From an uncultured Aliivibrio sp. (GTDB taxonomy: Bacteria > Pseudomonadota > Gammaproteobacteria > Enterobacterales > Vibrionaceae): 41,952 bases of DNA. Within the stretch, counting starts at the first letter, position 1. Every line of letters begins with the position of its first letter. Under the pieces are notes generated by a model. It saw only the letters and a list, made by a program, of their open reading frames with translations. It searched no databases and was not told the origin of the DNA. The translations under genes were made by a program, and so were the position numbers. The DNA lies in the NCBI RefSeq assembly GCF_946479765.1, contig NZ_CAMLHO010000034.1, positions 1 to 41,952 of the forward strand, read 5' to 3'. Below are positions 1-41,952 of the stretch, one piece after another.

Positions 1-1
1 T

Positions 2-1282
2 GTTTATATAGCACACGGATTAAAAATCGCTAAAGCCATCGAAAGCGATAAACTGATTGACGGTTTTAATGACATTATACTTATGCGAATTAAAGATATT
101 TCAAATATTGAAATTCGTGAAAAGCATTACCAAACCTTGACCTCTTCATTACTTAACTCACGTCGAGAGTTACTTAAAAGAGAAAGTGATTACCTACAGC
201 AATTATACCGCTTAAACATCGCTAAATTAGAATTAAGCACCATGAAATCATTGTCTGAAAATCTAGCACTGATTAATAAAATTGGTCAATACATCAATAA
301 TAGTACTGATATTCAAAGTACCCTTCCAACGATTCAACAGGATCTTTCCAACCTATTTCAGATAGATACATTAGCCCTAGGTTTCTACGACAAAGACAAA
401 AACCAAATTTCGATTCATTACCTCGATGACGAAGGTACGGTTAAAGAACCTTATATTACCGACTGTAAAAGTGAAGCGACATATATGAGCTACTGCATAA
501 GAAGTGACTCGGCTTTTTATTATAATCATATGAATAGTGAACAAAAATTAACGATGCTTGGTGAAAAATGCAACCGACAAGTTCAGTTTAAATCTATTAT
601 GTTTTCACCAATAAAAATTAACGGTGAAATTAGAGCAGGATTTACAGTACAAGCCAAAGAAAGCTACCAATATCAAACCTTTCATTTTGAGCTATTTACT
701 CAGCTGATTAGTTATATCTCTATAGCTCTTGAAAACCAATACAATCGTCAACAATTATTGCGCCTCTCACAGACTGATCATCTTACTCAACTGTGGAATC
801 GTAAATCACTTGAGGTACACTTCTTACAATTAAAAAATCAATGCTCAGAAAGCTACACCGCTATAATGATCGACATCGATCACTATAAAGAATATAACGA
901 TACCTACGGTCATATTTCTGGTGATAAAGTACTAATCAAAATAAGTAAATTAATCAAAGAACATTTTTATGGATTAAACACTGAAGTATATCGTTATGGT
1001 GGAGACGAATTTTTCATACTTATTGCTGATATTAACAAGCCTAAAATTAACAGTAAGTTAGCCTATTTACTTAAAAACATTAAATACTTATTTATTCCAC
1101 ATGAACAATCGACTTGCTCAGATTATGTGTCAGCATCTATTGGGGTAACCTATATCGAGGACGATTTACATACTTTAACGCTCAATGAGTTAATTGAACA
1201 TGCTGATAAAGCATTGTACACGGCAAAAAAAATAGGCCGAGACTGTTATTATGAGTCCTCACAGATTAAAGAATTAGTCTAA
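2..1282 (+). CDS. GAF-GGDEF diguanylate cyclase (5' end outside window)
   Basis: Predicted diguanylate cyclase that would make cyclic di-GMP from two GTP. The reading frame is open from base 2 through the first ATG at 83 with no stop, so the gene probably starts upstream of the window. Counting from that ATG (399 residues), a coiled, charged stretch (about 10-60) leads to a GAF-like sensor region (about 70-220), then a GGDEF domain with the DHLTQLWNR entry motif, the metal-binding IDIDHYKEYND segment and an intact GGDEF signature at 306-310. No RxxD inhibitory site is visible just before the signature, so product feedback may be absent. No EAL domain and no membrane segment are seen in the visible part. 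The ferredoxin gene follows after 82 bp on the same strand. Cyclase activity is inferred from the intact motif. Confidence 0.9.
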   Translation, partial: VYIAHGLKIAKAIESDKLIDGFNDIILMRIKDISNIEIREKHYQTLTSSLLNSRRELLKRESDYLQQLYRLNIAKLELSTMKSLSENLALINKIGQYINNSTDIQSTLPTIQQDLSNLFQIDTLALGFYDKDKNQISIHYLDDEGTVKEPYITDCKSEATYMSYCIRSDSAFYYNHMNSEQKLTMLGEKCNRQVQFKSIMFSPIKINGEIRAGFTVQAKESYQYQTFHFELFTQLISYISIALENQYNRQQLLRLSQTDHLTQLWNRKSLEVHFLQLKNQCSESYTAIMIDIDHYKEYNDTYGHISGDKVLIKISKLIKEHFYGLNTEVYRYGGDEFFILIADINKPKINSKLAYLLKNIKYLFIPHEQSTCSDYVSASIGVTYIEDDLHTLTLNELIEHADKALYTAKKIGRDCYYESSQIKELV

Positions 1283-1364
1283 AAAATCACTTTGGATGAC
1301 TCATTTATACTAACAGCTGTGGTATTCTCTGGTTTAATTCAGGAATTAGAACCTATTACTCCGT

Positions 1365-1643
1365 ATGACAAAAATACACATTAATAAAATCATCACGTTA
1401 CAGAACCAAAGTAATTGCACCTTGCTAGAAGTAATGGAAAATCAAGGAATGATAGTTGAGTCTCAATGCCGTAATGGGGATTGTGGTGCATGCCGATGTA
1501 CGTTGATATCGGGAGAAGTGAGTTATCAAACATCCCCCCTCGCCTTCTTATCTTCTAATGAAATCCTACCTTGTGTATGTAGAGCAACAACGGATCTTGT
1601 TATTGAAGGAGTTCATTTTCAAATAGCGGCAAAAAAGGCATAA
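1365..1643 (+). CDS. yfaE: YfaE-like 2Fe-2S ferredoxin
   Basis: Small plant-type [2Fe-2S] ferredoxin of 92 residues. Cluster ligands are C35, C40, C43 (CX4CX2C) and C70, with 26 residues between the third and fourth cysteine. The segment PLAFLSSNEILPCVCRA closely resembles the PLAF...EILPC.CRA of E. coli YfaE. That protein helps maintain the diferric-tyrosyl radical cofactor of class Ia ribonucleotide reductase and normally follows nrdAB. Here the gene is preceded by a GGDEF gene rather than nrdB, at least within the window, so nrdAB lie elsewhere. No strong ribosome binding site is visible before the ATG. A hairpin terminator follows directly. The ferredoxin fold is secure; the specific YfaE role is inferred by similarity. 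Confidence 0.85.
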   Translation: MTKIHINKIITLQNQSNCTLLEVMENQGMIVESQCRNGDCGACRCTLISGEVSYQTSPLAFLSSNEILPCVCRATTDLVIEGVHFQIAAKKA

Positions 1644-1648
1644 AAAAA

Positions 1649-1674
1649 CGATCCTATTGGATCGCCTTTTGGTT
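1649..1674. terminator. Intergenic terminator between ferredoxin and CinA genes
   Basis: A 6-bp stem CGATCC/GGATCG with loop TATT lies 6 bp after the ferredoxin stop. A T-rich tail follows on the plus side and an A-run lies on the other side, so it may also terminate the convergent CinA-like gene. Confidence 0.65.
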
Positions 1675-1695
1675 TTGTTTTACTGAAAACTCAAT

Positions 1696-2931
1696 TTATG
1701 ACAAAGCACTCTGCGGTACATAAATCTCTGACTCTCTGTTCAGTGATTCATAATGACCAAACATAGGTTTCTTTTCTAAACATCGGCGCAGCATATCAAG
1801 CATCAATGTTGATACGATTGATCGCATTTCATTGTAGCTATAATTCCGTTTTAAGCTGATTAACTGCCCCCATTCACCATAAGGCGTTGATAACGCAACA
1901 GCCACTTTTCCTTGAAGCATAGGGCCAGAAGACAAGCCAATTGCCGTTTGCGTTCTTTCTCGTGTCGCTGCGGCTAATGCTAGTGCCGCTGCAAGAGGAT
2001 CTTGTCCCGCCATTTGTTGATCTACTTGTGACGACAAAATCCAACCTTGTTTCATATTAGCCCGAATTTGCTCATCTTCTTGCAACCAATTAGTTAACCA
2101 TCCACCCGTTGCTTGTTCTGCAACCGTTAAGTTTAGTGAAAACTCACTCAATAATGCGCCAACATTAGGAAGCATAGATTCATCAACACTTACAACATTG
2201 TCGCCAAGCAAATGATACATACGTTCTAATACAGGAAAACGCCCATCATGGTTAGCAGGACCAAACAACTTTACTTCAATGAAAGGCAGAGACGAGCGAT
2301 AACCAATTTCAAAACCATAAGGCAGACGTATTTGTTGTAATTTATCTTGAATACCTGACTCTGATAGACCAAAGGTAAATACGCGACTGCACTTAGACGC
2401 TTCTACCATTGGGTGCCATTGTTTCATTCGAGGTAGAATTTGATACTCCACCATTACTTTAAATTCAGACGGCACACCGGGAGTAAAAATAACAATCGAT
2501 TTATCAACTTCAATAAAGAAACCACACGCAGTACCTACTGGGTTATCAATCAATTGTGCCCCATCAGGTAACATTGCTTGTTTGATATTGCTGTGCGGCA
2601 TCTCTTTGCCTTGCTCTAAATAACGAGCTTGCATACGATCTAACCAATATTGAGACATCACTAAAGACGTATTCAATACTTGAGCAGCAGCTTCACTAGA
2701 AATATCATCCGAAGTTGGTCCCAAACCACCATTAACAATGACAACAGACGCATTATTGGCTTGATGCTTAATTTCAGCAACTAAGGAGTCTATATTATCT
2801 CCAACCGTAGAGCGGTTCGATAACTTAAAACCATGTTGATAAAATAACTGAGCCATCCATGCGGCATTCGTATCCACAATGTCACCATGTAGAACTTCTT
2901 CACCTGTGCTAATCATTGCTACTTGCAACAT
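1696..2931 (-). CDS. CinA-like protein with degenerate NMN-deamidase domain
   Basis: CinA/YfaY-family protein of 411 residues. The N-terminal half is a molybdopterin-binding-like (COG1058) domain, with the STGEEVLHGDIVDTN opening, VNGGLGPTSDD at 66-76 and FTPGVPSEF at 149-157. The C-terminal half (about 255-410) is the CinA C-terminal fold that in PncC deamidates nicotinamide mononucleotide. Active members carry an ESCTGG-type motif with the catalytic serine. Here the matching segment is AEQATGG (271-277), which lacks that serine. This resembles E. coli YfaY, reported to lack the deamidase activity, so loss of activity is the likely reading. Convergent with the ferredoxin gene and divergent from the permease gene upstream. 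Confidence 0.88.
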   Translation of the reverse strand: MLQVAMISTGEEVLHGDIVDTNAAWMAQLFYQHGFKLSNRSTVGDNIDSLVAEIKHQANNASVVIVNGGLGPTSDDISSEAAAQVLNTSLVMSQYWLDRMQARYLEQGKEMPHSNIKQAMLPDGAQLIDNPVGTACGFFIEVDKSIVIFTPGVPSEFKVMVEYQILPRMKQWHPMVEASKCSRVFTFGLSESGIQDKLQQIRLPYGFEIGYRSSLPFIEVKLFGPANHDGRFPVLERMYHLLGDNVVSVDESMLPNVGALLSEFSLNLTVAEQATGGWLTNWLQEDEQIRANMKQGWILSSQVDQQMAGQDPLAAALALAAATRERTQTAIGLSSGPMLQGKVAVALSTPYGEWGQLISLKRNYSYNEMRSIVSTLMLDMLRRCLEKKPMFGHYESLNRESEIYVPQSALS

Positions 2932-3039
2932 GCACCTTTCCTCTTTGATATTTCTATAATTCCTTCTAATTTATCATATTAATCGATTTAAAAAACCCAT
3001 CTTATTTCAATTATTATGAATATTCCTCACAATCCAAAA

Positions 3040-3080
3040 TGTAAACATTAAATTACACCTAACGTAATCTTAATTGTACA
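3040..3080 (+). promoter_or_regulatory. Tandem TyrR boxes upstream of tyrP-like gene
   Basis: The TyrR consensus is TGTAAA-N6-TTTACA. Bases 3040-3057 read TGTAAA CATTAA ATTACA, one mismatch in the defined positions. A weaker second copy at 3063-3080 reads CGTAAT CTTAAT TGTACA, three mismatches. Their starts are 23 bp apart, about two helical turns, and both lie just upstream of a -35/-10 pair. A strong plus weak box layout is known for E. coli tyrP, so TyrR control of this permease is a reasonable inference. Confidence 0.65.
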
Positions 3081-3086
3081 AAATGA

Positions 3087-3115
3087 TTGAGTTAAATTCT
3101 AATACAGAGTACATT
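3087..3115 (+). promoter_or_regulatory. Predicted sigma-70 promoter of tyrP-like gene
   Basis: TTGAGT (3087-3092) and TACATT (3110-3115) are separated by exactly 17 bp, about 55 bp before the ATG. The TyrR-like boxes lie immediately upstream, consistent with activation or repression from there. Confidence 0.55.
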
Positions 3116-3170
3116 CTAATCATCATAAAATGTATCAAACTCAAATTTATTTAGCATAGAAGTAGTGTAA

Positions 3171-4343
3171 ATGAAGACAAAAGTACTCGGAAGCGCTCTA
3201 ATTATTGCAGGAACCACTATTGGAGCAGGTATGCTCGCTCTTCCTTTGGTTTCTGCCAGTCTCGGTTTCTTTACAGCCAGTCTTCTTATGGTTGGTATTT
3301 GGGCAATAATGAGTTACACCAGCTTATTAATGTTAGAAGTACATCAGTATGGTGAGCGTAGCGCGACATTACATAGTCTTGCTTTTCAATTTCTTGGTAA
3401 AAATGGCCAAAGAATTGCGACTTTCTCAATGTTATTTCTCTTTTATGCACTTTGCGCAGCTTACATTGCCGGAGGGAGTGAACAGTTCCATTCAAAAATA
3501 AATATCATTTCTCCTCTTGAACTATCAAAAACAAGTTCTACTATTCTTTTCACTATTATTGTCGCAGTGATTATTACGCTGGGTACAAAAACCGTTGATG
3601 TCATTAACCGTGGTTTGTTTACCTTAAAACTGATCATGCTAGTTTCGATTCTGTTTTTTCTTACTCCCAATATCACTGGTGAGTACTTAATGTCGCTCCC
3701 TGTCCACCAAGGTGTGTTTATTACCGCGCTGCCGGTTATTGTTACCTCTTTTGGTTTTCATGGCAGTATTCCTGCGATTGTTAACTACTTAGATTTAGAC
3801 ATAAAAAAGATAAAAACTAGCCTATTGGTAGGTTCTTCTCTTCCTCTAATTATTTACTTATTTTGGCAAGGCATTACCTTAGGGCAGTTATCCCAAACTG
3901 AATTTGAGCAAATCAGCGGGTTAAACCAGTTTATTACGACCATTCAACAATCGATTGACCACCAATTTATTCAACTTGCTTTATCGCTGTTTGCTGACTT
4001 AGCACTATTGACCTCTTTTATTGGTGTAAGTCTAGGTCTGTTTGAATTTTTACGCGATTCATCAAAAAAATGGCACAAATCATCAATCATTACTGCCTTA
4101 TTAACTTATACACCACCGCTAATGTTTGCCTTATTTTATCCGCAAGGTTTCATTACTGCATTAGGTTACGCTGCTATTGCTTTGGTTATTCTTGCTCTAT
4201 TTTTACCTGTTGCTTTGGTAATCTCAGCACGAAAACAACACAAAAATCCTGAGTACAAAGTTGCTGGTGGCAAACTCGCACTATTAAGCGTTGTCCTTTT
4301 TGGCGTCGTTATTATTAGCAGCCAATTATTCAGCTCACTATAA
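3171..4343 (+). CDS. tyrP: Aromatic amino acid permease, TyrP type (HAAAP family)
   Basis: Inner-membrane proton symporter of the hydroxy/aromatic amino acid permease family, 390 residues, with about eleven hydrophobic segments. The start (GSALIIAGTTIGAGMLALPL) is nearly that of E. coli TyrP, including the conserved AGTTIGAGMLA substrate-site loop. TYALLLLEV-type and AAYIAGG segments follow in family order. Tyrosine is the likeliest substrate, supported by TyrR-box-like sites upstream. Two further paralogues occur at 39.7-41.95 kb, so narrow specificity cannot be assigned from sequence alone. Transcribed alone: a promoter precedes it and a strong terminator follows. Confidence 0.88.
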   Translation: MKTKVLGSALIIAGTTIGAGMLALPLVSASLGFFTASLLMVGIWAIMSYTSLLMLEVHQYGERSATLHSLAFQFLGKNGQRIATFSMLFLFYALCAAYIAGGSEQFHSKINIISPLELSKTSSTILFTIIVAVIITLGTKTVDVINRGLFTLKLIMLVSILFFLTPNITGEYLMSLPVHQGVFITALPVIVTSFGFHGSIPAIVNYLDLDIKKIKTSLLVGSSLPLIIYLFWQGITLGQLSQTEFEQISGLNQFITTIQQSIDHQFIQLALSLFADLALLTSFIGVSLGLFEFLRDSSKKWHKSSIITALLTYTPPLMFALFYPQGFITALGYAAIALVILALFLPVALVISARKQHKNPEYKVAGGKLALLSVVLFGVVIISSQLFSSL

Positions 4344-4401
4344 TGTTCTTATAACCAGTTAGCATTGAACTAAATACATAGATTGTAAACCTCTGTATTT
4401 A

Positions 4402-4447
4402 AGGCCTATTTATCCAATTTAATCAGGGATAAACAGGCCTTTTTTTG
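4402..4447 (+). terminator. Rho-independent terminator after tyrP-like gene
   Basis: Long hairpin with AGGCCT/AGGCCT ends and TTTATCC/GGATAAA inner arms (one A-C mismatch), followed by a run of seven T. Confidence 0.85.
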
Positions 4448-4521
4448 CTTTTATGTTTTGCAATTCTCATTGAATAGTAGATAATTGTGATCTAGCTCAG
4501 TATTTACTTTAAGGATTTTCC

Positions 4522-5439
4522 GTGAAAAAACAAGCAATAGCCAGTTTGCTTTTAGGATGTGCAGCGTCAACACAAGCCTATGCACTAGATACTAATAGCG
4601 CCTACGACATGGAATATCAAAGTGATTGTTCATCAAGTATTTATTCTAGCTATTGTTCAACGACTTCTTTTGACTTTTCGCCGATGCGATTAGACGGCGA
4701 TACCACCCCATCAAAAATCGCTGAAACTGATGCTTTTTCTACGGATACAAACCTACCTCATTATTTACGCGTTTCTGATGAGCGTGATTGGGATTACTTA
4801 ATGGAGCAGTCTTACACCATTCTTGGTTTAAGTGTTGCAACCGTTGGTTTAATGACATTTTTACCAGAAAGTATTACTAAATGGGATTCTGAAGATTCAA
4901 GCCTTAAAGGTCTTGGCAATAAGTGGAAAGATAACGTAAGTGCGGGCCCTGTATGGGATAAAGATGAGCATTTCTTAAACTATGTAATGCATCCTTACTT
5001 TGGTGGTGTTTACTATACTGCTGCTCGTCACGCTGGCTTTAATGAATTCGAATCTTTCTTATATTCGACCACTATGTCTACTTTCTTCTGGGAATATGGT
5101 GTTGAAGCATTTGCCGAAGTCCCATCAATTCAAGATTTATTTGTAACCCCTTTCTTTGGTGCCGTAGTCGGTGAATTAATGCTACAGCAAGAATTAAGCA
5201 TTACCGAGAATGGCGGTGAAGTAATGGGTTCTGAAGCATTGGGTAGCTTTAGCTTGTTCTTCTTAAACCCTGTTGGTCACATTCATTATTGGGTTACTGA
5301 TGCATGGGGTGACGATACAGAAGTTAACCTAGCTTACAATGCATGGTTCAGTAATGGTGATGCGGCACAATTTGCCTATGATGCGGGTATGCCTTATACC
5401 GATCAATTTGTTGGCTTAGAAGTTAAATTGAAGTTCTAA
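4522..5439 (+). CDS. DUF3943 envelope protein, function unknown
   Basis: Predicted exported protein of 305 residues. The start is GTG, supported by AAGGA six bases upstream. The first 22 residues form a classic signal peptide ending at AYA-LD. The mature part is acidic and aromatic-rich. Its centre carries the DUF3943 hallmark region (DEHFLNYVMHPYFGGVYYTAAR, then a FFWEYGVEAFAEVPSIQDLFVTP segment), which in this family lies in outer-membrane or periplasm-associated proteins of unknown role. The final residues alternate and end in KLKF, compatible with an outer-membrane beta-barrel terminus. It has its own terminator. The family call is confident; no biochemical role can be given. Confidence 0.8.
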   Translation: MKKQAIASLLLGCAASTQAYALDTNSAYDMEYQSDCSSSIYSSYCSTTSFDFSPMRLDGDTTPSKIAETDAFSTDTNLPHYLRVSDERDWDYLMEQSYTILGLSVATVGLMTFLPESITKWDSEDSSLKGLGNKWKDNVSAGPVWDKDEHFLNYVMHPYFGGVYYTAARHAGFNEFESFLYSTTMSTFFWEYGVEAFAEVPSIQDLFVTPFFGAVVGELMLQQELSITENGGEVMGSEALGSFSLFFLNPVGHIHYWVTDAWGDDTEVNLAYNAWFSNGDAAQFAYDAGMPYTDQFVGLEVKLKF

Positions 5440-5469
5440 GCGTGTAATACGCTAAATTATCATAGCAAA

Positions 5470-5496
5470 GGGCATCCAGAGTGATGTCCTTTTTTA
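5470..5496 (+). terminator. Terminator after DUF3943 gene
   Basis: Stem GGGCATC/GATGTCC (one G-U pair) with a six-base loop and a run of T, 31 bp after the stop codon. Confidence 0.8.
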
Positions 5497-5534
5497 TATC
5501 TCAATATTATGACTAATCCAAAAAAGCAGTATGA

Positions 5535-5577
5535 CAGACACAAAAAAACCGAGATTAACTCGGCTTTTTTGTGTCTG
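5535..5577. terminator. Bidirectional terminator
   Basis: Two 19-base arms pair at 18 of 19 positions around a five-base loop. The inner arms are GC-rich (CCGAG/CTCGG), flanked by A- and T-tracts that lie inside the stem. It can terminate both the DUF3943 gene and the convergent winged-helix-like gene. Confidence 0.8.
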
Positions 5578-5599
5578 CATAAAGCGACTTACTAAAACA

Positions 5600-5986
5600 T
5601 TAAGCTGCTTTGTAAATTACTTTATTACCAGCAAGTTGTTCACGTACAACTAGGCTCTCTTCAACTAGCTTTTTCAAGCCACCAGTTGCCCATGCTGCCG
5701 CTTTTGCTTCTTCTTGACCAGCAGCTACGCCAATCTCTTTTGAATTGATACCTTCAGGATTCTGGCAAACAATATCAAATACCGTCAGTTGCTTTGGCGT
5801 AAGAGCAATATCTGTCGCTACTGCCGCGGCTTTAGGTGCTGCTGCAACTACTGCTTCAACTTTCTTTTCAACTGGTTTAGCTACTTTTGCAGGTTTAACT
5901 GCTTTTTTTGCTTCAGTTTTTGGTGCAGTTGCTTTAATGCGTTTATGCAGCTTAGACTGTACTTTACGTTTGTGAGCAATTTTCAT
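5600..5986 (-). CDS. Lys/Ala-rich protein with C-terminal winged-helix-like domain
   Basis: Small basic protein of 128 residues. I place the start at the internal ATG (5986): the peptide then opens MKIAHKRKVQSKLHKRIKA, and a GGAG lies ten bases upstream. The longer frame reaching 6082 adds an unlikely leader. Residues 1-65 are dominated by Lys, Ala, Pro and Val, with KKAVKPAKVAKPVEKK repeats reminiscent of bacterial histone H1-like tails. Residues 66-128 (LTPKQLTVFDIVCQNPEGINSKEIG... to ...VIYKAA) look like a small winged-helix fold of the MarR kind. A nucleic-acid-binding role is inferred; no specific family name is certain. Monocistronic. Confidence 0.7.
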   Translation of the reverse strand: MKIAHKRKVQSKLHKRIKATAPKTEAKKAVKPAKVAKPVEKKVEAVVAAAPKAAAVATDIALTPKQLTVFDIVCQNPEGINSKEIGVAAGQEEAKAAAWATGGLKKLVEESLVVREQLAGNKVIYKAA

Positions 5987-6105
5987 GAAACTTAAACTCC
6001 GTTGCGCTATATCTATTTTTAAGCGGAATACGCTCAAAGGTGATAGCGGAAAAAAGATGTCAATTCCTAAAGTGAAACTCAAATAGTTGTATCGGAATTG
6101 GCGAA

Positions 6106-6130
6106 GCGCGTTTTATACCAAAAAACGCGC
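6106..6130. repeat. Perfect 9-bp inverted repeat
   Basis: GCGCGTTTT and AAAACGCGC flank ATACCAA. It lies between the end of the YcbL-like gene and the start of the winged-helix-like gene. It may be a terminator for the former, although no separate T-tract follows the stem on the minus strand, or part of the regulatory region of the latter. Confidence 0.55.
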
Positions 6131-6189
6131 AATATTTATAGAGACAGTGACACTGTATGGCGAAAAGTACGCCACTTTTGCCAAATTTC

Positions 6190-6843
6190 TTACCAAAGAG
6201 GCACTTCATCTGCTACAAAAGGGTTAGTTCTACGTTCATAACCAAAGGTTGATTCAGGACCGTGACCCGGTACAAATTTCATCTCATTCCCTAAAGGCCA
6301 CAATTTTGTTTTGATCGACGAGATTAACGTATCGTAGTCGCCTCTAGGAAAATCTGATCGACCAATCGCCCCTTTAAATAGTACGTCACCAACAAAAGCC
6401 ATCTTCGCGTCTTGATTGAACAATACAACATGACCTGGCGTATGCCCTGGAGTATGAATGGTATGCAATACTTGATTACCAAACTCAATCACATCACCTT
6501 CATTCAACCATTTGCTAGGTTCAAATGCATCAGTATGAGGAAAACCAAATCGTTGACTTTGATTTGGTAGACTTTGTAACCAAAATTCGTCTTCTTTATG
6601 GGGGCCAACAATAGGCGCATTTGTGATTGCAGCTAACTCTTCAGTGCCGCCTACATGATCTAAATGCCCATGAGTTAATACCAAATTCACAACCTCAACA
6701 TTTAATGCCTCAATCGCTTGTTTTAATAAATGTACATCACCACCGGGATCAATGACGACGCCTTTCATGGTTTCATCACACCATACAATTGAACAGTTTT
6801 GCTCATAAGAAGTCACTGGAATAATTTGATATTGTAAACTCAT
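6190..6843 (-). CDS. ycbL: Metallo-beta-lactamase-fold hydrolase, YcbL/GloC (glyoxalase II type)
   Basis: Cytoplasmic binuclear metallo-hydrolase of 217 residues, the usual YcbL length. The metal-binding motif THGHLDHVGG is intact, as are the later ligands in HTPGHTPGH, FVGDVLFKGAIGRSDFP and FVPGHGPESTFGYERRTNPF. E. coli YcbL (GloC) acts as a type II glyoxalase, hydrolysing S-lactoylglutathione in methylglyoxal detoxification; the same role is inferred here. No partner gene is adjacent. It is separated by 95 bp from the DUF1513 gene upstream on the same strand. Confidence 0.9.
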   Translation of the reverse strand: MSLQYQIIPVTSYEQNCSIVWCDETMKGVVIDPGGDVHLLKQAIEALNVEVVNLVLTHGHLDHVGGTEELAAITNAPIVGPHKEDEFWLQSLPNQSQRFGFPHTDAFEPSKWLNEGDVIEFGNQVLHTIHTPGHTPGHVVLFNQDAKMAFVGDVLFKGAIGRSDFPRGDYDTLISSIKTKLWPLGNEMKFVPGHGPESTFGYERRTNPFVADEVPLW

Positions 6844-6938
6844 GGTTTTCTCTTCCTAAAATAATTACGTTAAGAATACCACGGCTATTATTTTAGGGGA
6901 ATTTAGATATGATCTTGTTGTTCCATCATCACGAACTA

Positions 6939-7667
6939 TTACTGTGATGGTATTTGACTCCAGTGGTTATCCCACATCACATTCGTTTGATGGCTTGTCA
7001 CTTCGCCCTTTTCTGTTCGGCTAATTACCTTTCCTGTTCCTGAGCTAATGTGCCATTGTGAAAAAGGACTGTCGTTATGATTAACAGGGACTCGACCCTT
7101 GGTATGAACACCACCAACGCCAATCGCTAACGTTGTATCATCAATTCGGATCACTTCATGTGGACCAATACCAAAACCAGTAAACTCATTTACCTTAGTT
7201 AAATTAGTACCTCGTAATTGATAAACACCGATAATACCTTCACTCGTATCCTTTTCACCCTCAGTGGTATACAGCGTAAGCCCATCAGAAGAAAACACAC
7301 CATGCCCATAGAAATAACGATTGGGCATGGCAGCGGTAATAGAATCACTTTGACCTGTTTTAATAGAAAACAGCTGCATATAATTTCCCGGACGACGAGC
7401 AAAGGCAACCGCCAACTCACCATTAGGAGATATAGCAACACCATGCCCTCTCTCTGGTAGAGTAATAGAGTGAATAGGATAACCTTCACTATCGGCAACC
7501 ACCGCTCCAAAATGCCCCTTATCCGTTCTAGAACAAGAGATTAAAGAGGCTTTTTTATCCTCATGTGCTGTAGATGAGCAGGCTGTTAACCATGGAGACA
7601 ATGCCATAACACTAACACTGCCTTGCAAGATTTTTCGTCGTTGTTTATCAATCGCCATCGGTTGCAT
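6939..7667 (-). CDS. DUF1513 lipoprotein, internally deleted
   Basis: 242-residue exported protein of the DUF1513 family, a beta-propeller-like fold usually about 360 residues. The N terminus has a twin-arginine RRKIL motif and a lipobox-like LTAC. Recognisable blocks follow: RGHGVAISP, FARRPG, YGHGVFSSDG, TEGEKDTSEGIIGVY, FGIGPHEV and GVGGVHTKGRVPVN. After that the protein jumps to what looks like the normal C terminus (HISSGTGKV... NVMWDNHW). A middle section of roughly 110-120 residues appears missing without loss of frame. The start is the ATG at 7667, with AGGA four bases upstream, overlapping the upstream imelysin-like gene by 20 bp. Probably non-functional or altered; the deletion is inferred from memory of family length. 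Confidence 0.75.
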   Translation of the reverse strand: MQPMAIDKQRRKILQGSVSVMALSPWLTACSSTAHEDKKASLISCSRTDKGHFGAVVADSEGYPIHSITLPERGHGVAISPNGELAVAFARRPGNYMQLFSIKTGQSDSITAAMPNRYFYGHGVFSSDGLTLYTTEGEKDTSEGIIGVYQLRGTNLTKVNEFTGFGIGPHEVIRIDDTTLAIGVGGVHTKGRVPVNHNDSPFSQWHISSGTGKVISRTEKGEVTSHQTNVMWDNHWSQIPSQ

Positions 7668-8667
7668 TAAATCCTATAGCAATGTTAAGTTCGATAGCCA
7701 CTTCTTCATGAATCAAGTATTTCAAATACTCTAATTTATTATACAAAGACAACGTGTTTTGATAACCAGATTTAGTTTGTAATGAACTAAACAGAGACGA
7801 TGCTTCAGGCCATGTCTCTAACGTGGAATTGAAATGATCCTCGATTCTGATTGCCAAATCAGCGTGCCCTTGCTGACGTAAATAATTATCAAGCCCAACG
7901 CCATTTGCCAAATAGAGTTTCTGCATTGCTTCTACATTGTATTTAAGCCAAGTTAGCGAGGTTTCTGAGCGCCATGATTCTGAAAAATAAGGGCGTGGAT
8001 GTCCAATATTTGCCAGTGGGCGACTGAGCTTCTTCATACTGTAATCAAGTTGATTAGCAAGCAATGCGATGTATTCATTTAACCACATGGTTTCATCTAA
8101 CTGTGTCCATGGATTTATCTGCCATGCTTGAGCCATTTTTTTCGTATTAAGCGCCAAATTTTCAGTAATAGCTTGACCTAATTGACACGATTCTTCTGCT
8201 GGCAACGTCGATGCCGGATCAAATAATAACCACTCCACCGCACCTAAACCTTGGGTAGTCACACTCTGTTGTTGGATCAACTCACTATTCCACGTTTGAT
8301 CTTTTTTCAACAGTTGAGACATTTTGCGCCCAGTGGTGTTTTTCTTGTCCGGCCAAAATTGAATATTCCAATTTAAGCTCAGCGCCGCTTCTGGTCCTCT
8401 CTCTTGACCTTGCAACGCCATCCACGATTGCATGGTTTGTTGCCACTGCATAACAACCGTTTCTTTTGTTGTTTGATTTGCACAATACCCGTCAAAACTC
8501 TCAGCCAATCGTTGACTAGATCCAACTAAGCGTTGAGCTGATTGTTGTTCAATATAATAAACATGGTCAATCATATTGGTGGAGTTAGGAACTTGATTCG
8601 CTTCATTAGTACTTTGACAGGCAGTAAGTAACACCGTGCTGCTTAACAATAGATAGATACTTTTCAT
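7648..8667 (-). CDS. Imelysin-like (M75) lipoprotein
   Basis: 339-residue lipoprotein with signal peptide and lipobox LTAC-Q (cysteine at 17). The body is a two-bundle helical imelysin/EfeO-like fold. The segment GLGAVEWLLFDPAST corresponds to the GxHAIEFLLWG motif of the upstream imelysin but lacks its histidine, as in the second, divergent imelysin often found in this cluster. Family members are periplasmic or outer-membrane-anchored proteins tied to iron acquisition; peptidase activity is doubtful. It lies between the di-heme protein gene (10 bp upstream) and DUF1513 (20-bp overlap), indicating co-translation. Confidence 0.82.
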   Translation of the reverse strand: MKSIYLLLSSTVLLTACQSTNEANQVPNSTNMIDHVYYIEQQSAQRLVGSSQRLAESFDGYCANQTTKETVVMQWQQTMQSWMALQGQERGPEAALSLNWNIQFWPDKKNTTGRKMSQLLKKDQTWNSELIQQQSVTTQGLGAVEWLLFDPASTLPAEESCQLGQAITENLALNTKKMAQAWQINPWTQLDETMWLNEYIALLANQLDYSMKKLSRPLANIGHPRPYFSESWRSETSLTWLKYNVEAMQKLYLANGVGLDNYLRQQGHADLAIRIEDHFNSTLETWPEASSLFSSLQTKSGYQNTLSLYNKLEYLKYLIHEEVAIELNIAIGFNATDGD

Positions 8668-8677
8668 TACTTACACC

Positions 8678-10081
8678 TTATAACGAATCTAAAAATGCCA
8701 ATAACGCATTACGATCTTGTGTTGATAACTGCACGACTTTATCGCGTGCTTGTTGTGCTTCACCACCGTGCCATAAAACAGCTTCTAGTACATTTCGAGC
8801 TCTACCATCATGCAGCATCTCAGTATGGCCATTCACTTCTTGTGTGTAACCAAGCCCCCATAAGGGTGGTGTTCGCCACTCTTGCCCATTAGCTAAAAAC
8901 TCAGGTCGATTATCAGACAAACCTTGTCCCATATCATGAAGGAGCATATCGGTATAAGGATTAATAATTTGATTTGATAACGCCGGTCTTTCTTCAATTT
9001 TTGCCGTCTTGATATTCGTTTTATGACAACTTTCACAACCGATATCTTTAAATAATTTTTGGCCTTTAATTACTTGAGGATCTTTTGTATTTCGACGAAT
9101 AGGTACCGCTAAGTGCTGTGAATAAAACTCAACAAAATCTAAGATTTTATCACTCACTTCAGGAACCCCTCCGTGAGGAAATTTGTCACAAATGGCCTGT
9201 TCCTTAGTGCAATCATCTTTAGGAAACATCGTGCTAGTTAAACCAAGATCACCATTAAACGCCGCCGCATTTTGCTGCATTAATGTCGGCTGTCCTGCTT
9301 TCCATCCGAAACGTCCCAATGTCAATGCATCAACATTAACATTCCATACACGGTTCGCCTTGCCAGAAATCCCTTTATTCTCTTCTTTTTGCTGTGTGGC
9401 AAAATCTAAAATAGTTTGCTCAGGAATAGATTCTAATAAGCCTAAACCAATCATTGGTGGTGCAATACGAGCAGATAACAAGACATTGTCTGCCATCTCA
9501 CCATAAGCTAAATCAGTTATCGATAACTTTGGCTTTCTTAATGTGACAACGTCACCATCAGCAAGGGTTATAGGGTGCGCGGTATAAGTGATCTTAATTT
9601 GCCCCTCAGGATCAATCCCTGGTAAAGAAAAATCTTGTAGCTGACCACCATACATAGGTTCAGGGATCACGCCTTCCAAAATAACACGTCTTTTTTGCTC
9701 TGGGGTTAAGGCGGGAATACTTAACCGCACCAACATAGAAACCGCATTTGTATCGCCCTCTTTAGGTGTGTGACCTCGCCCATCTTTAATGTGACAGCTT
9801 TGACATCCATTCGTATTAAAAAGCGGTCCTAAACCATCACGCGCATCTGTTGATGCCGGAGCTTGCACCCAAGGATTACGAAAAAAACTATTTCCGACAC
9901 TAAAGTCGAGGCGCTTACTCATTGGTAAGTTTGCGGCAGGTAAAGAAAATGCATTTTGGCCATTCTTCTTAACACTGGTTTTTCCACCTGAGGCGATATC
10001 CACAAAAGCAGTATCAGATGAAGAAGCAGAGAAAGAGATAATTGATAGTAAAGCTATTGCTCCAAGTATTGCGGGTTTCAT
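8678..10081 (-). CDS. Di-heme oxidoreductase-like protein (DUF1111, cytochrome c peroxidase-like)
   Basis: Periplasmic c-type cytochrome of 467 residues when started at MKPAILGAIALLS. That start gives a clean signal peptide and has AGGA about 11 bases upstream. The alternative ATG at 10105 lacks a ribosome site and overlaps a Fur-like box. Two heme-binding motifs are seen: CQSCH (93-97) and CESCH (349-353). The family C terminus WRTPPLWGLG...LHDGRA is intact. Related to MauG/cytochrome c peroxidase-like proteins but in the DUF1111 branch, which in vibrios and pseudomonads travels with imelysins and DUF1513. A redox role in iron handling is inferred. First gene of a three-gene unit. Confidence 0.87.
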   Translation of the reverse strand: MKPAILGAIALLSIISFSASSSDTAFVDIASGGKTSVKKNGQNAFSLPAANLPMSKRLDFSVGNSFFRNPWVQAPASTDARDGLGPLFNTNGCQSCHIKDGRGHTPKEGDTNAVSMLVRLSIPALTPEQKRRVILEGVIPEPMYGGQLQDFSLPGIDPEGQIKITYTAHPITLADGDVVTLRKPKLSITDLAYGEMADNVLLSARIAPPMIGLGLLESIPEQTILDFATQQKEENKGISGKANRVWNVNVDALTLGRFGWKAGQPTLMQQNAAAFNGDLGLTSTMFPKDDCTKEQAICDKFPHGGVPEVSDKILDFVEFYSQHLAVPIRRNTKDPQVIKGQKLFKDIGCESCHKTNIKTAKIEERPALSNQIINPYTDMLLHDMGQGLSDNRPEFLANGQEWRTPPLWGLGYTQEVNGHTEMLHDGRARNVLEAVLWHGGEAQQARDKVVQLSTQDRNALLAFLDSL

Positions 10082-10090
10082 GATATCGAA

Positions 10091-10109
10091 CGTCCTGATT
10101 ATCATTTTA
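10091..10109 (-). promoter_or_regulatory. Fur-like box before the di-heme protein gene
   Basis: Read on the minus strand, the site contains AATGATAATCA and matches 13 of 19 positions of the Fur consensus (GATAATGATAATCATTATC), with a GATAAA half-site beside it. It sits 10-28 bp before the chosen ATG, so it would overlap the transcription or translation start. Confidence 0.45.
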
Positions 10110-10180
10110 TCGCGCTTATCAATATACCTAGTATCGGTAATATTAATTTAATTATTTTTATATCGATAAGCCCAATATTA

Positions 10181-10224
10181 AAAAACAAAAGAGCTCAATC
10201 ACTTTATTAGAAAATGATTGAGCT
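10181..10224 (-). terminator. Terminator after first imelysin gene
   Basis: Ten-base perfect stem AGCTCAATCA/TGATTGAGCT with a T-rich tail on the minus strand, separating the first imelysin gene from the di-heme gene downstream. Confidence 0.8.
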
Positions 10225-10249
10225 AGTGATTCACTGCTTTTTCTTAGAA

Positions 10250-11503
10250 TTAAAATTCATGATCTGCGGTATCAGGGTTCAAGCTTGTAATCCCAATAAC
10301 ATTCGCTGCACGCTCAATAGACGCCGTTTGTAATACCAAAGACATGATTGATTTATTCACCAGTGCATTACCCGCCACATTATCTGATGCAATCAACTGG
10401 TCGAAATGTTGGTTATCTTTTTCAGCCGCTGACACTAACGTACCAACTTGAGTGCGTGTTGCATCAAATTGTTGTTTAATTTCTTTCGCTGCTTTTTTAT
10501 CTTCTTTCGCAACAAGATCATGAATACTTGGACCAGATAATGTTGAACCGTTAGTACGCGTATAAGTCCCTGTGTAGACGTTATAGATACCTTGCTCATT
10601 ATAATAATGAGAGTTATGCGTGTTATCAGAGAAGCAATCGTGTTCATCTTCAGTAGAGTTAGCTTCTAATGCCACCTTCATACGCTCACCCGCAAGTTCA
10701 CCTAATGATAATGAACCCATACCAAACAACATTTTACGTAAACCTTGTGTTGATGATTCCGATAGCAGCTCAGCGCGGTAGTTTTTCTCGCCTTCTTTCC
10801 ACTGTTTTTCCATCCAAGATAAATCTTTGATTAACAGCTCAGAAGCCGATTTCAAATACTCAGCACGGCGTTCACAGTTTCCATTAGTACATGCAGAGCC
10901 AATAACATAATCTGTATATGGACGCTCACCAGCTCCGGCGTTAGTGCCATTTAAATCTTGGCCCCATAGAAGAAACTCAATCGCATGGTAACCTGTTGCT
11001 ACGTTTGCCTCTGAACCACCCAGCTCATTAAGGTCAGCCAATTTATCCGCTTCAATGCTTTTCACATCCAGTGTTTCTGCACCAATTTTGATTGAGGTAG
11101 AAGCAACGATGTTTGCTTTTGCGCCATCATTACCTAATTCATATTGGTAATCATCAGCAACATAATCAATTAAGCCTTCATCTAATGGCCACGCGTTTAA
11201 TTGTCCTTCCCAATCATCAACAACGGCATTTCCGAAACGAAACACTTCAGATTGTTGGTAAGGAACTCGCGCTGCTTTCCATGCAGTTTTAACCGTTTGT
11301 AAGCCTTTCTCAGATGGGTTATTCAAAAAAGTGTGAATGGCTTTATCAAGTTGCTGAGCTGTTGTTAATGAATCACTGTATACCGCATGAGCAATATCTG
11401 CATAGTGTTCAACCACTTCTGCTTGCGTTGCTGCATAAGAAAACGTCGGTAAAACAAAAAGAGAAGCGGTAATGATATTTCGGGCAAATTTAACGCGGTT
11501 CAT
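10250..11503 (-). CDS. Imelysin-family (M75) periplasmic iron-regulated protein
   Basis: 417-residue secreted protein. The start at 11503 (MNRVKFARNIITASLFVLPTFSYA) gives a good signal peptide and is preceded by AAGGA five bases upstream. The longer frame to 11569 has no such support. The family motif GYHAIEFLLWGQDLNG contains the GxHxxE residues, and DDWEGQLNAWPLDEGLIDYV and RAEYLKSASELLIKDL blocks match imelysin/IrpA proteins. The second half repeats the helical bundle. Cyanobacterial IrpA and Pseudomonas relatives are iron-regulated and linked to iron uptake. Upstream Fur-like sites support iron repression here. A terminator separates it from the rest of the cluster, so it is probably expressed at a different level. 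Confidence 0.87.
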   Translation of the reverse strand: MNRVKFARNIITASLFVLPTFSYAATQAEVVEHYADIAHAVYSDSLTTAQQLDKAIHTFLNNPSEKGLQTVKTAWKAARVPYQQSEVFRFGNAVVDDWEGQLNAWPLDEGLIDYVADDYQYELGNDGAKANIVASTSIKIGAETLDVKSIEADKLADLNELGGSEANVATGYHAIEFLLWGQDLNGTNAGAGERPYTDYVIGSACTNGNCERRAEYLKSASELLIKDLSWMEKQWKEGEKNYRAELLSESSTQGLRKMLFGMGSLSLGELAGERMKVALEANSTEDEHDCFSDNTHNSHYYNEQGIYNVYTGTYTRTNGSTLSGPSIHDLVAKEDKKAAKEIKQQFDATRTQVGTLVSAAEKDNQHFDQLIASDNVAGNALVNKSIMSLVLQTASIERAANVIGITSLNPDTADHEF

Positions 11504-11567
11504 AAATCGTCCTTGTTGAGCAAATGAATAGAGTATGTAAATCATTAAGTGAATTTTGTAAGCATTC

Positions 11568-11586
11568 ATTAATGATAATTATTTTT
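11568..11586 (-). promoter_or_regulatory. Fur-like box 1 upstream of imelysin gene
   Basis: Plus-strand ATTAATGATAATTATTTTT matches 14 of 19 Fur consensus positions. It lies just downstream of the predicted -10, covering the expected transcription start. Confidence 0.6.
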
Positions 11587-11594
11587 ATTTGCGT

Positions 11595-11622
11595 AATATA
11601 CGCAATTGAAATGGAAATGCAA
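11595..11622 (-). promoter_or_regulatory. Predicted iron-regulated promoter of imelysin gene
   Basis: On the minus strand TTGCAT (-35, bases 11622-11617) and TATATT (-10, bases 11600-11595) are 16 bp apart. The -10 is embedded in a 13-bp dyad GCGTA-ATA-TACGC (11591-11603). Fur-like boxes lie on both sides. Confidence 0.55.
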
Positions 11623-11637
11623 ATACTTATCATTTAG
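11619..11637 (-). promoter_or_regulatory. Fur-like box 2 overlapping the -35 region
   Basis: Minus-strand CTAAATGATAAGTATTTGC matches 12 of 19 Fur consensus positions and overlaps the predicted -35. Weaker than box 1. Confidence 0.4.
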
Positions 11638-11660
11638 GTTACTCAATTTAAAATAGATAC

Positions 11661-11689
11661 AAAAAAGCCCCATTCAATGATGAGGCTTT
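11661..11689 (-). terminator. ribA terminator
   Basis: On the minus strand a ten-base stem (AAAGCCTCAT with ATGGGGCTTT, one G-U pair) and loop CATTGA precede a run of T. It lies 39 bp after the ribA stop. Confidence 0.8.
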
Positions 11690-11727
11690 ATATAAATCGT
11701 AACTTTACTTAATGATTTCGATATTAT

Positions 11728-12327
11728 CTATTTATCAAAATTAAGTTTATGACCATGATCAGCTTTAGATTGTAAGTAATGCTCATTGCCTTTCTTCACA
11801 TGAGCATGAGTGTTAACCACTTCCTCTAATTCAATACCATAATCCTGAATATCTTTTATTTTCTTCGGGTTATTGGTCACTAACTTTATTTTAGTAATCC
11901 CAAGCGCATTAAGCATTTGCGCTGCTTCTTTAAAATCACGTAAATCATCCCCAAACCCTAGGTGATTATTCGCTTCATAAGTATTCATGCCTTGGCTTTG
12001 TAGCTCATAAGCATCCAGTTTATTATATAGACCAATACCGCGTCCCTCTTGGCGAAGATATAAAATAATACCACCGCTTTCAGCCATGCGATTAATGGTT
12101 TCTTCTAATTGCTCACCACAGTCACAACGTGATGAGTGAAAAACATCACCCGTTAAGCACTCAGAATGCATACGAACTAAAGGCGTTGTTTGGGTTTTAT
12201 CTGCTTGATTGAAAATGACAGCAACGTGTTCTTTTTCAGTCTCTAACCCTTCAAATGAAAGCATTTCTGCAGGGATATTACTTTGTTGCCCTACCATTAA
12301 CTCTATACGAGCTCTTACGTCTGCCAT
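11728..12327 (-). CDS. ribA: GTP cyclohydrolase II
   Basis: First enzyme of riboflavin synthesis: GTP is opened to 2,5-diamino-6-ribosylamino-4(3H)-pyrimidinone 5'-phosphate with release of formate and pyrophosphate. 199 residues, close to E. coli RibA (196), and without a fused RibB domain. The zinc site [18 protein letters not shown] holds C57, C68 and C70. The catalytic [10 protein letters not shown] and the GTP-binding LVTNNPKK blocks are intact. The N terminus differs from E. coli RibA but the core aligns throughout. Monocistronic, with terminators on either side. I saw no FMN riboswitch in the 147 bp upstream. Confidence 0.95.
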
Positions 12328-12423
12328 GCTGATTTACTGCCTTTTTTCAATGAGAAGAGTAGACCTTCTACGATTTAACCAGATAAAAAGATCATAAGCA
12401 TACCGAGCTAAAGTGCAAGAATC

Positions 12424-12454
12424 AAAAAAAAGGCCTAACAAATGTTAGACCTTT
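12424..12454 (-). terminator. Terminator after yiaY-like gene
   Basis: Minus-strand AAAGGTCTAAC/GTTAGGCCTTT hairpin (one mismatch) followed by seven or more T, 21 bp after the alcohol dehydrogenase stop. Confidence 0.82.
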
Positions 12455-12474
12455 ATAGATATATTGCTTATTTA

Positions 12475-13620
12475 TTACATTGCCGCTTTAAAAATGCTCA
12501 CAATTTCATCATGTGTTGCTTGTTGAGGGTTAGTAAACCCACACGCATCTTTTAATGCATTTTCAGCTAGCGTATCAAAGTCTTCTTCTTTTGCATTTAG
12601 CTCAGTAAGACCTGAAGGAATACCAACATCTTTTGATAGCACCTTAATTACATCAAGTGCCGCTTGAGCACCCTCTTCGTTCGTCATACCTTCTACATTT
12701 ACGCCCATTGCTTTTGCCACGTCTTTTAAACGCTCTGGACATACTTTTGCGTTGTAGCTTTGTACATGAGGAAGAAGAATGGCATTACATACGCCATGTG
12801 GAAGATCGTAAAAACCACCCAATTGGTGTGCCATCGCGTGAACATAACCTAAAGAAGCGTTGTTGAATGCCATGCCAGCCATGAATTGTGCGTACGCCAT
12901 TTGCTCACGCGCTTCAAGATTCTGACCATCTTCTACCGCGGTGCGTAAATGTGCTTGAATTAGTTCCATCGCTTTAATCGCTACGGCATCTGTGATTGGT
13001 GTTGCCGCAATAGACACATACGCTTCTATTGCATGCGTTAATGCATCCATACCTGTCGCAGCGGTTAATGAGGCCGGTTTAGCAAGCATTAGCTCAGGAT
13101 CATTCACCGACATTAACGGCGTTGTGTGCTTATCAACAATCGCCATTTTAATGTGACGTGCTTCATCGGTAATAATACAGAAACGCGTCATTTCTGATGC
13201 CGTGCCTGCCGTTGTATTGATAGCAACTAAAGGCATTTGAGGTTTTGGCGATTGATCTACGCCTTCATAATCCCCAATTTCGCCACCATTTGCCGCCACT
13301 AAAGCGATTCCTTTAGCGCAATCGTGTGGTGAACCGCCACCTAGCGAAATCACTAAATCACAATTATTTTCTTTTAGAATGACAAGACCAGCCTTTACGT
13401 TACCAATGGTTGGGTTAGGTTGTGTGCCATCAAAAACAGCCACTTCAATATCACGCTCAGCAAGCAAATCAGACACTTGCTTAACCATGCCGATTGCAAC
13501 TAATACATTATCAGTAACGATTAACGCTTTTTTGTAGCCTTGAGATTTGATGCTGTCCATTGCTTCTGTAAGACAACCCGCACCCATTAGATTTATGCTA
13601 GGGATAAAAAATGCACTCAT
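12475..13620 (-). CDS. yiaY: Iron-containing alcohol dehydrogenase, YiaY type
   Basis: Group III, Fe(II)-dependent, NAD(P)-linked alcohol dehydrogenase of 381 residues, nearly collinear with E. coli YiaY (383). The start ATG at 13620 has GGAG six bases upstream; the longer TTG frame is unnecessary. The nucleotide-binding [14 protein letters not shown] loop and the metal ligands in [23 protein letters not shown] and LPHGVCN are present. It probably interconverts short-chain alcohols and aldehydes in fermentation or alcohol use; the true substrate is unknown. Transcribed alone. The 197 bp upstream holds a weak FNR-like sequence and a palindrome. Confidence 0.92.
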
Positions 13621-13693
13621 AATCAACTCCAATATAATTCATATAAAATTTAACAACTGGTTATGTTGTACCACTTTTTGATTATGCTTATTT

Positions 13694-13707
13694 TTGATCT
13701 AAGACAA
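13694..13707. promoter_or_regulatory. Possible FNR-like site upstream of yiaY-like gene
   Basis: TTGAT-CTAA-GACAA matches 8 of 10 defined positions of TTGAT-N4-ATCAA, 74-87 bp before the ATG. Anaerobic control would suit a fermentative alcohol dehydrogenase, but a match of this quality can occur by chance. Confidence 0.25.
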
Positions 13708-13752
13708 GTTTTGTAACGGGTTTATTTTGTTACAGCAAAAACGTGAACTAGA

Positions 13753-13768
13753 GCATTAGCACTAATGC
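13753..13768. repeat. 16-bp palindrome GCATTAG-CA-CTAATGC
   Basis: Perfect 7-bp arms with a 2-base centre, nested inside a GTGA/TCAC pair (13743-13777). It lies in the 197-bp gap between the ygjP-like gene end and the alcohol dehydrogenase start. No T-tract follows, so an operator is as likely as an RNA hairpin. Confidence 0.4.
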
Positions 13769-13817
13769 GTGAGGTCACATAAAAACACGCTAAATTATTG
13801 ACAATAAAAACAACAAG

Positions 13818-14534
13818 TTAAACACTTAATACGTGGCCATTCTCTTTAAGCCATTTTTTACACTCTTGAAAATCAGGCATCACTCTTTCAACTTCTTTCC
13901 AAAACTGAGGCGAATGATCGTGATGAATGAGATGACACAATTCATGAATCACCACATAATCCACCACGCGATTTGGCGCTTGCATGATTAGCCAATTAAA
14001 TTCTAAATCTCCGTAAGGCGTACAACTCCCCCAACGGCTTTTAAACTCTTTAATTCGAATAACCGCGGTTTCAACTCCCACCATCGGCGCATAGCGGTGA
14101 ACTTTTTCACGAATTTTCTTTTCAGCATTCCGCTTATACCAGTTCACCAAGGCACGATTAATATACTGCGGTTGATGCTTAGGTTCAGGCACCGTGACCA
14201 GAATGCGCCCCGCAATCAATTTGGTTTGAGTTAGATCACCTGCCACCACTTTTAAACGATAATTACGCCCAAGGTAAGGGAAAGCTTCACCCGATACATA
14301 CTCTCTCGTATTCATCGGTCTCACATGCTGATTTAACGCGAGCTTTTCGATAATCCACTGGTGTTTATCTGTAATTAACTTTTCTATGCGTTCAAGATCG
14401 AGCTTTCTTGGCACAACGACAACGACCTTTCCCTCTTCCACTTTAATGGATGCGGTTTTTCTACGAGAAGTACGCTCAATGTAAACACCATAACTTTCTC
14501 GTTGAATCAGTTCTGCCTTTTTCTCTTTTGCCAT
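13818..14534 (-). CDS. ygjP: YgjP-like zinc metallopeptidase (DUF45), last gene of hsd operon
   Basis: 238-residue protein of the YgjP/DUF45 family, related to WLM/SprT-type zinc peptidases. The active site is HELCHLIHHDHSPQFW, with HExxH and a downstream His/Glu-containing helix. The conserved KSRWGSC block lies about 35 residues before it. The ATG begins 1 bp after the hsdR stop, with GGAAATAAG as ribosome site inside hsdR, so translation is coupled. Genes of this family often trail type I restriction operons; their role there is not established. A house-cleaning or regulatory protease acting on the restriction complex is speculation. Confidence 0.85.
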   Translation of the reverse strand: MAKEKKAELIQRESYGVYIERTSRRKTASIKVEEGKVVVVVPRKLDLERIEKLITDKHQWIIEKLALNQHVRPMNTREYVSGEAFPYLGRNYRLKVVAGDLTQTKLIAGRILVTVPEPKHQPQYINRALVNWYKRNAEKKIREKVHRYAPMVGVETAVIRIKEFKSRWGSCTPYGDLEFNWLIMQAPNRVVDYVVIHELCHLIHHDHSPQFWKEVERVMPDFQECKKWLKENGHVLSV

Positions 14535-14535
14535 G

Positions 14536-17500
14536 CTACTTATTTCCGAACTTGGTTTTCGCCAAATCCATAAAGCGATCTTGTAGAACCGTTACCAAAG
14601 CTTTATCACCAAATGGTTGATCAAGCACAGCACGCTTGATCTCTTTCTTCATGCGTTTTATTTCATCTTGCTTATTGAAGAAGTCGACAATTTCCGTCGC
14701 TTCATCAAGCATGATAACTAACGCTTGCGTTACCGCTTTAATCTCATCATGAGTTGATTCGGCAATCACATCGCCATCACTGACGTTGGTGACTTCGGCG
14801 ATAAGAATATTGTAAAAAGCGAACTCAGTTTCAGACAAGCCGACATCTTGCGCCGCCTGTTGATACGCTGAGCCAATATCCCCTCTCATCTCTAACATTA
14901 ACTCAAGTTGCTGTGCCCATTTACCAGCTGTTTTTTCGATAATGTCACGCAGACGTAAACTCAATGAATGGTAAAATTCAGGGTCTTCATCCAAATTAAT
15001 CGTAATATGGTGCTTAATGGCATTTTCTATTTCAGACGCTTTAGATTCGTCCGATTTAATCGCTGTAATGCTTTCTTTAAAATTGGCTGCCAGTAAATCA
15101 ATCGGTGCGATTTTCGGATCAACCCCCGTGCTAAGAATATGCTCATCCACTAATTGGCGCACTTTGGCACCAATGTCGTTCATGTCTAGCCCTTCGTCTC
15201 GATATTTGGTTTTCGAGGCATTGTGGATCTTGCCTAATAACTTCATATCAGGAATAAACGGAGCGGCCTCAGCATCGGGCAGAATAACGTTAAGCTGCTT
15301 ACCAAACTGCTTAAATGCCATGTCAAATTGCGCTCGCACTGTTTCATCTTTTAATGCTAAAACGTAATCATCAATATCGTCACTCGGTTTACCGTTATTA
15401 AGTACCTGCTTAAAGAACGACATGGCACGAGTATGCTTGGCTTTTAGCTTTGGTATCTCATCTTTTAAGCTTTGATACGACCCTTCTACATCATCGCTGC
15501 TGAACAGTTCCAACGCCTCAGTAAGGTACGTTGCTAACCCATGATAATCCACCACATAACCGCATGATTTGTTTTTATAAGTCCGGTTAACGCGGGCAAT
15601 GGCCTGCATTAAGGTGTGATCTTGCAGCTTTCTGTCGATGTACATCACTTGGGCAATAGGCGCATCAAAGCCCGTTAACAGCATGTCTTTCACTATTAAA
15701 AAAGCAGTGTTGTTAAACTTTTTATTTTCCTCTTTTGTACCTTGCTTATCGATACCAAAAGGCTTTTTAAAATTGGTGATGACTTTCTTTTGATGCACTT
15801 TATCCGTGTATTGAGTCAGATACTTTTCATCATTGTGATCGCCAGAGATAATCACCTCTGAGTGAGGCGCACCTAATTCATCTAACGTCTTTTTAAAGAT
15901 AGCCGCCGCATGACGACTGCCCACCACGATCATTGCTTTAAAGCCATCAGGACGAATATGTTCTTTATAGTGTTTGATTAAATCGATACAAACCCAACGA
16001 ATACGAGCTGGAGCTTCACGAACCGCCTTTTCTACACCGTATTTTCTTTTGATCTCACGCTGTTCCTCTTCGGTATATTCGCCAAAGTATTCTTCAAACA
16101 GCTTATCGAGTGAATCACCTGCCACTTCCGATTTCACTTCACGGCCTTCATAAAGCAATTTAACCGTTGCGCCATCTTCTACTGCTTGGTTGATTTTGTA
16201 CTCATCGATGTAACCACCAAACGCTTGGCTCATTTTTTGAGTTTTCAGCAATGGCGTTCCGGTGAAACCAATTTTAGGCGCATTGGGTAACGCGGCATTA
16301 ATCGTCATTGCCAAACCACCAAATTGGGTTCGGTGCGCTTCATCGGCAAGAACAATGATTTTGTCGCTTGGGTTTAAATCAGCAAAGCCTTCTGCTACTG
16401 TTTTTTGCTTCTCTTGTTCTTTTTCGAGATCAGCAAATTTTTGTACCATCGCGGTCACAAGATCAGAGCTGTCTTTCTTTAGTAATTCTTTTAATTCTGC
16501 CACGGAGCCTGCGTTATACACCGTCTCACCCTGCGCATCACGGAAGGTATTTGATAGCTGCTCATCAAGTTGAGTTCGGTCGGTAATAAACACCAACTTA
16601 TACTGTTTTAATTCGGCATCACGACGCATTTTTACGGCAAGCATCACCATGGTCAGTGATTTACCACTGCCTTGAGTATGCCAAACTACGCCACTTCTTT
16701 CTTTTCGATCCTTGCCTGATTTCAATCGTTCAATCACTTTATTAACCGCGCGATATTGCTGATAACGTGCCACTTTTTTAATTAAGCGACCGTCATCAGT
16801 TTCAAATAATATGAAGTTTTGCAGAATATCGAGAAAGTTTGAAATACTGAACATGCCCGCCAATAAACGCTGTTGCGCGGTAACTTCTGTTAATACCTCA
16901 TAACTTGCTGCTGGCTCGGCGGCTTGTTGCCACTCATCATGCTTTGCTAAGTTATCTTCACTCTCGTCTAACGCATCGTCAGGGATTTGAACTGTAATAG
17001 CAGAATGAAGTGGAACGATATTATCGCGTAATGACTGTTGTGCTAATTGTGCATCAGAAAAAGGATACGCGTCTTTCCAATCACCATAATGCTGACTGTT
17101 TGAGCTGATGGTGCCCACTTTGGCTTGATCTCGACAGGTCGATACCATGAGTTGGTTATACCAAAACAGTTTTTCAGCCCCTTCGTGATCATCGGTATGA
17201 CGTAGATTCGCGTAACGGCGCAATTGATTAATGCCATCACTCATCGGCGCGGAGATATATGGTGATTTACATTCAATCACGGCGAGCGGAATGCCATTAA
17301 CAAAGCAGACAATATCAGGAATGATACTTTGGTTTGCGCCTTCTACTTTAAATTGGTTGGTACATAAGAATTCGTTATTGCTTGGGGTTTCAAAATCAAC
17401 CAGTTTAACCGTCTGCCCTTTTCGCCCTTTGCCTAAGTCTTGCTCTACTGAGAGGTAATTAACCATGGTTTGATAGAAGGCGTGGTTATATTCCATTAAG

Positions 17501-17754
17501 GCGGCGAAATTAGGATGCGTGACTTCACGAGAGACTTTGCGAAGGTTCTCATCACTTATCCACGGATTAATGCGTTTAATCGCGGCTTCAAGGCGTTTGA
17601 CTAACACCACGTCACGCAGGTAAGTACGCTCAGGAATGCCATCGGCGCAAGCATAATCTGGTGACAATTGTTTACCTTGAATGTAAGTCCACCCAAGTTG
17701 AACCAACTGAGCAATGGCAGGGGCTTCTACTTTATTGAATTCGTTGTTAGCCAA
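14536..17754 (-). CDS. hsdR: Type I restriction enzyme R subunit
   Basis: Motor and nuclease subunit of a type I restriction-modification complex, 1072 residues. The PD-ExK nuclease is at the N terminus (D147, then E161-C-K163). The superfamily 2 translocase follows: Walker A QGSGKS at 361-366, DEAH at 471-474, FTGTPL at 497-502, and a motif VI-like region MQAIARVNRTYKNK. The C-terminal helical part docks onto HsdM/HsdS. All key motifs are intact, so the enzyme is probably active. The start appears to be TTG at 17754, since no in-frame ATG or GTG is better placed. It follows the HNH gene by 26 bp rather than sitting beside hsdS or hsdM as is usual. Confidence 0.95.
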   Translation of the reverse strand: MANNEFNKVEAPAIAQLVQLGWTYIQGKQLSPDYACADGIPERTYLRDVVLVKRLEAAIKRINPWISDENLRKVSREVTHPNFAALMEYNHAFYQTMVNYLSVEQDLGKGRKGQTVKLVDFETPSNNEFLCTNQFKVEGANQSIIPDIVCFVNGIPLAVIECKSPYISAPMSDGINQLRRYANLRHTDDHEGAEKLFWYNQLMVSTCRDQAKVGTISSNSQHYGDWKDAYPFSDAQLAQQSLRDNIVPLHSAITVQIPDDALDESEDNLAKHDEWQQAAEPAASYEVLTEVTAQQRLLAGMFSISNFLDILQNFILFETDDGRLIKKVARYQQYRAVNKVIERLKSGKDRKERSGVVWHTQGSGKSLTMVMLAVKMRRDAELKQYKLVFITDRTQLDEQLSNTFRDAQGETVYNAGSVAELKELLKKDSSDLVTAMVQKFADLEKEQEKQKTVAEGFADLNPSDKIIVLADEAHRTQFGGLAMTINAALPNAPKIGFTGTPLLKTQKMSQAFGGYIDEYKINQAVEDGATVKLLYEGREVKSEVAGDSLDKLFEEYFGEYTEEEQREIKRKYGVEKAVREAPARIRWVCIDLIKHYKEHIRPDGFKAMIVVGSRHAAAIFKKTLDELGAPHSEVIISGDHNDEKYLTQYTDKVHQKKVITNFKKPFGIDKQGTKEENKKFNNTAFLIVKDMLLTGFDAPIAQVMYIDRKLQDHTLMQAIARVNRTYKNKSCGYVVDYHGLATYLTEALELFSSDDVEGSYQSLKDEIPKLKAKHTRAMSFFKQVLNNGKPSDDIDDYVLALKDETVRAQFDMAFKQFGKQLNVILPDAEAAPFIPDMKLLGKIHNASKTKYRDEGLDMNDIGAKVRQLVDEHILSTGVDPKIAPIDLLAANFKESITAIKSDESKASEIENAIKHHITINLDEDPEFYHSLSLRLRDIIEKTAGKWAQQLELMLEMRGDIGSAYQQAAQDVGLSETEFAFYNILIAEVTNVSDGDVIAESTHDEIKAVTQALVIMLDEATEIVDFFNKQDEIKRMKKEIKRAVLDQPFGDKALVTVLQDRFMDLAKTKFGNK

Positions 17755-17780
17755 AATGTATTCTCTGCTAAAAGAAGGGA

Positions 17781-18518
17781 TTAAACTTTACCACCATGGG
17801 TAAGCCTATCTGAATTAGGTGCAGGCACAATTGAATTACCTGTTGTCATATCAAAACAACCGCTCTCTTCGGTGCCTTCGAACGTCTGGATAAATCGAAC
17901 TTTCATATCAGGATAAGCATTAAATACTTTCATCCAGATACTAAAAAAACCAGCCTGCTTAGCCATCATAACTATCGCCGCTTTTGTACTCTCACTATTA
18001 GGCTCACTTTCCAATAATGATAAGGCGACTTGTGCCACCCCAAACGCTTCCATTCTTTGAGCACTACGGTCTAAAGCAACTTGCTGATTATTTGAATCAG
18101 TAAACACCTGAACTGGTTTTTCTAAGCCGACTAAGCGCAAGGTATTTCTAGCCATGACCTTTTGACGAGGCAGCAACTGAGGTGAATAATGAACCGTCCC
18201 ATCAAAGTCGTAATTATAAGCGTAAAACGTATTATCACGGTCGGGAAAGAGTAACCGTTTAAAATCCACTTTTTTACTGCCTTTACAGGAATTACAATTA
18301 GTACACGCTAATAAAAAATTTGACCATTTTTTTTCTAAATGCGGTTGTCCATAAGCGCCATCTTTTGGCTCAATATGCTCAACGGCCAATAAGGTGACGA
18401 TTTTCCTTTCACAATAACTGCAATATAACCCAAGACGAGAGACTAATTCAGGCTTGGCAGCTTCATATTGATTAAAATCACCAACGACAGGCGACGCTCT
18501 TTTTCTGATTGGTCGCAT
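17781..18518 (-). CDS. ptuB: HNH endonuclease, PtuB-like (Septu-type)
   Basis: 245-residue predicted nuclease. The HNH/zinc-ribbon module is at the N terminus: CSYC (33-36), EHIEPKD (47-53, catalytic H48), WSNF (65-68), then CTNCNSCKG (72-80). The remaining 160 residues are helical and unassigned. HNH proteins beginning MRPI+K, with this spacing and an AAA ATPase gene directly upstream, form the PtuA-PtuB (Septu) type of anti-phage pair and related retron effectors. The ATG lies 3 bp after the ATPase stop, with GGGGAG as ribosome site, so the two are translationally linked. Predicted to cut DNA or RNA once released or triggered by its ATPase partner; assignment to Septu rather than a sister AAA+HNH system is inference. 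Confidence 0.75.
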   Translation of the reverse strand: MRPIRKRASPVVGDFNQYEAAKPELVSRLGLYCSYCERKIVTLLAVEHIEPKDGAYGQPHLEKKWSNFLLACTNCNSCKGSKKVDFKRLLFPDRDNTFYAYNYDFDGTVHYSPQLLPRQKVMARNTLRLVGLEKPVQVFTDSNNQQVALDRSAQRMEAFGVAQVALSLLESEPNSESTKAAIVMMAKQAGFFSIWMKVFNAYPDMKVRFIQTFEGTEESGCFDMTTGNSIVPAPNSDRLTHGGKV

Positions 18519-18521
18519 TGT

Positions 18522-19814
18522 CTACTCCCCTAGTTTAGCGACTCGTTGCATTTCCAAAAAGGCTTGGAATGCAGGATTATCCGCATAAGGCGCTAATGAG
18601 TTAGCCAGTCTCTCTTTATATTGTTCAAGCTTATCTTCAGCCACCATATCCGCCTCATTTAGGGCTTTTAGGTATTCTGTCGCGACCCCTTTCATCTCCG
18701 AATATCTTTCACTGACTTCAGGTGAATTGACATTCATGATACCAACGGCAATGTCTTCTAAGGTTTTATTTGCGACCTGTACTGGCACTTGTCCATCAAG
18801 CATAATCAACTCTTCACTTGAGCGTAAAGATTGAATTAAAAATGGCGAATGCGTAGTGCAAATAAACTGAACATTTGGGAATGTAGTGCGTAAATCCTCA
18901 ATGACATGACGTTGCCATTTTGGGTGCAAATGCAGATCAAGCTCATCGATTAAAACCACACCTTCTGTTTGCTCTAAAACAGCCTCGCCAAGATGTGGGT
19001 TTAGTAATGCGGCTTTTTGAGCGATATCGGCGACTAAAGCTAACACACAGCGTTGACCATCACTTAATAAATTAAATGGTTGAGGCTCTGCGTCTTTGAG
19101 CGTTAATAGTAACTCTTCTCTTTTAGGATCATAACGTAGCTGCTCTGCGTTATCGATACAACTGACCACAGCTTTACGAACGACCGTCAACATGGTTGGC
19201 TCTTTGCCTAGCTGAAACGCTTGCCACTCTTGGCGAGCAAACCAAGCAACTAATTCTTTAAGAGCAATACGCGGATCAACACAATGCTTATAGCCATCAA
19301 GTCTGGATGGTTTGGCACTTGATTTAGTTAATGAGGGTTTGGCTTTCGATGCTTTAGGATCTTGCCATAAACGCATGGTGCCGTAATAACTAATAAGAGG
19401 CAGTGAAATATCATCAGCAAGATTGTCATCACACGCTTTCGCTAATGAAATTAGATCGCCTGCGTTGCCATAGCGAGTGTTGCCTGCTGGGGACTCTTTT
19501 GAACGCTCCCACGAGATGGCTTTTTCTTTTACCACTCCCGAGGCCGAAACAACCACAGGCCACGCCTCTATAAATTGAGCTTCATCTTCTTTTTCTACAT
19601 ACGATAAGGTGGCATCACTTGGCTCTAGTCGTTTTTTATCGTTCTTTTTCTTAAAACCAAGCAACCATGTTGCGATAGCGACAGAAACTGCATCCAGTAC
19701 CGCTGTTTTACCTGTCGCATTTTGCCCTACAATTAAATTAACTTGAGGGTGAAAACGAAACGTTTCGTCTTTATAACAACGAAAATTTTTAACTGATACG
19801 GTATGTAGTTTCAT
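18522..19814 (-). CDS. ptuA: AAA/ABC-type ATPase, PtuA-like (Septu-type)
   Basis: 430-residue SMC/RecF/OLD-like ATPase without a TOPRIM nuclease. It begins MKLHTVSVKNFRCYKDETF. Walker A GQNATGKT is at 30-37, an ABC signature LSDGQR at 250-255, Walker B VVLIDELD at 286-293 and a switch histidine in THSP at 321-324. The layout equals that of PtuA, the ATPase that forms the scaffold and regulator for the HNH nuclease PtuB. No reverse transcriptase or ncRNA gene accompanies it, which argues against a retron version. It follows hsdS after a 174-bp spacer holding G-rich repeats and leads directly into ptuB. Motifs are intact. Confidence 0.78.
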   Translation of the reverse strand: MKLHTVSVKNFRCYKDETFRFHPQVNLIVGQNATGKTAVLDAVSVAIATWLLGFKKKNDKKRLEPSDATLSYVEKEDEAQFIEAWPVVVSASGVVKEKAISWERSKESPAGNTRYGNAGDLISLAKACDDNLADDISLPLISYYGTMRLWQDPKASKAKPSLTKSSAKPSRLDGYKHCVDPRIALKELVAWFARQEWQAFQLGKEPTMLTVVRKAVVSCIDNAEQLRYDPKREELLLTLKDAEPQPFNLLSDGQRCVLALVADIAQKAALLNPHLGEAVLEQTEGVVLIDELDLHLHPKWQRHVIEDLRTTFPNVQFICTTHSPFLIQSLRSSEELIMLDGQVPVQVANKTLEDIAVGIMNVNSPEVSERYSEMKGVATEYLKALNEADMVAEDKLEQYKERLANSLAPYADNPAFQAFLEMQRVAKLGE

Positions 19815-19903
19815 TGAGTTACCAACGTAAAGAAATATCTGCCTAACATCTTAACCTATAACCACTGTCTTTTCAGGTGGTTGCTTCACTATTTTTATGT
19901 CCC

Positions 19904-19939
19904 GACTTGGGGGGTGACTTAGGGGGTAACTTGGGGGGT
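19904..19939. repeat. Three tandem 12-bp G-rich repeats
   Basis: Three consecutive copies of GACTTGGGGGGT (second GACTTAGGGGGT, third AACTTGGGGGGT). On the transcribed strand the repeats are C-rich. They stand out against AT-rich surroundings and lie between hsdS and the ATPase gene. Confidence 0.9.
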
Positions 19940-19967
19940 CATTGATAATAATCACCAATGCCCCAAG
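19930..19967. repeat. Inverted repeat at hsdS/ptuA junction
   Basis: CTTGGGG...CATTG on the left pairs with CAATGCCCCAAG on the right around ATAATAATCAC, with a 3-base bulge. It begins 22 bp after the hsdS stop and overlaps the third G-rich repeat. It could act as an intercistronic hairpin or attenuator; no T-run follows in the minus direction. Confidence 0.7.
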
Positions 19968-19988
19968 GTGTAGTTGACGCTAATGTGG

Positions 19989-21257
19989 TTATTCTATGTC
20001 TATCTTTACTCGTACTTTACCTGTTAGGAGATCTTGCATAAGGGCTTTTTTGGTATTTTTTAGAGAACTTAATTTATATTCTTTTACTTTAATCTTATTA
20101 GAAATAGAAGCCACCACATCAGAGATTCTCACTTGCTCTTCTAAAGAAGGGGAAGGAATTAAATATTTTCCAAATTCGTTGAAATCAATACTTTCAACGG
20201 TATTGCCCGCCTTTAATGTTGCTCGTAACACTGTATGATTATGAGCTTGTAAATAATAAAATATGAAATTAACACAATAACCTTTAGATACAGAAAGAGC
20301 TTTCATATCTTGATTAATGGTTAGATCACAAGCGGCAATTGCCACTGGTAACGTATGTTGTAAAATACCACTTCTTACAACCATCAAAAGCGAATTTTTA
20401 GTTATTAAATTAGTAGATGACCCTTTAATCGCATCTTCTGTTATAAGATCTTTTGTGCGAGAGATAAAATCTAATTTCATGTCTTTAGGAGATACCCAAG
20501 GTATTGAACCAGACCAATAATCTTTATTTGATTTACTTGGTGTACCACCACCTTTCCACTTGCCTGTATCCGATAACTTAACAACCTCCCACCCCTTCGG
20601 GATTCTACCCACTGGTGAGTCTTTAAACTCGGTATGTGGTTTTCCATCTACACCGACACCGCGCGTTAATAGCTCTTGCATCATGCCTGTTTTTAGGTCT
20701 TTGAGCTTGTTAATTTGCGCCTGTGTTTTTTCAATCACTTCATCGACAGAGGTGAGGATAGCGGCTATTTTTTGTTGTTCTGGGAGCGGTGGCAACTTTA
20801 GAACTAAAGACATTACATCTGAGCCAGGTAAATTAGCAACCGTACCTTTACGAACTAATGATTCGACTTGTTTTTTTGCATTAAATGTCTGCATAAAAAA
20901 CTTTATGTATTCAGATGATATGTCTTTTGAAGGAGTTAGGCGAATAGCATATGCGCTAGCGATATAAGGAATTTTTTGTTCATAAAACACCGCTGTCACC
21001 CCACAATCAGCGGTTGTGATCATAACTAAGTCACCATTACATAACTTGTTATTATTAACTAAGTTCCTATCCAGTTTAGCTGTTGGAACTTGTTGGTATT
21101 TAATTTCACCAACAGAAGATACATCTGTTCCTCTAATTGTTTTGACATTACCAGAATCATCATAATCTTTAGAACTAAAGCGAGGACCATATTTATAGTC
21201 ATTGAATACATCTTTAAATTTTACTGACTTCCACCCTTCAGGTACAAACTCATTCAT
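19989..21257 (-). CDS. hsdS: Type I restriction enzyme specificity subunit
   Basis: 422-residue DNA-recognition subunit with the standard two-half layout. Target recognition domain 1 covers about 1-155, the central conserved helix [20 protein letters not shown]... about 156-200, domain 2 about 213-380 (entered by [10 protein letters not shown]), and a C-terminal conserved helix follows. Each half specifies one part of a bipartite site; the sequence recognised cannot be read from the protein. The ATG overlaps the end of hsdM by 8 bp. The recognition domains look more AT-rich than the flanking hsdM and hsdR, as expected if they were exchanged by recombination. Confidence 0.95.
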
Positions 21258-23013
21258 AGCCCAACTCCTTCAAGTAACTTTGCATTACTTGTTCGGCTTC
21301 GGTCACTTGTGCATCTAACTCATGCAGTGATACTTGGTATTTGTCCCACCAGTGTTCTAATTGGCTGATGATCTTCGCATCAACATCACCGACTGCTTCT
21401 TCAACAACCGTACGGATCTGCTCTTTACTTTCAATGCTTAGTTTGAATGCATAATAGTCGTTGTCTTTTTTATCACTTTTTATATCAAAGACGGCCGACA
21501 CATCAAAGCCGTTTAACATCTCTTCTTGAATGTAGGTATCATTCACTTCACGCATTGGAATGCCACCGTGAAGGATCGCACGCACATCAAAGATCTCCGC
21601 CGGAGGTGAGGTATCGGCATAACGGCGAATGTTAAGGTTAAAATCGTTCTCAGCAATTTCAGAGAATGGAACCACACGTGCGTAACGCTTAATATCACAC
21701 TTGCTTTCAAACGAATGGTTTTCAAAGGTGGCGACAATTTTAGCAATATCTTCTGGGCGCAGTTTGTTTTGGTTTTTGCCCTCTGCAAATTCCAACTCAC
21801 CATTAATGAACAACACCTTGCCTTTACGTGCGCTTGATTTGTTTTTATTAATGATAAGCAAACACGCAGGAATGCCCGTACCGTAGAATAACCCTGATGG
21901 CAAACCCACCACGGCTTCTAATAAATCGTCTTCTAAAATTCCTTGGCGAATGGCCTTTTCACTTGAGCCACGGAATAACACCCCATGAGGCATAACCACT
22001 CCGACCATGCCTTCGCTGTTGGTGCTGGCGATCATGTGTTGTACAAAAGCTAAATCACCCGCGTCTTTTGGTGGTGTTCCGTAAGGGAAACGTCCAAAAC
22101 CGTCGTTATCGCACTCGTCTTTGCCCCACTTTTTCAGTGAGAACGGAGGGTTGGCAATAACGCGGTCAAAGCTCATTAGCTCGCCGCCTTCGGTGTGCTG
22201 TGGGTCACGCAGTGTATCGCCTTTACGAATATCGGCATTTTGTACGCCATGTAAGAACATGTTCATCTTACAAATTGCCCATGTGTTCAAGTTCATCTCT
22301 TGACCATACAGTGACAAGTTAGCGGCATTTTCACCCTGCTTTTCTAATTGGTTACGCGTTTGAACAAGCATACCGCCCGACCCTGATGTTGGATCGTAAA
22401 TACGCATTCCGGCATGGGGCTTTAATAACTCAACCAATAGCTGAACCACTTCGCTTGGGGTATAAAACTCACCGCCTTTTTTGCCTGCGCTGTCGGCAAA
22501 CATTTTAATCAGGTATTCGTAAGCCGTACCCAGTAAATCAGGACGGTCAAAGTCTTCATTACGTAAGCGATATTTATTGAAATGCGACAGTAAATCTTGC
22601 AGCTTTTTATCTGACAGTTTGTTTTTGATGTTGAAATCAATCGTCACTAACACGCCTTCTAGCGCCGAGTTAAACTCTTCAATCGATTCTGTCGCTTTGT
22701 TTAGCGTTTCACCGATGTTGTGCTTTACATCTTTAAGCACTGACCAACGGGCGTTTTCTGGGATAAAGAAGGTGCTGTCGTATTCGTCTTCATCATTCGC
22801 TAACTCTTGTGCTTGAGCCTGAGTTTTACCTTTGTCTAGGTAGTATTGAATGACTTTTTCTTGAGATTCTTCAAAGGCATCCGATAGACGCTTTAAAAAC
22901 ATCATGCCGAAGATGTAATCTTTAAATTCAGACGCATCCATATTGCCACGAAGAATGTCGGCAGTTTCCCATAAGAAGGATTCGAGCTGTTGAAGAGAAA
23001 GCTTGTTAGTCAT
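21250..23013 (-). CDS. hsdM: Type I restriction enzyme methylase subunit
   Basis: 587-residue N6-adenine DNA methyltransferase. The HsdM N-terminal helical domain (about 6-140) is followed by GEFYTP (181-186), the S-adenosylmethionine motif [10 protein letters not shown] (206-214) and the catalytic motif IV NPPF (288-291). The C terminus ends in a helical region for HsdS contact. All motifs are intact. It is the first gene of the six-gene operon. The 207 bp upstream contain a CGTAC-N6-GTACG dyad that might bind a regulator. No dedicated controller gene is present. Confidence 0.96.
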
Positions 23014-23044
23014 GCAATTGTGCCTATTAAATAAGGGGCAAACT

Positions 23045-23060
23045 CGTACAAAGTGGTACG
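23045..23060. promoter_or_regulatory. Dyad CGTAC-N6-GTACG upstream of hsdM
   Basis: Perfect 5-bp arms around six bases, 32-47 bp before the hsdM ATG, in the expected promoter zone. Candidate operator for the defence operon; no matching regulator is known from the window. Confidence 0.35.
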
Positions 23061-23153
23061 GGTTTATTCAAACGAATTGATATGTGGTGGATTTTACGGG
23101 GTTATAGAGTTGGGGGCAATCGAACCGTAAGATAAACGTAGAGAATGGGTAAG

Positions 23154-23186
23154 AAAAAAGCCAACAAATCAATTCATTGGCTTTTA
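23154..23186. terminator. Terminator after small acidic protein gene
   Basis: AAAAGCCAA/TTGGCTTTT stem with a 12-base loop and T-runs on both strands, 35 bp past the stop of the minus-strand gene at 23221-23571. It separates that gene from the hsd operon. Confidence 0.78.
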
Positions 23187-23220
23187 TAATTAAAATAGAT
23201 AGCTAATAGCTAAAGAGCAA

Positions 23221-23571
23221 TTAAGAACGCTTTGGCTGCTGGTACGTTTTACCTGCGGCTTGGTACGTTTCTTTTTGCTTCATATCAAACATTGCGTAGA
23301 AGAACCAAGCGACGAATTTAATCACATCATCACCTTCGTTCATGATCCACTCTGCAAGCTCTTGAGTTTCGCCGTTTTCGTCTTCATCATTAAATACATG
23401 ATAAATACGTTGCTCACCTTCAACTTCAGCAAGACGGAATTGACCCGCCAGTGATTCAGCTGCTTCAACGATATCTTGGTCTTCACATGCTTTTAATGCT
23501 TCTAGCACTTGAGGAAGGTTTTCTTTTTGGCACAATTCTTTAACTAGTATTTCAAATTCATTCTGTTGCAT
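23221..23571 (-). CDS. Conserved acidic protein, function unknown
   Basis: 116-residue soluble protein, strongly acidic in the middle (NDEDENGETQELAEWIMNEGDD), with a short aromatic helix FVAWFFYAMFD near residue 90 and a basic, glutamine-rich tail. No catalytic motif, signal peptide or membrane anchor was recognised. It is divergent from metC and has its own terminator, so it is not part of the hsd operon. It is probably a core-genome gene bordering the defence island. No function can be offered. Confidence 0.7.
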   Translation of the reverse strand: MQQNEFEILVKELCQKENLPQVLEALKACEDQDIVEAAESLAGQFRLAEVEGEQRIYHVFNDEDENGETQELAEWIMNEGDDVIKFVAWFFYAMFDMKQKETYQAAGKTYQQPKRS

Positions 23572-23714
23572 TTTGATTCAACTCTTAGATTAACAATAGT
23601 GTGATTTTATCAGTAATAAAAATTTATTCGATAGGAATTCGTTTTAATCCTTGATATTTCGCCTTCACTTTGGCTTTATGGAGGTATTATTTACTTATTA
23701 TTGAATGGATTCAG

Positions 23715-24905
23715 ATGTCTGATAAATTAGAGACCAAATACGTTACCGCAGGTCGCAGCAAGAAATGGACAAAAGGCGTGGTAAACCCACCGGTTCAACG
23801 CGCCTCTACTGTGGTGTTTAATACTGTTGCTGAAAAAAATAACGCCATGGCCAATCGTGCCAAACAAACTCTTTTCTATGGTCGTCGCGGCACTGAAACC
23901 CACTTTGCCTTGCAAGATGCGATGGTTGAGTTAGAGGGCGGCGCTGGTTGTGCTTTATACCCTTGTGGTACGGCTGCAATAGCAAATGCGATTTTGTGTT
24001 TCGTAAAAACGGGCGATCATATCTTAATGGTTGATGGTTGCTACGAACCGACTCGTGATTACTGTGACACCATCTTGAAGAAAATGGGAATTGAAACTAC
24101 CTATTACGATCCAATGATTGGTGAAGGCATTCGTGATTTAATTAAACCCAATACCACGGTGCTATTTACTGAGTCTCCTTGCTCTATCACGATGGAAGTT
24201 CAAGACGTTCCGCTTCTTGCTCGTATCGCACACGAATCGGATATTGTGGTAATGCTTGATAATACATGGGCGGCGGGTGTGAATTTCTCACCGTTTGATC
24301 ATGGTGTTGATATCTCTATTCAAGCGGCGACCAAATACATTGTCGGTCATTCTGATGTGATGCTTGGTACGGCGGTTGCGAATGAACAACATTGGGATCA
24401 ACTGCGTGAGCAAAGCTATTTAATGGGCCAATGTATTTCACCTGATGACGCGTATTTAGCGATGCGTGGTATTCGTACGATGGGCGTTCGCCTGAAACAG
24501 CATGAAGCAAGCAGTCTTAAAGTAGCGAATTGGTTGGCAGAGCATCCACTGGTTGATCACGTTCGTCACCCTGCCCTTGAAAGCTGTCCGGGTCATGATA
24601 TTTATCAACGAGACTTTAAAGGTTGTAATGGCTTGTTCTCTTTTGTTCTAAAACAGTCTGACACCAAAGCAACAACCGCACTGCTTGATGGCATGAGTCA
24701 TTTTAGTATGGGTTATTCATGGGGTGGCTTTGAAAGTTTGATCTTAGCGAATGAGCCTAAAAGCTTTAATGCGTTAAGAACGGTGGCTCATCCTCAGTTT
24801 GAAGGCACGCTGATCCGTGTTCATATTGGATTAGAAGATGTGGATGATTTGATTGAAGATTTAGAGCAAGGTTTAGCTCGATATCAAGAAACGTTATCTG
24901 CTTAA
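23715..24905 (+). CDS. metC: Cystathionine beta-lyase
   Basis: PLP enzyme that cleaves cystathionine to homocysteine, pyruvate and ammonia in methionine synthesis. The start is set at the ATG at 23715 (MSDKLETKYVTAGR), preceded by GGA at five bases. This gives 396 residues against 395 in E. coli; the longer TTG frame from 23670 adds an unlikely leader. FYGRRGTPT-like FYGRRGTETH, the VMLDNTWAAG aspartate and the PLP lysine K207 in QAATKYIVGHSD are all present. Transcribed alone. I saw no clear MetJ box in the 143-bp upstream gap. Confidence 0.94.
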   Translation: MSDKLETKYVTAGRSKKWTKGVVNPPVQRASTVVFNTVAEKNNAMANRAKQTLFYGRRGTETHFALQDAMVELEGGAGCALYPCGTAAIANAILCFVKTGDHILMVDGCYEPTRDYCDTILKKMGIETTYYDPMIGEGIRDLIKPNTTVLFTESPCSITMEVQDVPLLARIAHESDIVVMLDNTWAAGVNFSPFDHGVDISIQAATKYIVGHSDVMLGTAVANEQHWDQLREQSYLMGQCISPDDAYLAMRGIRTMGVRLKQHEASSLKVANWLAEHPLVDHVRHPALESCPGHDIYQRDFKGCNGLFSFVLKQSDTKATTALLDGMSHFSMGYSWGGFESLILANEPKSFNALRTVAHPQFEGTLIRVHIGLEDVDDLIEDLEQGLARYQETLSA

Positions 24906-24930
24906 TTCCGTTTATAGCGTTTTTACTTAC

Positions 24931-24980
24931 AAAAATGGCGACTACAGTTTTAAAAAATATCTGTTTGTCGCCATTTTTAT
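24931..24980. terminator. Bidirectional terminator between metC and DUF2750 gene
   Basis: Twelve-base perfect arms (AAAAATGGCGAC and its complement) around a 24-base loop, with T-tracts in both directions. Confidence 0.82.
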
Positions 24981-25015
24981 ATCTGTCTGTATTTACTATC
25001 TAGGCTGATAAAAAA

Positions 25016-25402
25016 TTAACGCTTTCTTTCTTGTTTTGTTAATTCAAAATCAAATTCGTCAGGGAACAATACTTGCCCTTCTTCATTTTGATTTGGGAAA
25101 ACAACAACAGCAAGTTCATCGTCTTCTAAACCAGTAGTCCAACGGCTGTGCCATTTGTTTAGAGAGATAGACTCTGCTTTACATACATCCCATTCGCCCG
25201 TTGCCCACGCTTCTGCAAACTCTTTGTTTGGCCATACTGGAACGCAATCTTCTTCTTCAGTATTCAACATCACACAACCGTGCTCATCAGTCAAAATCCA
25301 AATCTCACGATTAGCGACAACTTCTTTCATAAAGTAAGTAAAACGCTCTTCTTCATGAGAATTTACGATTTTGTCCATTGTTTGTTGATCTAGTTGGCTC
25401 AT
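25016..25402 (-). CDS. DUF2750 protein, function unknown
   Basis: 128-residue acidic cytoplasmic protein. The start is the ATG at 25402 (MSQLDQQTMDK), with AGGA seven bases upstream; an extra TTG codon start two codons earlier is not needed. The core REIWILTDEHGCVML...VPVWPNKEFAEAWATGEW matches the DUF2750 family, found mainly in gammaproteobacteria and without a known role. It has no signal peptide or membrane segment. Transcribed alone, convergent with metC. Confidence 0.78.
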   Translation of the reverse strand: MSQLDQQTMDKIVNSHEEERFTYFMKEVVANREIWILTDEHGCVMLNTEEEDCVPVWPNKEFAEAWATGEWDVCKAESISLNKWHSRWTTGLEDDELAVVVFPNQNEEGQVLFPDEFDFELTKQERKR

Positions 25403-25434
25403 TACCAATTCCTATCAGTGGGAAAGATTATATT

Positions 25435-25597
25435 ATACCAATCTGGATAAGTAGTTGAGCAGATAATTGCGTAGGAACAATCGGTTAGAGCAAGGCATAA
25501 ATTGTAATAACTAGTGGCTCTAATTTTTTCAATTTATAACGCAGCTATAATCGATTTTAACAAGCAAGAATGATCAAATATTTATGTAGATTGGTAT
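25435..25597. mobile_element. MITE-like non-coding element, 163 bp
   Basis: Perfect 10-bp terminal inverted repeats ATACCAATCT (25435-25444) and AGATTGGTAT (25588-25597) bound an AT-rich, non-coding 163-bp segment in the gap between the DUF2750 gene and the RND operon. Short repeats with ATACCAAT-type ends are, from memory, common in vibrio genomes. No transposase is encoded, so a non-autonomous element is inferred. No convincing target-site duplication was seen. Confidence 0.6.
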
Positions 25598-25608
25598 CCG
25601 CATAATAC

Positions 25609-25645
25609 CAAAAAAAGCCCACACTGCGTATGGCAATATGGGCTT
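25609..25645 (-). terminator. Terminator of RND efflux operon
   Basis: AAGCCCATA/TGTGGGCTT stem on the minus strand followed by seven T, 30 bp after the pump gene stop. Confidence 0.8.
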
Positions 25646-25674
25646 GAACTAGAATTTAATGAATCAATCCTGAA

Positions 25675-28600
25675 TTAATACTCTACAACCTTGATTTTAT
25701 GGAACATGCGGTACAACACAGGCACCACAATCAAAGTAAGTACAGTCGCAAATCCTAAACCAAACATGATGGTTACCGCCATTGGTTTGAAGAAGGTATC
25801 AGGCAATAGTGGGATCATACCTAAGATGGTGGTGATCGCTGCCATACAAACCGGACGAACACGACTCAATGCCGCATCAACAACCGCATGATACGGTTCT
25901 TTGCCTGAATGTATTTCTATCTCTATTTGATCGAGCAATACAATACCGTTTTTCAATAGCATACCACTCAAACTCAAGAAACCAAGCAAGGCCATAAAGC
26001 CAAATGGGGTATTGAGTAATAGTAGACCACTGGTTACCCCTATTAAGGCAAGTGGTACGGTTAACCATACAATCACCGACTCTTTCACACTGTTAAACAA
26101 GAACACAGTCACTAAGAACATGAACAGGTAACCCATTGGCATAGTTTGGAATAATGACGCTTGAGCATCACGAGACGATTCATACTCACCACCCCACTCC
26201 AAGCTGTAACCCGTAGGGAAATCAATCGCTTCAATTTGTGGTTGTAAACGTTTTTGTAATGTTGCTGCCGTTTCTTCTCCTAAAATATCAGGATCGGCCA
26301 TTACCGTTAGCATACGTTTACGGTTTTTACGTACAATCAGCGGATCTTCCCAAATTACGTCATAACCCAATACCACTTGTTGTAATGGTATGTATTGTGA
26401 CAGTGCAGGACTCCAAATTTTCATCCCTTCAATGGTGCTAATATCAACACGTTCGCTTTCAGGTAAACGAGTCACAATTGGCATTAACGTTGTACCATCA
26501 CGGTAAACACCAATCGCTTTGCCAGAGAATGCCATTTCAAGCAGTTCATTGACGTCTGTTTTGGAAATACCGTAACGACGCGCCTGACTTTCATTAAATT
26601 GAGGTTCAAGCACTTTAGTACGCTCACGCCAATCATGACGAACGTTTGTCGCTCCGGGATCTTGATGCATCACGGCAACCACTTGCGCTGCTAAACCACG
26701 AAGTATTGTTGGATCCGCACCTACAATTCTTGCTTCAACTTTTGCACCACCACCTGGCCCAAGTTCAATTTGTTTCAATTTGTATTGAACTTGAGGATAA
26801 TTAGCTTCAATGTGCTGACGGAACCTCGCCATTAAATCAGGTAGAGCTTGATAATCATCAACCCTTGTCATTATTTCGCCATAAGCAGCATAGCTTTTTT
26901 CTGGCGAATAAGTCAGCATGAATCGTTGCAAGCCTTTACCTGCCGTTGTTGTTACATGATCAATATGTTCTTGCTCTAAGATCCACTCTTCTAATTCTTT
27001 AAGTGTGTTATTGGTTGAGCGAATATCCGTACCTTCAGGCATCCATACATCAACCATAAAGATTGGCGTGGTTGAAGATGGGAAGAACGATTGTTTAACC
27101 TTGGTAAAGCCATACATGCTGCCGCCAAGTGCCACAACAAGAATCAGCATGGTTGCTAATGAGTAGCGCATACAAAACTCAAGGAAGCGCTTATAAATAA
27201 CAAAGATCATTCCGTTGTATGGATCTTTTTCTTCGTTATTCTCCCCTTCAACCTGAACCGTTTCTTTAAAGAATAAAGACGCAAAGAATGGCGTAAGAGA
27301 AATTGCAGTGAACCAACTCAGCATTAATGAGATCAATAGAACGGTAAATAACGTCCCACAATACTCACCCGTTGCATCGTCGGATAAACCAATCGGAGCA
27401 AAGGCTGTTACCGCAATAACGGTTGCGCCAAGCAGTGGCCATTTAGTTTGCGTTACAATGTCGGTTGCAGCTTGCAGTCTCGTTCGGCCTTTTTGCATAC
27501 CGATGAGAATGCCTTCTACCACCACAATGGCGTTATCAACCAACATCCCTAGTGCGATAACCAGTGCACCTAGTGAGATACGTTGCAAATCTATCGCAAA
27601 GTACTTCATGAAAACGAACGTACCACACACAGTCACTAATAGGATTAAACCAATAAGTAGACCAGAACGAACACCCATGAAGAAAAGCAATACGATAATA
27701 ACAATGGCAACCGCTTGAGCAAGGCTGACCACAAAACCACTAACCGATTTATCGACTTCTTTTGGCTGGCTGTATATCTCAGAAATATCAATGCCAATCG
27801 GTTGTTGATCTCGCAGCTCTAGCATACGTTGGTCAACTTGTTTACCGATCTCAACGACGTTAACACCCGCACTAAAAGAAACGCCCATGTTCAGTGCAAA
27901 GTTACCATTAAAGTTGACCAAATTGCTTGGCACTTCAACATAACCTCGTTTTACTTCGGCAATATCTTTTAAGTAGATTAAACCTTGAGCGCCACCTTCG
28001 GTAATAATCAAGTCACCCAATTGAGACACATCTTCAAACTCACCCGTTGGATGGATTTGAATAAACTCTGAGCCGATTTTTACCGCTCCGGCACTTGATA
28101 CCGTATTTTGATTTGACAGTAGGCTATAAAGTGTTTGTGGTGAAATACCTAAGCTTGTCATGCGTTTCAAAGACGCTTCAATAAAGACTTGTTCTTGCTG
28201 AACGCCAGAAACCGAGACTTTACTTACCCCATCAACCAGTTCAAGTTCACGTCGGAGATAATCAACATAATCCAGTAATTCTTTATAAGAATACCCTTCT
28301 CCCGTGACGGCAAGAAGTACCCCATATACATCACCAAAATCATCAATAACCGTAGGCTCTCCTACTCCCGGTGGTAATTGACGTTTTAAGTCATTCACTT
28401 TACGACGTAGTTCATCCCAAATTTGTGGTAAATCATCCGGTCCATAGTTATTTTTCATGGTTACGGTAATTTGCGACAAGCCTCGGCTTGAAATTGAATT
28501 CACTTCATCAACATAAGTAAGCTGCTGAATGGCTTTCTCTAGTGGGTAGGTGACCTCTTCTTCAACTTGCTCTGGCGTTGCACCCGGATAGTTAGTGACA

Positions 28601-28752
28601 ACCATGGCATCTTTAATGGTAAACGCAGGATCTTCTAAACGTCCAAGACCAAAAAATGCCGATGTTCCGCCAATCATGAAGATCAAAGTCAACATCCAAC
28701 TAATCACTTTATTTTTTATAAAGTAAGCTGCGATTCCTTTTTCTTGACTCAT
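25675..28752 (-). CDS. RND efflux pump, TriC/VexK type
   Basis: Inner-membrane proton-driven transporter of 1025 residues, with the twelve-helix, two-large-loop plan of AcrB relatives. The start MSQEKGIAAYFIKNKVISWML and the DPAFTIKDAMVVTNYPGATPEQVEEEV porter segment are typical of the branch paired with two adaptors. In transmembrane helix 4 the proton-relay pair, Asp-Asp in AcrB, is D406-N407 (ALGMLVDNAIVVVEG). The ATG overlaps the adaptor stop by one base (TAATG). No outer-membrane channel gene is adjacent, so TolC elsewhere is presumed. Substrates are unknown; bile-like detergents and drugs are plausible from VexIJK/TriABC homologues. Confidence 0.9.
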   Translation of the reverse strand: MSQEKGIAAYFIKNKVISWMLTLIFMIGGTSAFFGLGRLEDPAFTIKDAMVVTNYPGATPEQVEEEVTYPLEKAIQQLTYVDEVNSISSRGLSQITVTMKNNYGPDDLPQIWDELRRKVNDLKRQLPPGVGEPTVIDDFGDVYGVLLAVTGEGYSYKELLDYVDYLRRELELVDGVSKVSVSGVQQEQVFIEASLKRMTSLGISPQTLYSLLSNQNTVSSAGAVKIGSEFIQIHPTGEFEDVSQLGDLIITEGGAQGLIYLKDIAEVKRGYVEVPSNLVNFNGNFALNMGVSFSAGVNVVEIGKQVDQRMLELRDQQPIGIDISEIYSQPKEVDKSVSGFVVSLAQAVAIVIIVLLFFMGVRSGLLIGLILLVTVCGTFVFMKYFAIDLQRISLGALVIALGMLVDNAIVVVEGILIGMQKGRTRLQAATDIVTQTKWPLLGATVIAVTAFAPIGLSDDATGEYCGTLFTVLLISLMLSWFTAISLTPFFASLFFKETVQVEGENNEEKDPYNGMIFVIYKRFLEFCMRYSLATMLILVVALGGSMYGFTKVKQSFFPSSTTPIFMVDVWMPEGTDIRSTNNTLKELEEWILEQEHIDHVTTTAGKGLQRFMLTYSPEKSYAAYGEIMTRVDDYQALPDLMARFRQHIEANYPQVQYKLKQIELGPGGGAKVEARIVGADPTILRGLAAQVVAVMHQDPGATNVRHDWRERTKVLEPQFNESQARRYGISKTDVNELLEMAFSGKAIGVYRDGTTLMPIVTRLPESERVDISTIEGMKIWSPALSQYIPLQQVVLGYDVIWEDPLIVRKNRKRMLTVMADPDILGEETAATLQKRLQPQIEAIDFPTGYSLEWGGEYESSRDAQASLFQTMPMGYLFMFLVTVFLFNSVKESVIVWLTVPLALIGVTSGLLLLNTPFGFMALLGFLSLSGMLLKNGIVLLDQIEIEIHSGKEPYHAVVDAALSRVRPVCMAAITTILGMIPLLPDTFFKPMAVTIMFGLGFATVLTLIVVPVLYRMFHKIKVVEY

Positions 28753-29831
28753 TATTTCTCCTCCGCATTGATAATATTCACTTCGATACCGTCACGTAAA
28801 CGTGAGACACCCGCAATTACAATACGATCTCCTGTTGAAATACCCTCAACTACTCGTAATCCAAACGAGGAAGCTTTCGTGGTCAGTACTTTCTGTTTTT
28901 TTACTTTATTATCAGAATCAATTATCCAAACGTATTTTTCGTTTTTATCAAGCGCATCACCATCTTCATTGAAAACAGCTTCAATAGGAATGATCATGCC
29001 AAACTGACTCGATTCATTCAACGCACTTTGTTTGGTTGTGACTTCTACCGCCATTCCATCCAAAATAAATTGGTCTTCTGGCATTGGCATTGTCAACGTA
29101 ACAAGATACGCGCCTGATTCAGGATCAGGCTCTGTGGTGTATTCTTTTACTTTTGCTTCATAAGAAGACCCATTATCCAAACGAACCGTCGCTTGTATCT
29201 TTTCGACAACGCCACTGTTTGGCTGCTTTGAATACAATTTATCTGGTACTTGAACGATAATATCCACCGCATTGCGATTATGAATATTCACGACCTGTTG
29301 CCCTACTTGAATGTTCTCAAATTGCTCAACACTAACACGTGAGATAATGCCATCTATCGGGGCTTTTAATTCGGTAAAGCTTAAACGCAGCTTAGCCAAT
29401 TCTAAATCAGCTAAGGCAATTTGACGTTGTGCAGCCAGTTCATCAAATTGTGATTTGGCAAGTAAGCCTTTATCTACTAACGGTTTTGAACGTCGGTATT
29501 GACTGTTTGCCACGTTATATCGTGCTCGTGCATTATCCACATCAATGTTGTAATCGGTTTTATCTAACACCGCTAACACTTGGCCTTTTTTCACCGTTTC
29601 ACCGGCTTTAACATTAAGGTTAGTGATCTCACCAGAAAGGCGAAAGCTTAAATGCGAGCGATCTGCCGCAGTTGCTACTGCTGGGAGGTACAATTTATCA
29701 CTCACCAAACCAGAATCTATGGTTTTAATCTCGACTCTTGGCAGTTCACTCACGACATCAACTGGGGCTGGTTTACAGCCACTCAGTATCAAAGCGGTGG
29801 ATATTAAAGAAAGCGTCATTAATTTTTTCAT
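28752..29831 (-). CDS. RND periplasmic adaptor lipoprotein 2
   Basis: Membrane-fusion protein of 359 residues, a lipoprotein with lipobox LILSGC (cysteine at 19). The hairpin/lipoyl/barrel order is recognisable: LRLSGEITNLNVKAGETVKKGQVLAVLD (lipoyl half), a coiled-coil hairpin with VANSQYRRSKPLVDKGLLAKSQFDE, and LRLSFTELKAPIDGIISRV (second lipoyl half). It lies 2 bp after the first adaptor gene and overlaps the pump gene. Two adaptors with one pump is the TriAB-TriC and VexIJ-VexK layout, in which both adaptors are needed. Confidence 0.9.
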   Translation of the reverse strand: MKKLMTLSLISTALILSGCKPAPVDVVSELPRVEIKTIDSGLVSDKLYLPAVATAADRSHLSFRLSGEITNLNVKAGETVKKGQVLAVLDKTDYNIDVDNARARYNVANSQYRRSKPLVDKGLLAKSQFDELAAQRQIALADLELAKLRLSFTELKAPIDGIISRVSVEQFENIQVGQQVVNIHNRNAVDIIVQVPDKLYSKQPNSGVVEKIQATVRLDNGSSYEAKVKEYTTEPDPESGAYLVTLTMPMPEDQFILDGMAVEVTTKQSALNESSQFGMIIPIEAVFNEDGDALDKNEKYVWIIDSDNKVKKQKVLTTKASSFGLRVVEGISTGDRIVIAGVSRLRDGIEVNIINAEEK

Positions 29832-29833
29832 GC

Positions 29834-30868
29834 TTATAATCCTCTTTCCTTAACCCATTTACGCACTTTCATGCCATCTTCTAAACTGGTGGTACCCGAA
29901 ATGACGATTCGTTCTCCATCGTTTAAGCCTGAAAGCACTTGACGTTTTTCACTCAATTCCACTTCAACTTTTTCAATTACGCCATTTTCACCAACTCGCC
30001 ATACATAAGCAGTTTCGCCTTCATACTCAATCGCAGATAGAGGTAACTGTTCACTCTCACCACTTGGAATAGTGACTTTTACCTGACCTGACATACCAGG
30101 AAGAATACCTAGACCAGTCGGTCTCGCCATGCTCATTTTAACGGTATAGCTCGATGTTTTACTGTCTGCTTCAGTATCAACTTCTTCAAATTCTAAAGGG
30201 AAATTAACGTTAGGGAACGAATCAAAAGAAACGGTAGCTACGACTTCTGTGAAGCTGAATCGTTGCAGTAGATAATCAGGAAGTTGGAATACAACAAAAA
30301 ACAGATCATTCGTTTGGATATGCATGATCGATTGCTTTGCGCTTACGTATTCAAAGTTTTCTGCTGGTAATAAAGAAATGGTGCCGTCATAAGGTGCGGT
30401 AAGTTTGCTGTAACTTAAGTTTGCGGTTGCTTGATCTAATGTCGCTTTCGCTGTTTTACGATTTGCTACCGCTGTGTCGAAATCTTGTTCTGAAACGACT
30501 TTATCTTTACGTAGTTTTTTAACTCGCTGGTACTGTACATCGATTAATCGATATTGTGCTTGAGCTTGCTTTTGAATTAAACGGTATTCATCCGGGTTAA
30601 TTGACGCTAACAACTCCCCTTTTGATACCTGCTGTCCTGCATGCACATCAAGTGTATTTAGTTGCCCAGGAACTCTAAAGGCAAGTACTGCTTTATCTCC
30701 AGCTTCCGCTTGTGCTGGAAATAGTCGAGACGTTTCATTATTACCAACAGAGACTGTCATTATTTTAGCAGGACGAGAGTCTGGCTCTGCTATTTGAGGC
30801 GTCTTGCTATCACACCCGGCTAATAAAACGGAGCCTAGCACTGCTGCAATGGCCGTTTTCTTGAACAT
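29834..30868 (-). CDS. RND periplasmic adaptor lipoprotein 1
   Basis: Membrane-fusion protein of 344 residues, first gene of the efflux operon. Lipobox VLLAGC places the lipidated cysteine at 19. FRVPGQLNTLDVHAGQQVSKGELLASI and LSYSKLTAPYDGTISLLPAE are the lipoyl halves, flanking a hairpin with KKLRKDKVVSEQDFD. It is only distantly similar to the second adaptor, so the pair is an old duplication rather than a recent one. No regulator gene of the TetR or MarR type is adjacent; control must come from elsewhere. Confidence 0.88.
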   Translation of the reverse strand: MFKKTAIAAVLGSVLLAGCDSKTPQIAEPDSRPAKIMTVSVGNNETSRLFPAQAEAGDKAVLAFRVPGQLNTLDVHAGQQVSKGELLASINPDEYRLIQKQAQAQYRLIDVQYQRVKKLRKDKVVSEQDFDTAVANRKTAKATLDQATANLSYSKLTAPYDGTISLLPAENFEYVSAKQSIMHIQTNDLFFVVFQLPDYLLQRFSFTEVVATVSFDSFPNVNFPLEFEEVDTEADSKTSSYTVKMSMARPTGLGILPGMSGQVKVTIPSGESEQLPLSAIEYEGETAYVWRVGENGVIEKVEVELSEKRQVLSGLNDGERIVISGTTSLEDGMKVRKWVKERGL

Positions 30869-30969
30869 ATACTGTTCCTTATTGAAATTATTGTTATAGA
30901 AAGAATTATTGCTTATTTCTCTCTTTGCATCCGACTAACATATGAGATTTCATTATTAAAATTCTATAT

Positions 30970-31326
30970 TTAATTCTTTTTGTGATTAATGCCTTTTTGG
31001 TATTCATCAGCGAAATTAGAATTATCTTGATCACATAGTCCAAAATATGGTTCTTCGCTTAGTCCCAAAATATAAGGGTTTTGAGCACAATACGCTTTGA
31101 CTCCAGATTCATGCCCTTGAAGGTAAGCATTATAAAATTGAGTTGTTACCTCATCGTTTGCATAACTCTCGATTAATTGATTTTCTGACTGAATTAGAAA
31201 TCCATTTTTAGCTCTGTTTTCACCAATACTAAACCAGTCATCTACATTTTTTGTTTCTTGATGGGGAGTCGAAGACGCACAGCCAACAAGAGTGGCAATT
31301 AATACACCAATGGTTAATGTTTTCAT
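30970..31326 (-). CDS. DUF2799 lipoprotein
   Basis: 118-residue small lipoprotein with signal peptide and lipobox TLVGC (cysteine at 16). After the anchor it has DWFSIGENRAKNGF and the family core YNAYLQGHESGVKAYCAQNPYILGLSEEPYFGLCD, with two cysteines that may form a disulfide. Two relatives lie at 38.9-39.7 kb. Function is unknown; an envelope location is inferred from the lipobox. The residue after the cysteine is Ala, favouring the outer membrane. Confidence 0.8.
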   Translation of the reverse strand: MKTLTIGVLIATLVGCASSTPHQETKNVDDWFSIGENRAKNGFLIQSENQLIESYANDEVTTQFYNAYLQGHESGVKAYCAQNPYILGLSEEPYFGLCDQDNSNFADEYQKGINHKKN

Positions 31327-31407
31327 CCCGCCTCCATACTAAATATCAAACACTTACTCACATTAAGCCATAATACACTCAATTCATTTACATTAAAGGT
31401 GCAAATA

Positions 31408-31437
31408 TAAAAAAAGCACTCATTTTATTGAGTGCTT
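31408..31437 (-). terminator. fumA terminator
   Basis: AAGCACTCA/TGAGTGCTT nine-base stem with a six-base loop and a T-run on the minus strand, about 37 bp after the fumA stop. Confidence 0.82.
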
Positions 31438-31473
31438 CTTAACATTATTGAATAAATCTAATTATTTACAGAT

Positions 31474-33000
31474 TTATTCCATTTCAGCAATTTTTACTTT
31501 CCACGTATCTGGACCAATTTGATGCGCATTAGCTCCCGTTGAATCTACCGCTACCGTCACTGGCATGTCTTCAACATCAAACTCATAGATGGCTTCCATT
31601 CCAAGCTCTTCAAAAGCAACAACGCGTGCTTTTTTAATCGCTTTAGATACGAGGTACGCAGCACCCCCTACGGCCATTAAATACACCGCTTTTTTGGCTT
31701 TAATAGAAGCAACGGTTGCAGGACCACGCTCTGCTTTACCGATCATTCCCATCAGACCCGTTTCTAACATCATGTCAGTAAACTTATCCATGCGTGTTGA
31801 TGTTGTTGGACCAGCAGGGCCTACCGCTTCATCGCCTACGGCGTCAACAGGACCAACGTAATAGATAAATTTACCATTAAAGTCGACACCTTCAGGTAAA
31901 CCTTCGCCACTTTCGATCATGCTTTGCAGACGTTTATGAGCGGCGTCACGACCCGTTAAAATCTTGCCGGTTAATAGAACCGTTTCACCTGTGCGCCATT
32001 CTTGTACGTCAGCTTTGGTCAGTCCATCAAGATTCACACGGCGTGTATTCGCGCCAGCTTCCCATGTGATGTCTGGCCACTCTTCTAGCTTTGGCGGCTG
32101 AAGATCAGCAGGGCCTGAACCATCAAGTGTAAAATGAATGTGGCGTGTTGCTGCACAGTTAGGGATCATACATACAGGTTTTGAAGCCGCATGCGTCGGT
32201 GCTGATTTAATTTTTACATCAACAACCGTTGTTAAGCCACCGAGGCCTTGTGCCCCAATGCCTAGTTTATTTACACGATTAAAGATATCAAGACGCAGTT
32301 CTTCTTCTGCATTTTCTGGACCACGGTCTATCAATTCTTGAATATCAATGTGACCCATTAACGATTCTTTCGCTAATACCGCGGCTTTTTCTGCCGTACC
32401 ACCAATACCAATGCCTAACATACCTGGTGGGCACCAACCCGCGCCCATTAATGGCAATGTTTTTTCTACCCATTCCGCAATATCATCTGATGGGTTTAAC
32501 ATAACCATTTTGGTTTTATTTTCAGAACCGCCGCCTTTTGCTGCGATTTGAATCTCAACGGTATTACCCGGAACCATATTGATGTGCACCACCGATGGCG
32601 TATTGTCTTTGGTATTAATACGTTTGCCAGCAGGATCAGATAATATTGATGCACGAAGCGGGTTATCTGGATTAGTGTAGGCTTGGCGAGTTCCTTCATC
32701 TATCATTTGCTGGACGGTCATATCCCCTTCCCAGCGAACCTTCATACCTATATTAACAAAACAGGTTACGATCCCCGTATCTTGACAAATAGGACGACGT
32801 CCTTCTGCTGACATACGTGAATTAATTAGTATTTGAGCTATCGCATCTTTCGCAGCTTGGCTTTGTTCTTTGTGATACGCTTTTTCTAGCGCTTGAACAA
32901 AATCAAGTGGATGATAGTAAGAAATATACTGCAATGCATCAGCAACAGAGCTGATCACATCTTCATTACGGATGATAGTTTCTTTACCAACAGTCATCAT
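31474..33000 (-). CDS. fumA: Fumarate hydratase class I
   Basis: Iron-sulfur fumarase of 508 residues that interconverts fumarate and malate in the citric acid cycle. Class I features are clear: RRPICQDTGIVTCFV near the N terminus, CMIPNCAATRHIHF in the middle, and the C-terminal beta domain with KIAEME end. These cysteine-containing blocks supply the [4Fe-4S] ligands. E. coli FumA/FumB are 548 residues, with a longer N-terminal part. GAGGG lies 4 or 7 bases before the two consecutive ATGs, so the start may be 33000 or 32997. Transcribed alone, divergent from pabB. FumA and FumB cannot be distinguished from sequence alone. Confidence 0.92.
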   Translation of the reverse strand: MMTVGKETIIRNEDVISSVADALQYISYYHPLDFVQALEKAYHKEQSQAAKDAIAQILINSRMSAEGRRPICQDTGIVTCFVNIGMKVRWEGDMTVQQMIDEGTRQAYTNPDNPLRASILSDPAGKRINTKDNTPSVVHINMVPGNTVEIQIAAKGGGSENKTKMVMLNPSDDIAEWVEKTLPLMGAGWCPPGMLGIGIGGTAEKAAVLAKESLMGHIDIQELIDRGPENAEEELRLDIFNRVNKLGIGAQGLGGLTTVVDVKIKSAPTHAASKPVCMIPNCAATRHIHFTLDGSGPADLQPPKLEEWPDITWEAGANTRRVNLDGLTKADVQEWRTGETVLLTGKILTGRDAAHKRLQSMIESGEGLPEGVDFNGKFIYYVGPVDAVGDEAVGPAGPTTSTRMDKFTDMMLETGLMGMIGKAERGPATVASIKAKKAVYLMAVGGAAYLVSKAIKKARVVAFEELGMEAIYEFDVEDMPVTVAVDSTGANAHQIGPDTWKVKIAEME

Positions 33001-33168
33001 TAGACCCTCTTATTATATGTGCTTCCATGGCGTGTAAAGTATGTATGTTTTTATATGATGACGTGAGTATTCGCCATCTATTATTTTCTTTTAGAACTTG
33101 CAGTATGATACTCTTGCTCTCTATTCAAGGCTATCGTTGCTCATCACATTCTGGTTATAAAACTCAAA

Positions 33169-34539
33169 ATGAACAATCAATTAGATGCAAAACTACAAAT
33201 TACCCTACTTGATTATCAATCCAATTTTGTGATTGATTTATTTTCTGCAATAGAAAACCATCCTTGGGCAATGTTGCTTCATTCTTCCGCTCAAAATCAC
33301 GTTGATAATCGTTACGATATTTTAGTTGCAGACCCTATTGCCACTTTACAGACTCACCATGATGTCACTCACATAAATGTAGTAGGAAGAGATCCTGTAA
33401 CCAGTAAAGCGTGTCCTTTTCAATTACTTGCTCACTATCAAGAACGATTAACGCCTCATTGCGATGCTATTGCCGAATTACCATTTATTGGAGGAGCAGT
33501 CGGTTACTTCAGCTACGATTTAGGTCGTCGAGTTGAATCTATACCTTCTATCGCTGAACAAGATATTCCAACGGCAGAAATGGCGGTTGGGATCTACGAT
33601 TGGGCATTAATTGCTGATCATAAAACGTCAACACTCACTTTAATACAACCAGAAAGTAGTAATCGTCTGGATTGGTTACAGCAATTTGTAGCGATAAAAG
33701 AGAAAAAACAAGAATTCTCACTAACGTCTGATTGGCAATCAAATATGACCCAAGCAGAATATGCGACCAAATTTGAGAAGGTTCAAGCCTATCTCCAGTC
33801 AGGTGATTGCTATCAAATTAACTTAGCACAACGCTTTCAAGCTGATTATCAAGGCTCAGAATGGCTTGCTTATAAAAAGCTAGCGGTGAATAACGGGGCT
33901 CCATTTTCTGCTTTTATACGTACTCCTGAATTAGTGATTCTTTCCGTATCTCCTGAACGTTTTTTACAGGTAAAAGATAAACAAATAGAAACCAAACCCA
34001 TTAAAGGCACTCGTCCACGCTCAAATGACCCAATACTTGATGCTCAAGAAGCAGATATATTGCGTAATAGCCCTAAAGATCGCTCTGAAAATTTGATGAT
34101 TGTCGATTTACTGCGTAATGATATAGGCCGAGTGGCTAAGCCGGGATCAGTAAAAGTACCGAAACTGTTCGAGATTGAATCTTTTCCTGCGGTTCATCAT
34201 CTTGTAAGTACCATCACTGGTGAGTTAAAAGCGGAATATTCCGCCTGTGATCTACTTAAAGCCTCTTTTCCTGGTGGCTCGATCACTGGTGCTCCAAAAA
34301 TAAGGGCGATGGAAATTATTGAAGAGCTAGAACCACATCGCCGTAATTTATATTGTGGCAGTATTGGTTATCTCAGCCGTTGTGGCTCGATGGATACAAG
34401 TATTACTATTCGAACGTTAATTGCTTATAAACAGACATTATATGCTGCCGCTGGTGGGGGTATTGTTGCTGATAGTAAAGTTGAACTAGAATATGAAGAA
34501 ACACTGCATAAATTAGGAAAAATTCTTCCTATTTTATAA
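33169..34539 (+). CDS. pabB: Aminodeoxychorismate synthase component I
   Basis: 456-residue enzyme that, with the PabA amidotransferase, converts chorismate to 4-amino-4-deoxychorismate for folate synthesis. GAVGYFSYDLGRRVE, GDCYQINLAQRF, the lysine nucleophile in PIKGTRPR (the PIKGT of PabB, where anthranilate synthase has PIAGT), KDRSENLMIVDLLRNDIGRV and FPGGSITGAPKIRAMEII are all intact. The PIKGT motif separates it from TrpE. nudL follows 28 bp downstream, the same order as pabB-nudL-sdaA in E. coli. No obvious ribosome site precedes the ATG. Confidence 0.94.
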   Translation: MNNQLDAKLQITLLDYQSNFVIDLFSAIENHPWAMLLHSSAQNHVDNRYDILVADPIATLQTHHDVTHINVVGRDPVTSKACPFQLLAHYQERLTPHCDAIAELPFIGGAVGYFSYDLGRRVESIPSIAEQDIPTAEMAVGIYDWALIADHKTSTLTLIQPESSNRLDWLQQFVAIKEKKQEFSLTSDWQSNMTQAEYATKFEKVQAYLQSGDCYQINLAQRFQADYQGSEWLAYKKLAVNNGAPFSAFIRTPELVILSVSPERFLQVKDKQIETKPIKGTRPRSNDPILDAQEADILRNSPKDRSENLMIVDLLRNDIGRVAKPGSVKVPKLFEIESFPAVHHLVSTITGELKAEYSACDLLKASFPGGSITGAPKIRAMEIIEELEPHRRNLYCGSIGYLSRCGSMDTSITIRTLIAYKQTLYAAAGGGIVADSKVELEYEETLHKLGKILPIL

Positions 34540-34567
34540 TCATCAGCTTCAATAAAGGATTTGGCTT

Positions 34568-35149
34568 ATGGATAGATATTTACTTACCCAATTACTACTC
34601 AATAAGCCGAATTCTTATAGTGACTCATTATTGCAACACCCACGCTTTGAAAATGACAATTTCAAGCCTGCCGCTGTGCTCGTTCCTCTGGTAAAAAGAC
34701 CCTCTGGTTTGCATTTGATTTTAACGCAAAGAGCGTCACATTTACGTCACCACCCAAGTCAAATTAGCTTCCCCGGAGGCAAGGTTGAACCCTCTGATTT
34801 ATCCCTTATTCATACCGCAATTCGTGAAACAAATGAAGAGATTGGTATCCTACCATCACAGATAAACCCATTAGTAAAACTTAACACAATACCAACAATA
34901 TCCGGTTATAAAGTAACCCCTATAGTCGCACTCATTGATAAAAATTATACTACCGCAATCGATTACGGTGAGGTTAGTAGCACATTCGAAGCACCGCTAT
35001 TGCATCTTCTCAACCCTAAAAACACAACAAGATATAAAGTTTTTAACAAAAAACACCCTTACGAGTTAATTTTTATCCCATTTGAGAAAAAACTCATTTG
35101 GGGTATTACCGCTGAAATCATTCACGCAATGAATTACATTAACACTTAG
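34568..35149 (+). CDS. nudL: Nudix CoA pyrophosphatase-like hydrolase
   Basis: 193-residue Nudix hydrolase of the NudL/YeaB group, predicted to cleave coenzyme A or related CoA esters to phosphopantetheine and 3',5'-ADP. The LILTQRASHLRHHPSQISFPGGKVEPSD block is the group-specific extension of the Nudix box, followed by the catalytic IRETNEEIGI helix. Length agrees with E. coli NudL (192). It is co-transcribed with pabB, 28 bp apart, with AAAGGA as ribosome site. The gene pair is conserved though the functional link is unclear. Confidence 0.9.
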   Translation: MDRYLLTQLLLNKPNSYSDSLLQHPRFENDNFKPAAVLVPLVKRPSGLHLILTQRASHLRHHPSQISFPGGKVEPSDLSLIHTAIRETNEEIGILPSQINPLVKLNTIPTISGYKVTPIVALIDKNYTTAIDYGEVSSTFEAPLLHLLNPKNTTRYKVFNKKHPYELIFIPFEKKLIWGITAEIIHAMNYINT

Positions 35150-35154
35150 ATAAA

Positions 35155-35177
35155 TTAGCATTAATGCTAAGTTTTTC
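35155..35177 (+). terminator. Weak terminator after nudL
   Basis: AT-rich stem TTAGCA/TGCTAA with loop TTAA followed by GTTTTTC, beginning just after the nudL stop. Confidence 0.55.
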
Positions 35178-35198
35178 TAATACTATCGCTACATCTAT

Positions 35199-35214
35199 TG
35201 TGATCATTGTCAAT
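35199..35214 (+). promoter_or_regulatory. Possible CRP site upstream of sdaC
   Basis: TGTGA-TCATTG-TCAAT matches 8 of 10 core positions of TGTGA-N6-TCACA, 125 bp before the sdaC ATG. CRP control of sdaC is known in E. coli, so this is plausible but unproven. Confidence 0.4.
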
Positions 35215-35338
35215 TATTTTTAGATCTTCATTCATCTTTTTTCATTAGTCGATCTGGGTCAAAGTTTTTCTCGCCAAAATAACGACAATAGCGCCGTTCC
35301 CAAAATTTCTGTTCCAAAAAATTAAGAGTATATAAATT

Positions 35339-36589
35339 ATGCAAACAACAAATACTGCATCAGTAGGTGCAAAAAAAACAAAGTGGACTTATAAAGACTT
35401 CACATGGTGTCTTTCTCTATTTGGTACTGCGGTAGGTGCTGGTGTTTTATTTCTTCCAATTAAAGCGGGCGCAGGTGGTTTTTGGCCTCTAGTTATTCTT
35501 GCTTTAATCGCTGCGCCAATGACTTGGTTTGCACACAAAAGTTTGGCACGTTTTGTTCTGTCTGCTAAAAACCCAGACGCTGACATTACAGATACAGTAG
35601 AAGAACATTTTGGTAAAACTGGCGCGAACCTAATCACTTTTGCCTACTTTTTCGCGATTTACCCAATTGTACTTATTTACGGTGTTGGTATTACAAACAC
35701 AGTAGACTCTTTCATGGTTAACCAAATGGGTATGGAATCTATTCCACGCTGGTTACTTTCAGGTGTTCTTATCACTCTGATGACATGTGGTGTTGTATTT
35801 GGTAAAGAGCTAATGCTGAAAGCAACATCAGCAATGGTTTACCCTCTTGTATTCATCCTAATGGCATTGTCTATCTACTTAATCCCAGGTTGGAACACAT
35901 CAATGTTTTCTGTTGACCCAGATTGGAGCTCTATGCCTTCAGTTGTTTGGTTAGCAATTCCAATCATTGTTTTCTCTTTCAACCACAGCCCTGTGATCAG
36001 CCAGTTCTCTAAAGAACAACGTCGCGTATACGGTGAAGATGCAGTTGCTAAAACTGACATGATCACTGGCGGTGCCGCAATGATGCTGATGAGCTTTGTT
36101 ATGTTCTTCGTTTTCTCTGTCGTTCTTTCTCTATCTCCAGAGCAACTAGCACAAGCACAAGCGCAGAACATCTCTGTTCTTTCTTACCTAGCTAACGTAC
36201 ACGAATCTCCAATGATTTCTATCATGGGCCCTATCGTTGCATTTGCTGCTATTACTTCAAGCTACTTCGGTCACTTCCTTGGTGCTCATGAAGGTCTTGT
36301 AGGTTTAACTAAATCTCATACAAAAGCACCTCTTGCTACTGTTGAGAAAGGATCTCTAATCTTCATCGTTGTAACTACGTGGATCGTTTCTATCGTTAAC
36401 CCTAGTATCCTAGGAATGATTGAAACAATGGGTGCGCCAATGATTGCCGCTATCTTATTCCTAATGCCTGTGTTCGCAATGCGCAAAGTACCAGCTATGG
36501 CTAAGTACAAAACTTCAGCACCTGTGCAAATCTTCACAGCATTATGTGGTGTTGCGGCGATTACTTCTGTAATCTACGGCGCTCTTTAA
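35339..36589 (+). CDS. sdaC: Serine transporter
   Basis: 416-residue proton-coupled L-serine permease of the HAAAP family, inner membrane, about eleven helices. LFGTAVGAGVLFLPIKAG, ITNTVDSFMV, WLAIPIIVFSFNHSPVISQF and the C-terminal WIVSIVNPSILGMIETMGAPMIAAILFLMPVFAMRKVPAM are close to E. coli SdaC. It works with sdaA, 96 bp downstream, to import and deaminate serine. Codon use is richer in C-ending codons than its neighbours, suggesting high expression. A possible CRP site lies upstream. Confidence 0.94.
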   Translation: MQTTNTASVGAKKTKWTYKDFTWCLSLFGTAVGAGVLFLPIKAGAGGFWPLVILALIAAPMTWFAHKSLARFVLSAKNPDADITDTVEEHFGKTGANLITFAYFFAIYPIVLIYGVGITNTVDSFMVNQMGMESIPRWLLSGVLITLMTCGVVFGKELMLKATSAMVYPLVFILMALSIYLIPGWNTSMFSVDPDWSSMPSVVWLAIPIIVFSFNHSPVISQFSKEQRRVYGEDAVAKTDMITGGAAMMLMSFVMFFVFSVVLSLSPEQLAQAQAQNISVLSYLANVHESPMISIMGPIVAFAAITSSYFGHFLGAHEGLVGLTKSHTKAPLATVEKGSLIFIVVTTWIVSIVNPSILGMIETMGAPMIAAILFLMPVFAMRKVPAMAKYKTSAPVQIFTALCGVAAITSVIYGAL

Positions 36590-36648
36590 TAGCTAGTTTA
36601 TAAATTCATATAAACCTAAGTTATACGAAGTTAATAATAATGATTATA

Positions 36649-36670
36649 AAGCCCCCTCTTTTGGGGGCTT
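36649..36670 (+). other. Intercistronic GC-rich hairpin between sdaC and sdaA
   Basis: Perfect eight-base arms AAGCCCCC/GGGGGCTT with loop TCTTTT. No full T-run follows (ATTCG), so partial termination or transcript stabilisation between the two genes is likelier than a complete stop. The sdaA ribosome site GAGGT follows a few bases later. Confidence 0.6.
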
Positions 36671-36685
36671 ATTCGAGGTAATAAC

Positions 36686-38047
36686 ATGATTAGTGTTTTT
36701 GATATCTACAAAATCGGAGTTGGTCCTTCTAGCTCTCACACTGTTGGCCCAATGAAAGCAGGTAAAGAGTTTATCGACGATTTACGTGGTATGGGCAAAC
36801 TACGTGATATCACTAAAATCACTGTTGATGTTTACGGTTCATTATCACTGACAGGGAAAGGTCACCATACTGATATCGCTATCATTATGGGTCTGGCAGG
36901 TAACACGCCAGAACACGTAGATATTGACTCTATTCCGGGCTTCATCGCTCGTGTAGAAGAAACAGAACGCCTACCTGTTGGCATGCATTGCCATACAGTA
37001 GAATTTCCAAAAGACGGTGGAATGAACTTCCACGCATCTAACCTTTCACTTCACGAAAATGGTATGCAAATCCATGCGTGGATTGATGGTGAAGTAGCTT
37101 ACTCTAAAACATACTACTCTATTGGTGGTGGTTTTATCGTTGATGAAGAACACTTTGGTAAAGAAGTAGAATCACCAATTAAAGTGCCTTATTCTTTTAA
37201 TAGTGCAGAAGAACTAGTTAATCTATGTAAAGAGCATGGCCTATCTATTAGTGCATTAGTAATGAAGAACGAGCACACGATTCTTGCAGAAGATGAAGTT
37301 CGTACTTATTTTGCAAAAATTTGGAAAACCATGCGCGATTGCATGGAAAAAGGCATGAACACTGAAGGCCTTCTTCCTGGACCTCTTCGAGTTCCTCGCC
37401 GTGCAGCCGCACTTCGTCAACAATTGCTTACCTCTGAAAAAACCTCGACAGATCCTATGGAAGTACTCGATTGGGTGAATATGTTTGCATTCGCTGTTAA
37501 TGAAGAAAATGCCGCTGGTGGACGAGTGGTTACCGCTCCAACAAATGGCGCGTGTGGCATCATCCCTGCTGTTTTAGCTTACTACGATAAGTTTATTCAA
37601 ACAGTAACTGAAAAAGATTACATCCGTTACTTTGCTGCTTCTGGCGCAATTGGTGGTCTTTACAAGCAAAATGCATCAATTTCTGGCGCTGAAGTAGGTT
37701 GTCAAGGTGAAGTGGGCGTTGCTTGTTCAATGGCTGCGGCAGGTCTTGCTGAATTGATGGGTGGAAGCCCTGAGCAAGTCTGTATGGCTGCTGAGATTGG
37801 TATGGAACATAACCTAGGCTTAACGTGTGATCCTGTTGCTGGACAAGTACAAGTGCCTTGTATTGAGCGTAATGGTATTGCCGCAGTTAAAGCAATAAAT
37901 TCAACTCGTATGGCGCTTCGTCGTTCATCTGCTCCTCGCGTTTCTTTAGACAAAGTTATCGAAACCATGCTTGAGACAGGTAAAGACATGAATGCTAAAT
38001 ATCGTGAAACCTCTCAAGGTGGCCTAGCGATTAAAGTTATCTGTTAA
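36686..38047 (+). CDS. sdaA: L-serine dehydratase (ammonia-lyase), single-chain iron-sulfur type
   Basis: 453-residue enzyme that deaminates L-serine to pyruvate and ammonia using a [4Fe-4S] cluster. The beta-domain start [23 protein letters not shown] and the catalytic alpha-domain with [42 protein letters not shown] are intact, including the cysteines expected to ligand the cluster. It is collinear with E. coli SdaA/SdaB (about 454-455). Directly follows sdaC, forming a serine import and breakdown pair. GAGGT lies upstream of the ATG. Confidence 0.95.
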
Positions 38048-38071
38048 TCAGAATTTACTTTACTGAATTAT

Positions 38072-38100
38072 GAGGGCGTATATCGCCCTCTTTTTATTTT
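38072..38100 (+). terminator. sdaA terminator
   Basis: GAGGGCG/CGCCCTC stem, five-base loop and a strong T-tract, 24 bp after the stop. Confidence 0.9.
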
Positions 38101-38251
38101 TTCTCACTTCTTGTTCACCCTTATCCCCTTTTTCGTTATCTCTTCCTATACTAAATATATACAATAAAGTAATGAATAAAAACGCTCTAGCTATTAACAA
38201 ATGACTCAGTTACTGTAATAATGGCCTTATGCAAATAATTAGTACATTCCT

Positions 38252-38803
38252 ATGATGAATAAGAAAAAGCACACACTTTCTCCAAGAGCACAAAAATTAC
38301 GAGCTGAATGGACAGGGATGGATAGCGATCACCGCTTTATTTCTCATTCATTTAACTGCGTTAAAATCCACATCCATACTCCCGATGATGGGATGTATAA
38401 CCGCTCTGTGGGTTGTTTAAAAGAAGGCAGAGAAAAAGCCTTGAAAGAAGCGATAAAACAACGCAATAAAATGGGCAAAGCACTGTGGGGGGACTGTTGG
38501 AGTATGGTACTCAACTACCCTAGCCTATTTGAACGCTTACCTCACAGTCTAGAACCAGATATCATCACGAAAAAACGTACTCTGCATTCTGGAGAAGTTC
38601 GTACTACTGATTATTATATTGTTCGTTGGAAAGAGATCGTTGATGGCGAATATAAACCAAAGAGTCGTTTATTCTCTCATGGTAATGGTAATGATAAATT
38701 AAGTGCTTACAGTAAAGCCAAAAAAGTCATGCTAGAAGTGAACAAAGATTTTTTACCTATTTTAAAAAAAATGGGCCGCTTTAATATCATTAAAGTGATC
38801 TGA
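38252..38803 (+). CDS. Unrecognised basic protein, possibly with AP2-like repeats
   Basis: 183-residue lysine-rich soluble protein. I do not recognise a named family. Two stretches look like AP2/integrase-type DNA-binding units: residues about 50-80 (RSVGCLKEGREKALKEAIKQ) and about 120-170, a YYIVRWKEIVDGE...SRLFSH strand pair followed by a helix with SAYSKAKKVMLEV. Strand-strand-helix order and basic charge fit that fold, but the match is by eye only. Two adjacent ATGs (38252, 38255) are possible starts and neither has a clear ribosome site. It stands alone between sdaA and the DUF2799 pair. Confidence 0.65.
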   Translation: MMNKKKHTLSPRAQKLRAEWTGMDSDHRFISHSFNCVKIHIHTPDDGMYNRSVGCLKEGREKALKEAIKQRNKMGKALWGDCWSMVLNYPSLFERLPHSLEPDIITKKRTLHSGEVRTTDYYIVRWKEIVDGEYKPKSRLFSHGNGNDKLSAYSKAKKVMLEVNKDFLPILKKMGRFNIIKVI

Positions 38804-38818
38804 TTTAAATCTTCATAT

Positions 38819-38850
38819 AAAAATGGCGGATAATTATCCACCATTTTTTT
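38819..38850. terminator. Bidirectional terminator
   Basis: AAAATGG/CCATTTT outer arms with an inner GGATAATTATCC palindrome, one C-A mismatch, T-tracts on both strands. Serves the unrecognised gene (+) and the DUF2799 genes (-). Confidence 0.78.
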
Positions 38851-38877
38851 ATCAATTAACAAGTAATCAGATATACA

Positions 38878-39237
38878 TTACATGCCTCTTTTAGTCGAGT
38901 TATTACCTCGTAAGTATTCATATTTGAACTCTTTATTTATACTGTCACAAACTCCAGTATAAACTCCGCCTTTAGTTCCTAACTCAAACGCGTCTTGCTC
39001 ACAATATCCCTGCAATCCTTTCTGATATCCAGCAACATACGCATCATAATTAGAAGCCTTAAATTCCTTGCCATCTAAAAGCTCGACTATTTGTTCTTTA
39101 GATTCAAAATTCCAGCCTTTTTGGCCAGTTTCTAAACCATAAGTACCCCAATCACTGTCTTGTGTAGATGTTAATGGTGCTGTACTTGAACACGCAGCAA
39201 GGAAAAGTGAAACAATCACAATTAAGGTTACTCTCAT
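38878..39237 (-). CDS. DUF2799 lipoprotein, second of tandem pair
   Basis: 119-residue lipoprotein with lipobox FLAAC-SST (cysteine at 16). The core is DSDWGTYGLETGQKGWNF, then YDAYVAGYQKGLQGYCEQDAFELGTKGGVYTGVCD, with the two conserved cysteines. Its neighbour 55 bp upstream has the same length and the same GM end, so they are tandem duplicates. An outer-membrane-anchored location is inferred from Ser after the cysteine. Function unknown. Confidence 0.78.
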   Translation of the reverse strand: MRVTLIVIVSLFLAACSSTAPLTSTQDSDWGTYGLETGQKGWNFESKEQIVELLDGKEFKASNYDAYVAGYQKGLQGYCEQDAFELGTKGGVYTGVCDSINKEFKYEYLRGNNSTKRGM

Positions 39238-39292
39238 ACCTCTTACCCTCTTGTTATCTATTCATCCAATAATATAAAGTAACTAAACTAAA

Positions 39293-39652
39293 TTACATCC
39301 CACCAGCCGTAGATTGCATTCCACTAACATAATCTTGGCGGAAGAACGGGTCTGATTTATCACAAATACCGTTATACTGCTTACCAACGACACCTAGCAT
39401 ATAAGCGCTTTGATCACAGTATTCTTCCTGTCCTTTATTATAACCGGTAACGTATGCTTGATAGTTAGCATCACTAACCATCTTACCTTCGGCTAATTTA
39501 GTCAATTTTGATTTAGATTGAACAACCCAACCTTTCATGGCTCTTTCATAACCAAAGGTATTCCAATCACTGTCTACGTTTGATGTTGGTGCTGGAGTAC
39601 TTGAACATGCTGCAAGTAATAAAGCAGCGATACTGATTATTAAAATTTTCAT
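39293..39652 (-). CDS. DUF2799 lipoprotein, first of tandem pair
   Basis: 119-residue lipoprotein with lipobox LLAAC-SST (cysteine at 16). It shares the SDWNTFGYERAMKGW and YQAYVTGYNKGQEEYCDQSAYMLGVVGKQYNGICD pattern with the downstream copy and, more loosely, with the copy at 31 kb. GAGGGTAAGC precedes the ATG. Probably co-transcribed with the following copy. The sequences have diverged well beyond recent duplication. Function unknown. Confidence 0.78.
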   Translation of the reverse strand: MKILIISIAALLLAACSSTPAPTSNVDSDWNTFGYERAMKGWVVQSKSKLTKLAEGKMVSDANYQAYVTGYNKGQEEYCDQSAYMLGVVGKQYNGICDKSDPFFRQDYVSGMQSTAGGM

Positions 39653-39721
39653 TTTGCTTACCCTCTACAAATAACACATTACCTTTTACGTTAATTGTAG
39701 AGGATTAGATCATAATTTCTA

Positions 39722-40888
39722 TTAAATTTGGCTAATTAATAATAAAAGACCAAACATTAATGTCACTCCTAGGGCTATTTTCCCACCTTCAGCCTGATAG
39801 GTATGAGGCAGTAACTTATCTTCCTCTTTTACTTTCTTTCTTAAAGCAATCACCATCGCCAATGGAATGAAAATAGCGAGGAATACTAAGATCACCCCAG
39901 CATAACCCAATACCGATAAGAACTGATCAGCGGCAAGGCTTGCACCTAGCAGTGGAAGAATAAAAGTACACACATACACCACTATTTTATTGTGTGAGAT
40001 CATATCTTTATTCTGGTTATAAAGCGCCATTGCCACCCCTAAGAATGACGTCAGTAACGCTAATGACGTAAAAACAGAAAGAATGATTTCAATGTATTCG
40101 TTCTTAGCGCTAAAGGTTTGGATCAAATCTGAAATATTAGAAAAATGCGTAATATCATTTGCATTTAGATTACCGACAACGGCATACAACCAAACGAGAT
40201 AACAAACCAGAGGAATGATTGATCCTAAAATAACCATATTTCTAAGCTGTTTACTTGTCGCTTCTTTGTTATACGCAACAAGCGATGGGATAACTGGCAT
40301 AGAGGCAAAACTAGTAAATAAAATAGTGCTGGTATTGAGCAGCATTCCTTTATCTGTATTCGTTACTTGCGTTAAGTTATCTACTGAAATACCAGGGACT
40401 AATATCACTAATGTAATCGCAAGCATTGAAACCATGAACAAAAACAAAACACGATTTAACTTATCGATTATTTGAGTACCACACACCACAAATACACTAG
40501 CGACAAGAGTAAAACCAATTTGAGCAGTTTCAATACTCATCTCAATAGTAAACATTGAGAAGATGCGCTTAATTAAGTCAGCAGCTCCTAAAATATAGGC
40601 AATTAACATACAAAATAGCAGTAAATAAAACAAAATATTGGTGACCACTTGGCCACCCTTACCTAAGGTTCTATTCGCAACGGTATTAATACCAAAAGCT
40701 AATTCTGTTTTAGAGCATGCTTCGGTTAACAGTAAAGCTGAATATGTTGTGCCTGCACAAATAGCAAGCATCAGTAACGTGCTGTAAAACAGACCAAATT
40801 GCGCTAATACCATTGGAATAGCTAACATTCCAGCGCCAAGTGCCGTGCCAGATAAAATCAATGCACTGCCAAATAATTTAAAATTCAT
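39722..40888 (-). CDS. Aromatic amino acid permease (HAAAP family, TyrP/Mtr-like)
   Basis: 388-residue inner-membrane permease. It opens with GSALILSGTALGAGMLAIPM and carries LLLTEACSKTELAFGINTVANRTLGKGG, which lies between TyrP and Mtr in character. About eleven hydrophobic segments end in LGYAGVILVFLAIFIPLAMVIALRKK. Its upstream neighbour is a close paralogue, evidence of tandem duplication. Substrate is tyrosine or tryptophan, not decidable here. No TyrR-like box lies in the 85-bp gap, which holds a hairpin. Confidence 0.85.
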   Translation of the reverse strand: MNFKLFGSALILSGTALGAGMLAIPMVLAQFGLFYSTLLMLAICAGTTYSALLLTEACSKTELAFGINTVANRTLGKGGQVVTNILFYLLLFCMLIAYILGAADLIKRIFSMFTIEMSIETAQIGFTLVASVFVVCGTQIIDKLNRVLFLFMVSMLAITLVILVPGISVDNLTQVTNTDKGMLLNTSTILFTSFASMPVIPSLVAYNKEATSKQLRNMVILGSIIPLVCYLVWLYAVVGNLNANDITHFSNISDLIQTFSAKNEYIEIILSVFTSLALLTSFLGVAMALYNQNKDMISHNKIVVYVCTFILPLLGASLAADQFLSVLGYAGVILVFLAIFIPLAMVIALRKKVKEEDKLLPHTYQAEGGKIALGVTLMFGLLLLISQI

Positions 40889-40938
40889 TACTTATTCTTA
40901 ATTTTAGAGATTGGAGGCTCATTAAGAGCGAGAAAGAG

Positions 40939-40966
40939 GTGCTCTACTCATAAAAAAGTAGAGCAC
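40939..40966 (-). terminator. Hairpin between tandem permease genes
   Basis: Perfect ten-base arms GTGCTCTACT/AGTAGAGCAC around an A-rich loop, 8 bp after the upstream permease stop on the minus strand. The following tail CTCTTTCTC is only moderately T-rich, so termination may be incomplete and allow read-through. Confidence 0.6.
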
Positions 40967-40973
40967 AATATAA

Positions 40974-41952
40974 CTAGATAACTTGTGATATCAGTAAGAA
41001 ACTACCAAAAATGAACGAGAATATTAGCATTGCTACCCCGCCTTCAGCTAAGTAGCTTTTAGCATGTATATCTGTTTGTCTAAGTTTAATAACCATCGCT
41101 AATGGAATAAATACAGCGAGGAAAACCAGAATAATACCGGCATAGCTTAATACAGATAAAAACTGATCTGCTGCGAAAACGGCACCCAATAAAGGTAGGA
41201 TAAAGCTAATAACGTAAGTCACTACTTTATTTTGTTTAAACGTGTCTTCATTTTGAGTAAACAAAGCCATCGCCACACCTAAGAAAGACGTTAATAATGC
41301 AAGACCAGTAAAACTAGAAAGTACTGCATTAATAAATGCATGATCAGCACTAAATACTGAAATCAGTTCTGACACATTAGAGAAGTGCGTAATTTGCTCA
41401 GGGGTTAAGTTACCAACCACCGCATATAGCCACACTAGGTAACAAACTAAAGGAATAGAAGAACCAACAATAACCATGTTTCTCAACTGCTTAGGTGTTG
41501 CTTCATGGTTATAAGAAACTAATGAAGGAATAACAACCATAAAACCAAAGCTAGTAAAAATAATCGCACTGGTTTGTATCAGTTCTGATGGGTTTGAGTT
41601 TGATACTTGAGTTAAGTTATCTAATGAAATTCCTGGAACCAAGAAGACAAGCGTAAGTAAAAGCATCAACAACATGATGGCAAATAAAACGCGGTTTAAC
41701 TTATCAATCACCGCGGTACCAGATGCAACAATTACACCCGCAATTAAAGTAAACGCAACTTGGCTTTGTACTAGAGATAAATCAAAACCAATATTACGTA
41801 ATAATTTATTCAATAGATCCCCTGCCCCAAGGATATAAGCCATTAAGAGACAGATCAGTAAAGCATACAGCAAACCGTTAGTAACTAGATGTCCTCCTTT
41901 ACCTAAAGTTCTACGTGCGTTGGTATTGATTCCTAATCCACCACCCACATTA
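40974..41952 (-). CDS. Aromatic amino acid permease, N terminus outside window
   Basis: C-terminal 325 or so residues of a TyrP/Mtr-like permease. The frame stays open to the last base of the window, so the true start lies beyond it, and the apparent GTG at 41948 is an internal valine codon. GGLGINTNARRTLGKGGHLVTN matches GINTVANRTLGKGGQVVTN of the next gene, and both share the WLYAVVGNL and ADQFLSVL segments. It is the first of a tandem pair of paralogues. Regulation cannot be seen because the promoter is outside. Confidence 0.85.
   Translation of the reverse strand, partial: NVGGGLGINTNARRTLGKGGHLVTNGLLYALLICLLMAYILGAGDLLNKLLRNIGFDLSLVQSQVAFTLIAGVIVASGTAVIDKLNRVLFAIMLLMLLLTLVFLVPGISLDNLTQVSNSNPSELIQTSAIIFTSFGFMVVIPSLVSYNHEATPKQLRNMVIVGSSIPLVCYLVWLYAVVGNLTPEQITHFSNVSELISVFSADHAFINAVLSSFTGLALLTSFLGVAMALFTQNEDTFKQNKVVTYVISFILPLLGAVFAADQFLSVLSYAGIILVFLAVFIPLAMVIKLRQTDIHAKSYLAEGGVAMLIFSFIFGSFLLISQVI

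Follow-up and report, generated by a model that had tools for sequence, protein, structure and literature searches.

A type I Septu pair in the hsdS-hsdR cargo slot of an Aliivibrio type I restriction-modification operon

Why does an ATPase and HNH nuclease pair of the Septu type lie in the middle of a type I restriction-modification (R-M) operon? The locus belongs to a 41,952-nucleotide stretch of contig NZ_CAMLHO010000034.1 from an uncultured Aliivibrio sp. (the whole stretch is called here the window), in which hsdM, hsdS, ptuA, ptuB, hsdR and ygjP form six intact minus-strand genes at 13818-23013, as checked by script. A first-pass annotation had reported this order, strand and spacing, and the coordinates agree with it: from hsdM to ygjP, an 8-bp overlap is followed by gaps of 174, 3, 26 and 1 bp. 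None of the six ORFs contains an internal stop. The features discussed below are these:

21250..23013, minus strand: hsdM, type I methyltransferase subunit, 587 aa (PADLOC MTase_I, Pfam, NCBIfam)
19989..21257, minus strand: hsdS, specificity subunit, 422 aa, overlapping hsdM by 8 bp (PADLOC Specificity_I, Pfam)
18522..19814, minus strand: ptuA, Septu ABC-type ATPase, 430 aa (PADLOC, PDB 8ee4, motifs)
17781..18518, minus strand: ptuB, Septu HNH nuclease, 245 aa (PADLOC, Pfam HNH, alignment)
14536..17754, minus strand: hsdR, type I restriction subunit, 1072 aa, TTG start (PADLOC REase_I, NCBIfam)
13818..14534, minus strand: ygjP-like zinc metallopeptidase, 238 aa (Pfam YgjP-like)
19886..19988, minus strand: scar 3' of hsdS, 103 bp, common to two cargo-free operon copies
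17749..19885, minus strand: inserted cassette, 2,137 bp (blastn breakpoints, window against L065 and L070)
23091..23119, minus strand: promoter-like site upstream of hsdM, TTGCCC-17-TAAAAT, 9/12 matches, weak alone

By sequence, the flanking genes encode a type I R-M system in which HsdM, HsdS and HsdR are all present and intact. HsdM matches PADLOC MTase_I (E 4.1e-215), Pfam N6_Mtase and HsdM_N, and NCBIfam TIGR00497 (264.3 bits, cut-off 242.75); HsdS matches Specificity_I (E 1.1e-66) and, in two stretches, Pfam Methylase_S; and HsdR matches REase_I (E 2.1e-134) and TIGR00348 (555.6 bits, cut-off 284.55). A script located NPPF at 288 in HsdM, and GSGKS at 362, DEAH at 471 and PD...ECK at 146-163 in HsdR. 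With these PADLOC labels on either side, the pair does split hsdR from hsdMS, as had been proposed. The last gene product matches Pfam YgjP-like (E 2e-65) and carries HELCH at 197, and a gene of this kind lies 3' of hsdR in 17 of 17 related operon copies, 15 recognised by YgjP similarity and two, on plasmids, annotated as SprT-family metalloproteases.

The inserted pair was assigned with the same tools. Among the best 25 of 168 PADLOC families matched, PtuA hits PDLC00278 over residues 1-428 (E 1.7e-145), and its closest solved structure in the PDB is the PtuA of 8ee4 (E 2e-42). PtuB, encoded on the same strand after a 3-bp gap, hits PDLC00315 (E 4.8e-80; among the best 25 of 45 families) and Pfam HNH (30.6 bits, cut-off 21.4), and is distant from the solved PtuB-like chains (best E 1.5e-4). 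The script found the motifs where the first-pass annotation had placed them: Walker A GQNATGKT at 30-37, signature LSDGQR at 250-255 and Walker B VVLIDELD at 286-293 in PtuA, and CSYC at 33-36, H48 and CTNC at 72-75 in PtuB. Residues C33, C36, H48, N67, C72 and N76 of PtuB are invariant, and C75 nearly so, in an alignment of 19 of the 21 rows (all except the truncated L020 and the divergent L028); the PtuA alignment holds 20 of the 21, all except L028. Judged by motif pattern, unaligned, H48 and N67 would be equivalent to the published H75 and N91 (PMC13096335). The key motifs of both systems are thus intact, and the profiles dispelled the concern that the ATPase and the HNH protein might belong to unrelated families. 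With a full-length PtuA match, an adjoining PtuB match and intact Walker and HNH residues, the pair resembles type I Septu, both proteins matching the Septu profiles nearly full length, but differs in its position inside a type I R-M operon. Retron I-A (Ec78/Eco7) also uses PtuA/PtuB effectors, whereas the window has no reverse transcriptase and all genes from hsdM to ygjP are accounted for; we rejected a retron I-A or Septu type II assignment because hsdS precedes ptuA and the NCBIfam retron PtuA and PtuB models reach 205.6 of 500 and 38.1 of 150 bits. The methylation-associated defence system MADS was also rejected (MAD2 76 of 720, MAD3 32 of 420 and MAD5 18.3 of 400 bits, NCBIfam).

Related copies of the operon carry a variety of genes at the place occupied by ptuA-ptuB. 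Twelve of the 17 copies contain a cargo between hsdS and hsdR (PtuAB, Fic, DarTG, AbiE, a dCTP deaminase, PADLOC candidates and others) and 5 contain none; the plasmid copies are the 2 examined out of 26 plasmid HsdR records. Many of these cargoes are unrelated, which suggests that the interval between hsdS and hsdR is a general cargo site rather than the seat of a PtuAB-specific partnership; the cooperation of PtuAB with R-M put forward in the first-pass annotation stays a conjecture. Within the genus, copies whose HsdR is 97-98% identical to that of the window contain PtuAB, Fic (L064) or nothing (L065 and L070), so the effects of cargo and of restriction could be studied apart with near-identical parts.

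Comparison with L065 and L070 by blastn delimits the insertion: a 2,137-bp cassette comprising a 71-bp leader, ptuA, ptuB and the first hsdR codons replaces 27 bp of these cargo-free copies. Next to it, the 103-bp scar is matched at 100/103 and 99/103 bases in two cargo-free copies. The right edge of the insertion falls in the conserved 5' end of hsdR and L003 retains a remnant of the hsdR start ahead of ptuA, suggesting that exchange probably uses this end of the gene. A 38-bp stretch of the scar resembles the linker of the Fic genes that occupy this slot in other copies, with a single unit in L056, and is tentatively a Fic relic, the stretch being of low complexity and the similarity ending with the repeat. 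The cargo-free copies are themselves damaged, with hsdS interrupted in L065 and L070 and hsdM shortened in L065, so they may be decaying operons and not simple empty slots.

The nested arrangement is real and recurrent, beyond chance. It occurs in the window, L056, L003 and L057, whose HsdM and HsdR are 78-98% identical to those of the window. Compared with L056, the nearest relative, the window shows low pN/pS (ptuA 0.066, ptuB 0.132, hsdR 0.033). The survey of genomes suggested in the first-pass annotation thus shows the order in more than one strain, and the copy in the window is unbroken. These data also bear on the idea of a fortuitous or decayed assembly in which Septu does not work: it could draw on copy L020, with its short hsdS and a PtuB lacking the N-terminal HNH part, but the window genes are intact, their motifs conserved and their pN/pS low, and we consider it extremely improbable.

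In the PtuA family sample, 4/4 close PtuA proteins (80-100% identity, window included) are nested and 5/5 distant ones (L058-L062) are not, as assessed by BLAST with the R-M families encountered in this analysis as reference, L060 beginning 650 bp before ptuA so that its upstream side is barely visible. Septu does not require R-M, as 10 of 12 other loci with the same PtuB family lack a nearby match to a type I methylase or an hsd gene (methylase profile over the genomes plus BLAST to the window's hsd genes). A single-protein scan of the genome contigs returned one locus, in V. ouci; plasmids gave no PtuB match at 1e-5 and three distant PtuA at 1e-40; and the gene order of G844 was found only in G844 itself (1/78). 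On the PtuA tree, which includes all 21 rows (L028 is marked as a long branch) and is rooted at the midpoint only, the nested label requires two changes. If the root lies outside the nested clades, this points to two nestings, in type I R-M families distant from each other. The HsdR tree (14 copies) leaves 5 of 11 inner branches open, and its two changes of the ptuAB label are compatible with one origin; hence it does not order cargo gains and losses. Within clade A, PtuB and PtuA identities were 95 vs 99, 53 vs 84 and 66 vs 80% in three comparisons, PtuB being least conserved against L003 at residues 96-190 (36%). The notion of PtuB as a faster-changing specificity part was dropped: in 3 of 4 other pairs, PtuB was at least as well conserved as PtuA.

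The two nestings also speak for a guard arrangement, in which HsdRMS would keep PtuAB latent until anti-restriction proteins disable it, freeing PtuAB to cut tRNA and arrest translation. The model is PrrC, encoded within a type Ic hsd locus, silenced by EcoprrI and released by T4 Stp (PMC2610378, PMC12707154). PrrC resembles the window in having an ABC-type ATPase effector within a type I hsd locus, and differs in that the window encodes two proteins, an ATPase and an HNH nuclease; the full Pfam and NCBIfam match lists at E 0.01 contain no PrrC-named family. Two reports describe tRNA-Tyr cleavage by the PtuAB of retron-Eco7 (PMC11555353) and of a free Septu (PMC13096335). The two nested PtuA clades, of 4 and 2 copies, are each confined to an R-M family of their own, the HsdR of the two host families sharing weak similarity only. 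However, the same slot receives unrelated cargo, and a free Septu is reported to protect E. coli when cloned with flanks of 300 bp (PMC13096335). Moreover, nested PtuA proteins (422-430 aa, 6 copies) are no longer than the others (424-482 aa, 15 copies) and so give no sign of an added docking domain. We regard such a guard as unlikely. A broader version treats the slot as a socket into which second-line effectors plug. HsdRMS would act as a sensor restraining whichever effector occupies the socket (PtuAB, Fic, DarTG, AbiE or others) and releasing it when a phage disables HsdRMS; PtuAB would be a two-protein analogue of PrrC, built on an HNH nuclease, that had arisen repeatedly. This we hold to be quite unlikely.

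At the other extreme, the slot might be merely permissive: Septu would be driven by a promoter of its own within the 71-bp leader and be tied to R-M by nothing more than travelling together. The wide cargo variety is in keeping with this neutral clustering, as are the leader that moves with the cassette and is partly similar in L003, and the negative association between Septu and type I R-M given for S. suis in PMC12813430. Against it, the insertion is on the same strand, with spacings of 3 and 26 bp, the gap between hsdS and ptuA shrinks to 13 bp in L057, which favours read-through, and the nested order is maintained over PtuA identities of 80-99% (clade A) and 64% (clade B). The 174-bp gap in the window and the 71-bp leader of the cassette may give room for a promoter of ptuAB, but a sigma-70 match was absent from this gap in a weak scan, which gave 14 sites vs a mean of 23.2 in shuffles. 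The promoter-like TTGCCC-17-TAAAAT of hsdM recurs in L056, L064, L065 and L070, and its TAAAAT also in L003 and L057. Neutral clustering has, in our judgement, little chance of being right. In several copies an inverted repeat is visible by eye ahead of hsdM; a leader hairpin was rejected, the folding energies of five sequences not being convincingly below those of shuffles (z -1.84 to +1.02).

The use of the slot has precedents in print: DarTG in EPEC (PMC12255303) and TgvAB in V. cholerae (PMC11411939). The RRDM island of EPEC (RptR-RMS-DarTG-M48) likewise has its cargo in the hsdS-hsdR interval, and there too hsdR is followed by a gene for a zinc metallopeptidase, but its cargo is DarTG and rptR lies upstream, whereas in the window 207 bp separate hsdM from a 116-aa gene, present in 13 of 13 same-genus genomes searched. 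TgvAB of VPI-2 is also a two-gene defence system in a type I R-M cluster, its place likened to that between hsdR and hsdS, but is a type IV restriction system resembling GmrSD. Hma is reported to lie often beside Septu type I (PMC8565338), and the embedding of Septu encountered in print is in Hma systems (PMC12255303). In four genomes, PMC12255303 also describes an AAA-like ATPase pair located between hsdS and hsdR; we found no published description of Septu in the hsdS-hsdR slot.

We therefore favour, with reasonable confidence, the view that the type I Septu module ptuA-ptuB is a payload in a standing cargo slot of a type I R-M operon, linked to it by shared expression and joint transfer. 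Its basis is at the level of sequence: intact genes, family membership, the insertion relative to cargo-free copies, the other cargoes and the conserved nested order. The payload is probably exchanged through the operon and co-expressed with it. After insertion of ptuA-ptuB between hsdS and hsdR, the six genes would be transcribed from the hsdM promoter, and HsdRMS would provide a first layer by cutting unmethylated incoming DNA. The PtuA ATPase would keep the PtuB HNH nuclease silent until infection, when PtuB would cut a nucleic acid and stop phages that escape restriction. The HNH attack envisaged in the first-pass annotation may be on DNA or on a tRNA, as PtuAB systems are reported to cut DNA or tRNA-Tyr (PMC13096335, PMC11555353). 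The two layers would be joined by shared expression and joint transfer and not by a dedicated protein-protein switch. A general synergy of Septu with type I R-M is unsupported in Streptococcus suis, where the two avoid each other in one survey (PMC12813430).

Because Septu appears to have been nested twice, separately and at the same place, the coupling hypothesis is directly testable. These operons provide a natural series for the question left by PrrC, DarTG and TgvAB: does embedding in a type I R-M operon reflect functional coupling, or shared transport and expression?

We confirmed the six minus-strand genes that the first-pass annotation had placed at 13818-23013: none contains an internal stop, spacing and motifs are as it claimed, and profiles assign them to HsdM, HsdS, PtuA, PtuB, HsdR and a YgjP-like metallopeptidase. 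The genes are intact, conserved, on one strand and tightly packed; in the related locus L057 the hsdS-ptuA gap shrinks to 13 bp. The nearest solved structure to the ATPase is PtuA 8ee4 (E 2e-42), followed by retron I-A PtuA chains, and the HNH protein resembles solved PtuB-like chains weakly (best E 1.5e-4). The sole other PtuA match in the host genome (3.8 Mb, 120 contigs) is weak and N-terminal (E 2.4e-5). By eye, an inverted repeat (23040-23065) lies upstream of hsdM, just past a promoter-like site, and recurs at the same place with different stem sequences in six related loci (L056, L064, L065, L070, L003 and L057). It could represent an operator or leader hairpin; its folding energy was unexceptional in the five sequences tested.

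HsdR relatives at E 1e-100 were present in 9/394 genomes of the order, including that of the window. The interval between hsdS and hsdR, referred to here as the slot, held the following in the other eight:

L038: an unknown 411-aa gene, IS66 genes and the PADLOC candidates PDC-M15A/B
L039: an unknown 469-aa gene and PDC-S26 (PD-(D/E)XK family)
L041: DarT and DarG
L044: a dCTP-deaminase-type defence protein
L045: PDC-S05
L040, L042 and L043: empty (in L043 the hsdM-hsdS interval encodes a PDC-S13 protein)

Fic occupies the slot in two Vibrio plasmids with HsdR 79% identical (2 of 26 plasmid HsdR records were opened), accompanied by AbiEi/AbiEii in one and by two hypothetical proteins in the other. 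Across 17 operon copies from the order, the plasmids, the window's clade (clade A) and the same genus, 12 carry cargo and 5 do not, and in all 17 the gene after hsdR encodes a metallopeptidase of YgjP or SprT type. The unknown proteins of L038 (9990-11225) and L039 (8756-10165) are related (25% identical), each being encoded by the first same-strand cargo gene past hsdS in slots otherwise unlike. The V. ouci locus L003 encodes a 344-aa protein between hsdS and ptuA (5510-6544), without match in Pfam (1e-3) or PADLOC (1e-4), in which a possible E-x-K nuclease motif was seen by eye.

The PtuB profile PDLC00315 (E 1e-20 or better, the window's own genome included in each count) matched 4/394 genomes of the order, 2/369 of the class and 8/398 of the phylum, and none of 14 control genomes. 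This survey yielded 12 loci besides the window, two of them in one genome. Septu is nested between hsdS and hsdR in two of the 12 (L020 and L026); near the other ten, neither the methylase profile nor BLAST with the window hsd genes gave a match. A search with PtuA in the family (E 1e-60) found 9/296 genomes including the window. The order hsdM-hsdS-(x)-ptuA-ptuB-hsdR-ygjP occurs in all four with 80-100% PtuA identity, namely the window, G1126 (L056), V. ouci G1324 (L003) and G1136 (L057). By BLAST against the R-M families seen here, no type I genes lie beside ptuAB in the five members at 35-40% identity, one of which (L060) begins 650 bp before ptuA, with its upstream side barely visible.

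In a tree of 21 PtuA proteins the nested state takes two changes, both forced by well-supported branches, and with a root placed beyond the nested clades Septu would have become nested twice separately. The window group forms clade A, and clade B comprises L020 and L026, whose HsdR belongs to another PADLOC family, PDLC03047 (L026 HsdR is weakly similar to that of the window, E 4e-5). Since HsdM, HsdR and PtuA are 76%, 66% and 64% identical within clade B, its nested arrangement has lasted too, despite the short hsdS of L020 and its PtuB without the N-terminal part. In L026 (7203-16262) a JetC (Wadjet-type) gene directly precedes the nested operon, and a gene matching DUF3800_VII lies between hsdS and ptuA.

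Within the genus, 5 of 14 genomes encode HsdR. The window's chromosomal site is flanked by two genes:

23221-23571: 116-aa gene
12475-13632: alcohol-dehydrogenase-like gene (named by eye from sequence)

At this site the operon carries ptuAB in the window and G1126, Fic in G1114 (sharing 77% identity with Fic of the V. rumoiensis plasmid) and no cargo in G1132, and the flanking genes are adjacent in seven genomes (G1102, G1106, G1110, G1118, G1122, G1129 and G1135). G219 has neither the operon nor the dehydrogenase gene at the site; G1138 has different genes there and a cargo-free operon at another place; the comparison leaves out G1141. The window and the two cargo-free copies (L065 and L070) have 103 bp past hsdS in common (100/103 and 99/103 bases), beyond which a 2,137-bp segment of the window (17749-19885), with ptuA, ptuB and the opening codons of hsdR, replaces 27 bp of those copies. 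Both copies are damaged (L065 1061-4132; L070 9387-10670, reverse complement): hsdS is interrupted in each and the L065 hsdM frame stops early (572 vs 587 aa), with hsdR full length in both. This makes the two weaker stand-ins for an undisturbed empty slot.

Signs of turnover were also found. V. ouci retains a leftover hsdR start (25/28 bases; in frame, 12/14 residues) past the 344-aa cargo gene and before ptuA, as would be expected had ptuAB been joined, with its own hsdR, at the hsdR 5' end. In the window, 38 bp within 19886-19988 match the G1114 Fic gene in its repeat linker (36/38); when this stretch was compared with five related operon slots, it scored best with a plasmid Fic gene (44.1 bits), the best of 500 shuffles and of 500 other window segments reaching 30.2 and 28.2 bits. 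The stretch is likely a Fic relic, though not certainly, because it is a 12-bp repeat of which L056 has a single unit. HsdS of the window (19989-21257) and L056 (6956-8239) are 36% identical at the same site while the other five operon genes are 94-99% identical, as expected from an exchange of specificity. The HsdR tree does not order the cargo events. Between the window and L056, pN/pS was 0.084 for hsdM, 0.066 for ptuA, 0.132 for ptuB, 0.033 for hsdR and 0.098 for ygjP; the ratios for L003 and L057 were set aside because synonymous sites were saturated or nearly so. PtuB of the window (17781-18518) and L003 (8001-8738) are 53% identical, with divergence peaking at residues 96-190 (PtuA 84%, HsdR 83-84%).

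PtuB is reportedly restrained by PtuA until infection. We favour the reading that the window PtuAB is a payload in the slot with shared expression. The available portions of PMC13096335 and PMC11555353 describe PtuAB defence as dependent on both ATPase and HNH residues, with tRNA-Tyr cut by PtuAB of one free Septu and of retron-Eco7, and an E. coli ATCC 25922 Septu as DNA-acting. We keep as a rival a PrrC-like guard, in which HsdRMS would keep PtuAB latent and anti-restriction proteins would release it; its precedent is PrrC of a type Ic locus, which the restriction enzyme keeps silent and T4 Stp releases (PMC2610378 and PMC12707154, in part). As excerpted, PMC11411939 describes tgvAB as protective in the absence of HsdR restriction activity, though more weakly alone than with the whole cluster. 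A general Septu/type I R-M synergy is counted against by their mutual avoidance in a Streptococcus suis survey (PMC12813430, from the part available).

Type I operons are already known to host embedded defence genes: they house DarTG and TgvAB (PMC12255303 and PMC11411939), and the hsdS-hsdR site has been termed a potential recombination hotspot (PMC12255303), as far as the accessible text of these sources goes. Among the matches listed, no published account of Septu between hsdS and hsdR was found; a 2024 Payne preprint on embedded defences may contain cases. The closest published statement, in the same portion of PMC12255303, places Septu within Hma systems, and the AAA-like ATPase pair described there between hsdS and hsdR in four genomes would lower the novelty if PtuAB-like. 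What is new is Septu in the hsdS-hsdR slot, its apparent repeated origin, and a cargo series within one genus.
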